Of a stretch of DNA of 64,000 bases, positions 1 to 64,000 are shown piece by piece. The notes under the pieces are model-generated. The model was not told the DNA's origin, searched no databases, and was given only the letters and a program-made list of their open reading frames with translations. Origin of the DNA: Pantoea endophytica (lineage in GTDB: Bacteria; Pseudomonadota; Gammaproteobacteria; Enterobacterales; Enterobacteriaceae); contig NZ_PJRT01000025.1 of NCBI RefSeq assembly GCF_002858935.1, positions 62,001 to 126,000 of the forward strand, given 5' to 3'. How positions within the stretch are numbered: the stretch's first letter is position 1; each line of letters begins with the position of its first letter. The translations under genes were made by a program, and so were the position numbers.

Positions 1-226
1 CAGACAACACAAACACCAGCGCTAACTGCGCGATGATCAAGCCAAAGAAAGTGATGCGGTTAGCAAACACCAGTTCCATTACTGCAGGTGTGCGGGCAGC
101 AAACCACGAAACAAACGCGGTGAGCAGCAAGCCGCAGGTCATCCAGCCATACACCTGCGCCATGTAGGTCTGCAGCGAGGTGGATGCCTGCTGCACAATT
201 GAATCATTACGTGGATATCGATCCAT
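1..226 (-). CDS. ybhL: YbhL-like Bax inhibitor-1 family membrane protein (N-terminal part)
   Basis: Only the first ~75 codons are in the window; the gene runs off the left edge. The start reads MDRYPRNDSIVQQAS and continues with TYMAQVYGWMTCGLLLTAF, which I recognise as the N-terminus of the YbhL/YccA group of Bax inhibitor-1-like multi-pass inner-membrane proteins. The first hydrophobic helix and part of a second are visible. An AGGCG Shine-Dalgarno lies 6-7 bases before the ATG at 224-226. In E. coli ybhL also follows the moa genes. Its physiological role is not settled; the family is linked to ion leakage and membrane stress. Identity is firm, function weak. Confidence 0.85.
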   Translation of the reverse strand, partial: MDRYPRNDSIVQQASTSLQTYMAQVYGWMTCGLLLTAFVSWFAARTPAVMELVFANRITFFGLIIAQLALVFVLS

Positions 227-289
227 GAAGCGCCTCATTAGCGGTTACGTTAACAAACTCTGTAAGTGTGGAGTGTACACCCGTTTGCG

Positions 290-1384
290 TCAACGGCGCG
301 TCAAGCACTGTTGATAGCGGCCATTTACGCGCTGAGCAAACCACGCGGTAGTGAGATTGCGGGTGATTTTCGGGCTCTCCAGCTTGATGCCCGGCAGCAT
401 TTCGCGCGGCAGACGTTTTCCGGCCATCTTATCGGCGAGGATAAAGGTCTGCTTCCACAGCGTGCTGTTAGCAAAATCTTCGCTGTCGCCCTTCTCCAGA
501 TCGCGGCGGATTTCGCGATTGCTCATATCCAGCTGCTTGCTCAGGCTGCGCACCGCCAGTTCGGTGGAACCGGCCTGATCGCTGCCATAGACGATCAGGT
601 CGCCATCCAGTGCCAGCTTGATGCCGCTGGCGCGCGCGATGGCCGCCTGAAATGCGGCGTTGCGGCTGGCGTACCAACCGGCGTTGAAGTCGGCGAAGCG
701 ATACAGCGGCTGGCTGTAATCGGCCGGGTAGCCAAGCAGATGCAGCGTGCCGAAGTAGATACCACCGCGACGAGTGAAGACTTCACGACGAATCGAGCCG
801 TCAACCGCATACGGATAGCCTTTGGCGTGCGCTTCCGCAAACGCAATGCTGACCTGCATCGGCCCGCCGGTATGAATTGGGTTGAGGTTGCCAAACAGCT
901 TTTGCCCCATCGGCACCATATCGATGAAATCATCAAAAATGGCGCTCAGCTCTTTCTCGCTGCGCACCTTATCCAGACGTGCGGCATAGCTTTCGCCATT
1001 CGGTGATTTGATCAGCAGTGCGGTGCGCACCAGAAATGCCGGCACATGCACTTTGGCGGCGCGGCGATCAATCTCGCCCCAGGCGATTTTCGGTAAGCCC
1101 GGCACCACCGCATCGGCGCTGAAGTTAGACTCCTGATCGGTAACGGCAATCACCGCGCAGAGGTTGCTGACGCTGGCATCAATTTGCTGCACGCGGAACG
1201 CGGTATAGATATCGTCGGCCCAGGCGGATTTCTGTTTAACGTCGCTGGGCAACAACTGCTGGATTTGGCTTTTTACATCGGCGGGCTGACGCGCGGGCGC
1301 CTGCGGCTCTTTTTTCGTGCTACAACCGGCCAGCACCAGCGCAGCCAGCAAAGCTGCGCCTTTCATCATCTTGCTCGTGTTCAT
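290..1384 (-). CDS. yaiW: YaiW-like outer-membrane lipoprotein (DUF1615)
   Basis: Predicted 364-residue lipoprotein, the length I recall for E. coli YaiW. A lipoprotein signal peptide ends in LAGC with the acylated cysteine at residue 21. The segments DQESNFSADAVVPGL, GGPMQVSIAFAE, FADFNAGWYASRNAAFQ and SPKITRNLTTAWFA are hallmark YaiW/DUF1615 sequences; the early glutamate in QESNF resembles a transglycosylase-type active site, though no activity is assigned. An upstream extension of 7 codons exists, but AGGGAG before the ATG at 1382-1384 and the signal peptide favour this start. YaiW is described as a surface-exposed lipoprotein, linked with SbmA-dependent peptide uptake in E. coli. There it neighbours sbmA; here it sits between ybhL and moaE, so it has moved or been lost and regained. 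Confidence 0.85.
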   Translation of the reverse strand: MNTSKMMKGAALLAALVLAGCSTKKEPQAPARQPADVKSQIQQLLPSDVKQKSAWADDIYTAFRVQQIDASVSNLCAVIAVTDQESNFSADAVVPGLPKIAWGEIDRRAAKVHVPAFLVRTALLIKSPNGESYAARLDKVRSEKELSAIFDDFIDMVPMGQKLFGNLNPIHTGGPMQVSIAFAEAHAKGYPYAVDGSIRREVFTRRGGIYFGTLHLLGYPADYSQPLYRFADFNAGWYASRNAAFQAAIARASGIKLALDGDLIVYGSDQAGSTELAVRSLSKQLDMSNREIRRDLEKGDSEDFANSTLWKQTFILADKMAGKRLPREMLPGIKLESPKITRNLTTAWFAQRVNGRYQQCLTRR

Positions 1385-1464
1385 CCTGCTCCCTGACGCC
1401 AACAAAAACCGTACCTTAACGTTTTCAGTGGCCTGCCGCTATCGGAGCGGGAGGATTTTGCGCG

Positions 1465-1920
1465 CTAGCTCCAGCGTTCAGCGGCCTGATGATCGCTATC
1501 ACGGGCATCAACCCAGCGGTCGCCTGTGGCGGTGGCTTCACGCTTCCAGAACGGCGCGCGGGTTTTCAGGTAATCCATGATGAACTCGGTGGCGGCGAAT
1601 GCGCTGCCGCGATGCGCGCTGCTGACGCCCACAAACACGATCTCATCGCCGGGAAACAGTTCGCCAACGCGATGGATCACCGTAACCTGCTTCAGCGCCC
1701 AGCGCTGACGCGCGTCTTCCACGATCTCCGCCAGCGCTTTTTCCGTCATGCCGGGATAGTGCTCCAGCGTCAAGGCCGCCACGCTGGCACCGAGATTGTG
1801 ATTGCGCACTTTGCCGGTGAAGGTGACGACCGCACCATCGCTGTCATGGGCGGCGAGTTTTTCGTACTCTTCGCCGACGTTGAACGGCTCTGAACCCACA
1901 CGAATCCGCGTTTCCATCAT
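1465..1920 (-). CDS. moaE: molybdopterin synthase catalytic subunit MoaE
   Basis: 151-residue MoaE. It transfers sulfur from the MoaD C-terminal thiocarboxylate to precursor Z (cPMP) to make molybdopterin, as a MoaD2-MoaE2 heterotetramer in the cytosol. Visible family segments are DGAVVTFTGKVRNHN, LEHYPGMTEKAL, VTVIHRVGEL and the lysine-bearing TRAPFWKRE loop that carries catalytic lysine. It is the last gene of moaABCDE. Two adjacent ATG codons are possible; the moaD stop overlaps the first one (TGATGATGG) and GGGAGG is spaced better for the second, which would give 150 residues as in E. coli. Confidence 0.96.
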   Translation of the reverse strand: MMETRIRVGSEPFNVGEEYEKLAAHDSDGAVVTFTGKVRNHNLGASVAALTLEHYPGMTEKALAEIVEDARQRWALKQVTVIHRVGELFPGDEIVFVGVSSAHRGSAFAATEFIMDYLKTRAPFWKREATATGDRWVDARDSDHQAAERWS

Positions 1921-2165
1921 CAGCCTCCCGTGACCGGCGGGAAAAAGGCCACTTCATCACCCGCACGCAGCGGATGACTCATCGGCACCAGCGTTTGGTT
2001 TACCGCCGCCAGCAGCTTGCCGGATTCCAGCGCCAGCGCCCAGCGATCGCCCTTCTCTGCTAACGCCGCGCGCAGCGTGGCGACATCGGCGTAGTCAGGC
2101 TGCAAATCCAGTGAAGCGGTGCCGGTTAATTCCCGCACCTGAGCAAAAAACAGCACCTTAATCAT
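1920..2165 (-). CDS. moaD: molybdopterin synthase sulfur carrier subunit MoaD
   Basis: 81-residue ubiquitin-fold protein ending in PPVTGG. The terminal Gly-Gly is adenylated and converted to a thiocarboxylate by MoeB and a sulfur donor, then feeds sulfur to MoaE. The N-terminal strand [14 protein letters not shown] and the [12 protein letters not shown] tail are typical. Its start overlaps the moaC stop by 8 bases and its stop overlaps the moaE start, so the genes are probably translationally coupled. Length matches the E. coli protein. Confidence 0.96.
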
Positions 2166-2643
2166 GGCTCACCGCCCTGAAGTCGCCGGATTTGCCGCCG
2201 CTTTTAGTCAGCAAACGCAGCTGGTCGATGACGATGTCTTTTTGCACCGCTTTGCACATGTCATAGATGGTCAGCGCTGCGACGGACGCCGCCGTCAACG
2301 CTTCCATCTCAACGCCGGTTTTGCCGGTGAGACGACAGAGTGAGGTGACGCGCACGCGATTATGCTGCGGTTCCGCCAGCAAGGTAACCTCCACTTTGCT
2401 CAGCATCAGCGGATGACAGAGCGGAATCAGTTCCCAGGTGCGTTTTGCCGCCTGAATACCGGCGATGCGCGCGGTGGCGAACACGTCACCTTTGTGATGG
2501 CTGCCGTCAATAATCATCTGCAGCGTTTCGGCGCTCATCAGCACCAGTGCTTCGGCCTGCGCTTCGCGCACCGTTTCGGTTTTGCCAGAGACATCCACCA
2601 TGTGGGCTTCGCCAGCGGCATTGATATGAGTTAACGATGACAT
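2158..2643 (-). CDS. moaC: cyclic pyranopterin monophosphate synthase MoaC
   Basis: 161-residue MoaC. It acts right after MoaA, rearranging 3',8-cyclo-7,8-dihydro-GTP to cyclic pyranopterin monophosphate. Recognisable blocks are [49 protein letters not shown] and the C-terminal [12 protein letters not shown] motif that lines the active site. The length equals E. coli MoaC. Two bases separate it from moaB upstream, and it overlaps moaD downstream. Confidence 0.97.
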
Positions 2644-2645
2644 GC

Positions 2646-3161
2646 TTACAACTTCTTCAAATGTGAGACGAAATTACACGGACGCGTACGCGCATCCAGC
2701 TGATCTTCGATAATGCGCTCCCAGGCGCTGCGGCAGGCGTTGGTCGATCCCGGCACGGCAAAAATCAGCGTCTGATTGGCTAATCCAGCCACCGCGCGCG
2801 ACTGCAGCGTCGAGCTGCCGATCTCTTCATAGGAGATCATGCGGAACAGCTCGCCAAAGCCTTCGATTTCGCGGTCCAGTAGCGGCAGCAACGCTTCTGG
2901 CGTGCTGTTTTTGCTATTGAAACCGGTGCCGCCGTTAACGATCACCACTTGCACATCGTCGCTGGCAATCCAGCGCGATACCGTGGCGCGAATGCGATAG
3001 CGGTTATCTGGCACAATCGCGCGATCAACCACCTGATGCCCGGCTTCCGCCAGCGCTTCACGCAGATAATCGCCCGATGTGTCATTGCTGGCATCGCGGC
3101 TATCCGAGACGGTCATCACCGCCACATTTAAGGCGACAAATTCGCCGGAAGGTTTACCCAT
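2646..3161 (-). CDS. moaB: molybdenum cofactor biosynthesis protein MoaB
   Basis: 171-residue protein of the MoaB/Mog/MoeA fold. The [19 protein letters not shown] segment carries the conserved GGTG molybdopterin-binding loop; the N-terminal [17 protein letters not shown] is also typical. In E. coli MoaB is dispensable and its exact role is unclear; related proteins adenylylate molybdopterin. It is the second gene of the moa operon, 17 bases after moaA. Confidence 0.95.
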
Positions 3162-3178
3162 GGCCGTAACTCCTGTGT

Positions 3179-4165
3179 TTAGCCACCAATAAAGGAGAGA
3201 TTTTGCGTGATGCCGGTGTTGCCCTGATGCAGGAAATGCGTCTGCTTTTTCTGTCCAAGGCTGTGCGCAATGCGCGCCTGCAACTCATCTTGCTGATCGT
3301 CAGAGGCCAGCAGATCGCGCAGCGACACGCCGCCGTCACCAAACAGGCACAGATGCAGATTGCCCAGCGCCGAGACGCGCAGGCGGTTGCAGCTGGCACA
3401 GAAATCTTTCTCGTACGGCATGATCAGGCCGACTTCGCCCTGATAATCGGGATGACGGAACACCTGCGCTGGACCGTCGCTGCGGCCGCGCGACTGGCGT
3501 TGCCAGCCTTGCAGGATCAGCTGATCGCGGATTACTTCACCGGAGATGTGATGACGGCGGAACAGATCGCTGCCTTCACCGGTTTCCATCAGTTCGATAA
3601 AGCGCAGTTGAATCGGTCGCAGGCGCAGCCACTCAAGGAAGGTGCTGAGGCTGTGGCTGTTCACATCGCGCATCAGCACGCTGTTGACTTTCACTTTCTC
3701 GAAACCGGCATCAAAGGCGGCGTCGATTCCCGCCATCACCTCGGCAAATTTATCCTGGCCGGTAATGGCGTGAAACTGGCGTGCGTCGAGGCTATCGACG
3801 CTGACGTTGATATGGGTGAGACCGGCAGCGCGCCAGGCACCTACGTCACGCGCCATGCGATAACCGTTGGTGGTCATCGCGATCTGGCGAATGGCGGCGT
3901 TTTCACGCACTGCAGCGATGATGTCGGTGAAATCACGCCGCATGGAGGGTTCGCCGCCCGTCAGGCGCACTTTTTCCGTGCCCGCCGCCGCAAAGGCACG
4001 CGTCACGCGACGAATCTCATCCAGCGAGAGAAAACTTTTATTGTGCGTACCGTTCGGCTTATAGCCGTTCGGCAAACAGTAGGTACAACGGAAGTTACAC
4101 ACATCCGTGACCGACAGGCGCAGATAGTAAAAGCTGCGCGCATAGGCATCTGTAAATTGTGGCAC
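3179..4165 (-). CDS. moaA: GTP 3',8-cyclase MoaA (radical SAM)
   Basis: Radical-SAM enzyme that starts molybdenum cofactor synthesis by cyclising GTP. The N-terminal cluster is CNFRCTYC (Cys23, 27, 30 with this start), a second cluster lies in [20 protein letters not shown], and the protein ends in FIGG, the Gly-Gly tail important for activity. I chose the GTG at 4163-4165 ([12 protein letters not shown], 328 residues). It is preceded by GGAAAGG at proper spacing and gives a length like the E. coli enzyme (329). A longer reading frame with ATG at 4223-4225 would run through the upstream riboswitch and has no support. First gene of moaABCDE. Confidence 0.97.
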
Positions 4166-4281
4166 CTGAACACCTTTCCAAAGTCGGGAGATGCAGTCAT
4201 TTCTTTCTGCACCCTGGCAGCTCAAGGCTGCGGCCTGGCTTCCATATCTATAACGACTTAGGAAACCAGGCTTGGGAGTTT
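4166..4281 (-). ncRNA. Moco-responsive riboswitch in the moaA leader
   Basis: On the minus strand the ~115-base moaA leader folds into successive short helices: GCCTGG with CCAGGC, GCAGC with GCTGC, and TGCAG with CTGCA closing an AAAGAAATGA loop. CTCCCGACTTTGGAAAGG follows, with the ribosome site of moaA at its 3' edge. This arrangement and position match the moco_RNA motif known in front of E. coli moaA, where cofactor abundance reduces translation. The 5' end is set from a possible -10 (CATAAT, minus strand, 4288-4293). I recognised it by eye, without a covariance-model search. Confidence 0.75.
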
Positions 4282-4352
4282 GTTGTCATTATGGACAACA
4301 CGGTTAAAACGAATGGTAGCGCGATTAACGGTTAGCATCCATGAGTGATTTT

Positions 4353-4376
4353 CGCTATATATCTTGATGCATAACG
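4353..4376. promoter_or_regulatory. ModE-type molybdate operator upstream of moaA
   Basis: The bases read CGCTATAT, an 8-base spacer, then GCATAACG, matching the ModE pattern CG-TATAT...ATA-CG with 8-8-8 spacing. In E. coli ModE-molybdate activates moaA from an upstream site. Here the site lies about 60 bases upstream of the probable moaA -10 at 4288-4293, which suits activation. It sits in the divergent region between moaA and ybhK, so it could also touch ybhK. Confidence 0.75.
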
Positions 4377-4485
4377 TTTTTTCACCGCATTTTCGCGACA
4401 GGATACGGTAAAATACACCACAGATATTGATGCACATCAGTTCAACTACGCCTCAACGCGAGGACGTCAGTGACAAAGGAGAAAC

Positions 4486-5388
4486 ATGAATCGAACCCTG
4501 GCAGATTTGGATCGCGTAGTGGCATTAGGTGGCGGACACGGTTTGGGCCGCGTGATGTCGGCGCTGGCACCGTTAGGTTCGCGCCTGACCGGCATCGTCA
4601 CCACCACCGACAACGGCGGATCCACCGGCCGCATTCGCCGCTCGGAAGGCGGCATTGCGTGGGGCGATATGCGTAATTGCATCAATCAGCTGATCACCGA
4701 ACCGAGCGTCGCCACCGCGATGTTTGAGTATCGCTTCACCGGCAATGGCGAGCTGGCCGGACACAATCTCGGCAACCTAATGCTGAAGGCGCTTGATCAT
4801 CTCAGCGTGCGCCCGCTCGAAGCCATCAACATCATCCGCAATCTGCTCAAGGTCGATGCGTTTCTGATCCCGATGTCGGAACAGCCGGTCGATCTGGTGG
4901 CGCAGGATGGCGAAGGCAATATGGTGTACGGCGAAACGGCAATAGATGAGATGAAGCAGCCGCCCGAAGAGTTGATGTTACATCCGAATGTGTTGCCAAC
5001 CCGTGAAGCCATCGAGGCAATTGGTGAAGCGGATTTGATTCTGATTGGCCCCGGCAGCTTCTACACCAGCCTGATGCCGATTCTGCTGATGGAAGAGATG
5101 GCGCGCGCGCTGCGCCGTACGCCTGCCACCATGGTGTTTATCGGCAATCTGGGCCGCGAACTGAGCCCAGCGGCGGCTAGCCTGAATGTGGCCGATAAGT
5201 TGGCGATCATGGAGAAAGCGATTGGCAAGCGGGTGATTGATGCGGTGGTGGTGAGTCCAGCCGCCGATATTCGCGGCGTGGAAGAGCGTTTAATCATTCG
5301 CGAGCCGCTGGAGGCCGCCGACATCAAATATCGCCATGACCGCCAGCTGCTGCGCATCGCGCTGGAACATGCGATTCAGGCCGTTTAA
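4486..5388 (+). CDS. ybhK: YvcK/YbhK-family gluconeogenesis factor-like protein
   Basis: 300 residues, near the E. coli YbhK length. The start [17 protein letters not shown] is the nucleotide-binding loop of the YvcK/CofD-like fold; [29 protein letters not shown] and [13 protein letters not shown] are further family blocks. In Bacillus and mycobacteria YvcK binds UDP-sugars and supports growth on gluconeogenic carbon and cell-wall integrity; the enterobacterial role is not established. GGAG precedes the ATG. It is divergent from moaA as in E. coli. Confidence 0.93.
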
Positions 5389-5390
5389 TT

Positions 5391-5462
5391 TCCAGGTGCG
5401 CATGAATGCGCACCCTACGAAAACCGCGCTGAATTCCTGTAGGGTCGTCATTCATGGCGGCC
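5391..5462. repeat. intergenic palindromic repeat between ybhK and uvrB
   Basis: Between the convergent ends of ybhK and uvrB is a near-perfect palindrome at 5395-5414 (GGTGCGCAT, 2-base centre, ATGCGCACC). It is followed by CCTACG and then a second related half, TGTAGGGTCGTCATTCATGG. Similar GTAGG/CCTAC-flanked palindromes with a CAT-ATG core occur at 9126, 16660, 21984 and 36991 in this window, so this looks like a dispersed family. It may also act as a bidirectional terminator. Confidence 0.6.
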
Positions 5463-5474
5463 TGGATACCACAA

Positions 5475-7496
5475 TCACGAAGCCGCAATAAACAGCTCGC
5501 GCAATTGATGTAACTGATCGCGCACGCTGGCAGCCTCTTCAAACTCCAGATTCTGCGCGTGCTGCTGCATCTGCCCTTCCAGCTCGTGAATCTTCTTCTG
5601 CATCGCCTGCGGCGTAAGCGCCATATAGTTGGCTTCCGCTTCTGCTGCGGTACGTGAGGCGGTTTTGCCTTTACCGCGTGTTTTCACTACGTTTTTGCCG
5701 AGCTCAAGAATATCGGTGATCTTCTTGTTGAGCCCTTGCGGCGTAATGCCATTCTCTTCGTTGTATTTCTGCTGCTTCTCACGACGACGCTCGGTTTCGC
5801 CCATCGCGCGCTCCATCGACGGCGTGATTTTATCGGCGTAGAGAATCGCCCGGCCATTGATGTTACGCGCGGCGCGACCAATGGTCTGTATCAGCGAACG
5901 CTCCGAACGCAGGAAGCCCTCTTTATCAGCATCGAGAATCGCCACCAGCGACACTTCCGGCATATCCAGACCTTCTCGCAGCAAGTTGATGCCAACCAGC
6001 ACATCAAATTCGCCAAGACGTAAATCGCGGATGATCTCCATACGTTCCACAGTATCGATATCCGAGTGCAGATAGCGCACCTTCTCGCCGTGCTCCACCA
6101 GGTATTCGGTAAGATCTTCCGCCATACGCTTGGTCAGCACAGTCACCAGCACGCGCTCGTTAATCTCAACACGTTTGCGGATTTCCGACAGCAAATCGTC
6201 GACCTGCGTCGCCACCGGCCGCACTTCCAGAATCGGATCCAGCAGGCCGGTTGGACGCACCAGCTGATCGATCACTTCGCCACCCGATTTTTCCAGCTCG
6301 TAATTGCCCGGCGTGGCCGACACGTAAATGGTTTGCGGAGCGGCTGCTTCAAACTCTTCAAACTTCATCGGACGGTTATCCAGCGCCGACGGCAGGCGGA
6401 AACCGTACTCCACCAGCGTCTCTTTACGCGCGCGGTCACCACGATACATGCCGCCAATCTGCGGAATGGTGACATGCGATTCGTCAACCACCAGCAAGCC
6501 ATCCGCCGGTAAATAGTCGAACAAGGTCGGCGGCGGCTCGCCCGGTCCGCGCCCGGAGAGATAGCGCGAGTAGTTTTCGATGCCGGAGCAGTAACCCAAC
6601 TCGTTCATCATCTCGAGATCGAACTGCGTACGCTGGGAAATACGCTGCTCTTCCAGCAGCTTATTGTTCTCCAGCAGCACTTTGCGGCGCACCACCAGCT
6701 CATCTTTGATCTCTTCCATCGCCTTAAGAATGCGCTCACGCGGCGTCACATAGTGCGTTTTCGGATAGACGGTAAAGCGCGGGATCACCGAATCAATCTG
6801 GCCGGTGAGCGGATCAAACAGCGACAGCCGCTCAACTTCTTCATCAAACAGCTCAATACGCAGCGCAATGTCGTCCGATTCCGCCGGGAACACATCAATC
6901 ACTTCGCCGCGCACGCGGAAGGTGCCGCGCTGGAAGGCCTGATCGTTGCGGCTGTACTGCAGCTCCGCCAGACGACGCAAAATGCTGCGCTGATCAATAA
7001 TCATGCCGCGCGTCAGATGCAGCATCATTTTCAGGTAGAGATCGGGATCGCCCAAACCGTAGATCGCCGAAACCGAGGCCACGACGATGACATCACGGCG
7101 CTCCAGCAGCGCTTTGGTCGCCGACAGACGCATCTGCTCAATGTGCTCATTCACCGAGGCATCTTTTTCGATAAAGGTGTCAGAACTCGGCACATAGGCT
7201 TCAGGCTGATAGTAATCGTAATATGAGACGAAAAACTCCACCGCGTTATCCGGGAAGAACTCCTTCATCTCCCCGTAGAGCTGCGCCGCCAGGGTTTTAT
7301 TTGGCGCCAGCACCATCGTCGGGCGGTTGAGGTCGGCAATCACATTCGCCACGGTAAAGGTTTTACCTGAGCCGGTCACGCCCAACAGCGTTTGATGCGC
7401 GAGTCCATCTTCCAGTCCCTCTTCGAGACGGCGAATCGCCTCAGGTTGATCCCCTGAAGGCTTGAAAGCGGAGTTGAGTTTAAAGACTTTGCTCAT
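5475..7496 (-). CDS. uvrB: excinuclease ABC subunit UvrB
   Basis: 673 residues, identical in length to E. coli UvrB. It verifies damage and loads UvrC in nucleotide excision repair, working with UvrA. Domains: helicase-like domain 1 with Walker A GVTGSGKT (39-46); the DNA-clamping beta-hairpin around [20 protein letters not shown] (~90-110); the UvrA-interaction region; the DESH box in [13 protein letters not shown]; helicase motifs [14 protein letters not shown] and QTIGRAARN; and the C-terminal UVR motif ([20 protein letters not shown]) that binds UvrC. A LexA box lies upstream. Confidence 0.99.
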
Positions 7497-7575
7497 GTTT
7501 TAGCGGTTCCAGCAGATGAAGTCGGCGGGCAGGCTGCTAATTCTACTCTGCTATGGCGAATTTGCCAGAAAAAAA

Positions 7576-7595
7576 TACTGGACATAATCACAGTA
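7576..7595. promoter_or_regulatory. LexA (SOS) box of uvrB
   Basis: The 20 bases TACTGGACATAATCACAGTA read, on the uvrB strand, as TACTGT, eight bases, CCAGTA. This is the CTGT-N8-CCAG variant I associate with the E. coli uvrB SOS box rather than the CTGT-N8-ACAG consensus. It lies 80 bases before the uvrB start; a TAGAAT-like -10 sits between box and gene. It implies LexA repression and DNA-damage induction. Confidence 0.85.
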
Positions 7596-7676
7596 ACCTT
7601 GCACGATAATGGCACCTGACGGCGATTCTCTTCAGTGCAATTTAAGCGGCAGGCGGCAAGTTGTTGTTGCGCAATG

Positions 7677-7943
7677 TTATCCCCAGGCGGAGGATGCTTT
7701 TAACATTTGTCAATAGAGTGTCATTAAATTGCAGTCCGATGACAAGGCAGATAATTCGCATGCTTGATTTTAACTAACCTGCTGTTTTAATTCACTTTGA
7801 CTCAAAAGCCCAGTTTCTCATCATAATGTAGGAAGGCCGCGAATTTACTCGCTTCCACACGGTTTTCAGTCGCTAATGCACAAGGTTATCCACAGTAATG
7901 GTGGATAAGTGAATCCAGCCCCGAGCCCATCAGCTGTGTATAA
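7677..7943. other. DnaA-box cluster, candidate DARS1 (DnaA-reactivating sequence)
   Basis: Four DnaA-box-like 9-mers lie in the uvrB-bioD side intergenic DNA: TTATCCCCA at 7677-7685 (+), TTATCCACA at 7886-7894 (+), TTATCCACC at 7900-7908 (-) and a perfect TTATACACA at 7935-7943 (-). The last three form a compact, inverted group. E. coli DARS1, which promotes ADP-to-ATP exchange on DnaA, lies in the bioD-uvrB intergenic region and has a core of three DnaA boxes. Position and box arrangement therefore agree. AT-rich runs follow at 7968-7995. Function is inferred. Confidence 0.75.
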
Positions 7944-8397
7944 TTTTCTCCCGCCCATTCTTAAGCGTGAAAAAAAATTTTTTCGCATTTATTTTTCCCG
8001 CCGTGCGTGTCGCATTACCTCCCTTTTTCCGGCTTTACCTTCCCGTGCCCGGCGAAAAGTCAGGCGTTAAGGCCATTTATTTCTCCGGTTATTGCCTTAC
8101 GAACGATCAAATGCACCAGAAACGTTAAGCAGTCAGCACCGTCAAAGTGCAGTCGGTTTATCACCGCTGGCAATTGTTAAGCGTTTCTCAACTTTTAGCC
8201 GCTGATTTGTCAGGTTTCCGCCGCAGTTGCGCCTGAATTCCTAACCTGGCCTGGGAATTGCAGTGTTAGCACTATGGAGTGACGAGTCCATATCGGCGCT
8301 TGCCGACGACAGCGGTGTCCATCAATCGTGCACGACTGTATGCCAGACGACACAGAGCGGGAGCATTCAGGCTAATAATCTGGAAGGAGTATGTCAG

Positions 8398-9114
8398 ATG
8401 CTGAGTTTACGTTCGGTGAATCAGTTTTACGGTCAAAATCACATTCTGTGGGATGTCGATCTCGATCTGCCGCCGGGCACCTGTACCGGCGTGCTGGGCA
8501 GTCCCGGCATGGGCAAAACCACGTTGGTGAACTGCATTATGGGCCGCCTGCCAATTAACAGCGGCTCGATGACCTGGCAGGAAGATGGCGCGCCGCCGGA
8601 AGATTTACTGTTGCAACCGGCCGAACTGCGCGCGCGCACCGGCATTGGTTATGTGCCGCAAGGACGGCATATTTTCTCGCAAATGAGCGTGGAGGATAAC
8701 CTGCTGATCGCCCTGATGGCGGCACAGGACGATCGTAGCCGTGCCATTCCGGAAATGGTGTTCGACCTGTTCCCGGCACTCTATTCATTGCGCCATCAGC
8801 GCAGCGCCGAGTTGCCAATGGAACAGCAGCAACATTTGGCCCTGGCGCGTGCGCTGGTGCTGCAACCCAAGCTGGTGATTCTGGATGAGCCGACAGAAGG
8901 GATGTCGCCGTGGCTGGAAGAGGAGATGGGCAATCTGATTCGTCGGTTAAACCGTGAGTATGGTTTAACCATTCTGCTGCTGGAGCAGCACGTCTCGTTT
9001 GTCCGCCGCGTCGCCGATTATTTCCTGCTGCTGCATCGCGGACGCAATGTGGCGCACGGCAAAGTGGCGCAGCTGGATGATTTGACGGTGAATAAGTGGC
9101 TGACCGCAAGGTGA
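8398..9114 (+). CDS. orphan UrtE/LivF-like ABC ATPase with altered signature motif
   Basis: 238 residues from the ATG at 8398, which follows AAGGAG by nine bases. Overall sequence resembles ATPase subunits of branched-chain amino acid/urea transporters (UrtE, LivF). Walker A is GSPGMGKT (34-41), Q-loop YVPQGRHIF (Gln88), Walker B LVILDEPTEGMSP (159-171), switch histidine in LLLEQHV (198). The expected LSGGQ signature is LPMEQ (139-143). No permease or binding-protein gene is nearby, so a transport role cannot be shown. It lies between uvrB and bioD, a position that has no such gene in E. coli. The substrate is unknown. Confidence 0.8.
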   Translation: MLSLRSVNQFYGQNHILWDVDLDLPPGTCTGVLGSPGMGKTTLVNCIMGRLPINSGSMTWQEDGAPPEDLLLQPAELRARTGIGYVPQGRHIFSQMSVEDNLLIALMAAQDDRSRAIPEMVFDLFPALYSLRHQRSAELPMEQQQHLALARALVLQPKLVILDEPTEGMSPWLEEEMGNLIRRLNREYGLTILLLEQHVSFVRRVADYFLLLHRGRNVAHGKVAQLDDLTVNKWLTAR

Positions 9115-9125
9115 AGATGTAGCCA

Positions 9126-9145
9126 GGTCGCCGTGAATGGCGACC
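9126..9145. repeat. short palindrome at the ATPase/bioD convergent junction
   Basis: GGTCGCC, six bases GTGAAT, GGCGACC: a 7-bp perfect inverted repeat between two convergent genes. It belongs by look to the GTCGCC-ATG-GGCGAC intergenic repeats seen elsewhere in the window, and could serve as a weak bidirectional terminator. Confidence 0.55.
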
Positions 9146-9153
9146 CGGGTTAT

Positions 9154-9825
9154 TTATTGCGGCAACGTCAAATAACGCCCGCACTCGGCCTGCTGCGACT
9201 CGTCGCGTAGGTGCGGAATCTCACCGAGGAACGGCGCATCAATGCGCTGACGCAGCGTGGCCATATACTCCTGATGACGTTTGCCGGGCGGCTGAATATC
9301 ATTGGCAATCCAGCCCGAAAGGCGCAATCCGCGCGCTTTAACCGCTTCGGCGGTGAGCATGGCATGATTGATGCAGCCTAACTTCACGCCCACCACCAGA
9401 ATCACCGGCAACTGCTCGGCTTCCACCCAATCGGCGTAAGTTTGCGTCTCCGACAGCGGCGTAAACCACCCGCCTGCACCTTCGACTAACACCCATTCTG
9501 CCTGCTGCTCCAGCGTGCGCAAGCCCGCTGACAGCGTGGCAAAGCTAATCGGCCTGCCCTCTTCCGCGCTAATGATATGCGGCGAGGTTGGCTCGACAAA
9601 CGCCAGCGGGTTCACCTGCTCGTAGCTTAACGACAAGGTGCTGTAGCGCTGCAACGCCAGCGCATCGCTGTTGCGAATGCCTTGCGGCGTGATTTCGCAA
9701 CCGGATGCCACCGGCTTATAGCCTGCGGTGCGTAAACCGGCGGCGCTTGCCGCCTGCAGCAGCGCGCCGCTGGCCACGGTTTTGCCCACTTCGGTATCCG
9801 TTCCGGTAATAAACCAGCGTGTCAT
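9154..9825 (-). CDS. bioD: dethiobiotin synthetase BioD
   Basis: 223 residues. ATP-dependent carboxylation of 7,8-diaminopelargonate to dethiobiotin, the penultimate step of biotin synthesis. The P-loop is GTDTEVGKT (8-16), with GYKPVASGCE and LVEGAGGWFTPLS also typical of the family. Last gene of bioBFCD; its start overlaps the bioC stop by four bases (ATGA), indicating translational coupling. Confidence 0.97.
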   Translation of the reverse strand: MTRWFITGTDTEVGKTVASGALLQAASAAGLRTAGYKPVASGCEITPQGIRNSDALALQRYSTLSLSYEQVNPLAFVEPTSPHIISAEEGRPISFATLSAGLRTLEQQAEWVLVEGAGGWFTPLSETQTYADWVEAEQLPVILVVGVKLGCINHAMLTAEAVKARGLRLSGWIANDIQPPGKRHQEYMATLRQRIDAPFLGEIPHLRDESQQAECGRYLTLPQ

Positions 9826-10577
9826 TTGCTTAAAACTCCATACATCAGGTGATAACTCAGGCGATAACCGGACTCGTCCTGCGGCCAGCGCTGCTCAAGT
9901 TGTGCCAGTTGGGAACGCGTTAGCACGCTGGCACCGCGACCATCGTGCAGGTGCGTGGCCCCAATGCCTTTCAGCGATCGCATAGCGCTGAGCGCGCTGG
10001 GAAAATGCAGCGTGATAACCTGCTGCTGCGCAGCAATCGGTAGCGTCGCGGTGGCCGCATGAAACTGGGCAGCGCTGAGGAAACGGTTGGCGTGCTGGCG
10101 ACCATCCAGCTGCGCCCACGCGTGATGCACTTCGTGCAGCGAACCGTCGAGCAGCGTGGAAAACAGCACCGTGCCGCCCGGCCGAGTGATGCGCAAAAAC
10201 TGCTGCAGCGCAGTATGCAAGTCGCTGCTCCACTGCACCGCCAGATTGCTCCACACGCCGTCAACGCTGGCGTCCGGCAGCGGCACCGCATCGATATCGC
10301 CCAACAGATAGTGCTGCGCCGATTGCTGATCGCGCGCGGTTTGCAGCATGTTGGGCGACAGATCGAGCGCCGTCAGCGTACGCCCGCGATCGCGCCAGTA
10401 GCGGCTATACCAGCCGGTACCGCACCCGGCATCCAGCAGGTGCGGACCAAAACCAGCGGGCGCCAGCGCCAGCAGCGCATCGCCGCTCAGCCGCTGTAAC
10501 TGCGCGTGCTGCTCGTAATGCGCAGCCGCACGACCAAAAGCCTGCGCCACGGCCTGTTTGTTAACCTGCAGCGTCAT
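9822..10577 (-). CDS. bioC: malonyl-ACP O-methyltransferase BioC
   Basis: 251 residues from the ATG at 10575-10577 ([20 protein letters not shown]). It methylates malonyl-ACP to disguise it as a fatty-acid primer, starting pimeloyl synthesis. The SAM-binding motif is [15 protein letters not shown], with [10 protein letters not shown] and SNLAVQWS following; [19 protein letters not shown] is the typical C-terminal block. GGAGG lies eight bases before this ATG, inside bioF, and the resulting N-terminus aligns with E. coli BioC; the longer open frame starting at 10745 is not used. The gene overlaps the end of bioF by 17 bases. Confidence 0.96.
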
Positions 10578-11712
10578 ACAGAGCCTCCAGCAAACGATCA
10601 ATGTCATCGGTGTGATGTGCAGCGGTAAGCGTGATGCGTAGCCGCGCGGTGCCCGGCGGCACGGTTGGTGGCCGAATCGCACTGACCCAACAGCCGGCCT
10701 GCGCCAGCCGCTGCGACAACGCCATTGCCGCGCTGTTTTCGCCAACGATCAGCGGCTGGATGGCGCTCGCAGAATCGACCAGCTGCCACGGCAAATCCGC
10801 CGCAGCGGCGCGGAAACGCGCAATGTGGCTGCGCAGTTTTTCGCGCAGCGCATCACCTTGTTGAATCTGCCGCAGTGCCGCCAGCAGTGCGTAGCACTGC
10901 GCCGGTGGCATCGCGGTGGAGTAGATCAGATGGCGGGAAAACTGCTCGACGTAATCAGCGGTGGCGTCATCGCACAGCAGCGCCGCGCCGCTGACGCCAA
11001 ACCCTTTGCCGAAGGTAACGATCAGCAGTTCCGGTTTGACCTGCTGCTGCCAGCAGCTGCCGCGCCCTTGCGCGCCGCTCACGCCGATACCGTGCGCATC
11101 ATCCACCAGCAGCCAGCCGTTGCCGCGCCGCGTCTCCGCAGCGATCTGTGTTAGCGGAGCGCTGTCGCCGTCCATGCTGAACACGCCTTCGGTCACCACC
11201 AGCGTGCCGCCTTGCGACGGCGTTGCCAGCAGCTTCGCCAGGCTTTCCGGCTGATTGTGGGCAAAACGGCGCAGGCTCGCCGGGCTGTGGCTGGCGGCAT
11301 CCAGCAGTGAAGCGTGCGCCAGCTTATCGGCAAAGATGCGATCCTGCTTTTCCGCCAGCAGATGGATCACCGCCTGATTGGCGGCAAACCCCGAAATGAA
11401 CAGCAGCGCGCGCGAATAGCCCAGCCAGTCCGCCAGCTCCGCTTCGAGCTGCGCATGGTGGCGGCTGTAGCCGGTCACATGCCCGGATGCACCCGCGCCA
11501 GCACCCGTCTCGGCCGCGCCCTGCTGCCACGCGGCAATCACCGCCGGATGCTGGCTCAAGCCAAGATAGTCGTTGCTGGAGAAGTGCCGATAGCGCTGCC
11601 CCTCCAGCATAATTTCCCGCACGCTGTTGTGCTCAACGCGACGCCGTAAACGCCAGCCATCCGCGGCACGCCGCGCCGTCAGCGCCTCGTCGATACGTTG
11701 TGACCAGCCCAT
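10561..11712 (-). CDS. bioF: 8-amino-7-oxononanoate synthase BioF
   Basis: 383 residues, PLP-dependent alpha-oxoamine synthase that condenses pimeloyl-ACP and alanine. The PLP lysine is Lys236 in [41 protein letters not shown] and [13 protein letters not shown] are family signatures. The start codon directly follows the bioB stop with no gap, so the two are probably coupled. Length is one short of the E. coli enzyme. Confidence 0.97.
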
Positions 11713-12744
11713 TTACACAGCCGCGTTGTAGAACTGCGCGGTATCCGCGTGCAGCAGCTGCTCGCTGAGCTGATGCTGCTGCTCATTGTCACCCGCCGTC
11801 GTCGCGGTGTGCTCCGGATTCAGGCCCAATTTGCGGAACAGAATCAGATCTTTGTCCTCTTCCGGATTTGGCGTGGTAAGCAGTTTGCAGCCGTAGAAAA
11901 TCGAGTTAGCGCCGGCCATAAAGCACATCGCCTGCGTTTGCTCGCTCATCTGCTCGCGTCCGGCAGAAAGACGCACATGCGACGAGGGCATCATGATGCG
12001 CGCCACCGCGATGGTGCGAATAAATTCGAAGGGTTCAACATCATCGTTATCGGCCAGCGGCGTGCCTTTGACCTTTACCAGCATGTTGATCGGTACGCTT
12101 TCGGGCGGCGTCGGCAGATTCGCCAGCTGCACCAGCAAGCCCGCACGATCTTTCACCGTTTCACCTAAACCCACGATGCCGCCGGAACACACTTTGATGC
12201 CCGCGCCGCGCACTTTATCCAGCGTATCCAGACGTTCCTGATAGCTGCGCGTGGTGATGATGTTGCCGTAAAACTCTGGCGAGGTGTCGAGGTTGTGGTT
12301 GTAGAAATCCAGTCCCGCTTCGGCGAGGCGCTGCGCCTGGTCGCCATCCAACGTGCCAAGCGTCATGCAGGTTTCCATGCCCATCGCTTTCACGCCCTGC
12401 ACCATCTGCTGAAGGTAAGGCATGTCGCGCTCGTGCGGGTTTTTCCACGCGGCGCCCATGCAGAAACGGCTCGATCCCGCCGCTTTGGCTTTGCGCGCCG
12501 ATTCCAGCACCGCATCCACTTCCATCAGACGTTCCGATTCCAGCCCGGTTTTGTAACGCGCGCTCTGCGGACAGTATTTACAGTCTTCCGGACAGGCGCC
12601 GGTTTTGATTGATAGCAGCGTGCTGACCTGCACCTGGCGTGGATCGAAGTGTTGACGATGCACTTGCTGCGCTTCAAACATCAACTCAAGGAAAGGTTTA
12701 TCGAAAAGTGCCTGAGCTTGTGCCAGTGTCCAGCGGTTTGCCAT
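11713..12744 (-). CDS. bioB: biotin synthase BioB
   Basis: 343 residues, radical-SAM enzyme inserting sulfur into dethiobiotin. The 4Fe-4S cysteines are Cys51, 55 and 58 ([11 protein letters not shown]); the arginine-containing SAGREQMS and the [17 protein letters not shown] segment are also diagnostic. First gene of bioBFCD, transcribed leftward from the BirA-controlled bidirectional promoter shared with bioA. Confidence 0.98.
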
Positions 12745-12794
12745 TGCTTACTCCAGAAAAAGGGGGTTCATCCCGACGATTAACGTGGTTATAC

Positions 12795-12827
12795 TTGTAA
12801 ACTAAATCTTTTTAAAATGGTTTACAA
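12795..12827. promoter_or_regulatory. BirA operator between bioB and bioA
   Basis: TTGTAAAC, 16 bases, then GGTTTACAA: the two inverted half-sites and spacing of the E. coli biotin operator. Biotinoyl-AMP-loaded BirA would repress both divergent transcripts. The 88-base gap between bioB and bioA contains little else, and the right half-site ends five bases before the bioA ATG. Confidence 0.92.
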
Positions 12828-12832
12828 CTCAC

Positions 12833-14128
12833 ATGTTCACTCAGGATGACCTCAACTTTGACCGTCAGCATATCTGGCATCCCTACACGTCGATGCGCGA
12901 TCCCCTGCCCTGTTATCCGGTTGTGGCGGCGCACGGCTGCCAGCTGCAGTTGGCCGATGGACGTGAACTGGTGGACGGCATGTCGTCGTGGTGGGCGGCA
13001 ATCCACGGCTACAACCATCCGCGTCTCAATCAGGCGCTGCAGCAGCAAATAACGCAGATGTCGCATGTGATGTTTGGCGGCATCACCCATCCGGCGGCGG
13101 TGGAACTGAGCCGCCAGCTGGTTGCCATGACGCCTGATGCGCTGGAGTGCGTGTTCCTCGCCGATTCGGGTTCGATCGCCGTCGAAGTGTCGATGAAAAT
13201 GGCGCTGCAATACTGGCTGGGACGCAACCAAACGCGACAGAAATTCCTTACGCTGAAGCGCGGCTATCACGGTGATACCTTTGCCGCGATGTCGGTGTGC
13301 GATCCGGAAAATTCGATGCACAGCCTGTGGCGCGGCTATCTGCCGGAACATCTGTTCGCTAACGCGCCGCAGTGCGCTTTCGATGACGCGTGGAACGAGG
13401 CCGATTTCGCCGATTTTGCGCAGCTGGTGGAAATCCACCATCGGGAGATTGCGGCGGTGATTCTGGAGCCGATTGTGCAAGGCGCTGGCGGGATGCGTTT
13501 CTACCATCCGCGCTATCTGCAGCAGGTGCGCGAGCTGTGCGATCGCTACGGTTTGCTGCTGATTGCCGATGAGATCGCCACCGGATTTGGCCGCAGCGGC
13601 AAGCTGTTTGCCTGCGACCATGCGGGTATCACGCCGGACATTCTCTGCCTGGGCAAAGCGCTGACCGGCGGCACCATGACGCTCTCCGCCACGCTGACCA
13701 CGCGTGAAGTCGCCGACACCATCAGCCGCAGCGCAGCGGGCTGCTTTATGCACGGCCCTACTTTTATGGGCAATCCGCTGGCCTGCGCGGTGGCGGTGGA
13801 AAGTCTGAAGATGATCAGTGAAGGCGGCTGGATAACGCAGGTGGCGCACATCGAACAGCAGCTGCGCACCGAGCTGCTGCCGCTGCGCCGTCATCACGCG
13901 GTGGCCGATGCGCGCGTGCTGGGTGCGATTGGCGTGATCGAAACCCATCAGGCCGTGAACATGGCGGCGCTGCAGCACTTCTTCGTTGAACGCGGCGTGT
14001 GGATTCGTCCATTTGGGCGCTTGCTCTACCTGATGCCACCTTATCTGATTTCTGCCGCCGAACTGACGAAACTGACGCAAGCGGTCGGTGCGGCACTGGA
14101 TGTTGCGGCGCATTTCCACCATGATTGA
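12833..14128 (+). CDS. bioA: adenosylmethionine-8-amino-7-oxononanoate aminotransferase BioA
   Basis: 431 residues, class-III PLP aminotransferase that makes 7,8-diaminopelargonate with SAM as amino donor. Signatures: HIWHPYTSMRDPLP, SSWWAAIHGYNHP, the LLIADEIATGFGRSGKLFAC block and the PLP lysine Lys275 in LCLGKALTGGTMTLS. It diverges from bioB across the BirA operator. A shadow frame of 466 codons on the opposite strand is not a gene. Confidence 0.98.
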   Translation: MFTQDDLNFDRQHIWHPYTSMRDPLPCYPVVAAHGCQLQLADGRELVDGMSSWWAAIHGYNHPRLNQALQQQITQMSHVMFGGITHPAAVELSRQLVAMTPDALECVFLADSGSIAVEVSMKMALQYWLGRNQTRQKFLTLKRGYHGDTFAAMSVCDPENSMHSLWRGYLPEHLFANAPQCAFDDAWNEADFADFAQLVEIHHREIAAVILEPIVQGAGGMRFYHPRYLQQVRELCDRYGLLLIADEIATGFGRSGKLFACDHAGITPDILCLGKALTGGTMTLSATLTTREVADTISRSAAGCFMHGPTFMGNPLACAVAVESLKMISEGGWITQVAHIEQQLRTELLPLRRHHAVADARVLGAIGVIETHQAVNMAALQHFFVERGVWIRPFGRLLYLMPPYLISAAELTKLTQAVGAALDVAAHFHHD

Positions 14129-14158
14129 GGGTTCTGCACAACCATAAAAGGAGCGATC

Positions 14159-14635
14159 ATGCGCGTAGTTAGCCAGGATTTTAACGACGGCGATAAGATG
14201 CCAGAGCGACACGTTTTCAATGGCATGGGTTACCAGGGCGACAATCTGTCACCGCATCTGGCGTGGGATGATGTACCGGCAGGCACAAAAAGCTTTGTTG
14301 TCACCTGCTACGATCCTGACGCGCCTACCGGTTCCGGCTGGTGGCATTGGGTGGTAGCGAACATTCCGGCTGACGTTACCGTGTTGCCGCAGGGTGCCGG
14401 TTCCGGCGTGGCGGACTTGCCGGAGAGCGCCATTCAGACGCGTACCGATTTTGGCCAAACCGGCTACGGCGGCGCAGCGCCACCGCAGGGCGAATCCCAT
14501 CGCTACATCTTTACGGTGCATGCGCTGGATACGGATAAAATTGACGTGGATGAAGGCGCGAGCGGCGCGATGGTTGGCTTTAATGTGCATTTCCATGCGC
14601 TGGCCAGTGCGTCGATTACGGTGAAGTACGCGTAA
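14159..14635 (+). CDS. ybhB: YbhB-like PEBP-family protein
   Basis: 158 residues of the phosphatidylethanolamine-binding / Raf-kinase-inhibitor-like family. Typical blocks are the ligand-site motif YDPDAPTGSGWWHWVVANIP and GESHRYIFTVHALD. The E. coli counterpart also follows bioA and is cytosolic; no physiological ligand is known. AAAGGAG lies ahead of the ATG. It may be transcribed with bioA, 30 bases upstream. Confidence 0.93.
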   Translation: MRVVSQDFNDGDKMPERHVFNGMGYQGDNLSPHLAWDDVPAGTKSFVVTCYDPDAPTGSGWWHWVVANIPADVTVLPQGAGSGVADLPESAIQTRTDFGQTGYGGAAPPQGESHRYIFTVHALDTDKIDVDEGASGAMVGFNVHFHALASASITVKYA

Positions 14636-14662
14636 CAGTTCAGAATCGCGCTGTTAGGGAAT

Positions 14663-14693
14663 ATGCCTGCCTGTTTGATCAGGCAGGCATTTC
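14663..14693. terminator. hairpin between convergent ybhB and pgl
   Basis: ATGCCTGCCTG, six-base loop, CAGGCAGGCAT followed by TT: an 11-bp perfect stem between two convergent genes. It probably terminates ybhB; the reverse direction has A/T bases too but only a short tract. Confidence 0.75.
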
Positions 14694-14695
14694 AC

Positions 14696-15691
14696 TTATC
14701 CCAACGAGTGGATAACCACCCACATTGGGCCTTGTCCTACCGCGTAACGCGCCAGCGGATTAAGCAGGCCGCGTTCCTGAATCTTATACACTTCGATGTG
14801 GTGCGATTTCTGTCCCGCCGCTACCAGATATTGACCGCTGTGATCAATATTGAAGCCGCGCGGCTGGGTTTCAGTTGGCTGGTAGCCTTCAATCGCCAGC
14901 ACCGAGCCATCTTCACTGATGCTGAATACCGTAATGGTGCTGCTGGTACGGTCGCAGGCATAGAGGAAACGGCCATCCGGCGTGATGTGGATGTCCGCCG
15001 CCCAGCGCGTGTCGCTGAAATCTTTCGGCATCATATCAAGGCTCTGCACGCGCTCAACCTGGCCGTGCACATTGTTCAGCGCCCAGACATCCACGGTGCT
15101 ATCCAGCTCGTTCACTACGTAGCCATATGCGCCGTTCGGATGGAAGGCCATGTGACGCGGACCGGCACCTTCAACGGTGGTGACCTGCGCTTGTTCGCGC
15201 GGAGCCAGGGTGCCGTCTGCGTTCAACTGATACAGGCAGATGCGGTCCTGCTTCAGTGCCGGTACAAACAGCGTTTGGTTATTCAGATCGATATTGGCGG
15301 AGTGGCAACCGTCTAACCCGCTGATCACCTGAACTGGCGCTTGCGGCAAACCATCGCTGCCAATCGGGCTGATGCTGACGCAGGCATCGTTATACGAGCC
15401 GCAGAACAGATAATTGCCCTGACGATCGGTGGAGATGTGGGTCGGGCTGCCCGGCAGCGGTGCTTCACCGGCGAGGCTCAGCGTGCCGTCGGCCGCAATG
15501 CGAAACGCCAGCACGCGAAAATTCGGACGCACACCGACATAGAGAAAATCTTTCTTCGGGCTCACCACCATCGGCTGCACCTGGCCGGCAACATCCGTTA
15601 CCTGCAATAACGTCAGTGCGCCATCTTCCTGCAACTGCCAGGCATGAATCTGCTGGCTCTCGGGACTGGCGGTATACACGACTTGTTTCAT
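14696..15691 (-). CDS. pgl: 6-phosphogluconolactonase Pgl
   Basis: 331 residues, the seven-bladed beta-propeller lactonase first named YbhE. It hydrolyses 6-phosphogluconolactone in the oxidative pentose phosphate pathway. The N-terminus [18 protein letters not shown], the [20 protein letters not shown] segment and [17 protein letters not shown] are family blocks, and repeated blade motifs run through the protein. Monocistronic here, divergent from ybhA. Confidence 0.96.
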
Positions 15692-15839
15692 GCGTTTTCC
15701 TTATTCGCTGCCTGATGAAAGGGATAACTGTAGCGCGTTTCATTTTGTCGCGCTGGATTCATTTGTGCCCTGTTTTTTGTCTCAGGGCCGCTGCCGGGTG
15801 TAGACTCAATGCTTTGCCAACTCCCGAACGGAAAGTGTA

Positions 15840-16658
15840 ATGAGCTACCGCGTAATCGCCCTTGACCTCGACGGCACCCTGCTGACCCCGAACAAAACCA
15901 TCTTGCCTGAATCCATCGAAGCGCTGGCCCGCGCGCAACAGGCGGGCGTGAAAGTGTTGATCGTTACCGGTCGCCACCACTGCGCTATCCACCCTTTTTA
16001 TCAGGCACTTAAGCTGGATACACCCGCAATTTGCTGTAATGGTACCTATTTGTATGATTATCCCGCGAAACAGGTGCTGGCCGCCGATCCGCTGGATAAA
16101 AGCCGAGCCGCACGTGTGATTGAGATGCTGGATGAAGAGAACATCCACGGTCTGCTGTATGTCGATGATGCGATGCTGTACCAAACGCCAACCGGCCATG
16201 TGACGCGTACGCTTAACTGGGCGCAATCGTTGCCGGAAGCGCAGCGTCCGCTGTTCCTGCAGGTGCCAAGCCTGGCGCAGGCGGCGATTGAGGCTGATTC
16301 GATCTGGAAATTCGCGCTGTCGCATCCCGACACGCGCGCGCTGCAGCAGTTTGCCGAACGCACCGAAGCCGAACTCGGTCTGGCGTGTGAATGGTCGTGG
16401 CACGATCAGGTGGATATCGCCAAAGGCGGCAACAGCAAAGGCAAGCGTCTGGCGCAGTGGGTTGAGAGTCAGGGCTTTAGCATGCAAGACGTGCTGGCGT
16501 TTGGCGACAACTACAACGATCTCAGCATGCTGGAACAGGTGGGATTAGGCGTGGCGATGGGCAATGCCGATGACGCCATCAAAGCGCGCGCCAAAAAGGT
16601 GATTGGCACCAATCTGGAGCCGGGCATCGCCGAAATGATCTATCAAGAGGTTCTGTAA
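15840..16658 (+). CDS. ybhA: YbhA-like HAD phosphatase (pyridoxal phosphate phosphatase)
   Basis: 272 residues of the HAD superfamily, Cof-like type IIB. Motif I is ALDLDGTLL (nucleophile Asp9, Asp11), motif II VTGRHH, then GNSKGKRL with the catalytic lysine and motif IV FGDNYNDLSML. The E. coli enzyme dephosphorylates pyridoxal 5'-phosphate and sugar phosphates. It lies divergent from pgl as in E. coli. Confidence 0.94.
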   Translation: MSYRVIALDLDGTLLTPNKTILPESIEALARAQQAGVKVLIVTGRHHCAIHPFYQALKLDTPAICCNGTYLYDYPAKQVLAADPLDKSRAARVIEMLDEENIHGLLYVDDAMLYQTPTGHVTRTLNWAQSLPEAQRPLFLQVPSLAQAAIEADSIWKFALSHPDTRALQQFAERTEAELGLACEWSWHDQVDIAKGGNSKGKRLAQWVESQGFSMQDVLAFGDNYNDLSMLEQVGLGVAMGNADDAIKARAKKVIGTNLEPGIAEMIYQEVL

Positions 16659-16659
16659 C

Positions 16660-16712
16660 CGTAGGATGTAGTGCGCAATTCATGGCGCGGATTTTTCTCA
16701 CACCGCGCAATG
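16660..16712. repeat. intergenic palindromic repeat between ybhA and modC
   Basis: The 61-base convergent junction holds CGTAGGATG, then GTGCGCAATTCATGGCGCGG, and a partly inverted copy CACCGCGCAATGAATC. This resembles the repeat after ybhK: a GTAGG flank and a GCGC core around ATTCAT. It probably forms a stem-loop in either transcript. Confidence 0.5.
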
Positions 16713-16719
16713 AATCAAT

Positions 16720-17778
16720 TTACGCTGCTATCGACACGCTCTTGATCTGCGCATACAGCCACTGATCCGGTCGAATGCCCAGCTCATCGCGCGCCCACGG
16801 CGAAATGCGCGCCCACAGTTCGCTTATCCCAATGCGCAGCTTCACTTCCACCTGATCGTCAATCTCCAGCAGCTCAACCACCTGTGCCGGCAATATATTG
16901 CGGATCGAGGTGTTATGCGGCGGCTGCAATGCCAGCGACACATCGGCTGAGGCGATGCGAATACGCAGCGGCGTTTTCAGCGGCTGATTCACCCGGCTCA
17001 CCCAAATATGCTGATCGCCAAGCGACAGCGCGGTCATCGGGTAATCAGGATGCTGCTCCAGCACCTGCACACGCAGCACGCTGGTGCGCTCGGCGATCGG
17101 CAGCCACGGACGCATCGCCGAACTGCTCCACACTTTTTCCAGCGGACCAAAGGCTTTCACCTGACCGGCATCCAGCACCAGCACGTTATCCGCCAGCTGC
17201 AGGATTTCATCCAGGCTGTGCGATACGTAAAGAATGGGAATATCGACCTGCTTCGCCAGCTTTTGCAGATAGGGCATCAGCTCACGTTTGCGCGGCAGAT
17301 CGAGCGACGCCAGCGGCTCATCCATCAGCAGAATATCGGGCGCCGTCAGCAACGCGCGGCCTATCGCCACGCGCTGTTTTTCACCGCCCGAAAGCGACGC
17401 AGGAAAACGCGTCAGCAGCGATTCTAAACCCAGCAGCGCCACCAGCGCGTTGAACTGCGGCTTCATGGAGGCCGCCATCCCGTATTGCAGATTGCCGCGC
17501 ACGCGATAATGCGGAAACAGCCGCGCGTCCTGAAACACATAGCCGATACGGCGCTTTTCCGGCGGCAAATTCACGCGCGTGGCCGAATCGAACAGCAGGC
17601 GATCGTTTAACTCAATACGTCCGCTCTGCGGCTGGGTTAATCCGCCAATCGCGTTAATCAACGAGGTTTTGCCCGCACCCGACACGCCGAAAATGGCGGT
17701 AATGCCGCTGGCGGGAATATTGACGTTAACGTCGAGCAGGTGATCGCCCAACTGCTGAGAAAGTTGCAGATTGAGCAT
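16720..17778 (-). CDS. modC: molybdate ABC transporter ATP-binding protein ModC
   Basis: 352 residues. The ABC domain has Walker [10 protein letters not shown], signature [16 protein letters not shown] and Walker [13 protein letters not shown]; the C-terminal ~70 residues form a TOBE/Mop domain ([20 protein letters not shown]) that binds molybdate and regulates the ATPase. Its start overlaps the modB stop by one base. Third gene of modABC. Confidence 0.97.
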
Positions 17779-18470
17779 TATGCCGCTCCCAGCCGTTTAC
17801 GGCCCCAGCGCGCCAGCAGCTCAGACGCCACCAGCGACATCAGCGCTAACGCTATCGCCACCGCACAGAGGCGCGCTGCGGTGCCTTCCGCGCCCGGCAT
17901 TTCAATCAGGGTAAACATCGCCGACGGAATGGTGCGCGTCTCGCCGGGAATGTTGGAGACAAACGTGATGGTGGCACCAAATTCGCCCAGCGAACGGGCA
18001 AAGGCCAGCACCGTGCCAACAATAATGCCCGGCAAGGTGAGCGGAAGCGTGATGGTGAAAAATACGCGCCAGCGCCCGGCACCCAGCGTGCGTGCGGCCA
18101 GCTCCAGTTTGGTATCCACCGCTTCCAGCGCAAGACGAATTGCACGCACCATCAGCGGAAACGCCATCACCGCCGAAGCGATCACCGCGCCGCGCCAGCT
18201 AAAAGCAAAGGTGAAACCGAACCAGTCATACAGCCATTCGCCAATAAAACCGCGCCGGCCTAAGGCGATCAGCAGCAGATAGCCGACCACCACCGGCGGC
18301 AGCACCAGCGGCAGGTGGACGATGCTGTCCAACAGGGTTTTGCCCGGAAAGCGGCAGCGCGCCAGAATCCAGGCCATCAGGATGCCAAACGGCAAGCTGC
18401 ATATCACAGCTACACAGGACACTTTCAGGCTGAGAAAAACGGCCTGCCATTCGGGATCGCTCAATATCAT
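17778..18470 (-). CDS. modB: molybdate ABC transporter permease ModB
   Basis: 230 residues, about five membrane helices, with the BPD_transp_1 coupling segment [19 protein letters not shown] (EAA-like loop) that contacts ModC. It forms the homodimeric inner-membrane channel. The start overlaps the modA stop by four bases (ATGA), indicating coupling. Confidence 0.97.
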
Positions 18471-19240
18471 TTCTTCGGCGTGAATCCATACTGTTTAAAC
18501 ACGGCAGCGGCATCCGGCCCCTGCAAATAGTTGTAGAAGGCTTTCACCGTTGCGTTCTGATGTTCTTTGACAATCGCCATCGGATATTCCACTGGCTTGT
18601 GGCTATCTTCCGGGAATCGTCCTACGACCTGCACTTTTTGGCTGGCCACCGCGTCCGAACCATACACGATGCCGTACGGCGTTTCGTTACGCTCAACCAG
18701 TGCCAGCGCGGCGCGCACATTGTTGGCTGGCGCCAGCTGCGGGGATAAAGCGTCCCACGCGCCGAGTTTTTGTAATGCTTCTTTGGCATAAATGCCGGCC
18801 GGCACGTGATCCGGATCGCCCACCGCCAGACGCTCGCCTTTCAGCAGGCTTTTCCAGTCGGTTTTGCTATCAAGGGTGACCGCTTTAGCCGCGTCGCTTT
18901 TCGGTGCAATCAGCACTAAATCATTGCCGAGCAGCGTATAGCGCGTGCTGCTCACCACGCTGTTTTTTGCCACCACATCGTCCATCCACTGCTGATCGGC
19001 AGAGATGAACAGATCGGCCGGTGCGCCCTGATCAATCTGGCGCGCCAGCACCGAAGAAGAGGCAAAAGAGGATACCACTTCTACACCGCTTTTCTTCTGG
19101 TACTGCGTCGCAATGTCCTGCAGCGCATTGGTCAGCGATGCCGCTGCAAACACGGTGATTTTCTCTGCGGCCGCGGCATGACCGGCCAATGAAACGCTTA
19201 AAACGGTTGCAGCAGCCCAACGGTACTTGATGGTTCGCAT
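18467..19240 (-). CDS. modA: molybdate-binding periplasmic protein ModA
   Basis: 257 residues with a Sec signal peptide ending near HAAAAEK (~residue 25). The ITVFAAASLTNALQDIA, SFASSSVLARQI, GAPADLFISAD and AGIYAKEALQKLGAW segments are characteristic; the serines in AASLT and SSSV lie in the oxyanion site. First gene of modABC, with a ModE operator just upstream. Confidence 0.97.
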   Translation of the reverse strand: MRTIKYRWAAATVLSVSLAGHAAAAEKITVFAAASLTNALQDIATQYQKKSGVEVVSSFASSSVLARQIDQGAPADLFISADQQWMDDVVAKNSVVSSTRYTLLGNDLVLIAPKSDAAKAVTLDSKTDWKSLLKGERLAVGDPDHVPAGIYAKEALQKLGAWDALSPQLAPANNVRAALALVERNETPYGIVYGSDAVASQKVQVVGRFPEDSHKPVEYPMAIVKEHQNATVKAFYNYLQGPDAAAVFKQYGFTPKK

Positions 19241-19256
19241 TTGTTGCTCCTTGTTA

Positions 19257-19280
19257 CGTTATATATTTTATAATACAACG
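19257..19280. promoter_or_regulatory. ModE operator upstream of modA
   Basis: CGTTATAT, eight bases, ATACAACG: the inverted ModE recognition pattern with the same 8-8-8 layout as the site before moaA. It sits 17-40 bases before the modA start, where ModE-molybdate binding would block the promoter, as in E. coli. The AT-rich middle probably contains the -10 region. Confidence 0.85.
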
Positions 19281-19339
19281 TACGCGCAAATGCGTCATGA
19301 GCTTTATATCGGCAGGATTTTACGGAAGTTCAGAAACAA

Positions 19340-19362
19340 AACGCCCGCAGGAAGCGGGCGTT
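19340..19362 (-). terminator. terminator after acrZ
   Basis: On the minus strand AACGCCCGC, five-base loop, GCGGGCGTT, then TTGTTT. A 9-bp GC-rich stem with a T-rich tail just after the acrZ stop codon. Confidence 0.85.
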
Positions 19363-19368
19363 GAGAAA

Positions 19369-19527
19369 TTAGTGTTGTGAGCTGTTGGCAGGACGATCGT
19401 CGCGGCGGCCAAATTTTGAGATGACGTTGAAAACTTCACCCAGGCCGTAAATCAAACCGAGCATAATCGCCATCACAATCGGCACCATGATGATAGCCAC
19501 AGCCAGGCTTTTTAACAGTTCCAGCAT
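19369..19527 (-). CDS. acrZ: AcrZ, small membrane partner of the AcrB efflux pump
   Basis: A 52-codon gene that reads [20 protein letters not shown], then [20 protein letters not shown] and a basic, polar tail ending in SSQH. The N-terminal helix with the kinking proline and the [11 protein letters not shown] segment match E. coli AcrZ (49 residues), which binds AcrB in the inner membrane and changes its drug specificity. The gene lies between modA and modE exactly as in E. coli. GAGG precedes the ATG. Confidence 0.93.
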
Positions 19528-19645
19528 GGAAACCTCACGCAGAAAATAAAAAAGTGATTGTAACGGTTAGCGAAAAAAACGCACTGCCCTTTTCGTGCTT
19601 TTACTTTTAAGCAGTAAACTGAGCGGATTAACCTAAGGAGCTGAC

Positions 19646-20428
19646 ATGCAGGCAGAACTTTCTCTCCATATTCGTCTTCAGCAAAAGCTGTTTGCCGATC
19701 CGCGTCGCATCGAATTACTGAAACGCGTGCAGCAAACCGGCTCCATCAGCCAGGGCGCGAAACTGGCGGGCATCAGTTACAAAAGTGCCTGGGATGCGAT
19801 CAATGAGATGAATCAGCTGGCCGACAAAACGCTGGTGGATCGCGCCACCGGCGGTAAAGGCGGCGGCGGCGCGCAGCTGACGCGTTATGGCGAGCGGCTG
19901 ATTCAGCTGTTCCAGTTGATGGAGCAGATCCAACAAAAGGCTTTCGATGTGCTGCAAAACGACAGCTTGCCGCTCGACAGTTTGCTGGCGGCGATTGCGC
20001 GTTTCTCGCTGCAAACCAGCGCGCGCAATCAGCTGTTTGGTACGGTGCTGGCCAGCGATCATCAGCAGGTGCAGCAGCACCTTGAGGTGCTGCTCGCCGA
20101 TGGCGTAACGCGCCTGCAGGTGGCGATCACCGCACGCAGTGCCGAACGCTTGCAGCTCGATAGCGGCAAAGAGGTGCTGGTGCTGATTAAAGCACCGTGG
20201 ATTCACGTCAGTCACGCCGCCGCCAGCAGCGACAATCAACTGGCTGCGCAGATCAGCGCAATTGAGCCCGGCGATCAGCTTAGCGAAGTATTGATGGCGT
20301 TGCCGAGTGGCGAAACGCTGTGCGCGACCGTCACCAATGAGGCGGTGAAACAGCAGAATCTGCAGGTTGGCGCCAGCGTCACCGCCAGTTTTAATGCCGA
20401 ACACGCCATCATCGCCACACTGCTCTGA
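19646..20428 (+). CDS. modE: molybdate-responsive transcriptional regulator ModE
   Basis: 260 residues. The N-terminal winged helix includes GSISQGAKLAGISYKSAWDAI; the C-terminal half holds two Mop/TOBE domains (SARNQLFGTVL and the second near GDQLSEVLMALPSG) that bind molybdate. It represses modABC and activates moaA; ModE-type sites stand before both operons here. TAAGGAG lies before the ATG. It is divergent from acrZ/modABC and followed by modF. Confidence 0.97.
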   Translation: MQAELSLHIRLQQKLFADPRRIELLKRVQQTGSISQGAKLAGISYKSAWDAINEMNQLADKTLVDRATGGKGGGGAQLTRYGERLIQLFQLMEQIQQKAFDVLQNDSLPLDSLLAAIARFSLQTSARNQLFGTVLASDHQQVQQHLEVLLADGVTRLQVAITARSAERLQLDSGKEVLVLIKAPWIHVSHAAASSDNQLAAQISAIEPGDQLSEVLMALPSGETLCATVTNEAVKQQNLQVGASVTASFNAEHAIIATLL

Positions 20429-20504
20429 AATCCACGCCATGATTTGACTTCGCCTGCATCGCTGGCTAAAACTGGACAACACGATGCATAAAACGGAATA
20501 GATC

Positions 20505-21977
20505 ATGGCTTCATTGCAAATTTCGCAAGGCACGTTTCACCTTAGCGACACCCGAGCACTGTCCCTTAACGATTTAACCCTCAACAGCGGCGAAAGCTGG
20601 GCATTTGTCGGCGCCAACGGCAGCGGCAAGTCATCGCTGGCGCGCGCCCTTTCCGGCGAGTTGCAGCCCGGTAAAGGCAGCGTGCAGCAGGATTTTCAAC
20701 GCCGCACGCGCCTGTCGCTGGAGCAGCTACAGAAACTGGTCAGCGATGAGTGGGAACGCAACAACACCGATTTGCTAAGTGAAGGCGAAGACGATACCGG
20801 TCGCACCGCCGCACAGATCATTCAGGATGAAGTGCAAGATGAGGCGCGCTGTCAGGCGCTGGCGCAGCAGTTTGGCATCACTTATCTGCTCGATCGTCGC
20901 TTCAAATATCTCTCCACCGGCGAGACGCGCAAAACGCTGTTGTGCCAGGCGCTGATGGCGCAGCCGGATCTGCTGATCCTCGATGAACCTTTCGATGGGC
21001 TGGATGTGGCGTCACGCGCCAGCCTGGCGCAAACCCTCAACGATCTGCATCGAAGCGGTTTTAGCGTAGTGCTGGTGCTCAATCGCTTTGATGATATTCC
21101 CGATTTTGTCGGGAAGGTCGGCGTGTTGGCCGAATGCACGTTAACCCACGTGGGCGAACGGCGCGCGATTCTGGCCGAAGCGCTGGTGGCGCAGCTGGCG
21201 CATAGCGAGAAGCTTGCTGGCATGGCACTGCCGGAGGCGGATCAACCCGATCAACTGCCGCAGCTGGCCGAAGATGCGCCGCGCGTGATACTGCGCAACG
21301 GCGTGGTGTCGTACAACGACAAAGCGGTGATTGATGGCCTGAACTGGCAGGTTAATCCCGGTGAACACTGGCAGATTGTGGGGCCGAACGGCGCGGGTAA
21401 ATCCACCCTGCTCAGTTTGGTAACCGGCGATCATCCGCAGGGTTACAGCAACGATTTGACGCTGTTCGGCATCCGACGCGGCAGCGGTGAAACCATCTGG
21501 GACATCAAGCAGCACATCGGTTACGTCAGCAGCAGCCTGCACCTCGATTATCGCGTCAGCTGTAATGTGCGCACCGTGGTGCTCTCCGGCTTCTTCGATT
21601 CGATTGGTCTGTATCAGGCGGTGTCCGATCGGCAAAAAGCGCTGGCGCGTCAGTGGCTGGCGCTGCTCGGTATGGATAATCAGCTGGCGGATGCGCCGTT
21701 CCACAGTTTGTCGTGGGGCCAGCAGCGGCTGGTGCTGATTGCGCGCGCGCTGGTGAAACATCCCACGCTACTCATTCTCGATGAACCGTTGCAAGGGCTT
21801 GATCCGATTAACCGTCAGCTAGTGCGCCGCTTTGTTGATGTGCTGATTGGCGAAGGCCGTACGCAACTGCTGTTTGTCTCCCACCACGCCGAGGATGCGC
21901 CGCAGTGCATCACCCATCGCCTGAGTTTTGTCGCGCAGGAACAGGGTTACGGTTTCCTGCAAGAGTCGCTGCGTTAA
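20505..21977 (+). CDS. modF: ModF, double ABC ATPase of the mod locus
   Basis: 490 residues, two ABC cassettes in one chain. Cassette 1 has Walker A GANGSGKSS and a signature-like YLSTGETRKTLLCQAL; cassette 2 has GPNGAGKST and SLSWGQQRLVLIARAL. Walker B is LLILDEPFDGLD in the first and LLILDEPLQGLD in the second. No permease is paired with it. In E. coli modF follows modE and its function is not established, beyond a suggested link to molybdate handling. Confidence 0.94.
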   Translation: MASLQISQGTFHLSDTRALSLNDLTLNSGESWAFVGANGSGKSSLARALSGELQPGKGSVQQDFQRRTRLSLEQLQKLVSDEWERNNTDLLSEGEDDTGRTAAQIIQDEVQDEARCQALAQQFGITYLLDRRFKYLSTGETRKTLLCQALMAQPDLLILDEPFDGLDVASRASLAQTLNDLHRSGFSVVLVLNRFDDIPDFVGKVGVLAECTLTHVGERRAILAEALVAQLAHSEKLAGMALPEADQPDQLPQLAEDAPRVILRNGVVSYNDKAVIDGLNWQVNPGEHWQIVGPNGAGKSTLLSLVTGDHPQGYSNDLTLFGIRRGSGETIWDIKQHIGYVSSSLHLDYRVSCNVRTVVLSGFFDSIGLYQAVSDRQKALARQWLALLGMDNQLADAPFHSLSWGQQRLVLIARALVKHPTLLILDEPLQGLDPINRQLVRRFVDVLIGEGRTQLLFVSHHAEDAPQCITHRLSFVAQEQGYGFLQESLR

Positions 21978-21983
21978 ATAGCG

Positions 21984-22006
21984 GTTGCCATAAGTGGCAA
22001 TCCTAC
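21984..22006. repeat. short palindrome after modF
   Basis: GGTTGCCA, four bases, TGGCAATC, then CTAC. The inverted repeat with a flanking CCTAC resembles the other intergenic palindromes in the window, and may terminate modF. Confidence 0.45.
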
Positions 22007-22084
22007 AAACATCTAACGTGCATAGCGCCATTGCCAAAATAATTCGAGCTGCGGCAAGCAGCAGCAGTTCGAAGTATGAAGGCA

Positions 22085-22100
22085 ATGTAAGCGTTACCAT
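22085..22100. promoter_or_regulatory. GalR/GalS-type operator (upstream copy)
   Basis: ATGTAAGCGTTACCAT keeps the central TAANCGNTANCA pattern of GalR/GalS sites and is nearly dyadic. It is centred 78 bases before the second site upstream of galT, so a looping pair as in E. coli is possible, though the spacing there is larger. Called by eye. Confidence 0.6.
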
Positions 22101-22162
22101 TTCATCGCCTGGTAATTCAACAAACACACGCAACAACCCCACAAAATGAGAATCGTCACCTT

Positions 22163-22178
22163 GTGTAAACGATACCAT
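22163..22178. promoter_or_regulatory. GalR/GalS-type operator (galT-proximal copy)
   Basis: GTGTAAACGATACCAT differs at only a couple of positions from the external operator of the E. coli gal operon as I remember it. It lies 91 bases before the galT ATG. It indicates that galTKM stayed under galactose control although galE is not the first gene. Confidence 0.7.
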
Positions 22179-22268
22179 TTATCCAGACTGGATCACGCTT
22201 TCACGCTGGTCTTTGTGCTACTTTGATCAAAATCATTTTTATCTGTTTGCCGTTTACCAGGACTCATC

Positions 22269-23312
22269 ATGGAAAAATTTAACCCGGTCGATCACCCGCA
22301 TCGCCGTTATAACCCATTGATCGATCAATGGGTGCTGGTCTCACCCCATCGCGCTAAGCGCCCGTGGCAAGGTGCGCAGGAAACCCCGGCACTGGAGCAA
22401 CTGCCAGCGCACGATCCTGACTGTTTCCTCTGTGCCGGAAACACCCGCATTACCGGTGACAAAAACCCCAACTATAAAAGCACTTACGTGTTCACCAATG
22501 ACTTTGCCGCGCTGATGACTAACACGCCAGACGCACCGCAAAGCGACGATCTGTTGATGCGCTGCGAAAGCGCGCGCGGTACCAGCCGGGTGATCTGCTT
22601 CTCGCCGGATCACAGCAAAACGCTGCCGGAACTGCCGCTGAGCGGGCTGGAAGATATCGTGCGGACCTGGCAGGAACAGACTGCCGATCTCGGCCAGCAC
22701 TATCCTTGGGTGCAGGTGTTTGAAAACAAAGGTGCGGCGATGGGCTGCTCCAACCCGCATCCGCATGGCCAGATTTGGGCCAACAGCTTCCTGCCAAACG
22801 AAGCGCAGAAAGAAGATGACAATCAACGTCACTATTTTGCCGAGAAAGGCACGCCGCTGCTGGTCGATTACGCTACGCGTGAGTTGAGCGATGGCAGCCG
22901 TACGGTGGTGGAAACCGAACACTGGCTGGCCGTGGTGCCGTGGTGGGCGGCGTGGCCGTTTGAAACCTTGCTGCTGCCGAAAGCCCATGTGAAACGCATC
23001 ACCGATCTCTCCGAGCCGCAGCGCACCGATCTGGCGCTGGCGCTTAAGCAGCTCACCAGCCGCTACGACAACCTGTTCCAATGCTCTTTCCCCTATTCGA
23101 TGGGCTGGCACGGCGCGCCGTTCAACGGCGAAGCCAACGATCACTGGCAGCTGCACGCACACTTCTATCCGCCGCTGCTGCGTTCAGCCACGGTACGCAA
23201 ATTTATGGTTGGCTATGAAATGCTGGCCGAAACCCAACGTGATTTAACGGCGGAACAGGCAGCTGAACGTCTGCGTTCTGTCAGCGATGTCCATTTCCGC
23301 GAGGCGCAATAA
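22269..23312 (+). CDS. galT: galactose-1-phosphate uridylyltransferase GalT
   Basis: 347 residues. Leloir pathway enzyme exchanging UMP between UDP-glucose and galactose-1-phosphate. The catalytic HPH triad is in [11 protein letters not shown] (nucleophile His166, His164 before it); a zinc site includes Cys52, Cys55 and His115. Here it is the first gene of the operon, whereas E. coli has galE before it. The galT stop is followed directly by the galK ATG. Confidence 0.98.
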
Positions 23313-24461
23313 ATGTCATTAAAATCCATTACTCAACAGGTTTTCGCTGACACTTTCGGCTATCAGGCGACACACAGCATTCAGGCACCGGGCCGCGTCA
23401 ATCTGATTGGCGAACACACCGACTACAACGATGGCTTTGTGCTGCCGTGCGCCATCGATTATCAAACCGTGATTGCCTGCGCCAAACGCGACGATCGCCA
23501 GGTGCGTGTGATTGCTGTCGATTACGACAATCAGCAGGACAGCTTCTCGCTGGATGCGCCGATTGAGCCGCTGAAAGAGCCAATGTGGGCCAACTACGTG
23601 CGCGGCGTGGTGAAACATCTGCAAAAACGCGATGCCAGCTTTGGCGGCGTTGATATGGTGATCAGCGGCAACGTGCCACAAGGCGCGGGCCTGAGTTCTT
23701 CGGCGTCGCTGGAAGTGGCGGTAGGTACCGTATTCCAGCAGCTGTATGCATTAAACCTCGATGGCGCAGCGATTGCGGTGAACGGTCAGGAAGCGGAAAA
23801 CCAGTTTGTCGGCTGCAACTGCGGCATCATGGATCAGCTGATCTCCGCGCTCGGTCAGCCGGATCACGCCATGCTGCTGGATTGTCGTACGCTCGGCACG
23901 CGCGCGGTATCAATGCCGGAAGATGTCGCGGTGGTGATCATCAACTCCAACTTCCGTCGTAGCCTGGTGGGCAGCGAATACAATACGCGTCGTGAACAGT
24001 GTGAAACTGGCGCACGCTTCTTCAATAAACCGGCGCTGCGCGATGTGACGCTGGAAGAGTTTGAAGCCTCTGCTGGTGAGCTGGATGCGTTGGTGGCAAA
24101 ACGCGTGCGTCACGTGATTAGCGAAAATGCGCGCACGCTGGAAGCAGCCGATGCGTTAAGCGCGGGCGATCTGAAACGCATGGGCGAACTGATGGCCGAA
24201 TCGCACGCCTCGATGCGTGACGATTTCGAAATCACCGTGCCGCAAATCGATCAGCTGGTTGAGATTGTGAAAACAGAAATCGGCCCGCGCGGCGGCGTGC
24301 GTATGACCGGCGGCGGTTTCGGTGGCTGCATCGTGGCGCTGATACCAACCGATCTGGTCGATGCGGTGAAAGCGGCGGTGGCCGAGAAGTATGAAGCGCA
24401 AACCGGCATCAAAGAGACCTTCTACGTGTGCAAAGCGTCCGCAGGAGCAGGCCAATGGTAA
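23313..24461 (+). CDS. galK: galactokinase GalK
   Basis: 382 residues, GHMP kinase that phosphorylates galactose at C1. The galactokinase signature [19 protein letters not shown] is near the N-terminus, the ATP loop is [18 protein letters not shown] and the third GHMP motif is [13 protein letters not shown]. Zero spacing to galT and a short overlap with galM show a tight operon. Confidence 0.98.
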
Positions 24462-25489
24462 GTGATGTGAATTCACACGCGCCAGACGGGCAACCGTGGC
24501 GCATCACTGTGCTGCGCAATCGCAACGGCATGGTGGCTACTTTTATGGATTGGGGCGCGACCTGGCTGTCAGCGCGCGTGCCAATGTTGGATCACAGCGT
24601 GCGTGAAGCGCTGCTCGGCTGTGCCACGCCGTCCGATTATCTGCATCAGGATGCTTATCTTGGCGCGACGATTGGCCGCTACGCGAACCGCATCGCCTCG
24701 GCCGAACTTAAGCAACTCAATCTACAGCTGGCGGCTAATCAGGGCGCACATCAGCTGCACGGCGGGCCGCAAGGTTTCGATAAACGTCGCTGGCAGATTC
24801 TCAGTCAGAGCGAAAGCGAGGTGCACTATCGCCTCGATTCGCCCGATGGCGATCAGGGTTATCCCGGCAATGTGATCGCCAATGTCATCTATCAACTTGA
24901 TGACGATAATTGCTTGTCGATTCGCTATGAAGCGCAAACCGACAAGCCTTGCCCGGTCAATCTCACCAACCATGCTTACTTTAATCTTGATGCGCATCAT
25001 GGTGATGCGCGCCAGCATCGCTTACAACTGCACGCCGATCGTTACCTGCCGGTGGACAGCGAAGGCATTCCTAACGCGCCGCTGAAAGAGGTGGCGGGAA
25101 ACAGTTTTGATTTCCGCCAGCCGAAGCGCGTCGCCGATGAGTTCCTCGCCGATGACGATCAAAAAGCGGTGAAAGGCTATGACCACGCCTTTTTGCTTAA
25201 CACCGCTGGCGACAGCAGCCAGCCCGCCGCCCATTTATGGTCTGCCGATGGCAAGCTGGAGCTGAGCGTGTTTACTGCCGCTCCGGCGCTGCAGTTCTAC
25301 ACCGGCAACTATCTGGCGGGAACACGCGCCCGTGAGCAGGACAGCTATACTGCTTTCCAGGGCATCGCTCTGGAGAGCGAATTTTTACCGGATTCGCCTA
25401 ACCATGCAGAGTGGCCGCAGCCCGATTGCTGGCTGCAACCCGGCGACAGCTGGCAGTCCGTGACGCGTTATCGCTTCACGCCGCACTGA
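24455..25489 (+). CDS. galM: aldose 1-epimerase GalM
   Basis: 344 residues from the ATG at 24455 ([15 protein letters not shown]), which overlaps the galK stop by seven bases and has GGAG upstream; a longer frame from 24428 lies inside galK and is not needed. It interconverts alpha and beta anomers of galactose. Key blocks are [22 protein letters not shown] with the catalytic-type histidine and the [13 protein letters not shown] segment near the C-terminus containing the catalytic glutamate. Confidence 0.96.
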
Positions 25490-25639
25490 GCGACCGGATG
25501 AAAAACGCGCACTGCGCTGCCGACAGGCTTACGCCGTGCGTTGTTTTCCGCTATGGTATGGCGCTATTAGTGAGCCGCTTCTCAGTGGCCGCAGCCGGTT
25601 TCAATACTAATCGTAAATCGAGCATTAAGGAGTAAAGCT

Positions 25640-26392
25640 ATGGCCGTAACTAAGCTGGTACTGGTGCGACACGGCGAAAGCCAGTGGAACCAGGAAAACC
25701 GCTTCACCGGATGGTACGACGTTGACCTGTCTGACAAAGGTCGCACTGAAGCCAAAGCAGCCGGTCAGCTGCTGAAAAAAGAAGGTTTCGTGTTTGATTT
25801 CGCTTACACCTCAGTGCTGAAGCGCGCTATTCACACCCTGTGGAATGTGCTGGATGAGTTGGATCAGGCTTGGCTGCCGGTTGAAAAAACCTGGCGTCTG
25901 AACGAGCGTCACTACGGTGCGCTGCAAGGTCTGGATAAAGCAGAAACCGCCGCTAAATACGGTGACGAGCAAGTGAAACAGTGGCGTCGTGGCTTTGCTA
26001 TCACGCCACCAGAACTGGATCGCGCTGATGAGCGTTTCCCAGGCCACGATCCGCGTTACGCTTCACTGACTGACGCGCAGCTGCCAACCACCGAAAGCCT
26101 GGCGCTGACCATCGAACGCGTGATTCCTTACTGGAACGAAAGCATTCTGCCGCGCATTAAGAGCGGTGAGAAAGTGATCGTTGCTGCACACGGCAACTCA
26201 CTGCGTGCGCTGGTTAAATACCTCGACAACCTGAGCGAAGACGAGATCCTCGAACTGAACATCCCAACTGGCGTGCCGTTGGTGTATGAGTTCGATGAGA
26301 ACTTTAAGCCGCTCAAGCGTTACTATCTGGGTGATGCTGACGAGATCGCTGCGAAAGCCGCAGCCGTAGCAAACCAGGGTAAAGCGAAGTAA
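25640..26392 (+). CDS. gpmA: 2,3-bisphosphoglycerate-dependent phosphoglycerate mutase GpmA
   Basis: 250 residues; interconverts 3- and 2-phosphoglycerate in glycolysis. The phosphohistidine is His11 in [10 protein letters not shown], the second histidine lies in [13 protein letters not shown], and [15 protein letters not shown] is a further family block. TAAGGAG precedes the ATG. Codon use looks like that of a strongly expressed gene. It lies alone, convergent with aroG. Confidence 0.98.
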
Positions 26393-26408
26393 GCGAACGC
26401 TGAAACGC

Positions 26409-26439
26409 AAAAAGGCCAGACGCAAGTCTGGCCTTTTTT
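26409..26439. terminator. bidirectional terminator between gpmA and aroG
   Basis: AAAAAGGCCAGAC, GCAA loop, GTCTGGCCTTTTTT. The stem has A residues on one side and T on the other, so it would work for both convergent genes. Confidence 0.92.
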
Positions 26440-26453
26440 ATTGCCGCATTGGC

Positions 26454-27506
26454 TTAGCTGCGGCGCTGTTTGACCGCCTCAGCCAGCTGACGCAACGCCT
26501 TCTCAGTGTCTTCCCAGCCGATACAGGCATCGGTCACGCTCTGGCCGTACACCAGCGGTTTGCCGCTTTCGAGGCTCTGATTACCTTCCACCAGATGACT
26601 CTCGATCATCACGCCAGTAATCGCCTGCTCACCACCGGCAATTTGCTGTGCCACGTCGTCGGCAACCACCATCTGACGTTGGAACTGCTTGCTGCTATTA
26701 GCATGGCTGAAGTCGATCATCACTTGCGGACGCAAGCCTGCTTTCTCCAGACCGGTTTTCACGGCCGCCACGTGTTCGGCGCTGTAGTTCGGCTCTTTGC
26801 CGCCGCGCAGGATGATGTGGCAGTCTTCGTTACCGCTGGTTTCGACAATCGCCGAGTGACCATATTTGGTGACTGACAGGAAGCAGTGTGGCGCGCTGGC
26901 CGCACCGATGGCGTCAATCGCCACTTTGATGGTGCCGTCGGTACCGTTTTTGAAGCCCACCGGGCAAGAGAGGCCGGAAGAGAGTTCGCGATGCACCTGC
27001 GATTCGGTGGTACGTGCGCCAATCGCGCCCCAGCTCATCAGGTCGGCCATATATTGTGGCGTGATCATATCGAGGAACTCACCGGCGGCTGGCAACCCGA
27101 TATCGTTGATATCCACCAGCAGCTTGCGCGCCAGGCGCAGGCCGTCATTGATCTGGAAGCTGCCATCCATAAACGGGTCGTTGATCAGCCCTTTCCAGCC
27201 CACCGTGGTGCGCGGTTTTTCAAAGTAAACGCGCATCACCACTTCGAGATCGTCTTTTAGCTCATCACGCAGTGCCAGCAGGCGCGTCGCATACTCTTGC
27301 GCAGCCTGGGTATCGTGAATTGAGCACGGACCGATCACCACCAGCAGACGATCGTCTTCGCCATGCAGAATGCGGTGAATCGCCTGACGTGACTGCGCTA
27401 CGGTTGCAGCCGCTTTATCGGTGGCGGGGAATTTTTCAAGCAAAGCAACAGGAGGCAGTAACTCTTTGATCTCTCTGATGCGTAAATCATCGTTCTGGTA
27501 ATCCAT
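26454..27506 (-). CDS. aroG: 3-deoxy-7-phosphoheptulonate synthase AroG (Phe-sensitive type)
   Basis: 350 residues from MDYQNDDLRIREIKELLPP, matching the E. coli AroG length; a 4-codon longer start exists at 27518. It condenses PEP and erythrose-4-phosphate at the entry of aromatic synthesis. VVIGPCSIHD holds the metal cysteine, and EKPRTTVGWKGLINDP and GFKNGTDGT bind substrate. Overall sequence and the position beside gpmA favour AroG over AroF/AroH. I could not find a clear TyrR box. Confidence 0.96.
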   Translation of the reverse strand: MDYQNDDLRIREIKELLPPVALLEKFPATDKAAATVAQSRQAIHRILHGEDDRLLVVIGPCSIHDTQAAQEYATRLLALRDELKDDLEVVMRVYFEKPRTTVGWKGLINDPFMDGSFQINDGLRLARKLLVDINDIGLPAAGEFLDMITPQYMADLMSWGAIGARTTESQVHRELSSGLSCPVGFKNGTDGTIKVAIDAIGAASAPHCFLSVTKYGHSAIVETSGNEDCHIILRGGKEPNYSAEHVAAVKTGLEKAGLRPQVMIDFSHANSSKQFQRQMVVADDVAQQIAGGEQAITGVMIESHLVEGNQSLESGKPLVYGQSVTDACIGWEDTEKALRQLAEAVKQRRS

Positions 27507-27802
27507 ACACAATTCCATTCAAATTTCTGGCCCAACGTCCGTCGGGCGCAACCCGCCCACTTTAGCCCTTCACGCGGTGGGTGTAAATTACGCACCGCGC
27601 TTAAAATGTACATCTCAAATTTGCATTTATATATCCATGCACTAAGCTTTTTAAATGTAAGCACTAAGGAATGATGTGTTTGCAAAATTAAATTTTTAAG
27701 TGAAGCGTATAAGGTGGATTTTATTCCATCGCGGCACGCTATTTTCGTCACTCAACACCAGCGGGTGTTAGACGGCAACTATCCATTAATTACTGGAGCA
27801 TA

Positions 27803-28162
27803 ATGATGAATAAGTTTGCAATGATCTTTCTGACAGCAGCGATGACCATGGGTAGCGGTGCTGTAATGGCTGCGGATAACAACAATGGTGCGGCCAACGC
27901 TTCAGCTGAAGCCGGTGCAGCAGCTGGCGGTGCAAAACAAAATCTGCCACCTAATAATGTTGATAACAGCAAAATTAACAGCGGTAGCACCAATACCAAC
28001 AGCGCAGCAACGTCAGGCACTGACTCAAGCAATATGTCAGCCAACCAGGTGCACAAAAACAGCATGTGCAAAGACGGCAAATGCCCGGACATGAATAAAA
28101 AAGTCGACACCAAAGAGGGTGGCGGCCACGTGAAACATAAAACAGACGGTACTTCGCAATAA
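27803..28162 (+). CDS. ybgS: YbgS-like small secreted protein
   Basis: 119 residues with a signal peptide cleaved near VMAADNN (~residue 24). The mature part is low-complexity, rich in Asn, Ser, Ala and Gly, then HKNSMCKDGKCPDMNKKV, which closely recalls the C-terminal block of E. coli YbgS. Two cysteines in CKDGKC might bind metal or form a disulfide. Neighbours match E. coli (aroG on one side, zitB on the other) apart from two inserted genes. Its role is unknown, though beside a zinc exporter a metal link is possible. Confidence 0.88.
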   Translation: MMNKFAMIFLTAAMTMGSGAVMAADNNNGAANASAEAGAAAGGAKQNLPPNNVDNSKINSGSTNTNSAATSGTDSSNMSANQVHKNSMCKDGKCPDMNKKVDTKEGGGHVKHKTDGTSQ

Positions 28163-28180
28163 GTTTCCTTCTGTTTGATC

Positions 28181-28206
28181 AAGGGAGAGCTTCGGCTCTC
28201 CCTTTT
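28181..28206 (+). terminator. terminator after ybgS
   Basis: AAGGGAGAGC, TTCG tetraloop, GCTCTCCC, then TTTTATTTT. A strong stem with a UUCG loop and T tract 20 bases after the ybgS stop; it separates ybgS from the response-regulator gene. Confidence 0.92.
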
Positions 28207-28265
28207 ATTTTGCCCCCCGCCCTTTTCCGCTATGCTGAAGCAATGAAATTCACAGGAACTGTTTC

Positions 28266-28850
28266 ATGGCTTCATTGCTGCTTATTGATGATCACCCGTT
28301 AGTTGCCGTCGCACTGGAAGCGGCTTGCGTTAATGCTCCTATCATGTTGAATATTCACGCCGCTGGCGACGAAGCGCAGGCGCGCCAACTGCTTCAACAA
28401 CATCCCATCGATTTAATTGTGCTGGATATCGGTTTACCCGATTGCGACGGACTCGAACTGCTGCGCCGGTTGCGCGTGCGTAATCAGCACTGCCCGGTGT
28501 TGATCTATTCCGCGCAGCAGAGCCGCCACACGCTGCTCAGCGCCGTGTCGCTTGGCGCTGCCGGTTACGTGGTGAAAAGCCAAAGCATGGCGCAACTGTT
28601 GAGCGCGATTCTGGCGGTGCTCGGCGGCCAGCAGGCTTTTCCGCCGCTGCCGGAACGTATCGAACTGCCGTTAACCGAGAAAGAGCAGCAGATTGTAGCG
28701 CTGCTGGTGCGCGGCCTCTCGAATCTGCAGATTGGCGAACAGCTGCATATCAGCAATAAAACCGTTAGCACCCACAAGAAGAACATCCTGGAGAAAACCG
28801 GCGTACAGTCGGTGGTTGAGCTGGCTGAGCTGTGGAAAGCGCAGCAGTGA
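28266..28850 (+). CDS. BvgA/EvgA-type LuxR-family response regulator
   Basis: 194 residues. The receiver domain (1-~120) has the acidic pair Asp8/Asp9, phospho-acceptor Asp54 in IVLDIGLPDCDG and Lys104 in YVVKSQS. The C-terminal LuxR-type helix-turn-helix (about 135-190) includes LTEKEQQIVALLVRGLSN and ISNKTVSTHKKNILEKTGV. Its stop overlaps the GTG start of the hybrid kinase gene, so the two form a pair. Not part of the E. coli ybgS-zitB interval. Target genes are unknown; zitB downstream is one candidate. Confidence 0.92.
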   Translation: MASLLLIDDHPLVAVALEAACVNAPIMLNIHAAGDEAQARQLLQQHPIDLIVLDIGLPDCDGLELLRRLRVRNQHCPVLIYSAQQSRHTLLSAVSLGAAGYVVKSQSMAQLLSAILAVLGGQQAFPPLPERIELPLTEKEQQIVALLVRGLSNLQIGEQLHISNKTVSTHKKNILEKTGVQSVVELAELWKAQQ

Positions 28851-31800
28851 GGATCTGTTTGCTGCTGTGTACGCTGCTGCTGAGTGTGATGGCGAAAGCC
28901 GATCTGCAACCCGCCAGCAGCGTGATGTTACCCGCGATGATGCCGGCCCCACACGCCGAGCCGTGGCCTGGCGCAACGTTGCGCGTCGCGGTGCCGGCAC
29001 AAAACAGCGCACCCTGGGCGATGCGTATTGGCGATCACCTCTGGGGCATCGACGCCGACTATCTCAGCGCCCTAAGCCAGTTGACCGGTACGCATTTCAC
29101 GCTGCAAAGCTATGCCGATCGCGCGCAGCAACTGGCAGCCTTGCAGCGCGACGAGGTGGATTTGGTGTTAAGTAATCAACATGCCCAGCTCCCATCCGAT
29201 GTGCTGCTCAGCGACAGCTGGTACAGCAGCCCGATTCGCATCTATCGCAACCGGGATAATCAGCGCGCGGTGATGTTCAATAGCGAAACCGCGCAGCTCA
29301 CCATTGCCGAAGCGACGCTGGCGCAGTTGCCCACTGAATTTGTGCAGCAGCATCGCTGGCACACCTTGCCGGGCGATCTGCAGGCGCTGTATGCGCTGCT
29401 CAATCAGCAAAGCGATTATCTGGTCGCCGATGAAGCCAGCGCCGGTTTCTTGCTGGGCCAGCTGCAGCAAGGACAAATTTACCAAATCACTGCCGATCCT
29501 GGCGCGGGCGAATTAACGCTACGCGCAATGACGCGCAATGCCGCGCTGATCCACTGGCTTAACAGCCAGCTGCGCCTGCTGCCCGCCGAGTTCAGCAGTC
29601 GGGTCCAGCAGCGCTGGAGCCCGCCGCTGCTGCGTTATCAGGACACACAAACTCTGATGCTGTCGGCCAGCGAAAAGCAGTGGCTGGCGCAACATACTGA
29701 GATTCCGTATGCGGTTGAGGCGGATAACGCGCCCTGGAGTTATCGCGACAGCAGCGGCAACGCGCGCGGCTTCGGCATCGACATGCTGAACGCACTGAGC
29801 CAAAGTACCGGCCTGCGTTTTACCCCGCGCTGGGTCAACAATCCGCAGCAGGCCGCCACGCTACTGCAGCAACAGCAGGTGATGCTCAACCTGTTGCAGC
29901 CGCTGTATGGCGACGATCCCGGCAGCAATACTTTGCCGGTATGGCGCGCCATTTGGGGCATTTACACGCTTGACACGCATCAGCCAATGAACTGGCAATC
30001 GCTACAAGGCCAGCGCGTGGGCGTATTACGCGACGATCTCGCCATACGTTTGCTGCCGTCAGGTATTACGCCGCAGCCGTTCGACGATCGGACGCAGCTG
30101 TGGCAAGCGCTGAATAACGGTCAGATCGATGTGCTGGTAGATAACGTGCTCTCTGCCCGCTGGCGTATGGCGAGTCACGAAGATAATCGTGTGCATCTGG
30201 CGTTTGCTGCCAGCGATATCGCCTGGCCGCTGGCACCGCAGGTCAGTGCTGAACAGCCTGAGCTGCGCGCCCTGCTCGACCATGCATTGCAGCAAATCCC
30301 GCCTGATACGCTCAACCAGATGCGCGTCAGCTGGTCACAGCCGCCGCAGCCCGGCACGACGATGGCGATGCGCAATATTCCGCTGATGATTTTGCTTGCG
30401 GCAGGCGTAATTATTCTGTTGCTGTTGGGCTTGCTGGCGCGTCGTTACTGGCAGCAGCGCCGTGACCGATTGCAGCGTGAGCAGGCCGAACGCGCCAATG
30501 CCGCCAAAAGCCAGTTTCTTGCCACTGCCAGCCACGAACTGCGCACGCCGATGCAGGCGATTCTCGGTTTGCTGGAGCTGGAACAGCAGCAGCATCCGAG
30601 TGAACGGCTGGCGCTGATGCACAGCAGCGCGCGGTCGCTGATGGCGCTATTGAACGACTTGCAGGATCACGCGCGTATTGAGAGCCAGAGCTTCCGTCTG
30701 GCACCGCGCCCGCTCAATCTGACGCTCTGGCTGCAGCAACAGCAGCAGTTTTATCATCCGTTAATGCGCGATGCCGGGCCGAACCTGATCGCCGAAGCGC
30801 TGACGCCGCTGCCTGCCAGCGTGTTGCTGGATGGCGATCGCCTGCAGCAGGTGGTGAATAATCTGGTGGCCAACGCCCTGAAATTTACCCGCGAAGGCGA
30901 AGTGCGCCTGTCGCTGGCGGTGAGTGAGCTTATCCAGCTTACGGTCGCCGACACCGGCAGCGGCATCCCGCTTAACGAGCAGGCACAACTGTTTGAGCCG
31001 TGGTATCAGGCGCCGTCTGGCAAAAGCCATGCGGTGCAAGGCAGCGGCTTAGGTTTGTTTATCTGTCGCGAGATTGTGCAACGAATGGGCGGTACGCTAA
31101 CGCTCACTTCAGCACCGGGCAGCGGCACCACGGTCAGCGTGCAGTTGCCATTAGTCGTGAGCCAAGAGCCGTTAACCGAGCGCACAGCCAGCTGGCCTGT
31201 TTACCCGCAGCTGCGCGTGGCCATTGTGGACGATCACCCGACCAATCTTTTGGTGATGCAGCAGCAGCTGGCGATGTTTGGCGTTGAGGCGCAGGTATTT
31301 GAAGAGGGCCGAGCGCTGCTGCGCGCCGATGCTCAGCGCGCCTTCGATATTCTGTTTATCGACCAGATGATGCCGCGCCCGGATGGTTTAACGCTGCTGC
31401 GTATTCTGCGCCGTCGTCAGCGCCAGCGCGGCAGCACCTCGCTGCGCGTGCTCTGCTCTGCAGATGTTCAGTTGCTGAAAATCGCCTTGCTGGATGACGA
31501 AGCTCTGCTGCTCAAACCCATTGAGCTCGATCATCTGGCACCGCTGCTGGCGCGCGCAGTAAAAGATCCATTGGATGTCTTGCCAAACAGCTTACTGATT
31601 CTGGCGCAGGATAATCAGGCATTTATTCCGCGCATCTGTCAAACCTTGCAGCGCACGCTGCAACAGGATCGGGATTTGCTGTTGAACGCGCGCGATACAC
31701 AAAATTGTACGGCCCTGGAACAGGCTGCACACCGCATGAAGGGCAGCTGGTTGATGCTAGGCATTGATGAGGTAGCCGAGCGCTGTCAGCAGTTGATTGA

Positions 31801-31918
31801 GCAGGTTAAACAGCAGCAGTTGCCGCTTGATGATCTCAATTTACTGATATCATTAACAAACAGGTTACTTAAACAACTGGATAATTATGGCACACACGCA
31901 TTCTCACGGGACCGCTAA
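28847..31918 (+). CDS. BvgS/EvgS-like hybrid sensor kinase with two Venus-flytrap domains
   Basis: 1023 residues from the GTG at 28847 (GTGA overlap with the regulator stop; a GTG at 28832 is the alternative). Layout: signal peptide (1-~18), two periplasmic SBP_bac_3-like domains (~43-255 and ~285-495), one membrane helix (~511-534), HisKA with His563 in [13 protein letters not shown], HATPase with [22 protein letters not shown] and GSGLGLF, receiver with Asp839 in FIDQMMP and Lys890, and a C-terminal Hpt with His962 in AAHRMKGSW. The membrane helix is followed almost directly by HisKA, so no PAS domain. The 3' end overlaps zitB by 32 bases. Signal unknown. Confidence 0.92.
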
Positions 31919-32852
31919 CGGCAACCGCAAACGACTGGCCGCGGCGTTTGGCGTAACGGCGCTGTTTATGGTGGCCGAAGTGATCGGCGGGCTGGTTTCT
32001 GGCTCGCTGGCGCTGCTGGCCGATGCCGGACATATGTTGACCGATGCCGCCGCGCTGCTGATGGCGTTACTCGCGGTGCAGTTTGCTCAGCGCAAGCCTA
32101 ACGCGCGCCATACCTTCGGCTTGCTGCGTCTCACCACCTTAGCGGCGTTCGTCAACGCCATTGCGCTATTGGTGATTACGGTGCTGATTGTCTGGGAAGC
32201 GCTGCGTCGCTTCTATGAACCCCAGCCGATTGCCGGCGGATTGATGCTCGGCATCGCCATTGCCGGTCTGCTGGCCAATCTGCTGTCGTTCTGGCTGCTG
32301 CATCGCGGCAGCGAAGAGAAGAATCTCAACGTACGTGCGGCGGCATTGCATGTGCTGGGCGATTTGCTGGGTTCGGTCGGTGCGATTGTCGCGGCGGTGA
32401 TCATCATGCTGACCGGCTGGACGCCAATCGACCCAATTTTGTCGCTGCTGGTGTCATTGCTGGTGGTACGTAGCGCCTGGTCGCTGCTGCGCGAGAGCCT
32501 GCATGAGTTGCTGGAAGGTGCGCCGGGCCATATCAACGCGGATAAACTGTCACGCGAGCTGACGCGCAATATCGATGAAGTACGTAACGTGCATCACGTT
32601 CATTTGTGGCAAGTGGGTGAAAAACCGGTGCTGACGCTGCATGTGCAGGTGATTCCGCCATACGATCATGACGGCCTGCTTAAGCGCATTCACCACTATT
32701 TGCATGAGCACTATCAGATTGCCCACGCCACGGTGCAGATGGAATATCAGCCGTGCAGCGGGCCGGACTGCGAGTTGTGTTTAGATAATAGCGCCGCGCA
32801 GCACGATCACCACGATCATGCTGCGCTGGAAGGTCACGCTCATCATCACTGA
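31887..32852 (+). CDS. zitB: ZitB-like zinc/cation efflux protein (CDF family)
   Basis: 321 residues, slightly longer than E. coli ZitB. Six membrane helices; the zinc-site residues appear as [17 protein letters not shown] (helix 2) and [17 protein letters not shown] (helix 5). Histidine-rich ends (MAHTHSHG and a C-terminal HDHHDH...HAHHH stretch) are typical. It exports Zn2+ against protons. Translation starts inside the end of the hybrid kinase gene, with only a weak ribosome site, so it may depend on upstream translation. Convergent with pnuC. Confidence 0.95.
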
Positions 32853-33568
32853 TGGGACAGCGCGCGCGAGCCATGTTCGCGTGCGCTTTGCATCCACAGG
32901 CGCGAACCGTTAAGCGCAATCAGCGTCAGAATCGCGTACTCCAGTGACATAGCATATACGCCCTGACGCGCAAAGATCATCACGCTGATAACGTTGATCA
33001 CCACCCAAAGCAGCCAGTTCTCAACGTACTTACGCGTCATCAAAATCATCGCCACAATCGACAGCACCATCAAGCACGAATCCCAGAATGGGAACGCATC
33101 CGGCTGCAGTTGCGGCATCGCCACGTTAAGCCCCAGACTTTGCATGATGCCGACCGCTGTTTTGGTCAGGAAGGCAAAGACCGGATCGATGTACACCGTC
33201 ATCAGCGCAATCGCCACCACGCACGCCGCGCCCCAGCCCAATGCTTTCGGCAGCGGCAGCCAGCGAATTCTCAGCTCCGTTTCGTAGTTAGAGGTTTGCC
33301 TACTCCACGCGTACCAGCCGTAAACGTTGGCGACGAAGAAGAACAGTTGCAGCAACAAGCTGGCGTAGAGCTGAATCTGGAAGAAAATCACCGCGAACAG
33401 CGTGACGTTTATCAGCCCGAAAAAGTAGTTGATGATTTTCTCAAGGCTGGCGAGCCAGATGCACAGCAGGCCCGCAAGGGTACCAACGGCTTCGATCCAT
33501 GAGAGATCGTAACCGCCAACGCCGATCGGAATGTGAACCAGAATATTTTGCGTGCTAAAGAAGTCCAT
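32846..33568 (-). CDS. pnuC: nicotinamide riboside transporter PnuC
   Basis: 240 residues with seven or so membrane helices. [29 protein letters not shown], the [21 protein letters not shown] segment and the [11 protein letters not shown] motif are PnuC landmarks. It mediates facilitated uptake of nicotinamide riboside. The 27-base gap after nadA suggests a nadA-pnuC operon, as in E. coli, under NadR. Its stop overlaps the end of zitB by seven bases from the other strand. Confidence 0.95.
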
Positions 33569-33595
33569 ATTAGGTGCCTGTGTAACGGGAGCCCG

Positions 33596-34657
33596 TCATG
33601 CATTCCCTTTGATTTTAAGTTTAAGATCTGCAGCAAAGGATAGCATGCGGTTGAGCGGTAGCAACGCGGCCTCACGCAACGCGCTATCCACATGGATCTC
33701 ATGCGCGCTGCCGCCACGCTCCAGTCCTTCAGCAATCGCTTTCAGGCCGTTCATCGCCATCCAAGGACAGTGCGCACAGCTGCGGCAGGTGGCGCCCTCG
33801 CCTGCGGTGGGCGCTTCCAGCAACTCTTTGTTCGGCACCGCCTGCTGCATTTTGTAGAAGATGCCGCGATCGGTGGCGACGATCATCTGCGGATGCGGCA
33901 AACTTTGCGCCGCCTGAATCAGCTGACTGGTGGATCCCACCGCATCAGCCAGATCGACAATCGCCTGCGGTGATTCAGGATGCACCAGCACCGCCGCATG
34001 CGGATAGAGCGCCTTCATGCGTTGCAAAGCCTGTGTTTTGAATTCGTCATGCACAATACAGGCACCCTGCCAGCACAGCACATCCGCGCCGGATTTTTGC
34101 GTGACGTAGCGGCCGAGATGGCGATCCGGTGCCCAGATGATTTTCTCGCCGAGGCTGTCAAGATGCTCAATCAGCTCAACCGCGATGCTCGAGGTGACGA
34201 CCCAATCCGCACGCGCTTTAACCGCCGCCGAGGTGTTGGCATACACCACCACCGTGCGATCGGGATGCTGATCGCAGAAGCGGTTAAACTCTTCAATTGG
34301 GCAACCGAGATCGAGCGAGCATTCCGCCTGCAAGGTGGGCATCAGCACGGTTTTTTCCGGGCTAAGGATTTTTGCGGTTTCACCCATAAAACGCACGCCC
34401 GCCACCAGCAAGGTTTTAGCGGGATGAGTACTGCCGAAACGCGCCATTTCCAGTGAGTCCGATACGCAGCCGCCGGTCTCTTCCGCCAGCGCCTGAATTT
34501 CGGGATCGGTGTAGTAATGCGCCACCATCACCGCATCGCGTTCTTTCAGCAAGCGTTTGATTTTGTTTTTGTAGTGGGCTTTTTCATCGTCGCTGAGACG
34601 TGCCGGTTTCGGCGGGAAAGGATAGATCGCGCTTTCAGGATCGAACATCAGGCTCAT
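33596..34657 (-). CDS. nadA: quinolinate synthase NadA
   Basis: 353 residues. It condenses iminoaspartate and dihydroxyacetone phosphate to quinolinate in NAD synthesis, with a [4Fe-4S] cluster. [20 protein letters not shown] is the substrate-binding signature; cluster cysteines lie in [24 protein letters not shown] and the C-terminal [11 protein letters not shown] NadR-type palindrome lies upstream. Confidence 0.97.
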
Positions 34658-34721
34658 GACACGGCTCTCGTTTTCTCAATTTAACAAAATTGCCTGTTAC
34701 GGCAATGATGCGGCATCAAAA

Positions 34722-34757
34722 CCGCTATCGTGTTTTATATGCTAAACACGATAGCGG
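34722..34757. promoter_or_regulatory. NadR-type operator within a long palindrome upstream of nadA
   Basis: A 14-bp perfect inverted repeat (CCGCTATCGTGTTT / AAACACGATAGCGG) around an 8-base centre. Its core TGTTTTATATGCTAAACA (34731-34748) fits the NadR pattern TGTTTA-N6-TAAACA with one mismatch. NAD-loaded NadR would repress nadA-pnuC. The outer arms could in addition act as a transcription stop for ogt, whose reading frame ends at 34793. Confidence 0.75.
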
Positions 34758-34792
34758 AATTGCGCGAGAGTGTCGTCTCTTTTTTGCGCGCT

Positions 34793-35299
34793 CTACAGCA
34801 ACAATGCGCTGCTCAACGTTTTCTGCGGACTTTCCAGCTCCAGCAGGAAGGCTTTAACGGTGAGTCCGCCTGCAAAACCGGTGAGTTTGCCGTTGCTGCC
34901 AATCACGCGATGGCACGGCGCCATAATCGACAGCGGGTTTTTACCGTTCGCTGCGCCCACGGCGCGCACCGCTTTCGGATTGCCGATCTGCTCGGCGATT
35001 TGCAGGTAGCTGCGCGTTTCTCCAAACGGGATGGTGAGCAGCGCCTGCCACACTTTTTTCTGGAACTCGGTGCCGACGGTGTCGTACGGCATATCAAACT
35101 GCTGACGCTCACCGGCGAAATATTCGCGCAGCTGGCGTTCGGCCTCACACAGAATCGGATGCTGATCGTTACGGCTGATCGGTTTCAGCGGCACGCGCTG
35201 CGCCCCTTCGTTTTCCCACAGAATCGCCGACAATCCTTTATCGGTGGCAACAAGCGTGAGCTCACCAACGGGCGTCGCGATGATTTTGGCATGATACAT
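34793..35299 (-). CDS. ogt: methylated-DNA--protein-cysteine methyltransferase Ogt
   Basis: 168 residues. Suicidal repair of O6-alkylguanine: acceptor Cys129 in SIMAPCHRVIG, preceded by the helix-turn-helix segment YLQIAEQIGNPKAVRAVG with the arginine finger. A long N-terminal alpha/beta domain without Ada-type cysteines marks it as Ogt rather than Ada. It faces the ada/alkA-like fusion gene across 158 bases, so both direct alkyl reversal and base excision sit together. Confidence 0.94.
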   Translation of the reverse strand: MYHAKIIATPVGELTLVATDKGLSAILWENEGAQRVPLKPISRNDQHPILCEAERQLREYFAGERQQFDMPYDTVGTEFQKKVWQALLTIPFGETRSYLQIAEQIGNPKAVRAVGAANGKNPLSIMAPCHRVIGSNGKLTGFAGGLTVKAFLLELESPQKTLSSALLL

Positions 35300-35457
35300 G
35301 GTGCACCTCCGGCATATTCTCTGCTGGCGATTATCGCATTTCCGTCGCAGGAAACTGGCTGTTTTCGGTCATCAGCATAAACTGGTTAGCTGTCCGAAAG
35401 CAGCGAGTTTTCCTGTTCAGCTTGCGCGACTATGCCGTTTATTTGCCGGAGACGATG

Positions 35458-36924
35458 ATGTTTGATGCTGAAATTGCGTACCAGGCGCTGACGTCGCGCG
35501 ATAGCCGCTTCGACGGGCTGTTTTTTGTTGGCGTGACATCCACCGGCATTTATTGCCGCCCCATTTGTCCAGTGAAAGCGCCGATGCAGAAGAACTGCCT
35601 GTTTTTTAGCAGCGCAGAGGCCGCCGAGAAAGCGCACTTCCGTCCGTGTTTACGCTGCCGTCCGGAACTGGCGCCCGGCTCTGCGCCGGTGGATAGCCAT
35701 CACCGCATTGCCGATCGTTTAATTCGCCGCATCGAAGAGGGCTTGCTGGAAGAGCAGGAGACGCTGGCAGACATCGCTGGCGAGTTTGACCTCAGTGAAC
35801 GTCAATTGCGTCGCGTGGTGCAGCAGGAGCTCGGCGTATCGCCTTTAGAGCTGCGTCAGACACGTCGTATGCTGCTAGCCAAGCAACTTCTGACAGAAAC
35901 CTTTTTGCCGGTCACGGAAATTGCTTACGCCAGCGGCTTCCGCAGTTTGAGGCGCTTTAACGATGTGTTCCAGGCGCGCTATCGCATGACGCCCTCCCGC
36001 CTGCGCAAGCAGAATCAACCCGACGCCGTGAAAACCACGCAGGAGAGCGCCGAACTGCGCCTGAGTTATCGGCCGCCTTACGATTGGGATGCGATGCTCG
36101 ATTTCCTGCAACAGCGCGTGATGAAGGAAGTGGAATGGGTGAACGAGGGCATGTATCACCGCACCGTGGCGCTGGGCAACTGTCGCGGCTGGGTGCGTGT
36201 GAGCCATGTTGCGGGGAAACAGTCGCTGAAGGTGCAATTCACAACGTCGCTAACGCCAGTGCTGCCCGCTTTGCTGCGTCGGCTACGCGATCTGTTTGAT
36301 TTGGATGCGCAGCCACAGCGCATAGCTGAGCATCTAAGCCACGATCCGCTTTTAGCCGAGAGCTTATCGCGCTTTCCGGGTTTGCGCGTTCCTGGTGCGT
36401 TTGACGGCTTTGAGTTGGGTGTGCGCGCGATACTCGGCCAGCAGGTTACCGTCAAAGCCGCAACCACGCTAAGCAGCCGAATGGCACAGCGCTTTGGTGA
36501 GCCGCTGGTGACGCCGTGGTCAGAACTTTCGCGTTTGCCGCCAAATGCGGAGTCGCTGGCGGCGGCGAGCATTGATGATATTGCCAGCCTGGGAATCGTC
36601 AGTGCGCGTTCACATGCCATTCAGGCGTTGGCGCAGGCCTGTGCTTCCGGCGCATTACGCTTTAACGGTGCGGTGAATCCAGATGTGGTTCAGCAGCAGT
36701 TACTGGCGCTAAAAGGCATTGGGCCGTGGACGGCAAGTTATATCGCGATGCGCGCACTGCGCTGGCCTGATGCGTTTCCCAAAGAGGATATTGCGATTCG
36801 TAATAATCTCGGCGGCGTGAATGCCAAAGTAGCGGAGCAGTTATCGCAGGTTTGGCGGCCGTGGCGCAGCTATGCGGTGCTGCATATCTGGAAGAGTCTG
36901 ACGCCGGTTAAGAAATCCAAATAG
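35458..36924 (+). CDS. Ada-domain/AraC-HTH/AlkA fusion DNA-3-methyladenine glycosylase
   Basis: 488 residues from the second of two adjacent ATGs, spaced six bases after GGAG (the first ATG is too close). Residues 1-~75 form an Ada-type zinc domain with Cys33, Cys37, Cys64 and Cys67; about 80-180 an AraC helix-turn-helix (LADIAGEFDLSERQLRR, VTEIAYASGFRSLRRFNDVF); about 195-300 an AlkA N-domain; and from ~310 a helix-hairpin-helix glycosylase with LKGIGPWTASYIAMRAL and the probable catalytic Asp444 in FPKEDIAIRN. In E. coli these functions are split between Ada and AlkA. It may sense methyl damage and regulate itself while removing alkylated purines. Confidence 0.92.
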   Translation: MFDAEIAYQALTSRDSRFDGLFFVGVTSTGIYCRPICPVKAPMQKNCLFFSSAEAAEKAHFRPCLRCRPELAPGSAPVDSHHRIADRLIRRIEEGLLEEQETLADIAGEFDLSERQLRRVVQQELGVSPLELRQTRRMLLAKQLLTETFLPVTEIAYASGFRSLRRFNDVFQARYRMTPSRLRKQNQPDAVKTTQESAELRLSYRPPYDWDAMLDFLQQRVMKEVEWVNEGMYHRTVALGNCRGWVRVSHVAGKQSLKVQFTTSLTPVLPALLRRLRDLFDLDAQPQRIAEHLSHDPLLAESLSRFPGLRVPGAFDGFELGVRAILGQQVTVKAATTLSSRMAQRFGEPLVTPWSELSRLPPNAESLAAASIDDIASLGIVSARSHAIQALAQACASGALRFNGAVNPDVVQQQLLALKGIGPWTASYIAMRALRWPDAFPKEDIAIRNNLGGVNAKVAEQLSQVWRPWRSYAVLHIWKSLTPVKKSK

Positions 36925-36933
36925 TGCGTTTCA

Positions 36934-37041
36934 GGCGGAAATAAGGGGCGGTTACGTAAAGTCGCCGTGGATACATCCCTGTAGGCTCTGCCGGCGCATC
37001 CATGCGCCGGAAGCTTTACTCCACCGCCCCTTATCCCCGCC
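36934..37041. repeat. large palindromic intergenic element (nested inverted repeats)
   Basis: Outer arms of 19 bases (36934-36952 and 37023-37041) pair with two mismatches (GGCGG..ATAAGGGGCGGT against ACCGCCCCTTAT..CCGCC). Inside is a perfect palindrome at 36991-37010 (CCGGCGCAT, CC, ATGCGCCGG) preceded by TGTAGG. About 108 bases long, this is the size and form of a miniature non-coding repeat or enterobacterial palindromic unit. It lies just after the alkA-fusion stop codon. Confidence 0.7.
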
Positions 37042-37083
37042 TTCATGCAAATATGTGCACTTTTTTAAAAGAGATAATTTAGC

Positions 37084-37290
37084 GTATGGGCCAGAAAAGG
37101 CGGGAGCGGAAGGAACGAAGCGCCCGAGCCATGGACAAAAATGCCGGGAGCGTTTTTGCACAACGCGAAGCGTTGCCCGCTTGCGGGCGAGCCTCATGGA
37201 TGAGGCAAGTACTTGCGAGGCCGATCCACAGGGATGTGATGTGTCTTCGCGATCCGTCCCGCCTTTTAGAGCCCGGCCCCCATCCCAAAG
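37084..37290. repeat. second imperfect palindromic element before the tRNA-Lys genes
   Basis: Arms AAAAGGCGGGAGCGGA (37095-37110) and TCCGTCCCGCCTTTT (37253-37267) pair with one bulge; outside them TATGGGCC and GGCCCCCAT extend the match. The interior is GC-rich with smaller hairpins (AACGCGAAGCGTT; GAGCCTCATGGATGAGGC). Short open frames here are low-quality and arise from the repeat. I see no gene from 36925 to 37326. Confidence 0.6.
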
Positions 37291-37326
37291 CAACACTGCA
37301 AAAATTTTATTAAAACGTAAAAAAGC

Positions 37327-37352
37327 AAAAAGGCGCCTTTAGGGCGCCTTTC
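37327..37352 (-). terminator. terminator of the tRNA-Lys cluster
   Basis: On the minus strand AAAGGCGCCC, TAA, AGGCGCC, then TTTTTGC. A GC stem with a T run nine bases downstream of the last tRNA. Confidence 0.88.
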
Positions 37353-37360
37353 TACATAAC

Positions 37361-37436
37361 TGGTGGGTCGTGCAGGATTCGAACCTGCGACCAATTGATT
37401 AAAAGTCAACTGCTCTACCAACTGAGCTAACGACCC
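37361..37436 (-). tRNA. tRNA-Lys (UUU), copy 3
   Basis: 76 bases including an encoded CCA. Minus strand GGGTCGTTAGCTCAGTTGGT, anticodon loop CTTTTAA (anticodon TTT), T-arm GGTTCGAATCC and acceptor GACCC-A-CCA. The acceptor stem GGGTCGT/ACGACCC pairs fully. It is identical over its full length to the two other copies, as far as I can read. Confidence 0.97.
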
Positions 37437-37463
37437 GCTGTGGGGCTTACAACCTTTACTTGA

Positions 37464-37539
37464 TGGTGGGTCGTGCAGGATTCGAACCTGCGACCAATTG
37501 ATTAAAAGTCAACTGCTCTACCAACTGAGCTAACGACCC
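37464..37539 (-). tRNA. tRNA-Lys (UUU), copy 2
   Basis: Same 76-base sequence as the other two copies, with anticodon TTT and encoded CCA. It is separated from copy 3 by 27 bases and from copy 1 by 53 bases. The spacers contain related CAAGGTTGT / ACAACCT segments, suggesting origin by duplication. Confidence 0.97.
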
Positions 37540-37592
37540 ATCAAGGTTGTGAAGCTTACTGAAGAAATCATCTCACTTACAACGGGTTGAGA

Positions 37593-37668
37593 TGGTGGGT
37601 CGTGCAGGATTCGAACCTGCGACCAATTGATTAAAAGTCAACTGCTCTACCAACTGAGCTAACGACCC
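37593..37668 (-). tRNA. tRNA-Lys (UUU), copy 1 (promoter-proximal)
   Basis: First tRNA in the transcript direction; 76 bases, anticodon TTT, encoded CCA. E. coli has a mixed Lys/Val cluster (lysT-valT-lysW-valZ-lysYZQ) at this place; here only lysine copies remain. A possible promoter (TTGCCG, 17 bases, TATCGG) precedes it, but read-through from cpoB is also possible. Confidence 0.97.
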
Positions 37669-37834
37669 ATCTTCAGTGCTGCCGATACTTGTTAAGATAT
37701 GTCCCGGCAACGGCGGCATATATTACTGATTTAGCGGGAGGGCGCAACCCTTATTTTCCACTAAATGTCTCAATTGCTTACCTTTCATGCTGTAAGACCA
37801 GAAATCACACGAAATCCGGTCTTTTAGGCACAAA

Positions 37835-38629
37835 TTACAACCCAGCAAGACGTTTTTGCGCCTGCTTAGCAGAATCACTATTTGGGAATTGTTTGATCAC
37901 TTGCTGGAAGACAGCCTTGGCTTTCGCCGTGTCGTTCTTCTCTTGCATGATCACACCAACCTTAAACAGCGCTTCCGGGGCTTTTGGCGATTTCGCGTAA
38001 TTTTTTACCACAGTGGCAAAATAATAAGCCGAATCGTCTTTTTTACCCTTGTTGTAATACAGCTGACCAAGCCAGTAATTGGCATTCGGCTGATAGGTAG
38101 AATCAGGATATTTCTTCACCCAAGCCTGCAGGGCAGTGATCGCCTGATCGTACTGCTTCTTCTCCAGAATCAGCGCAACCGCAGCATTGTAGTCCGTGTT
38201 GGCATCGCCGGTTTGCGCTGGCGCGGCCGAACTGGCGCTGCTACCGCTATCCGCAGAAGCCGCAGCGCCCGCTGCAGCGGCATCAGCACCACCGCTCGCC
38301 TGCGCACCGTTACTGCCGGAGCTAAGGCTGTCGATTTGCTGATAGAGCTGCTTCTGGCGCTCAATCACCTGATTAAGCTGATAGCTGTTTTGCTGGATTT
38401 GCCCGCGCAGCGAATCGATATCGCTTTGGTTGTCGCTCATCTGCTGCTGCAATTGCTGCAAAAGCTGAGCCTGGGCATTAGAGATACGTTCAAGAGTGGT
38501 GACGCGGTCTTCGACCGAGCCTGAGCCAACGCTACTGATTGACGCCTGGGCATTAGCGGCCCCCAAAGGAGCCGCTAAACCAACCAGTAACGACAGACTC
38601 AACAGATGAAGTCTGAAGTTACTCATCAT
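37835..38629 (-). CDS. cpoB: cell division coordinator CpoB (YbgF)
   Basis: 264 residues, periplasmic. Signal peptide to about residue 27 (ANAQAS), a trimerising coiled coil rich in Gln (about 45-95), an Ala/Ser/Gly-rich linker, and C-terminal TPR repeats (DYNAAVALILEKKQYDQAI, YWLGQLYYNKGKKDDSAYYF, PEALFKVGVIMQEKNDTAKA). It links PBP1B activity with Tol-dependent outer-membrane constriction. Last gene of the tol-pal cluster, nine bases after pal. Confidence 0.96.
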   Translation of the reverse strand: MMSNFRLHLLSLSLLVGLAAPLGAANAQASISSVGSGSVEDRVTTLERISNAQAQLLQQLQQQMSDNQSDIDSLRGQIQQNSYQLNQVIERQKQLYQQIDSLSSGSNGAQASGGADAAAAGAAASADSGSSASSAAPAQTGDANTDYNAAVALILEKKQYDQAITALQAWVKKYPDSTYQPNANYWLGQLYYNKGKKDDSAYYFATVVKNYAKSPKAPEALFKVGVIMQEKNDTAKAKAVFQQVIKQFPNSDSAKQAQKRLAGL

Positions 38630-38638
38630 GATATTTTC

Positions 38639-39157
38639 TTAGTAAACCAGTACGGCACGACGGTTTTTAGCGTAAGCCGCTTCGTCATGACCCAGTACAG
38701 CTGGTTTTTCTTTACCGTAAGAAACGATAGACATCTGGTCAGCAGAAACGCCTTTGCCTTGCAGATACATCTTAACGGCGCTTGCACGACGTTCGCCCAG
38801 GGCGATGTTGTATTCTGGGGTACCGCGCTCATCCGCATGACCTTCGATGGTCACTTTGTAAGACGGGTTGCCACGCAGGAATGCAGCGTGCTGATCCAGC
38901 ATCTGAGCGTAGTCAGAAGCCACGTCATACTTGTCCAGACCGAAGTAAACGATGTTGTTCTGCTGCAGCTGCTGCATCTGCAGGCGCGCTTGTTCATCAG
39001 AAGACATGTTACCGCCGTTCTGACCAGCACCATAAGCACCGTCGTTAGCGCCCATGCCAGTCTGATCGTTGTTGTTGTTTTTGTGTGAGCTACATGCAGC
39101 TACTGCGATAACCGGCAGAGCCAGCATCAAACCCTTCAGCACTTTGTTCAGTTGCAT
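38639..39157 (-). CDS. pal: peptidoglycan-associated lipoprotein Pal
   Basis: 172 residues. Lipobox AVAAC with acylated Cys22, a flexible N-terminal linker and a C-terminal OmpA-like domain with the peptidoglycan-binding motif [19 protein letters not shown]. It anchors the outer membrane to the wall and binds TolB. Its length equals that of close enterobacterial homologues. Part of tolB-pal-cpoB. Confidence 0.98.
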
Positions 39158-39221
39158 TTCTTTATCCTATTATTTTGTTTGCCATACATTTTAATCCCCC
39201 GCCGTGCAGGGGACCTATGCA

Positions 39222-40517
39222 TCACAGATACGGCGACCAGGCAGGGAATTTGACCTGCCCATCAGTTGCCGGAAGACGCGCTTTGAAACGCCCGTCGGTT
39301 GAAACCAATTGCAACACGGAACCCATCCCCTGAGTAGAGCTATAGATTACCATTGTGCCGTTTGGCGCCAGACTCGGCGTTTCATCCAGGAACGTGTCCG
39401 TTATTGTTTGAACGGCTCCCGTTACCAGATCCTGTTTGGCGACGTGCTGAGCGCCACCGGCGCTGCTGATCATCACCATAGTTTTACCGTCGGTTGACAC
39501 ATCCGCATCCTGGTTTTGCGCACCTTCCCAGGTAATACGTTGTGGCGCACCGCCGTTGATACCAACTTTATAAATCTGGGGCGCACCGGCCTGATCCGAG
39601 GTGTAAGCCAGTGTCTGGCTGTCCGGGAACCACGTTGGTTCAGTGCTGTTGTAGCGACCATCAGTCACCTGACGCGTCTGACCAGAAGCCAGATCCATCA
39701 CATACAGGTTCAGGCTACCGGTTTTCGACAGCGCGAAGGCGAGTTTAGAACCGTCTGGTGAGAAGGCTGGCGCACCGTTGTGACGCGGATAAGAAGCCAC
39801 CTGACGGATTGCACCGTTAGACAACGTCTGAACCACCAGCGCAGATTTGCCGCTTTCGAAGGTCACGTAAGCCACTTTGCTGCCATCTGGCGACCAGGCC
39901 GGAGACATCAATGGCTGCGGTGAACGGTGAACCACAAACTGGTTGTAGCCATCGTAATCCGACACGCGCAACTCATACGGGAACTGACCGCCATTGGTCT
40001 GCACCACATAGGCAATGCGGGTACGGAATGCGCCTTTGATGCCGGTCAGCTTTTCGAACACTTCGTCACTGGCGGTGTGCGCTGCGTAACGCAGCCACTG
40101 CTTAGTCACTTTATAAGAGTTCTGCGCCAGCACGGTGCCTGGCGCGCCGCCGGTGTCCACCAACTGATAGGCAACTTGATAGCTGCCGTCAGCGTTAGGC
40201 GTTACCTGACCAACTACGACCGCATCAATACCCAATGCGCTCCATGCGGCAGGTTGAACTTCCTGTGCGCTGGCTGGCTGTTGTGGCAGACGAGAACGAT
40301 CGAGCGGATTAAATTTACCGCTGTTACGTAAGTCAGCAGAAACGATCCCGCCGATGTCTTCTGGTGCCGCGCCTGGGCCAGCCCATTGGAACGGAACCAC
40401 ACCAATAGGACGTGCGGTGTTAACGCCCTGCGTAATTTCAATACGGACTTCTGCATGAAGCATTGCTGCCCACAGCAGTACAAAAAAACCTAAGGTTACA
40501 CGAAGTGCCTGCTTCAT
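39222..40517 (-). CDS. tolB: periplasmic Tol-Pal protein TolB
   Basis: 431 residues: signal peptide cleaved after LHAEVR-like sequence (~residue 22), an N-terminal alpha/beta domain, and a six-bladed beta-propeller built of WD40-like repeats ([45 protein letters not shown]). The propeller binds Pal; the N-terminal TolA box governs contact with TolA. E. coli TolB is 430 residues. Confidence 0.98.
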
Positions 40518-40633
40518 TTTTTCTCCCTTACCTGAACCAGAGGTTCATGATAATTCGCACAGTTCCTGAAAAACACGAGTACTCATAGAGTATGGCAAGC
40601 TAACCTTAGTTCAACCTGCCGTACGTTACTGCA

Positions 40634-41929
40634 TTATTCTGGTTTGAAACGCATCGGTGCGTTTTTAAACACTTCATACACCGCCTGCGAAGGCGGCTTC
40701 GGAATCCGCGCCTGCTTCGCGGCAGCAATTGCCGCCTGACACAAAGCGGGGTCGCCACCTTCCGATTTAACGTCAATCAGCAAACCATCCGGTGCCAGTT
40801 TAATACGCAGGTTACACTCTTTACCTTTGTACAAATCTGCATCGTAGAAACGGCTCTGAATCGCCCCGACCACTTGCCCCAGATAATTATTGATATCTGC
40901 GCCTGACGCGCCCGCTTTCTTCTGATTGCCCTGCCCTGCAGCGCCACCCGATGCGGTGCCGCTTTTCGGTGCATTCTTACCAGAAGACAAACCACCTAAC
41001 AGGTCATCAACCGCATTTTCGTTCTTCGCAGCTTCAGCGGCGGCTTTTTTGGCATCCGCAGCCGCTTTCGCTTTTGCATCCGCTTTGGCCTTAGCAGCCG
41101 CATCGGCCTTGGCTTTCGCCTCGGCGGCAGCCTTCTCTTTGGCTTCTGCTGCGGCTTTTTCCTTCGCCTCAGCAGCCGCTTGCTCTTTAGCCTCTTTGGC
41201 TTCCTGAGCCGCTTTCGCCTTGGCATCGGCAGCAGCCTGCGCTTTGGCTTCAGCGTCCGCTTTGGCTTTCGATTCTGCGGCCGCTTTTGCCTGCTGCGCC
41301 GCTTTCTCTTTCGCTGCTTCAGCGGCAGCGGCTTTCGCCTGCTCTTCTGCTTTCTTCTTCGCGTCAGCTGCGGCTTGCTTGGCTTCTTCTACCGCTTTGG
41401 CTTTGGCGTCAGCCGCTGCTTTTGCCTGCGCATCAGCTTCCGCTTTGGCATCAGCTTCCGCTTTGGCATCAGCCTTGGCTTTCGCTGCGGCGGCTTCGGC
41501 AGTTTTCTGCTGTTCCTGGGCCTGCTTAGCGGCGGCTTCAGCGGCTTTCTGCTGCTCAGCCTGCTGCTTCGCCTGCTCTTTGGCTTCCTGCTGGGCCTGC
41601 AAGCGCTCTTTTTCCATCTCTTTCAGGCGCTGCTGCTCAGCAGCTTGTTTCTGCTGTAACTCTTCGGCATGCTGCTGCGACTGCTTCTGACGCTGCTGCT
41701 CGGCGCGCTGACTGTCTCGTTGCTGATTCTGCTGGCGGTTATACTGCTCAACCACGGCGCCGGAATCGACCATCACTGCGTCAATATCACTGCCACCGCC
41801 ACCGCCGCTGGATTCGATTTTTTCGTTAAACGAGCTCCAAATCAGTAGGGCGATCAGCACGATGTGCAGAATCACCGAAACGATTATCGCGCGCTTTAAC
41901 TTGTCGTTCTGCTCGGTTGCCTTCGACAC
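40634..41929 (-). CDS. tolA: Tol-Pal energy-transducing protein TolA
   Basis: 431 residues. A single N-terminal membrane helix (~14-34), a very long Ala/Lys/Glu/Gln-rich helix (about 50-320) of AKAKAD / AAEAKEK type repeats that spans the periplasm, and a globular C-terminal domain (~335-431) with GKECNLRIKLAPDGLLIDVKS that contacts Pal/TolB and, in other species, colicins and phage. The low-complexity helix explains the many open frames on both strands here. Helix length varies by strain. Confidence 0.97.
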   Translation of the reverse strand: MSKATEQNDKLKRAIIVSVILHIVLIALLIWSSFNEKIESSGGGGGSDIDAVMVDSGAVVEQYNRQQNQQRDSQRAEQQRQKQSQQHAEELQQKQAAEQQRLKEMEKERLQAQQEAKEQAKQQAEQQKAAEAAAKQAQEQQKTAEAAAAKAKADAKAEADAKAEADAQAKAAADAKAKAVEEAKQAAADAKKKAEEQAKAAAAEAAKEKAAQQAKAAAESKAKADAEAKAQAAADAKAKAAQEAKEAKEQAAAEAKEKAAAEAKEKAAAEAKAKADAAAKAKADAKAKAAADAKKAAAEAAKNENAVDDLLGGLSSGKNAPKSGTASGGAAGQGNQKKAGASGADINNYLGQVVGAIQSRFYDADLYKGKECNLRIKLAPDGLLIDVKSEGGDPALCQAAIAAAKQARIPKPPSQAVYEVFKNAPMRFKPE

Positions 41930-41955
41930 ACTCGGTTCCCAAAAAACGGTTCGCT

Positions 41956-42384
41956 TTAAATCGGCTGCGTCATCAAACCGACAGATTTCACGCCTGCCTG
42001 ATGTAACAGGTTCAGCGCCTTGATGATTTCGTCGTAAGGGACGTCTTTCGCACCGCCGATCAGGAAGACCGTTTTCGGATTGGCTTCAATCCGGCGCTGC
42101 GCTTCGCTCACCACCTGCTCCGGCGGTAATTGAGTCATACGATCGTGATCCACCACCAGGCTGTACTGGCCAACACCAGACACTTCAACAATCACCGGTG
42201 GATTATCATCAGTTGAGACGGTTTTTGAATCTGTCGCATCCGGCAGATCCACTTCCACGCTCTGGGTAATAATCGGCGCGGTTGCCATAAAGATGAGCAG
42301 CAACACCAACAGCACGTCCAGCAGTGGAACAATGTTGATTTCCGACTTAAGGTCGCGTTTACCGCGACCACGGGTTCTGGCCAT
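41956..42384 (-). CDS. tolR: Tol-Pal protein TolR
   Basis: 142 residues of the ExbD/TolR family. One membrane helix (INIVPLLDVLLVLLLIFM) with the essential protonatable Asp in PLLDVLLVL, followed by a periplasmic dimerisation domain. It forms the proton-driven motor with TolQ. Thirteen bases after tolQ. Confidence 0.98.
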   Translation of the reverse strand: MARTRGRGKRDLKSEINIVPLLDVLLVLLLIFMATAPIITQSVEVDLPDATDSKTVSTDDNPPVIVEVSGVGQYSLVVDHDRMTQLPPEQVVSEAQRRIEANPKTVFLIGGAKDVPYDEIIKALNLLHQAGVKSVGLMTQPI

Positions 42385-42397
42385 CGTAAACCTCGAC

Positions 42398-43485
<1,088 letters not shown>

Positions 43486-43620
43486 TCTACATCCCGGTCT
43501 CATTTTAAACGTTGCTACTATACGCAAGAGAGATCGGCTTGGGAATGGTCCGCTGACGCCGCGAGAAAATAATTATCACAGGTTAACAACTGGAAGGATT
43601 TATAGGATGTTTCTTGACCG

Positions 43621-43648
43621 GACGCTGACAAAACCTCACGTCAGCGTC
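43621..43648. repeat. inverted repeat between ybgE and ybgC
   Basis: GACGCTGAC, ten bases, GTCAGCGTC: a 9-bp stem after the ybgE stop codon and before ybgC. It may be a terminator for the cydAB operon, but no clear T tract follows on the minus strand. Confidence 0.5.
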
Positions 43649-43683
43649 TGAAATTGCGGCGTTTTTAAGTCCTGAGCCTGGAC

Positions 43684-43977
43684 TTAATAGTAGAACCAGA
43701 AAATTCCTGCCACTAAAACTATCATCGCGGGCAACGGCGAGAAGAGCGCTTGCCAGCGTAGGCGCTGAGGGCGAAATCCGGTGCCGTGTATCACGCCGGT
43801 ACAAACGGCCCATATCAGCAGCATTCCGTGCCATATCGCTAAATCACTGGTGCGCGCGGCAAAGCGTGAAGGCTGCCAAATGACACAGCCCGCCAGCCAC
43901 AACGCGAGGATTAGCGAAAGGGCCCGAAGCGGGCCCTTGTCCATCAGACGATAAAGCGTCTGAATCAGTGTGCGCAT
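43684..43977 (-). CDS. ybgE: cyd operon protein YbgE
   Basis: 97 residues, the same length as E. coli YbgE, with about three membrane helices. LYRLMDKGPLRALSLILALWLAGCVIW and IWHGMLLIWAVCTGVIHGTGF correspond to the family. The function is unknown, but the gene is conserved behind cydABX. Its ATG overlaps the cydX stop (TGATG pattern). Confidence 0.94.
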   Translation of the reverse strand: MRTLIQTLYRLMDKGPLRALSLILALWLAGCVIWQPSRFAARTSDLAIWHGMLLIWAVCTGVIHGTGFRPQRLRWQALFSPLPAMIVLVAGIFWFYY

Positions 43978-44090
43978 CAGACTTGCTCGTCCTTCGCGCT
44001 GCTCTCTTCAACGTGCTCCAGCGCCAGCGCCGTAATCACACCGAACGCACAGGCCAGCAAGGTGCCAAGAATCCAGGCAAAATACCACAT
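43977..44090 (-). CDS. cydX: cytochrome bd-I oxidase small subunit CydX
   Basis: 37 codons reading MWYFAWILGTLLACAFGVIT, then ALALEHVEESSAKDEQV: a single membrane helix with the conserved WYFAWILG start and the glutamate-histidine pair after it. Same length as E. coli CydX, which stabilises heme b595/d in CydAB. It follows cydB by 15 bases and overlaps ybgE. Confidence 0.96.
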   Translation of the reverse strand: MWYFAWILGTLLACAFGVITALALEHVEESSAKDEQV

Positions 44091-44105
44091 GCTCAATCTC
44101 CTTAA

Positions 44106-45245
44106 TCAGTACAGGGAGTGCGTATTGCTCTCAATGTGTTCTTTGGTGATACGGCCAAACATCTTGTAATAACACCAGGCGGTGTACGCCAGGATAATCG
44201 GTACAAAGATGATAGCGGCAATGGTCATCACTTTCAGCGTCAGCAGGCTAGACGTGGCATCCCACATGGTCAGGCTGATGCCCGGCACGGTGCTGGATGG
44301 CATGATGAAGGGGAACATCGCAATCCCGGCCGTCATAATCACGCAAGCCAAAGTCAATGAAGACGAGATAAACGCCAGAGCGCCCTTCTCGATACGCGAG
44401 CAGAGAATGGTCAGCAGCGGCAACACCACGCCCAACAGCGGGAACAGCCACAGTACTGGCATCTGATCGAAGTTCACCATCCACGCACCGGCTTCACGCA
44501 CCACATCTTTACCCAACGGGTTGGATGCCGCGTGATGATCGATAACGCTTTTCAGCACATAACCGTCGATGCCGTATTTCACCCACACACCCGCGAGAAT
44601 GAAGCACACCATCATTACCAGCGCCGAGATTTGCGCGGTGCTGCGGCTGCGGACGTGTAACTCACCGGCAGTACGCATCTGCAGATAGGTTGCGCCTTGC
44701 GTCAGGATCATCGCCACACTCACCACACCCGCCAGCAAGCCAAACGGGTTCAGCAACTGGAAGAAATTGCCGGTATAGAAGAGACGCAGATATTCGTCAG
44801 CATGGAACGGCACCCCTTGCAGCAGGTTGCCGAACGCCACACCAATCACCAGCGGCGGAACAAAGCTGCCGATGAAAATGCCCCAATCCCACATGCCGCG
44901 CCAGCGCATATCTTCAATCTTTGAACGGTAATCAAATCCGACCGGACGGAAGAACAGTGAAGCCAGCACCAGAATCATCGCCACGTAGAAGCCGGAGAAC
45001 GCGGCGGCATATACCATTGGCCAGGCGGCAAACAGCGCGCCACCGGCAGTGATCAGCCAAACCTGGTTTCCGTCCCAGTGCGGCGCAATGGTATTGATCA
45101 TGATGCGACGTTCGGTATCAGTACGACCCAGAATGCGCGTCAGCATACCAACGCCCATATCAAACCCATCGGTGACTGCGAAACCGATCAGCAACACGCC
45201 AATCAGCAGCCACCAGACAAAGCGCAATACTTCGTAATCAAACAT
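44106..45245 (-). CDS. cydB: cytochrome bd-I ubiquinol oxidase subunit II CydB
   Basis: 379 residues, eight or nine membrane helices. N-terminus MFDYEVLRFVWWLLIGVLLIGFAVTDGFDMG is characteristic, and Asp residues there contribute to the proton path. It ends in NTHSLY. With CydA it forms the high-affinity terminal oxidase. Eleven bases after cydA. Confidence 0.98.
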   Translation of the reverse strand: MFDYEVLRFVWWLLIGVLLIGFAVTDGFDMGVGMLTRILGRTDTERRIMINTIAPHWDGNQVWLITAGGALFAAWPMVYAAAFSGFYVAMILVLASLFFRPVGFDYRSKIEDMRWRGMWDWGIFIGSFVPPLVIGVAFGNLLQGVPFHADEYLRLFYTGNFFQLLNPFGLLAGVVSVAMILTQGATYLQMRTAGELHVRSRSTAQISALVMMVCFILAGVWVKYGIDGYVLKSVIDHHAASNPLGKDVVREAGAWMVNFDQMPVLWLFPLLGVVLPLLTILCSRIEKGALAFISSSLTLACVIMTAGIAMFPFIMPSSTVPGISLTMWDATSSLLTLKVMTIAAIIFVPIILAYTAWCYYKMFGRITKEHIESNTHSLY

Positions 45246-45256
45246 GGTCGCTCTCC

Positions 45257-46828
45257 TTATCCACGCGCCGGCTGAGATGATGTCTTCAGCGTTTCATGAT
45301 GATAGCGGCCGGTTTTCAGGCTGCTCGGACCGAGGCGCGCGAACTTGAACATCAGGTACATTTCCGCCACAAGGAACAAGGTGTAGAGACCGCAAATCAA
45401 TGTCATTGAGAACAGCAGATCGCCAACGGTCAATGAGGAGTTAGCGACCGCGGTTGGCAGCACCTCACCAATTGCCCACGGCTGGCGACCATACTCAGCA
45501 ACGAACCAACCCGCTTCAATCGCAATCCACGGTAACGGAATGCCGTACAACGCGGCTTTCAGTAACCAGCGAGACTTACCGATGCGGTTACGAATCACGC
45601 TCCAGAAGGAGAGCGCAATAATGCCCAGCATCAGCACACCGCCCAGCACCATGATGCGGAAGGCGAAGTACAGTGGCGCAACGCGTGGGATCGAATCCTG
45701 TGTCGCTTTCTGAATCTGCTCTTCGCTGGCGTTAGCCACATCCGGCGTATAGCGCTTCAGCAGCAGGCCATAACCGAGATCCTGTTTGCTGGCTTCAAAC
45801 TGGCTGCGCACCTCAGGATCTTTACTGCCACCACGCAGTTCGTTCAGCAGCGCGTAGGCTTTCATGCCATTACGAATACGTACTTCATGTTGTGCCAGCA
45901 GCTCTTTCAAACCGGTGACCGGCGTATCCACTGAACGCGTGGCGATCAGGCCGAGCAGATACGGAATCTGAATCGCATATTTGTTCTCCTGCGTCTCCTG
46001 ATCCGGAATACCAAACAGCGTAAACGCAGCCGGAGCCGGTTGGGTTTCCCATTCCGCTTCAATTGCCGCCAGTTTGGTTTTCTGCACGTCACCGATTTCA
46101 TAACCGGATTCGTCACCCAGTACGATCACTGACAGAATCGCCGCCATACCGAAACTGGCTGCGATGGCGAAAGAGCGTTTAGCGAAAGCAATGTCGCGCC
46201 CTTTCAGCAGATACCATGCGCTGATACCAAGGATGAACATCGCGCCCGTGGTGTAACCGGCGGCCACGGTATGGACAAACTTCACCTGCGCAACCGGGTT
46301 CAGCACCAGCTCGGAGAAACTCAACATCTCCATACGCATGGTTTCGAAATTGAATTCCGATGCAATGGGGTTTTGCATCCAGCCGTTCGCCACCAGAATC
46401 CACAGCGCGGACATGTTCGAACCGAGCGCCACCAGCCAGGTCACCGCAAGGTGTTGCACCTTACCGAGGCGATCCCAGCCGAAGAAGAACAGGCCAACAA
46501 AGGTGGATTCGAGGAAGAACGCCATTAAACCTTCGATGGCGAGCGGCGCACCGAAGATATCGCCGACATAGTGTGAATAATATGACCAGTTGGTACCGAA
46601 CTGGAATTCCATGGTCAGGCCGGTAGCCACGCCGAGTGCAAAGTTAATACCAAACAACTTGCCCCAGAACTTGGTCATATCTTTATAAATTTGTTTCCCC
46701 GTCAGGACATATACCGTTTCCATGATCGCCAATAAAAACGCCATACCCAGCGTTAATGGCACGAACAGGAAATGGTACATCGCCGTCAGGGCAAACTGTA
46801 AACGCGACAGCTCGACAATATCTAACAT
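45257..46828 (-). CDS. cydA: cytochrome bd-I ubiquinol oxidase subunit I CydA
   Basis: 523 residues from the ATG at 46826-46828, which follows AAGGAG by five bases ([19 protein letters not shown]); an 18-codon extension upstream is not needed. Heme ligands include His19, a His in the [15 protein letters not shown] helix and a Met around residue 393. The Q-loop with [18 protein letters not shown] binds quinol. The high oxygen affinity enzyme is used under microaerobic conditions. Confidence 0.98.
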
Positions 46829-47442
46829 GATGACTCCTTGCTCCTCGCATGAACTTCCCCTGCGGATGACAACGGCAAACAACAGACATTGACGCGCAGA
46901 ACAAGATTCAGGAACGACTGATTATTGATTCCAGTTTTGTTACTGATAGAACAGAGAAAGCTGTTGCCCGAAGAGAGCGAGTAACAGTGATAAAATTCCC
47001 TTAAAAACCGATCTTTTCAGTCAATTTAAAGCAGGAGTAACACGAGGAGGCGGCAGAATTGATATAACAACGCCTGGCACAAACTCCTGATAAATTATGA
47101 CGAAGACTGAATTGATGCAGCGCAATTTATACCGGTTAGTCGGCCTTTTGCTAGCGGTAAAGTTTCCTATAAGTCGCCAATTATTGATCTAGATTAAGAC
47201 AATAAATTTCCGGATATGTAGTGTTAAAGTGGTTGTTAATTAGATGTCACAACATCATCATATTATTAAGAATATAATTACCTTTTCCGCAATTATTTAA
47301 CCTCATTTTGGAAAGTCGCACGCCAATTGCTTGACAAAAATCCAGCGCCTTTTCCCTTCTTTACCTTGATGACAGAGTAAGCATAGCCGCAATTTTTTGA
47401 AGCCGTTGCGCTTTTTTCCCTCTCTTTCAGGCGGGTTATTAC
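46829..47442. promoter_or_regulatory. cydA upstream region with Fnr-like site
   Basis: About 610 non-coding, AT-rich bases between cydA and sucD. An Fnr-like site at 47184-47197 reads TTGAT, CTAG, ATTAA (one mismatch to TTGAT-N4-ATCAA). Long cydA leaders with several promoters, ArcA and Fnr sites are known in E. coli. The mngRA genes present here in E. coli are missing. I cannot place an ArcA site with confidence, and see no gene. Confidence 0.6.
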
Positions 47443-47471
47443 AAAAAAAAAGCCACCCGAAGGTGGCTTTT
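47443..47471 (-). terminator. terminator of the sdh-suc operon (possible SdhX sRNA 3' end)
   Basis: On the minus strand AAAAGCCACC, TTCG, GGTGGCTTTTTTTTT, about 20 bases after the sucD stop. A strong Rho-independent terminator with a TTCG loop. In E. coli the small RNA SdhX/RybD is processed from this 3' end; the bases between stop and stem (AATACAGACTGACAATG) could be its seed region, but this is inferred from position only. Confidence 0.85.
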
Positions 47472-47491
47472 CATTGTCAGTCTGTATTGGC

Positions 47492-48367
47492 TTATTTGAT
47501 TGGTAAAACCGCTTTAACCGCGTCACCAATGTCTGCCAGACTGCGTACGGTTTTCACACCGGCCGCTTCCAGCGCAGCAAATTTCTCATCAGCGGTACCT
47601 TTACCACCGGCAATGATGGCGCCTGCGTGGCCCATACGTTTGCCTTTGGGTGCAGTCACACCGGCGATGTAGCCTACAACCGGCTTGGTCACGTGTGCTT
47701 TGATGTAAGCTGCTGCTTCTTCTTCCGCGCTACCACCGATCTCACCGATCATCACGATCGCTTCGGTCTGTGGATCTTCCTGGAACAATTTCAGGATATC
47801 GATGAAGTTAGAGCCAGGGATCGGGTCACCACCGATACCTACGCAGGTTGACTGGCCGTAGCCGATGTCAGTGGTCTGCTTAACGGCTTCATAAGTCAGC
47901 GTACCTGAACGCGATACGATACCGACGCGGCCTGGCTGGTGAATGTGGCCTGGCATGATACCGATCTTACATTCGCCTGGCGTGATCACGCCTGGGCAGT
48001 TCGGGCCGATCATGCGCACGCCAGCTTCATCCAGCTTCACTTTCACGGTCAGCATATCCAGCGTTGGGATACCTTCGGTGATAGTGATGATCAGTTTAAT
48101 GCCCGCATCGATCGCTTCCAGGATACCGTCTTTGCAGAACGGCGCTGGAACGTAGATCACGGTGGCGGTTGCGCCGGTGGCTTCTACTGCTTCACGTACG
48201 GTGTTGAACACCGGCAGGCCGAGATGCGTGGTGCCGCCTTTGCCTGGCGTTACACCGCCAACCAGCTGCGTACCGTAAGCCAGCGCCTGCTCAGAGTGGA
48301 ACGTCCCTTGACCACCGGTGAAACCCTGGCAAATGACTTTGGTGTTTTTGTCGATCAAAATGGACAT
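47492..48367 (-). CDS. sucD: succinyl-CoA synthetase alpha subunit SucD
   Basis: 291 residues. The CoA-binding Rossmann domain comes first ([18 protein letters not shown]), and the phosphohistidine is His247 in [12 protein letters not shown]. Substrate-level phosphorylation in the TCA cycle with SucC. Its start overlaps the sucC stop by one base. Last gene of the sdhCDAB-sucABCD block. Confidence 0.98.
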
Positions 48368-49533
48368 TATTTACCCTCCGCTGCAGCTACAACACGCTGT
48401 GCAGCGTCTGTCAGGCTGGTTGCTGCAATGATGTTCAGACCGCTGTCCGCCAATTTCTTAGCGCCCAGCTCAGCGTTGTTACCTTCCAGACGTACCACAA
48501 CCGGCACGTTGACACCCACTTCTGCCACGGCACCGATGATGCCGTCTGCGATCAGGTCGCAACGCACAATACCGCCGAAGATGTTAACGAACACGGCTTT
48601 CACTGCATCGTCAGACAGAATGATTTTGAAGGCTTCGGTGACGCGCTCTTTGGTTGCGCCGCCGCCAACGTCCAGGAAGTTTGCTGGCTCACCACCGTGG
48701 TGTTTCACGATGTCCATGGTGCCCATCGCCAGACCGGCGCCGTTCACCATACAGCCGATGTTGCCATCCAGCGCAACGTAGTTCAGTTCCCACTGCGTTG
48801 CGTGGGCTTCACGTGGATCTTCCTGGCTCGGATCGCGCATTTCACGCAGTTCCGGCTGACGGAACAGTGCGTTACCGTCCGCGCCCAGTTTGCCATCGAG
48901 GCAGATCAGATCGCCCTGCTTGGTGATCACCAGCGGGTTAATCTCAACCATCGCCAGATCGCGCTCAAGGAACATGGTCGCCAGGCCCATGAAGATTTTG
49001 GTGAACTGGCTAACTTGCTTGCCGGTCAGGCCGAGTTTGAACGCCAACTCGCGGCCCTGATACGGCTGTGGACCCGCTAATGGATCGAGCGCCATCTTGT
49101 GGATCAAGTGTGGCGTTTCTTCTGCCACTTTCTCAATCTCAACACCGCCTTCTGTCGAAGCCATGAAGATGACACGACGGGTAGCACGGTCAACAACCGC
49201 ACCCAGATACAGCTCCTGATCGATATCCGTCGCGGCTTCAACCAGAATCTGGTTTACCGGCTGACCGTGCGCATCAGTTTGATAGGTCACCAGACGTTTG
49301 CCCAGCCAGTGTTCAGCAAAAGCACGAATGTCTTCTTTGCTGTTCACCACTTTCACGCCGCCCGCTTTACCGCGGCCACCGGCATGAACCTGACATTTCA
49401 CTACCCACGGACCTGCGCCAATTTTAGACGCGGCTTCTTCAGCTTCACGTGGCGTGGTGCAGGCGTAGCCTGTCGGTGCTGGCATGCCATAGCGTGCAAA
49501 CAGCTGCTTCGCCTGGTATTCATGTAAATTCAT
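48367..49533 (-). CDS. sucC: succinyl-CoA synthetase beta subunit SucC
   Basis: 388 residues, the length of the E. coli subunit. The N-terminal ATP-grasp domain ([36 protein letters not shown]) and the C-terminal CoA-ligase domain ([18 protein letters not shown]) are complete. It defines nucleotide specificity and binds succinate. Sixty bases after sucB. Confidence 0.98.
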
Positions 49534-49593
49534 GATGTTCTATCCATTCAGGTATGAGTTTGGGCGCGCCTTCACACCGCGCGCCCGGCGAAA

Positions 49594-50820
49594 TTAGACG
49601 TCCAGCAGCAGGCGAGCTGGATCTTCCAGCATCTCTTTCACCGCGACCAGATAGCCAACGGATTCACGACCATCAATCAAACGGTGATCGTAAGAGAGCG
49701 CCAGATACATCATTGGCAGAATCACAACCTGACCATTAACCGCCATTGGGCGATCTTTGATGGCGTGCATGCCGAGAATCGCGCTCTGCGGCGGGTTGAT
49801 GATTGGCGTAGACATCAGCGAACCAAACACACCACCGTTGGTGATGGTGAAGTTACCGCCGGTCAGCTCTTCAACCGTCAACTTGCCGTCACGGCCTTTC
49901 ACCGCCAGCTCTTTAATTTTCTTCTCAATGTCGGCCATGCTCAGTGCATCAACATCTTTCAGCACCGGCGTAACCAGACCACGCGGGGTAGAAACCGCAA
50001 TGCTCACATCGAAATAGTTGTGGTAAACCACATCTTCGCCATCAATAGACGCGTTCACTTCCGGGAAGCGTTTCAGCGCTTCCACTACCGCTTTGATGTA
50101 GAAGGACATGAAGCCCAGACGCACGCCGTGACGTTTCTCGAACGCATCGCCGTACTGCTTGCGCAGATCCATGATTGGCTTCATGTTGATTTCGTTGAAC
50201 GTGGTCAACATCGCGGTGCTGTTTTTCGCTTCCAGCAGACGCTCGGCAACACGCTTACGCAGACGCGTCATCGGTACGCGTTTTTCGCTGCGGTTAGCCA
50301 CAGCGGCCTGCGGTGCAGCAGCGGCTGGCGCTGCAGCCGGTGCAGCTTTGCCACCGTCAGCTTTCTTCGCCAGATGTTTTTCCACATCTTCACGCGTCAG
50401 ACGGCCACCAACGCCGGTGCCTTTGATCTGGCTGGCATCGAGGTTGTTTTCAGCAATCAGCCGGCGTACCGCTGGGCTGAGCGCATCGTTGCTCTCTTCT
50501 TCCAGCGAAGCGGTCTGGCGCTGTGCCGGTGTAGATTCGTTACTTTCCGCTTTGGCCGCAGTCTCTTTCCCGCCGCTGTTGCCCTCTTTCAGACGGCCCA
50601 GAATCTGACGAGAAGTGACGGTAGCGCCTTCCTCTTCCAGCACGGCTTCCAGGATGCCATCCGCTGAAGCAGGCACTTCCAGAACCACTTTGTCAGTTTC
50701 AATCTCTACCAGTACTTCATCGCGGCTCACAGAGTCGCCAGGTTTTTTGTGCCAGGTTGCAACCGTTGCGTCCGCTACGGATTCAGGCAAATCGGGAACG
50801 AGAATTTCTACGCTACTCAT
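49594..50820 (-). CDS. sucB: dihydrolipoyl succinyltransferase SucB (E2 of 2-oxoglutarate dehydrogenase)
   Basis: 408 residues. The lipoyl domain holds Lys44 in [15 protein letters not shown]; an E1/E3-binding domain around [20 protein letters not shown]; Ala/Pro-rich linkers; and the C-terminal catalytic domain with [14 protein letters not shown] (histidine and aspartate of the active site). Forms the 24-mer core of the complex. Fifteen bases after sucA. Confidence 0.98.
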
Positions 50821-50835
50821 TTTCTTTCCTTTTTA

Positions 50836-53643
50836 TTAACCAAGGTTCAGCGCGTCATTAACCAGGTCTTGCTGCTGTTTTTGATGTACGGACATGTAGC
50901 CCACGGCCGGTGAAGCAGAAGCCGGACGGCCTGCATAACGCAGTGACGCACCAAATGGAACCACTTCGCGGAAATGATGCTGACTGCAATACCATGCGCC
51001 CTGATTCAGCGGCTCTTCCTGACACCACACGAAATCCTGCACATGAGCATAGTTTTTCAATACGTCCTGCACGACTTTGTGCGGGAACGGATAGAGTTGT
51101 TCGATACGCACGATGGCCACGTCGGTTTGCTCGTTTTTACGACGCTGCTCCAGCAGATCGTAATAAACCTTGCCCGAACACAGCACCACGCGTTTTACCT
51201 GTTGTGGATCGAGATCGTCGATCTCACCAATCGCTGGCTGGAAGCTGCCTGTGGCCAACTCTTCCAGGCTGGAAATCGCCAGCGGATGGCGCAGCAGTGA
51301 TTTCGGTGACATGACGATCAGCGGACGGCGCATACCGCGCAGCGCCTGACGACGCAGCATGTGGTAAACCTGCGCTGGCGTAGAAGGCACGCACACCTGC
51401 ATGTTCTGTTCAGCACAGAGTTGCAGATAACGCTCCAGACGCGCTGAGGAGTGCTCAGGACCCTGACCTTCATAACCGTGCGGTAGCAACATGACCAGGC
51501 CACACATACGGCCCCATTTCTGTTCGCCGGAGCTGATGAACTGGTCGATCACGACCTGCGCGCCATTGGCGAAGTCGCCGAACTGCGCTTCCCAGATGGT
51601 CAGCACGCGCGGTTCTGCGGTGGCATAACCGTATTCGAAAGCCAGTACCGCTTCTTCAGACAGTACGGAATCCCACACTTTGAACTGACCCTGGCCGTTA
51701 TGGACATGGTGCAGCGGCGTATAGGTTGAGCCGTTGGTCTGGTTGTGGATTACCGCATGACGGTGGAAGAAGGTCCCGCGACCGGTATCTTCACCGGAAA
51801 GACGCACCGGAATCCCCTCGTCAACCAGCGTGGCGTAGGCGAGGTTTTCTGCACCGCCCCAGTCGAACGCTTTGTTGCCTTCGGCCATATCTTTGCGATC
51901 GTTGTAGATCTTGGCAACGCGAGACTGCACTTCTACCGATTCCGGTACGCTGCTGATGCGACGCGCCAGTTCCTGCAGGCGTTTCAGTTCCACGGTTGAC
52001 GGGTAGCTTTCGTCCCACTCGTGGTTCAGATACGGCGACCAGGTGAATGAGTGCAGGCTCATCGGACGCCACTCTGGCACCACGCATTCGCCTTCATCCA
52101 ACGCGTCGCGATAGAGATTGACCATCTCGGTGGCATCTTCGCTGGTCGCTACACCTTCGCTTTCCAGCTGATCGGCATAGAGTTTACGCGGCGTCGGATG
52201 CTTTTTGATTTTCTGGTACATCAACGGCTGCGTTGCACTTGGCTCGTCAGCTTCGTTGTGGCCGTGACGGCGATAGCACACCAGGTCGATGAAGACATCA
52301 CGTTTAAAGGTGTTGCGATAATCCAGCGCCAGGCGCGTCACAAAGGCTACGGCTTCCGGATCGTCCGCGTTAACGTGGAAAATCGGTGCCAGCACCATCT
52401 TGCCGATATCCGTACAGTACGGCGTAGAGCGCGCATCTTTCGGGTTGGAGGTGGTGAAACCAACCTGGTTGTTGATCACGATGCGAACGGTACCGCCCAC
52501 TTCGTAGCCACGCGCCTGCGACATGTTCAGGGTTTCCTGCACCACGCCCTGACCAATAACAGCGGCATCACCGTGAATGGTGATTGGCAGAACTTTGTTG
52601 CTGCTTGGCTCAGCCAGACGATCCAGACGCGCACGCACCGAACCCATCACTACCGGGCTCACGATTTCCAGATGCGACGGGTTGAACGCCAGCGCCAGGT
52701 GCACTAAGCCGCCTTCGGTTTCCACGTCAGACGAGAAGCCCATGTGGTACTTCACGTCGCCGGTGCCGAGGTGTTCTTTGTGCTTGCCGGAGAATTCGTC
52801 GAACAGATCCTGCGGCTTCTTACCTAATACGTTGATCAGTACGTTGAGACGACCGCGGTGCGCCATACCCAGCACCACTTCGCGCGTACCGCTCTTGCCC
52901 GCGTGACGAATCATCTCGCGCAGCATGGGCACCAGTGCATCGCCGCCTTCCAGCGAGAAGCGCTTCGCACCCGGGAATTTTGCACCCAGATATTTTTCCA
53001 GGCCTTCTGCCGCGGTCAGCTCTTTCAGGAAACCTTTTTTCTCGTCACTGCTGAAAGACGCGTGGCCCACCACCGATTCCAGACGCTGCTGAATCCAGCG
53101 CTTCTCGTCGGTGTTGTTGATGTGCATGTACTCAGCACCAATCGAGCCACAGTAAGTCTGCTGCAGCGCCGCAAACAGATCGGCCAGCTTCATGGTCTCT
53201 TTGCCGATAGCAAAAGAGCCTACGTTAAAGCTTTCCTGAAAATCGGCGTCGGTCAGATCGTGATAAGCCGGATCGAGGTCGGCTACCGTGTCCTGTTTCC
53301 ACAGGCCAAGCGGATCGAGGTTTGCATGCTGATGGCCGCGGAAGCGGAACGCATTAATCAGCTGCAGCACTTTTACCTGTTTGGAGTTGGTTGCCGGATC
53401 GGTCACGGTTGATGTGTAACGCGTAGCGTCTTTAGCCAGGCGGCGGAAGTAGTCACGCGTGGTGGAGTGAAATTGCTCAGGTTTCACGCCAGTGCCCGGC
53501 AGCTGTTGGAACAGCTCGCGCCACATGTCATCAACTGAGTCAGGATCGGTCAGGAAATCCTCATAGAGCTGCTCTATGTAAGATTGGTTCGCGCCGGCCA
53601 GCCAGGAGGAGTCCAGCCAGGGTTTCATCGCGCTGTTCTGCAT
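50836..53643 (-). CDS. sucA: 2-oxoglutarate dehydrogenase E1 component SucA
   Basis: 935 residues, thiamine-diphosphate-dependent decarboxylase. N-terminus with the SYIEQLYEDFLTDPDSVDDMW segment that binds E2; the ThDP region includes GMAHRGRLNVLINVLGK and the HGDAAVIGQGVVQE motif; transketolase-like pyrimidine domain with EDTGRGTFFHRHAV. TCA-cycle entry to succinyl-CoA. Length is the same as in E. coli within two residues. Confidence 0.98.
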   Translation of the reverse strand: MQNSAMKPWLDSSWLAGANQSYIEQLYEDFLTDPDSVDDMWRELFQQLPGTGVKPEQFHSTTRDYFRRLAKDATRYTSTVTDPATNSKQVKVLQLINAFRFRGHQHANLDPLGLWKQDTVADLDPAYHDLTDADFQESFNVGSFAIGKETMKLADLFAALQQTYCGSIGAEYMHINNTDEKRWIQQRLESVVGHASFSSDEKKGFLKELTAAEGLEKYLGAKFPGAKRFSLEGGDALVPMLREMIRHAGKSGTREVVLGMAHRGRLNVLINVLGKKPQDLFDEFSGKHKEHLGTGDVKYHMGFSSDVETEGGLVHLALAFNPSHLEIVSPVVMGSVRARLDRLAEPSSNKVLPITIHGDAAVIGQGVVQETLNMSQARGYEVGGTVRIVINNQVGFTTSNPKDARSTPYCTDIGKMVLAPIFHVNADDPEAVAFVTRLALDYRNTFKRDVFIDLVCYRRHGHNEADEPSATQPLMYQKIKKHPTPRKLYADQLESEGVATSEDATEMVNLYRDALDEGECVVPEWRPMSLHSFTWSPYLNHEWDESYPSTVELKRLQELARRISSVPESVEVQSRVAKIYNDRKDMAEGNKAFDWGGAENLAYATLVDEGIPVRLSGEDTGRGTFFHRHAVIHNQTNGSTYTPLHHVHNGQGQFKVWDSVLSEEAVLAFEYGYATAEPRVLTIWEAQFGDFANGAQVVIDQFISSGEQKWGRMCGLVMLLPHGYEGQGPEHSSARLERYLQLCAEQNMQVCVPSTPAQVYHMLRRQALRGMRRPLIVMSPKSLLRHPLAISSLEELATGSFQPAIGEIDDLDPQQVKRVVLCSGKVYYDLLEQRRKNEQTDVAIVRIEQLYPFPHKVVQDVLKNYAHVQDFVWCQEEPLNQGAWYCSQHHFREVVPFGASLRYAGRPASASPAVGYMSVHQKQQQDLVNDALNLG

Positions 53644-53850
53644 TGTGATCCCTTAAGCATTAATCTGCTTTTTATGAGGTTTCATTTTTTACCGCTTACG
53701 CGGCTTGCCGTAGTGAGTTCAGCGATACGAACCTGTGCGCTACCGGCGCCTGGCTCGTAAGGGAACCTTTATAAGCGTGGTCAGCACCGCGCTTATAGAG
53801 GCTTCCATAAACATCCGGGAACCCAGGTTCCCGGAGAGTGACTTTTTCTG
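53644..53850. other. sdhB-sucA intergenic region with two hairpins
   Basis: 207 bases between sdhB and sucA. It contains TATAAGCG / CGCTTATA arms (about 53770-53796) and a perfect CCGGGAAC-CCAG-GTTCCCGG hairpin at 53815-53834 just after sdhB. In E. coli this gap carries a weak sucA promoter and structured RNA; attenuation or mRNA stabilisation between sdh and suc is plausible here. Confidence 0.6.
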
Positions 53851-54567
53851 TTACGCCCCGCGTTGCAGCAGCATCGACTTAATATGGCCGATGGCGCGCG
53901 TTGGGTTTAGGCCTTTCGGGCACACGCTCACACAGTTCATGATGCTGTGACAGCGGAAAACACTGAAAGCATCGTTGAGATTGTCGAGACGCGCATTGGT
54001 TTCCGTGTCGCGGCTGTCGATCAGGAAACGGTAAGCGGCCAGCAGGCCAGCCGGACCGACAAACTTGTCCGGATTCCACCAGAACGACGGGCACGACGTT
54101 GAGCAACAGGCGCAGAGAATACACTCATACAAACCGTCCAGATGCTCACGCTCGGCTGGGCTCTGTAAATGCTCGCGCGCCGGTGGATTTTCCCCATTAT
54201 TCAACAGGAAAGGCTTAATCTTCTCATACTGTGCATAGAATTGTCCCATGTCTACCACGAGGTCGCGGATCACCGGCAAACCTGGCAGTGGACGGATAAC
54301 AATTTTCTTCGAACCGTTGCCCAGCGCAGAGATCGGCGTGATACACGCCAGACCATTTTTACCGTTCATGTTCAGACCATCTGAACCGCACACGCCTTCA
54401 CGGCAAGAGCGACGGAAAGCCAGCGTAGGGTCTTTCTCTTTCAGACGGATAAGCGCATCCAACAGCATCATGTCGCGACCATCTTCCGACTCCAGGGTGT
54501 ACTCCTGCATGCGCGGCTTGGCATCGACTTCCGGGTTGTAACGATAGATTGAAAATTCGAGTCTCAT
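53851..54567 (-). CDS. sdhB: succinate dehydrogenase iron-sulfur subunit SdhB
   Basis: 238 residues. Cysteines for the 2Fe-2S cluster lie in RSCREGVCGSDGLNMNGKNGLAC region, those for the 4Fe-4S and 3Fe-4S clusters in CILCACCSTSCPSFWW and CHSIMNCVSVCPKGLNP. It wires electrons from SdhA flavin to quinone. Fourteen bases after sdhA. Confidence 0.98.
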   Translation of the reverse strand: MRLEFSIYRYNPEVDAKPRMQEYTLESEDGRDMMLLDALIRLKEKDPTLAFRRSCREGVCGSDGLNMNGKNGLACITPISALGNGSKKIVIRPLPGLPVIRDLVVDMGQFYAQYEKIKPFLLNNGENPPAREHLQSPAEREHLDGLYECILCACCSTSCPSFWWNPDKFVGPAGLLAAYRFLIDSRDTETNARLDNLNDAFSVFRCHSIMNCVSVCPKGLNPTRAIGHIKSMLLQRGA

Positions 54568-54581
54568 GATGATCTCCGCAA

Positions 54582-56348
54582 TTAGTAGGTACGCGCTTTC
54601 GGCGGGAAGGCCGCACGCAGTTTCGGTTGCATGTTCACCTCACGGCGCGTCATGCTTTCCGTCTGCGGAACATAGAGACTGTGGCACAGCCAGTTTTCAT
54701 CATCGCGGTCCGGGAAGTCGAAGCGGCTATGTGCGCCACGGCTTTCGGTACGGAAGTTGGCGGCAACAGCGGTGGCGTAAGCGGTTTCCATCAGGTTATC
54801 CAGCTCAAGGCACTCGATACGCTGGGTGTTGAAGTCTGGCGAACGGTCATCAAGACGCGCTGATTTCAGACGCTCACGGATCACTTTCAGCTCTTCCAGA
54901 CCTTCACGCATCGCATCGCCATCGCGGAACACCGAGAAATTGTTCTGCATGCAGCGCTGCAGCGCTTTACGGATTTCGACAGGATCTTCACCGGTGGTGT
55001 TATTTTCCCAGCGGTTGAAGCGCGCCATCGCTGCATCGATATTTTCCGGCGTGGCTTCACGCAGTTCGCCCTGCTCTTCAATACACTCCAGCAGATGCAC
55101 ACCGGCTGCGCGACCGAACACCACCAAATCGAGCAGCGAGTTGCCGCCGAGGCGGTTAGCGCCATGAACCGATACGCAGGCGATTTCGCCGACGGCGAAC
55201 AGACCCGGAATCACCTCATCCTGGCCCTGCTCATTCACACGCAGCGCCTGGCCGGTCACTTTGGTCGGCACGCCGCCCATCATGTAGTGGCAGGTCGGGA
55301 TCACCGGAATCGGTTCTTTAATTGGGTCGACGTGGGCAAAGGTACGCGACAGCTCAAGGATGCCCGGCAGACGCGACTCCAGCACTTCGGCACCGAGATG
55401 GTCGAGTTTCAGTTTAATGTGCGGACCCCAGGGGCCATCGCAACCGCGACCTTCACGGATTTCCACCATCATCGAACGCGCAACCACATCACGACCCGCC
55501 AGATCTTTGGCGTTCGGCGCATAACGTTCCATGAAGCGTTCACCGTGCTTATTCAGCAGGTAACCACCTTCACCACGGCAACCTTCAGTAACCAGCACGC
55601 CCGCACCGGCAATACCGGTTGGGTGGAACTGCCACATTTCCATATCCTGCACCGGCACGCCGGCGCGCAGCGCCATGCCAACGCCATCACCGGTGTTGAT
55701 GTGAGCATTAGTGGTGGACTGGTAAATACGGCCCGCGCCGCCGGTCGCCAGAATAGTTGCCTTGGCTTTGAAATAGACGGTTTCGCCGGTTTCCATGCAG
55801 ATAGCCGTACAGCCGACAATCGCGCCGTCTTCGTTTTTCACCAGATCCAGCGCATACCATTCGGAGAAGATGGTGGTTTTGTTTTTCAGGTTCTGCTGAT
55901 ACAGCGTATGCAGCAAGGCGTGGCCGGTACGGTCGGCCGCAGCTGCGGTACGCGCCGCCTGCTCACCGCCGAAATTCTTCGACTGACCACCAAACGGACG
56001 CTGATACACCCGGCCATCATCCAGACGGGAGAACGGCAATCCCATATGTTCCAGTTCCAGGATCGCTTCCGGACCGACATGACACATATATTCGATCGCG
56101 TCCTGGTCGCCGATAAAGTCAGAACCTTTGACGGTGTCGTACATGTGCCATTCCCAGTTATCGTCATGAGTGTTACCCAGCGCAACGGTAATACCGCCCT
56201 GCGCCGATACGGTATGGGAACGGGTTGGGAATACTTTGGATAACAGGGCACAAGTCTGGCCCGATTGGGAGATTTGCAGAGCGGCGCGCATTCCTGCGCC
56301 ACCCGCGCCGATCACCACGGCATCAAATTCTCTGACTGGCAAACTCAT
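54582..56348 (-). CDS. sdhA: succinate dehydrogenase flavoprotein subunit SdhA
   Basis: 588 residues. FAD-binding Rossmann motif [16 protein letters not shown] at the N-terminus; [16 protein letters not shown] contains the flavin-linking histidine; [21 protein letters not shown] and RGCHMMGG-like blocks form the active site. Catalyses succinate oxidation in Complex II. Length as in E. coli. Confidence 0.98.
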
Positions 56349-56696
56349 TTACACACCCCACACAACAACGGTTCCATAAATCGCATATGACAACAGCGCA
56401 ACCACAATCACAAACTGCAGCAACAAACGGGTTGCAACAGGTTTCACGTAGTCAGTCAGCACCTGCCACATTCCAATCCAGCCGTGGATCAGAATCGAGA
56501 ACAGCGTCAACATGGTGAACACTTTCGTGAAGGCGGACGAGAAGAAGCCATGCCAGACGTCATACGTCAGCGTGCCTGTCATCACGACAAAACCGAGGAT
56601 GTAGAGAATATAGAGCGTAATTAAGATTGCAGCAGCACGCAGTAACAGCCAGTCATGGATACCGTTGCGTCCTAATGCAGAAGCATTGCTTACCAT
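56349..56696 (-). CDS. sdhD: succinate dehydrogenase membrane anchor SdhD
   Basis: 115 residues with three membrane helices. The heme-associated histidine lies in [20 protein letters not shown]; the tyrosine of DYVK contacts ubiquinone. Overlaps the end of sdhC by seven bases and abuts sdhA directly. Confidence 0.97.
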
Positions 56697-57079
56697 ACGA
56701 GGACTCCAGCCAAAATTGAGAGCACGACAGTGATAACAAAAGCCGCTTGCGCGGAACGGGTTCCCACCTGCAGGGTTTCTGCTGTTACACCAAAATCAGC
56801 CAACATATGGCGAATACCGCTCACAGCGTGATACGCCAGCGCAGTTAAAATGCCCCACATGATGAATTTGGCGAAGAAGCTATCCATGATGGATGCCGCT
56901 TGCTGGAAACCTTCTGGAGAGGAGAGAGAGAGACCCAGTAACCAGAGCAGAATTCCGAGAGCGACAAAGGTGATCACGCCGGAGACGCGGTGGAGAATGG
57001 ACGATATTGCAGTAACGGGAAACCGGATCGTCGAGAGATCCAAGTTAACAGGTCTTTGTTTTTTCACGGTTTTGCCCAC
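56690..57079 (-). CDS. sdhC: succinate dehydrogenase cytochrome b556 subunit SdhC
   Basis: 129 residues from the GTG at 57077-57079 ([15 protein letters not shown]), matching the E. coli length; an ATG at 57130 would add 17 unrelated residues. [23 protein letters not shown] holds quinone-site residues (Ser, Arg), and the heme ligand is a histidine in the [18 protein letters not shown] segment. First gene of the sdhCDAB-sucABCD block. Confidence 0.95.
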
Positions 57080-57715
57080 ACAGCTCTTTTTTATTTTGCT
57101 TCCTCCGGTCCTGAGTTGCGTCAGAGACACAGCGTGTGTTCAGACTGCAACCGCCACCAAAATAGCAACATCCAGTGTTAAATAAAGCGGGTAAAACGCT
57201 GGGTGGCTCCTGGTGTCAGGGTGTTCCGGAGACCTGGCCGCAGTATAGGAGGATCACATTCTGATTACAATTCCCCTACAATCTCTTTGGTCACATTTAG
57301 GCTGAACAGTGATCACCTTCACGATTTTCACAATTTATACATTTTTAATTATCTGATTTGACAAAGAATCAACATTTCAGTTACAAACAATCGCATTAAA
57401 GCCCTATGATGCACAAAAGTTATGGGGATACACTTTCCCCTAAGCTGAAGTTATGTAACATTGCCAATACAAGTTATATAAAGCATCAGGTTATTGGTTA
57501 CCAAGAAGTTATGTCGTGACAGGAACTTTAACATCCTCGATGTGCAGCATGTCATGCCCCGATGCCACCGAATGGCCCAGCTCAGCATTCACTCTGTAAC
57601 CCTGCACGACCAACGTTACCGCAGAGTGATGCTGTGAAGATTGTGGTTTTACGTAACAACATGGCTATTCTGGTGTCTAAGATCCTTACCTTAAAGGCGC
57701 TATGGAGACGAAATA
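57080..57715. promoter_or_regulatory. divergent sdhC-gltA control region
   Basis: 636 AT-rich bases between two divergent TCA operons. A CRP-like site lies at 57308-57323 (AGTGA, six bases, TCACG). E. coli controls both promoters by ArcA, CRP and Fur/RyhB. Other sites cannot be placed confidently by eye, and no gene is visible. Confidence 0.55.
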
Positions 57716-58999
57716 ATGACAGATAAAAAAGTGACGCTAACCCTACAAGATAATACTTCTGTTGAACTGGACGTGATGCAAGGCACGCTGGGACAAGATG
57801 TAGTTGATGTCCGCGCCCTTGGCTCACAAGGCCTGTTCACCTTCGATCCCGGCTTCACCTCTACGGCGTCCTGCGAATCTAAAATCACCTTTATTGATGG
57901 TGACGAAGGTATTCTGTTACACCGCGGTTTCCCGATTGATCAGCTGGCAACCCACTCTAACTATCTTGAAGTGTGTTACATCTTGCTGAATGGCGAAGCC
58001 CCGACCCAAGCCCAGTTTGAAGAGTTCCGCACCACCGTTACCCGCCACACCATGATTCACGAGCAAATCACCCGACTGTTCCACGGCTTCCGCCGCGATT
58101 CGCATCCAATGGCAGTAATGTGTGGTGTGACCGGTGCGCTGGCAGCGTTTTATCACGACTCTTTAGACGTCAACATTGAGCGTCACCGTGAAATCGCTGC
58201 GTTCCGCCTGCTGTCGAAAATGCCGACCATGGCAGCGATGTGCTACAAGTACTCGATTGGCCAGCCGTTTGTCTATCCGCGCAACGACCTCTCTTATGCC
58301 GGTAACTTCCTGCACATGATGTTCGCCACGCCGTGCGAAGAGTACAAAGTGAATCCAGTGCTGGAACGCGCGATGGACCGTATTCTGATTCTGCACGCCG
58401 ACCATGAGCAGAACGCTTCTACCTCTACCGTCCGTACCGCAGGCTCTTCAGGCGCGAACCCGTTTGCCTGTATCGCCGCCGGTATCGCTTCTCTGTGGGG
58501 ACCAGCACACGGCGGTGCCAACGAAGCGACTCTGCGCATGCTGGAAGAGATCAGCACCGTTGATCACATCCCTGAGTTTGTTAAACGTGCGAAAGATAAG
58601 AACGATTCGTTCCGTCTGATGGGCTTCGGCCACCGCGTGTACAAAAACTACGATCCACGTGCCACCGTGATGCGCGATACCTGTCACGAAGTGCTGAACG
58701 AACTGGGCATGAAAGATGATCTGCTGGAAGTGGCGATGGAGCTGGAACACATCGCGCTGAACGACCCGTACTTCATCGAGCGTAAACTCTATCCAAACGT
58801 CGATTTCTATTCAGGCATCATCCTGAAAGCAATGGGCATTCCGTCTTCCATGTTTACCGTTATCTTCGCCATGGCGCGCACCGTGGGCTGGATTGCACAC
58901 TGGAAAGAGATGCACGACGAAGGCATGAAAATCGCCCGTCCGCGTCAGCTGTATACCGGTTACACCGAGCGTCCATTCACCTCGGCGCTGGATAAATAA
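57716..58999 (+). CDS. gltA: citrate synthase GltA (type II)
   Basis: 427 residues, equal to E. coli GltA: the hexameric, NADH-inhibited form. The N-terminal allosteric domain starts [13 protein letters not shown]; catalytic histidines lie in [16 protein letters not shown] and [13 protein letters not shown], and the catalytic Asp in VDFYSGIIL. Entry step of the TCA cycle. GGAG occurs shortly before ATG. Confidence 0.99.
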
Positions 59000-59002
59000 G
59001 AG

Positions 59003-59029
59003 AAAGGCGGCCATCTGGCCGCCTTTTTT
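59003..59029. terminator. bidirectional terminator between gltA and nei
   Basis: AAAGGCGGCCA, TC, TGGCCGCCTTTTTT: a strong stem followed by T on the plus strand and A-rich on the other side. It serves the convergent gltA and nei. Confidence 0.92.
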
Positions 59030-59035
59030 ATAGCG

Positions 59036-59824
59036 CTACAACTGGCATCCCGGGCACCAGTAAAACGGCCGCGATGACAGCACGCCCTTCTCAATCACCG
59101 CGCCGCACCGCCGGCACTTTTTCCCCTGCCGATGAAACACCTCGAAGCGAAACGCTGCTTCTTCATGATACTTCTTCATGCTGCCACGCATCTCGTATGA
59201 CAAACGCGGCACCGCCAGCATCGCCTCACTTAACGCCGTCAGCTGCTGTTCGCTGAGGTCCTGCGCCCGATGCGACGCCAGCAATCCGGCATGCCACAAA
59301 ATCTCCACGCGCAGATAATTGCCGAGGCCAGCTAAAAAGGCCTGATCAAGCAGCAAGCCGCTGAACTGGCGACGACGAAAACGCGGCGACAGCAAACGCT
59401 CGCGCACCTCTTCCACTGTTAAGCTGGCATCCAGCACATCCGGGCCCACGCGCTGCAAAAAAGGATGCGCAGCTAAAGTATCGGCGTTGAGCAGCTCAAT
59501 ATCCGAGGCGCTATACAGCAAAATGGTTTTATCCGCCGTCGCGAGTCGTACGCGCAGCTGGCGCGTGGTATTCGGTTGCGTACCGGTTGGCACCACGCGC
59601 CACACGCCGTACAGCTGATTGTGGCTGTAGAGCGTCAAACCGTTGGAGAAGTGGGTGAGCAGCGCTTTACCGCGCGTTTCGAAGGCGTTGATGGTGGCAT
59701 CCATCAGCGCCGGTTCGTAGGTTTTCAGCTGTGGAAAGGCAAACCACACATCGGTGAGGGGTTTGCCGACCATTGCCTCTGCCAGCTGATCCGCCGCGCG
59801 GCGGATCTCCGGTCCCTCAGGCAT
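59036..59824 (-). CDS. nei: endonuclease VIII Nei
   Basis: 262 residues of the Fpg/Nei family, bifunctional glycosylase/AP lyase for oxidised pyrimidines. N-terminus [18 protein letters not shown] with the catalytic Pro and Glu immediately after the Met, helix-two-turn-helix near [19 protein letters not shown], and a C-terminal zinc finger ([11 protein letters not shown]...FYWCPGC). E. coli has nei just after ybgJKL (pxpBCA) too; here four other genes lie between. Confidence 0.97.
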
Positions 59825-59835
59825 AACGACTCCTT

Positions 59836-60483
59836 TTAATGCGTAGCGCCACCGACGACGCGGATATCATTTTCGGTACTCAGGATCACCTGCAGCGAGG
59901 TTTCCAGCGCCTGAATCACGCTTGCAGTCGCCATGCTGGCCACGCCAGGATGGTGCACCGCTTGTTCCGGCATATACGGGATATGAACAAAACCGCCACG
60001 CGCCTTGCTGTTGGTGGTGTGGATCCAGTGCAGCAGGCTGTACATCACGTGGTTACAGGTGAAGGTGCCGGCGGTTTGCGATACCGAGGCCGGCACACCC
60101 ACTTCACGCAGCGCGGCAACCATCGCTTTGATCGGCAGCGTGGAGAAATAAGCCGCCGGGCCATCCGCCTCGATGGGCTGATCGATCGGTTGCTGCTGGT
60201 TGTTATCCGGTATGCGCGCGTCATCCACGTTAATCGCAACGCGTTCAACGGTAATATCGGCGCGGCCGCCGGCTTGCCCGACGCACAACACGCGGTCGGG
60301 TTGAATCTCCTCCAGCGCGCGCGTCAGCACTTCACCGCAAGTGGCAAATACCACCGGCAGCTGGCGTACCACAATGCGTGCACCGGCGATCTCTTTGCCG
60401 TCGAAGGTGCGCACCGCTTCCCACGAAGGGTTGATGTTTTCGCCACCAAAAGGCTCAAACGCCGTCATTAACACCGTTTTCAT
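59836..60483 (-). CDS. pcp: pyrrolidone-carboxylate peptidase Pcp
   Basis: 215 residues, cysteine peptidase that removes N-terminal pyroglutamate from peptides. The triad is Glu80 ([10 protein letters not shown]), Cys143 ([12 protein letters not shown]) and His167 ([12 protein letters not shown]). It lies seven bases after the DUF979 gene in a row with pxp genes. The released 5-oxoproline would be the substrate of PxpABC. E. coli K-12 lacks this gene here. Confidence 0.97.
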
Positions 60484-60490
60484 TGCAACC

Positions 60491-61507
60491 TCACAAGAAC
60501 ATCAGGAAGTAGAGCAGGAAAATATTCACTACCAACAGTAGCACACCGGTTGGCACCTGAGCCTTGATCACCGCGTTGCGGTCCGGCAGCTCCAGCAGGC
60601 GCGCCGGCACGATGTTGAAGTTGGCCGCCATTGGCGTCATCAACGTGCCGCAATAGCCGGAGAACATCCCAATCGCCGCCATTACCGCCGGATTGCCGCC
60701 GTGCTGCAGCACCAGAATCGGAATACCAATGCCGGCGGTGACAATCGGGAAGGCAGCAAACGCATTGCCCATCACCATGGTCAGCAATGCCATGCCACCC
60801 GCATACACCGCGACGGCAATCAGGCGATTATCTACCGCCAGATATTGTTCGGTGAGATGCGAAATTGCCGTCCCGACACCGGCGCTGGTGAACAGCAGGC
60901 CAAGCGTGGCCAGAATCTGCGGCAGAATAAACGCCCAACCGACCGCATCCAGCAGGCGACGGGTTTCCTGCATCGACTGCAGCGGCTTTTCATGGGTGAT
61001 TTTCAACGCAATCAGCCAGCCCAGCAGGCAGCCAATCATCATGGAGAACAGCGTCACCAGCGTGGCGTGATTGCCGGGACCAAACACCGTGTCCTGCAAA
61101 CCGGGAATATGGTTAAACGCCAGCACGCCAATCACCGTCACCAGTGGAATCGCCAGCGCTGGCAGGAACAGTTTGTTGTGCAGACGTTTAGCACTTTCCT
61201 GTTTCTGCTCATCGCTGCGCTGATGATAACGCCCCAGACGCACGCCGCCGAAACCGGCAATCAGTGCCATCAACACCACGGCCACACCCACGCCGATATG
61301 CAACCCGCGGCGGCCCAGTTCCGCATCGCCCGCCCATTGTCCCATCAGCTGATAAGCACCGTCGCCAATCAGAAAAATCAGGCCATACAGTGCCCAGAAC
61401 AGACCGGTGGTAAAACGGCGCGGGTTAGCGCTGTCACGCCATGAAAGCACGGCAACCACCAGCAGGATCACCCCTGCCAGCCACATTAAATATTGTTGCT
61501 GGAACAT
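60491..61507 (-). CDS. DUF979 membrane protein, putative 5-oxoproline transporter part
   Basis: 338 residues with about nine or ten hydrophobic helices (for example [16 protein letters not shown] and [15 protein letters not shown]). I recognise the DUF979 family from [15 protein letters not shown] and [20 protein letters not shown]. These genes often occur with DUF969 and near pcp or pxp genes. Function as a transporter is inferred. It abuts the DUF969 gene (overlap of one base). Confidence 0.85.
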
Positions 61508-62235
61508 TACTTCGCTCCTTTGGCGTTCAGCGCCTGCTGGTTTAACGCGCCCAATTCACGCGACAGCTGGCGATCGAGACGCACCAGACGAGCTGAATGA
61601 ATGAGGAAAGCACAGAGCGCGGTAGGAATGCCCCACAGCGCGATATGCAGCGGTTCGGTGCTGATACCGGCAGATTCCTGCATAAAGTTATGCATGAAGA
61701 TAATCGCGCCAAAGGCAACGAAGATATCCTCGCCAAAGAACAGACCGACGTTATCGGTCGCCGCAGACATGGCGCGCAGACGATGGCGCACGTCTGGCGG
61801 GACGTCACCGTAGCGGTTTTCTGTGGCACCTTCGGCCATCGGCGCCAGCAGCGGACGCACCATCTGCGGATGCCCGCCCAGGCTGGTTAAGCCCAGCGCG
61901 GCGGTGGCTTCACGCACAAACAGGTAGACGATCAGCAAGCGGCCGGCGGTGGCGGTTTTGATCTGCGCAATCCAGCTTTGCGCCCGCTCTTTCAGGCCAT
62001 GACGCTCCAGCAAACCGATAACAGCCAGCGGCAGCAGCAGAATCAGCGGCAGATTACGCGTATTGAGGAAGCCAGAGCCGAGCTTTTCCAGAATGTCTGC
62101 CAGCGGCAGATGCGCTGCCAGCCCGGTGACGAAGCCCGCCACAATCACCACCAGCACCGGGTTAAAGCGCAGCACAAAACCCAGAATGATGGCGGCAATG
62201 CCCAGCAGCGGCCAGAGGTTTACCACGTTATCCAT
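61507..62235 (-). CDS. DUF969 membrane protein, putative 5-oxoproline transporter part
   Basis: 242 residues with five to seven hydrophobic helices; VNLWPLLGIAAIILGFVLRFNPV, ALGLTSLGGHPQMVRPL and ASGAATDNVGLFFGEDIFVAFGA-like segments mark DUF969. Paired with DUF979, it is likely one half of a two-component permease. The gap to pxpA (59 bases) contains a possible CCCGGCGTGATGCCGGG hairpin at 62263-62281. Substrate is inferred only from neighbours. Confidence 0.85.
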   Translation of the reverse strand: MDNVVNLWPLLGIAAIILGFVLRFNPVLVVIVAGFVTGLAAHLPLADILEKLGSGFLNTRNLPLILLLPLAVIGLLERHGLKERAQSWIAQIKTATAGRLLIVYLFVREATAALGLTSLGGHPQMVRPLLAPMAEGATENRYGDVPPDVRHRLRAMSAATDNVGLFFGEDIFVAFGAIIFMHNFMQESAGISTEPLHIALWGIPTALCAFLIHSARLVRLDRQLSRELGALNQQALNAKGAK

Positions 62236-62262
62236 GTTGTTCCCTTATGTGAAAAGACAAAG

Positions 62263-62281
62263 CCCGGCGTGATGCCGGGCA
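62263..62281. terminator. hairpin between pxpA and the DUF969 gene
   Basis: The run GCCCGGCGTGATGCCGGGC forms a seven-base stem (GCCCGGC / GCCGGGC, five-base loop). It lies inside the operon, after the pxpA stop, and could attenuate or protect the transcript. There is T-rich DNA on the downstream side only for the minus strand (TTTGTCTTTT). Confidence 0.65.
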
Positions 62282-62294
62282 ATGAGTAAAAACG

Positions 62295-63032
62295 TTATGC
62301 GCTGGTGACCGCAATCTGACTGGTCGCAAATGCCGCGCGCAGCGTGCGGGCGAACTGCAGCGCATGTGCGCCATCACCGTGTAAACAGACGGTTTCGGCG
62401 TTAACCTTGACCCATTCTCCGCTGATGCTCTGCACCTGACGCTGCTGCACCATCGCCAGCGTTTGCGCCAGCGCCTGTTCGGCATCTTCAATCATCGCTT
62501 GCGGTTGGCTGCGTGGCACTAACGCCCCGCTCGCCAGATAGCCGCGATCGGCAAACACCTCTTCGCGGGTGCGCAGACCATGATGCGCCGCCGCCGCAAT
62601 CGACGCGCTGCCCGCCAATCCGACCAGAATCAATCCGCTATCCACGGCTTTTACCGCGCGCGCGATGGCATCCGCCAGTTGCGGATCGCCCGCCGCCTGG
62701 TTGTACAGCATGCCGTGCGGCTTGACGTGTACCAGCCGTTCGCCTTCGCTCTCGGCAATGCTTTTCAGCGCACCAATCTGGTAGATCATCTGCGCATACA
62801 CCGTTTCCGGCGGCAGCTGCATAGCGGTACGGCCAAAGTTTTCCCGATCGGGGAAACTCGGATGCGCGCCAATCGCCACGCCAGACGCTTTCGCCCAGCG
62901 CACCGATTGCAGCATGGTTTGCGCATCACCAGCGTGGAAGCCGCAGGCGATATTGGCTGAACTCACCAGCGTCAGCAGCTCCCGATCGCTGGCGCTGCCT
63001 TCGCCGAGATCGGCGTTAAGATCAATCTTCAT
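62295..63032 (-). CDS. pxpA: 5-oxoprolinase subunit A PxpA (YbgL)
   Basis: 245 residues of the LamB/YcsF family. [38 protein letters not shown] and [16 protein letters not shown] are conserved blocks with metal-binding-type His/Asp. With PxpB and PxpC it opens 5-oxoproline to glutamate with ATP. Start overlaps the end of pxpC by 11 bases. Confidence 0.96.
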
Positions 63033-63954
63033 GGGCCAATCCCCAGGCTATTTGGTCGAAGGAACGTTGTTGATGCTGTTTGGCGTGAATCGCGTCTTCC
63101 AGCGTGCAGTGGATAAAGTGAATCGGTTCGCCGAGACGAATTTGCGCCAGATGATAAAGATCGGCTTCGATGATGCAGGCAATGCGCGGATAGCCGCCGG
63201 TGGTTTGTGCATCCGCCATCAACACAATTGGCTGGCCATTGGGCGGCACCTGTACCACGCCGGGCACTAAACCGTGCGACAGCAGATCGCGCGTCGCATC
63301 GCGATGCAGTTGCCGTCCCTGCAGGCGATAACCCATGCGATTACTTTGCGGACTGAGCTTCCACGGGCTGCGCCAGAAACCCTGCTGCGCCTCACGCGAG
63401 AACTCGTTATATTCCGGGCCCGCTAAGGCGCGGATGCGGTTGCCCCACAGCAGTTGACGCACGCCGGCTTTGTCTTTGAAGTCGCGCGTCGGTTTACCCA
63501 ACGGCAGCTCATCGCCATCCTGCAGTTTACGTCCCTGCCAGCCGCCAAACGCTGCCTTGAGATCGGTACTGACCGAACCGAGCATGTCCGGCACGGCAAA
63601 ACCACCGTTGACCGCCAGATAACTGCGCATGCCGCGCGTTGGCGTTGCCAGCGTCAGCACCTGCCCTTTTTTCACCGGCAGACGCCAGCCGGTCCAGACC
63701 GGTTTGCCGTCCAGATCGGCATTGCAGCCTGCGCCCGTCAATGCAAACCAGCCATCGCGCGTAAACTGCGTTTTAAATTGTCCCAGCACGATTTCCAGCA
63801 CCGCGCTCTGCTCGGGGTTACCCACCAGCATATTGGCGGTGCGCATTGCCGGTTGATCGAGCGCGCCGCCCACGCTGATGCCATATTGGCGGAAGCCGGT
63901 GCGGCCGTGGTCTTGCAGCGAGGTCATCATGCCCGCGCGGAGAATTTTCAACAT
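63022..63954 (-). CDS. pxpC: 5-oxoprolinase subunit C PxpC (YbgK)
   Basis: 310 residues of the biotin-dependent-carboxyltransferase-like family (KipA/urea amidolyase domain). N-terminus [20 protein letters not shown], then the [20 protein letters not shown] segment and the PLPVGQPTRD-like loop. It forms the 5-oxoprolinase complex with PxpB. ATG overlaps the pxpB stop. Confidence 0.96.
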
Positions 63955-64000
63955 ACGCCCTCCTGCTGCGGCACAAAGCGCACGCTATCACCGGGACGTA
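63948..64000 (-). CDS. pxpB: 5-oxoprolinase subunit B PxpB (YbgJ), C-terminal end
   Basis: Only the last 17 codons are inside the window, ending [16 protein letters not shown]. The tail matches the C-terminus of KipI/YbgJ proteins (PGD.VRF.P). The stop overlaps the pxpC start (ATGTTGA). The rest of the gene lies beyond the right edge. Confidence 0.85.
   Translation of the reverse strand, partial: RPGDSVRFVPQQEGVC

Follow-up and report, generated by a model that had tools for sequence, protein, structure and literature searches.

A BvgS/EvgS-like regulator-kinase locus in Pantoea with a probable promoter of the zinc exporter gene zitB in the last codons of the kinase gene

The BvgS/BvgA system of Bordetella and the EvgS/EvgA system of E. 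coli are the closest described relatives of the locus analysed here. Their kinases share with the Pantoea kinase tandem flytrap domains and the order HisKA-HATPase-receiver-Hpt, and in both systems a NarL/LuxR-type regulator gene is adjacent to the kinase gene, as in the Pantoea locus. In the available parts of the respective papers, a PAS domain between the membrane and HisKA is reported for BvgS (PMC3726324) and for EvgS (PMC5573083). The Pantoea kinase differs from both in having no recognizable PAS domain and in its chromosomal site beside zitB. For the gene arrangement, the available text of PMC3062782 offers a precedent, the overlapping recA/recX pair of Mycobacterium tuberculosis, in which co-transcription is combined with a recX promoter inside recA. 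As to zitB itself, its transcription in E. coli is zinc-inducible according to the accessible part of PMC4424684, which cites earlier work, and the accessible part of PMC6094482 yielded nothing on zitB regulation. Titles and abstract openings on zitB, EvgS/BvgS and Pantoea contained no account of a regulator-kinase pair between ybgS and zitB, which does not prove that none exists, and the main text of PMC12910134 does not mention EvgS, BvgS or zitB.

The window is a 64,000-nucleotide stretch of Pantoea endophytica DNA, and all features described below lie on its + strand. The gene ybgS (27803–28162; Pfam PF13985, 158.6 bits) is followed by its own intrinsic terminator (28181–28204), which has a 10-pair stem and a T-rich tail. 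Directly 3' of it, GCTATGCTG (28229–28237) is the probable -10 element of a short promoter of the regulator and kinase genes. The corresponding pattern GYTATKCTR is present in 37 of 42 loci from both clades and is the only prominent element in the alignment upstream of the regulator, where no binding repeat was found and no operator could be named. The LuxR/NarL-type response regulator (28266–28850; Pfam Response_reg and GerE) has Asp54 as its phospho-acceptor, judging by the position in the LDIGLP box. The hybrid histidine kinase gene (28847–31918) is assigned a GTG start; other possible starts are GTG 28832 and ATG 28889. Its 3' end overlaps zitB (31887–32852) by exactly 32 bases (31887–31918). 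The zitB product, a CDF-family zinc exporter, scores 568.7 bits against the NCBIfam equivalog NF002923 cut-off of 408. Hence, the description in an earlier note on this DNA was accurate: open reading frames, Pfam and BvgS/EvgS matches confirm a LuxR-type regulator and a tandem-flytrap hybrid kinase between ybgS and zitB, a GTGA junction (kinase GTG at 28847, regulator end at 28850) and the 32-base overlap. A possible kinase start is found at -4 or -1 of the regulator stop in 37 of 40 kinase-carrying loci (44 minus 4 that are cut or frame-broken). The arrangement is also not that of E. coli, as the note had stated; in one annotated E. coli genome the neighbours gpmA, aroG, ybgS, zitB, pnuC and nadA are the same as at the Pantoea locus, with ybgS and zitB adjacent, 113 bases apart and without the pair.

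Pfam assigns to the kinase one SBP_bac_3 domain, then HisKA and HATPase_c (30503–31153, with His563), a receiver (31217–31537, with Asp839) and Hpt (31634–31855, with His962). The two His and the Asp are conserved in 39 of 39 kinases, and phosphate would be expected to pass from His563 via Asp839 and His962 to Asp54 of the regulator. In the periplasmic part (28910–30391, approximate limits chosen for alignment), Pfam detects only the second flytrap domain and makes no call for the first, which is supported by near-full matches to the tandem domains of BvgS and EvgS. The phmmer E-values are 1.6e-20 for EvgS (9ilw, query span 24–489) and 1.6e-17 for BvgS (4q0c, span 43–480). The best Foldseek matches are the same two structures, 4q0c over 485 columns and 9ilw over 502. 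The underlying model is of low confidence (pLDDT 57.1) and TM-scores are 0.31–0.39, so the ranking is informative but the geometry is not, and the model was used for fold ranking alone. Both the His-Asp-His domain order and the two tandem flytraps are those of the BvgS/EvgS type. Pfam found no PAS match between the membrane and HisKA, which begins at residue 553, about 20 residues past a membrane segment near 512–531. Neither protein reaches the NCBIfam equivalog cut-off of its E. coli counterpart (238 vs 1995 bits for EvgS, 94 vs 251 bits for EvgA). The proposed BvgAS-type phosphorelay is thus supported as BvgS/EvgS-like, though without PAS.

Of 392 genomes of the family, 28 have orthologues of the pair, in all cases at this same place, and the kinase tree is largely congruent with the housekeeping tree. 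Kinase-less relatives are nested among carriers, which points to repeated loss. The presence/absence pattern requires at least 12 changes within the clade, 7 of them forced by starred branches; the root of the tree is not fixed, and such counts do not tell gain from loss. Leftover sequence was sought in 6 of the 21 kinase-less clade members (L086–L091). In L087–L090 the kinase 3' end remains before zitB (0 of 200 shuffles were as good), and in L089 the match to the kinase coding tail extends over up to about 75 bases. In L086, the sequence ahead of zitB matches the regulator upstream region (score 79, against at most 31 in shuffles), and in L091 neither sequence matched beyond shuffles. With four of six members retaining the kinase end and one the regulator upstream region, loss explains the kinase-less members. 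In addition, L177 and L179 retain kinase fragments. Matches to the regulator upstream region in genomes outside the clade are, by reading of the sequences, mostly the shared ybgS terminator. A horizontal insertion in Pantoea was considered and rejected, given the broad agreement of the two trees and the constant position of the 28 loci in the family sample. By these sequence comparisons the locus is old rather than a local insertion, and the earlier description of the pair as "inserted" finds no support.

Within the last codons of the kinase gene, at the end of the part encoding Hpt, zitB very probably has its own sigma-70 promoter with the extended -10 TGATATCAT (31845–31853), which ends 34 bases before the zitB ATG (TGA-TATCAT; the hexamer agrees with TATAAT at 5/6 positions and begins 39 bases ahead of the start codon). 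The part of the kinase gene ahead of the overlap (31835–31886) is under high synonymous constraint. In 25 clade-1 (Pantoea/Erwinia-type) kinases, aligned over 1062 columns and analysed in 10-codon windows, excess codon identity is 0.33–0.36 at columns 1032–1036. The 955 windows elsewhere in the gene have a mean of 0.090 and a standard deviation of 0.060, and their highest value, 0.330 at column 126, is the same as that of the lowest-scoring promoter window among the five. Windows extending into the overlap reach 0.48. The motif employs codons that are rare in these genes, ATA (4.8% of Ile), TCA (3.5% of Ser) and TTA (6.3% of Leu). When the actual residues are recoded at random with synonymous codons, TGnTAnnAT arises with a mean probability of 0.0015; it is observed in 25 of 25 kinases. 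Further downstream, CTGGA (31877–31881) is the probable ribosome-binding site of zitB, with kinase codons -10 and -7 conserved. Translation of zitB puts a constraint of its own on the bases directly ahead of the ATG.

The motif usually persists when the kinase does not. Among kinase carriers, 43 of 45 have a TGnTAnnAT that starts at -50 to -34 of zitB, as do 4 of 4 loci with broken kinases and 15 of the 21 clade members without a kinase; of the kinase-less genomes outside the clade, 0 of 21 have it. The shuffle expectation is 0 to 1.2% per sequence. The sequences counted are related to one another and were selected from listings ordered by ZitB similarity, which makes the counts non-independent and the sample non-random. 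In L177, about 475 kinase residues and the frame are gone and TGATATCAT is retained; in L090 the site reads TGATATAAT, which places a stop in the kinase register. On the other side, the strict motif is missing in 6 of the 21 kinase-less members, and two carriers (L166, L168) have TGATATCCT in its place. No conserved -35 was found upstream of TGATATCAT, and a promoter scan of the window that required both hexamers did not list the site. A looser marker, any TATAAT-like hexamer with at least 4/6 matches, was discarded as non-discriminating (45/45, 4/4 and 21/21 in the clade, 15/21 outside). In clade 2 the constraint on the tail is weak, with z of 2.0–2.7 around the candidate site, below the gene-body maximum of 0.358, and higher scores (z 4.3–5.5) only in the gappy last windows. 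A possible counterpart of the embedded promoter in this clade is a TAT codon with ACT or AAT as the next codon, which 15 of 15 kinases have (about 100 bases ahead of zitB in L101) and for which the window statistic gives a weak signal.

The reading that we favour on this computational evidence, at a probability of roughly three in four, is that of an old phosphorelay with an embedded zitB promoter. The BvgS/EvgS-like pair would be transcribed from the short promoter just past the ybgS terminator, and the last kinase codons would double as the extended -10, ribosome-binding site and start codon of zitB, so that zitB could be expressed without the pair. Lineages that lost the pair would mostly have kept the embedded promoter or, in one case, have the regulator upstream region before zitB instead. 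Transcripts that start at the regulator promoter and read through may contribute to zitB expression as well. An operon in which zitB expression depends mainly on the phosphorelay is unlikely. In its favour, the kinase overlaps zitB by 11–32 bases in 27 of 28 clade-1 loci (up to 38 under other stop/start choices, where the zitB starts of L014, L015 and L037 are wrong; the sole exception, L022, has a frame-broken kinase), so that the overlap is conserved in relatives as the earlier note had suggested checking. The spacing is -1 to +81 bases in 14 of 16 clade-2 loci, and zitB adjoins the kinase in 27 of 28 family-sample kinase genomes. A clear terminator follows ybgS, and the scan listed no terminator-like site at the kinase/zitB junction, only weak ones inside the kinase and at 31949–31964 in zitB (10 sites in the region vs 7.2 in shuffles). 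However, the remaining neighbours are conserved as well, which makes the adjacency to zitB nothing special; ZitB is found in 211 of 392 family genomes (E 1e-80) as against 28 with the kinase; one genome, G380, carries the pair but no close ZitB; and zitB keeps the embedded promoter after loss of the pair. Of the proposed coupling, the possibility of read-through stands, and dependence on the pair or a specific link to zitB does not. A zitB promoter within the kinase gene, which the earlier note had itself set against its proposal, is strongly indicated by constraint, codon choice and motif persistence; this does not imply that it is the sole source of expression.

Somewhat less probable still is that the conserved tail serves zitB translation or RNA structure, through the ribosome-binding site or coupling, instead of transcription initiation. 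Constraint also falls on codons -16 to -7 and on the overlap, and translational coupling is plausible given that the genes overlap. Yet in the 15 motif-aligned kinase-less genomes TG and the -10 are constant and the stretch from there to the start site is variable, and L086 has the regulator upstream region in place of the kinase tail. It is very improbable that the promoter came first, the pair having been inserted upstream of zitB and the kinase having grown over the promoter, with the kinase-less relatives being ancestral. A promoter at a similar distance might be older than the pair, and neither the unfixed root nor the counts of changes tell gain from loss, but the nested kinase-less members, the kinase tails and fragments, the largely agreeing trees and the lack of the motif in 21 of 21 outside genomes all speak against it. 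Alongside the embedded promoter, we tentatively consider, as an idea with little more than an outside chance, that the embedded arrangement acts as a switch, in which transcription raised by the phosphorelay and running through the end of the kinase gene would either yield extra zitB message or block the embedded promoter by occlusion. Sensor activity would then set zinc export without a regulator site at zitB, and loss of the pair would make zitB constitutive.

The suggestion that the flytraps sense a metal complex tied to zinc export did not hold up. The periplasmic part of the window kinase contains no cysteine, and among 39 kinases it has no Cys or His conserved at 95% or more; Asp/Glu could still act as ligands. 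Metal sensing was rejected on the lack of conserved His/Cys ligands, which a zinc-sensing two-component system would be expected to have. Together with G380, this leaves zinc sensing or dedication to zitB unsupported. Rather than zinc, the kinase probably binds a small organic molecule or no ligand at all, and the regulon would not be confined to zitB.

Similar to recA/recX of M. tuberculosis (available text of PMC3062782), the genes overlap and the proposed promoter is internal to the upstream gene; the difference is that the Pantoea-type upstream gene appears to have been lost repeatedly and the internal promoter usually stays. In Pantoea and relatives, the embedded zitB promoter would thus usually outlast the kinase, whose remnants mark its position, and gene overlap should not be read as dependence. 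Many lineages have this exporter, some with a sensor kinase gene upstream of it and some without, which constitutes a clear natural experiment, and a PAS-less BvgS-like phosphorelay is well spread in Pantoea.

In the window, the genes run gpmA, aroG, ybgS, a LuxR-type regulator (28266-28850), a hybrid kinase (28847-31918), zitB (31887-32852), pnuC and nadA, unlike in E. coli, where zitB directly follows ybgS in the one genome viewed. The closest named kinase is that of Pantoea sp. SOD02 (95% identical). The GTGA at the regulator/kinase junction and the 32-base overlap of kinase and zitB, both described in the earlier note, were borne out, and the arrangement is real and well conserved. In 37 of the 40 kinase-carrying loci counted, the kinase could start at position -4 or -1 relative to the regulator stop. 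The 28 kinase-carrying genomes of our family sample fall into clade 1 (Pantoea and relatives, 12 genomes) and clade 2 (other genera of the same family, 16 genomes), and in clade 2 the spacing from kinase to zitB ranges from -1 to +81 at 14 of the 16 loci and reaches +181 at one, zitB being missing at another. The convergent zitB and pnuC genes overlap at their 3' ends by 7 bases (32846-32852); overlaps of 4 or 7 bases are found in 24/28 clade-1 kinase loci and of 4 bases in 14/27 kinase-less loci. Elsewhere in the window, 38600-38738 on the minus strand matches the Rfam CpoB/ybgF thermometer (117.2 bits).

The 3' end of the kinase gene contains the motif TGnTAnnAT (31845-31853), which starts 42 bases upstream of the zitB ATG. 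In a denser sampling, this motif, counted when starting at -50 to -34 of zitB, is present in 43 of 45 kinase carriers, in all four loci with broken kinases and in 15 of 21 kinase-less clade members, and in none of 21 kinase-less genomes outside the clade (shuffle expectation 0 to 1.2% per sequence), although these rows are related and hand-picked, so that the counts carry kinship and selection. The two carriers without the strict motif, L166 and L168, both have TGATATCCT. Among the kinase-less exceptions, four related genomes have TATACT or TATAGT and L163 has TATTAT, all in the same register and without TG, and L086 has a regulator region in its place. Protein constraint cannot explain the persistence of the motif because the variants of L090 (TGATATAAT) and of L155 and L157 (TGATATGAT) put a stop in the kinase register.

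The codons of 25 clade-1 kinases were also compared. The commonest clade-1 codons at -52 to -32 before zitB are CTC AAT TTA CTG ATA TCA TTA, supported in that order by 15, 18, 19, 20, 18, 19 and 20 of 25 kinases, and of these ATA, TCA and TTA are rare in these genes (4.8%, 3.5% and 6.3%, respectively, of the codons for their residues). TGnTAnnAT occurs in 25/25 kinases versus a mean probability of 0.0015 under synonymous recoding. In the same 25 kinases, the excess codon identity of 10-codon windows is 0.33-0.36 at columns 1032-1036, compared to a maximum of 0.330 (mean 0.090, sd 0.060) for 955 windows of the gene body, and rises to 0.48 in windows extending into the kinase/zitB overlap; an earlier run including two badly cut rows had the same outcome. 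In clade 2, a candidate -10 at conserved TAT-ACT/AAT codons did not stand out in this window test. We infer that zitB has a predicted extended -10 sigma-70 promoter, from which the leader would span about 27 bases. No conserved -35 was found in the compared sequences, and extended -10 promoters generally do not need one. The zitB case would join a known kind, since overlapping genes with an intragenic promoter have been described, e.g. recA-recX (PMC3062782).

Upstream, a terminator at 28181-28204 ends ybgS, and GYTATKCTR precedes the regulator in 37/42 loci of both clades and is found in 0/21 zitB upstream regions outside the clade. Transcription from this probable regulator promoter through to zitB, the co-transcription proposed in the earlier note, is possible, but exclusive dependence of zitB on the regulator-kinase pair looks unlikely.

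For a low-confidence model of the periplasmic part of the kinase, Foldseek ranked the BvgS (4q0c) and EvgS (9ilw) structures at the top, and a phmmer search with the sequence alone recovered 4q0c at E 1.6e-17 and 9ilw at E 1.6e-20. His563, Asp839 and His962 are kept in 39/39 kinases, and the Asp box is kept in every regulator among the matches listed (35 of 39). The pair is predicted to work like BvgAS and EvgAS, yet it is filed as neither because the window kinase has no PAS match and the NCBIfam EvgS/EvgA cut-offs are missed by far. The periplasmic part of the window kinase lacks cysteine, and not one of the 12 histidines there reaches 95% conservation, which, on sequence grounds, would speak against zinc as the ligand. 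The same genome encodes several further hybrid kinases (contigs C29, C27 and C12; open frames >1000 residues, 22-33% identity to this kinase), two of which (L002 and L006) adjoin a LuxR-type regulator.

The kinase was found in 28 of 392 family-sample genomes (11/154 genera, E 1e-100) and in 56/61 genomes of the window's own genus, partly as broken pieces. An order sample (295 genomes, E 1e-75) gave six matches, four from this genus and two from a second genus in the family, the latter being paralogue-like proteins (28-29% identity). The neighbourhood is the same in 28/28 family-sample loci, and zitB lies downstream in 27; the exception, G380 (locus L097), kept the regulator and kinase, the latter immediately followed by pnuC, and this genome yielded no close ZitB, the best match being 27% identical. 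ZitB occurs in 211/392 family-sample genomes (E 1e-80). Pantoea-like kinase and zitB loci are also present in L010 (titled Enterobacter cancerogenus M004) and L021 (titled Enterobacter ludwigii EnVs2), record titles that look wrong because G240, of the window's genus, has a kinase identical to that of L021.

The kinase tree and a housekeeping tree built from AroG, GpmA, PnuC and NadA show the same two clades and share most sub-groups; they disagree at L099, joined to L098 in the kinase tree only, by a starred branch flagged as long. Genomes without the kinase are nested inside clade 1. Within the clade, the denser sampling (45 carriers, 4 broken, 21 kinase-less, with 21 outside) implies at least 12 changes in kinase presence, of which starred branches force 7, counts that by themselves cannot separate gain from loss, whereas kinase remnants can. 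In six kinase-less clade members (L086-L091) covered by a remnant test, the bases before zitB match the kinase coding tail in L087-L090 (0/200 shuffles equally good), the regulator upstream region in L086 (score 79 versus a shuffle maximum of 31) and neither of these in L091. In L173-L177, of the window's genus, the kinase genes are broken or decaying (that of L177 is in fragments, with about 475 residues gone) and the motif before zitB is intact, although some breaks may be draft errors. Sequence errors do affect some drafts; in L022 and L176, pnuC is split as well. In the 2.9 Mb genome of L179, the regulator, kinase and zitB are all decayed or decaying. The earlier picture of an inserted sensor coupled to zinc export is thus replaced by that of an old phosphorelay, the gene end of which would carry zitB's own promoter. 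As judged from these comparisons, the phosphorelay is probably old, and its kinase gene appears to have been lost often without loss of the embedded zitB promoter.
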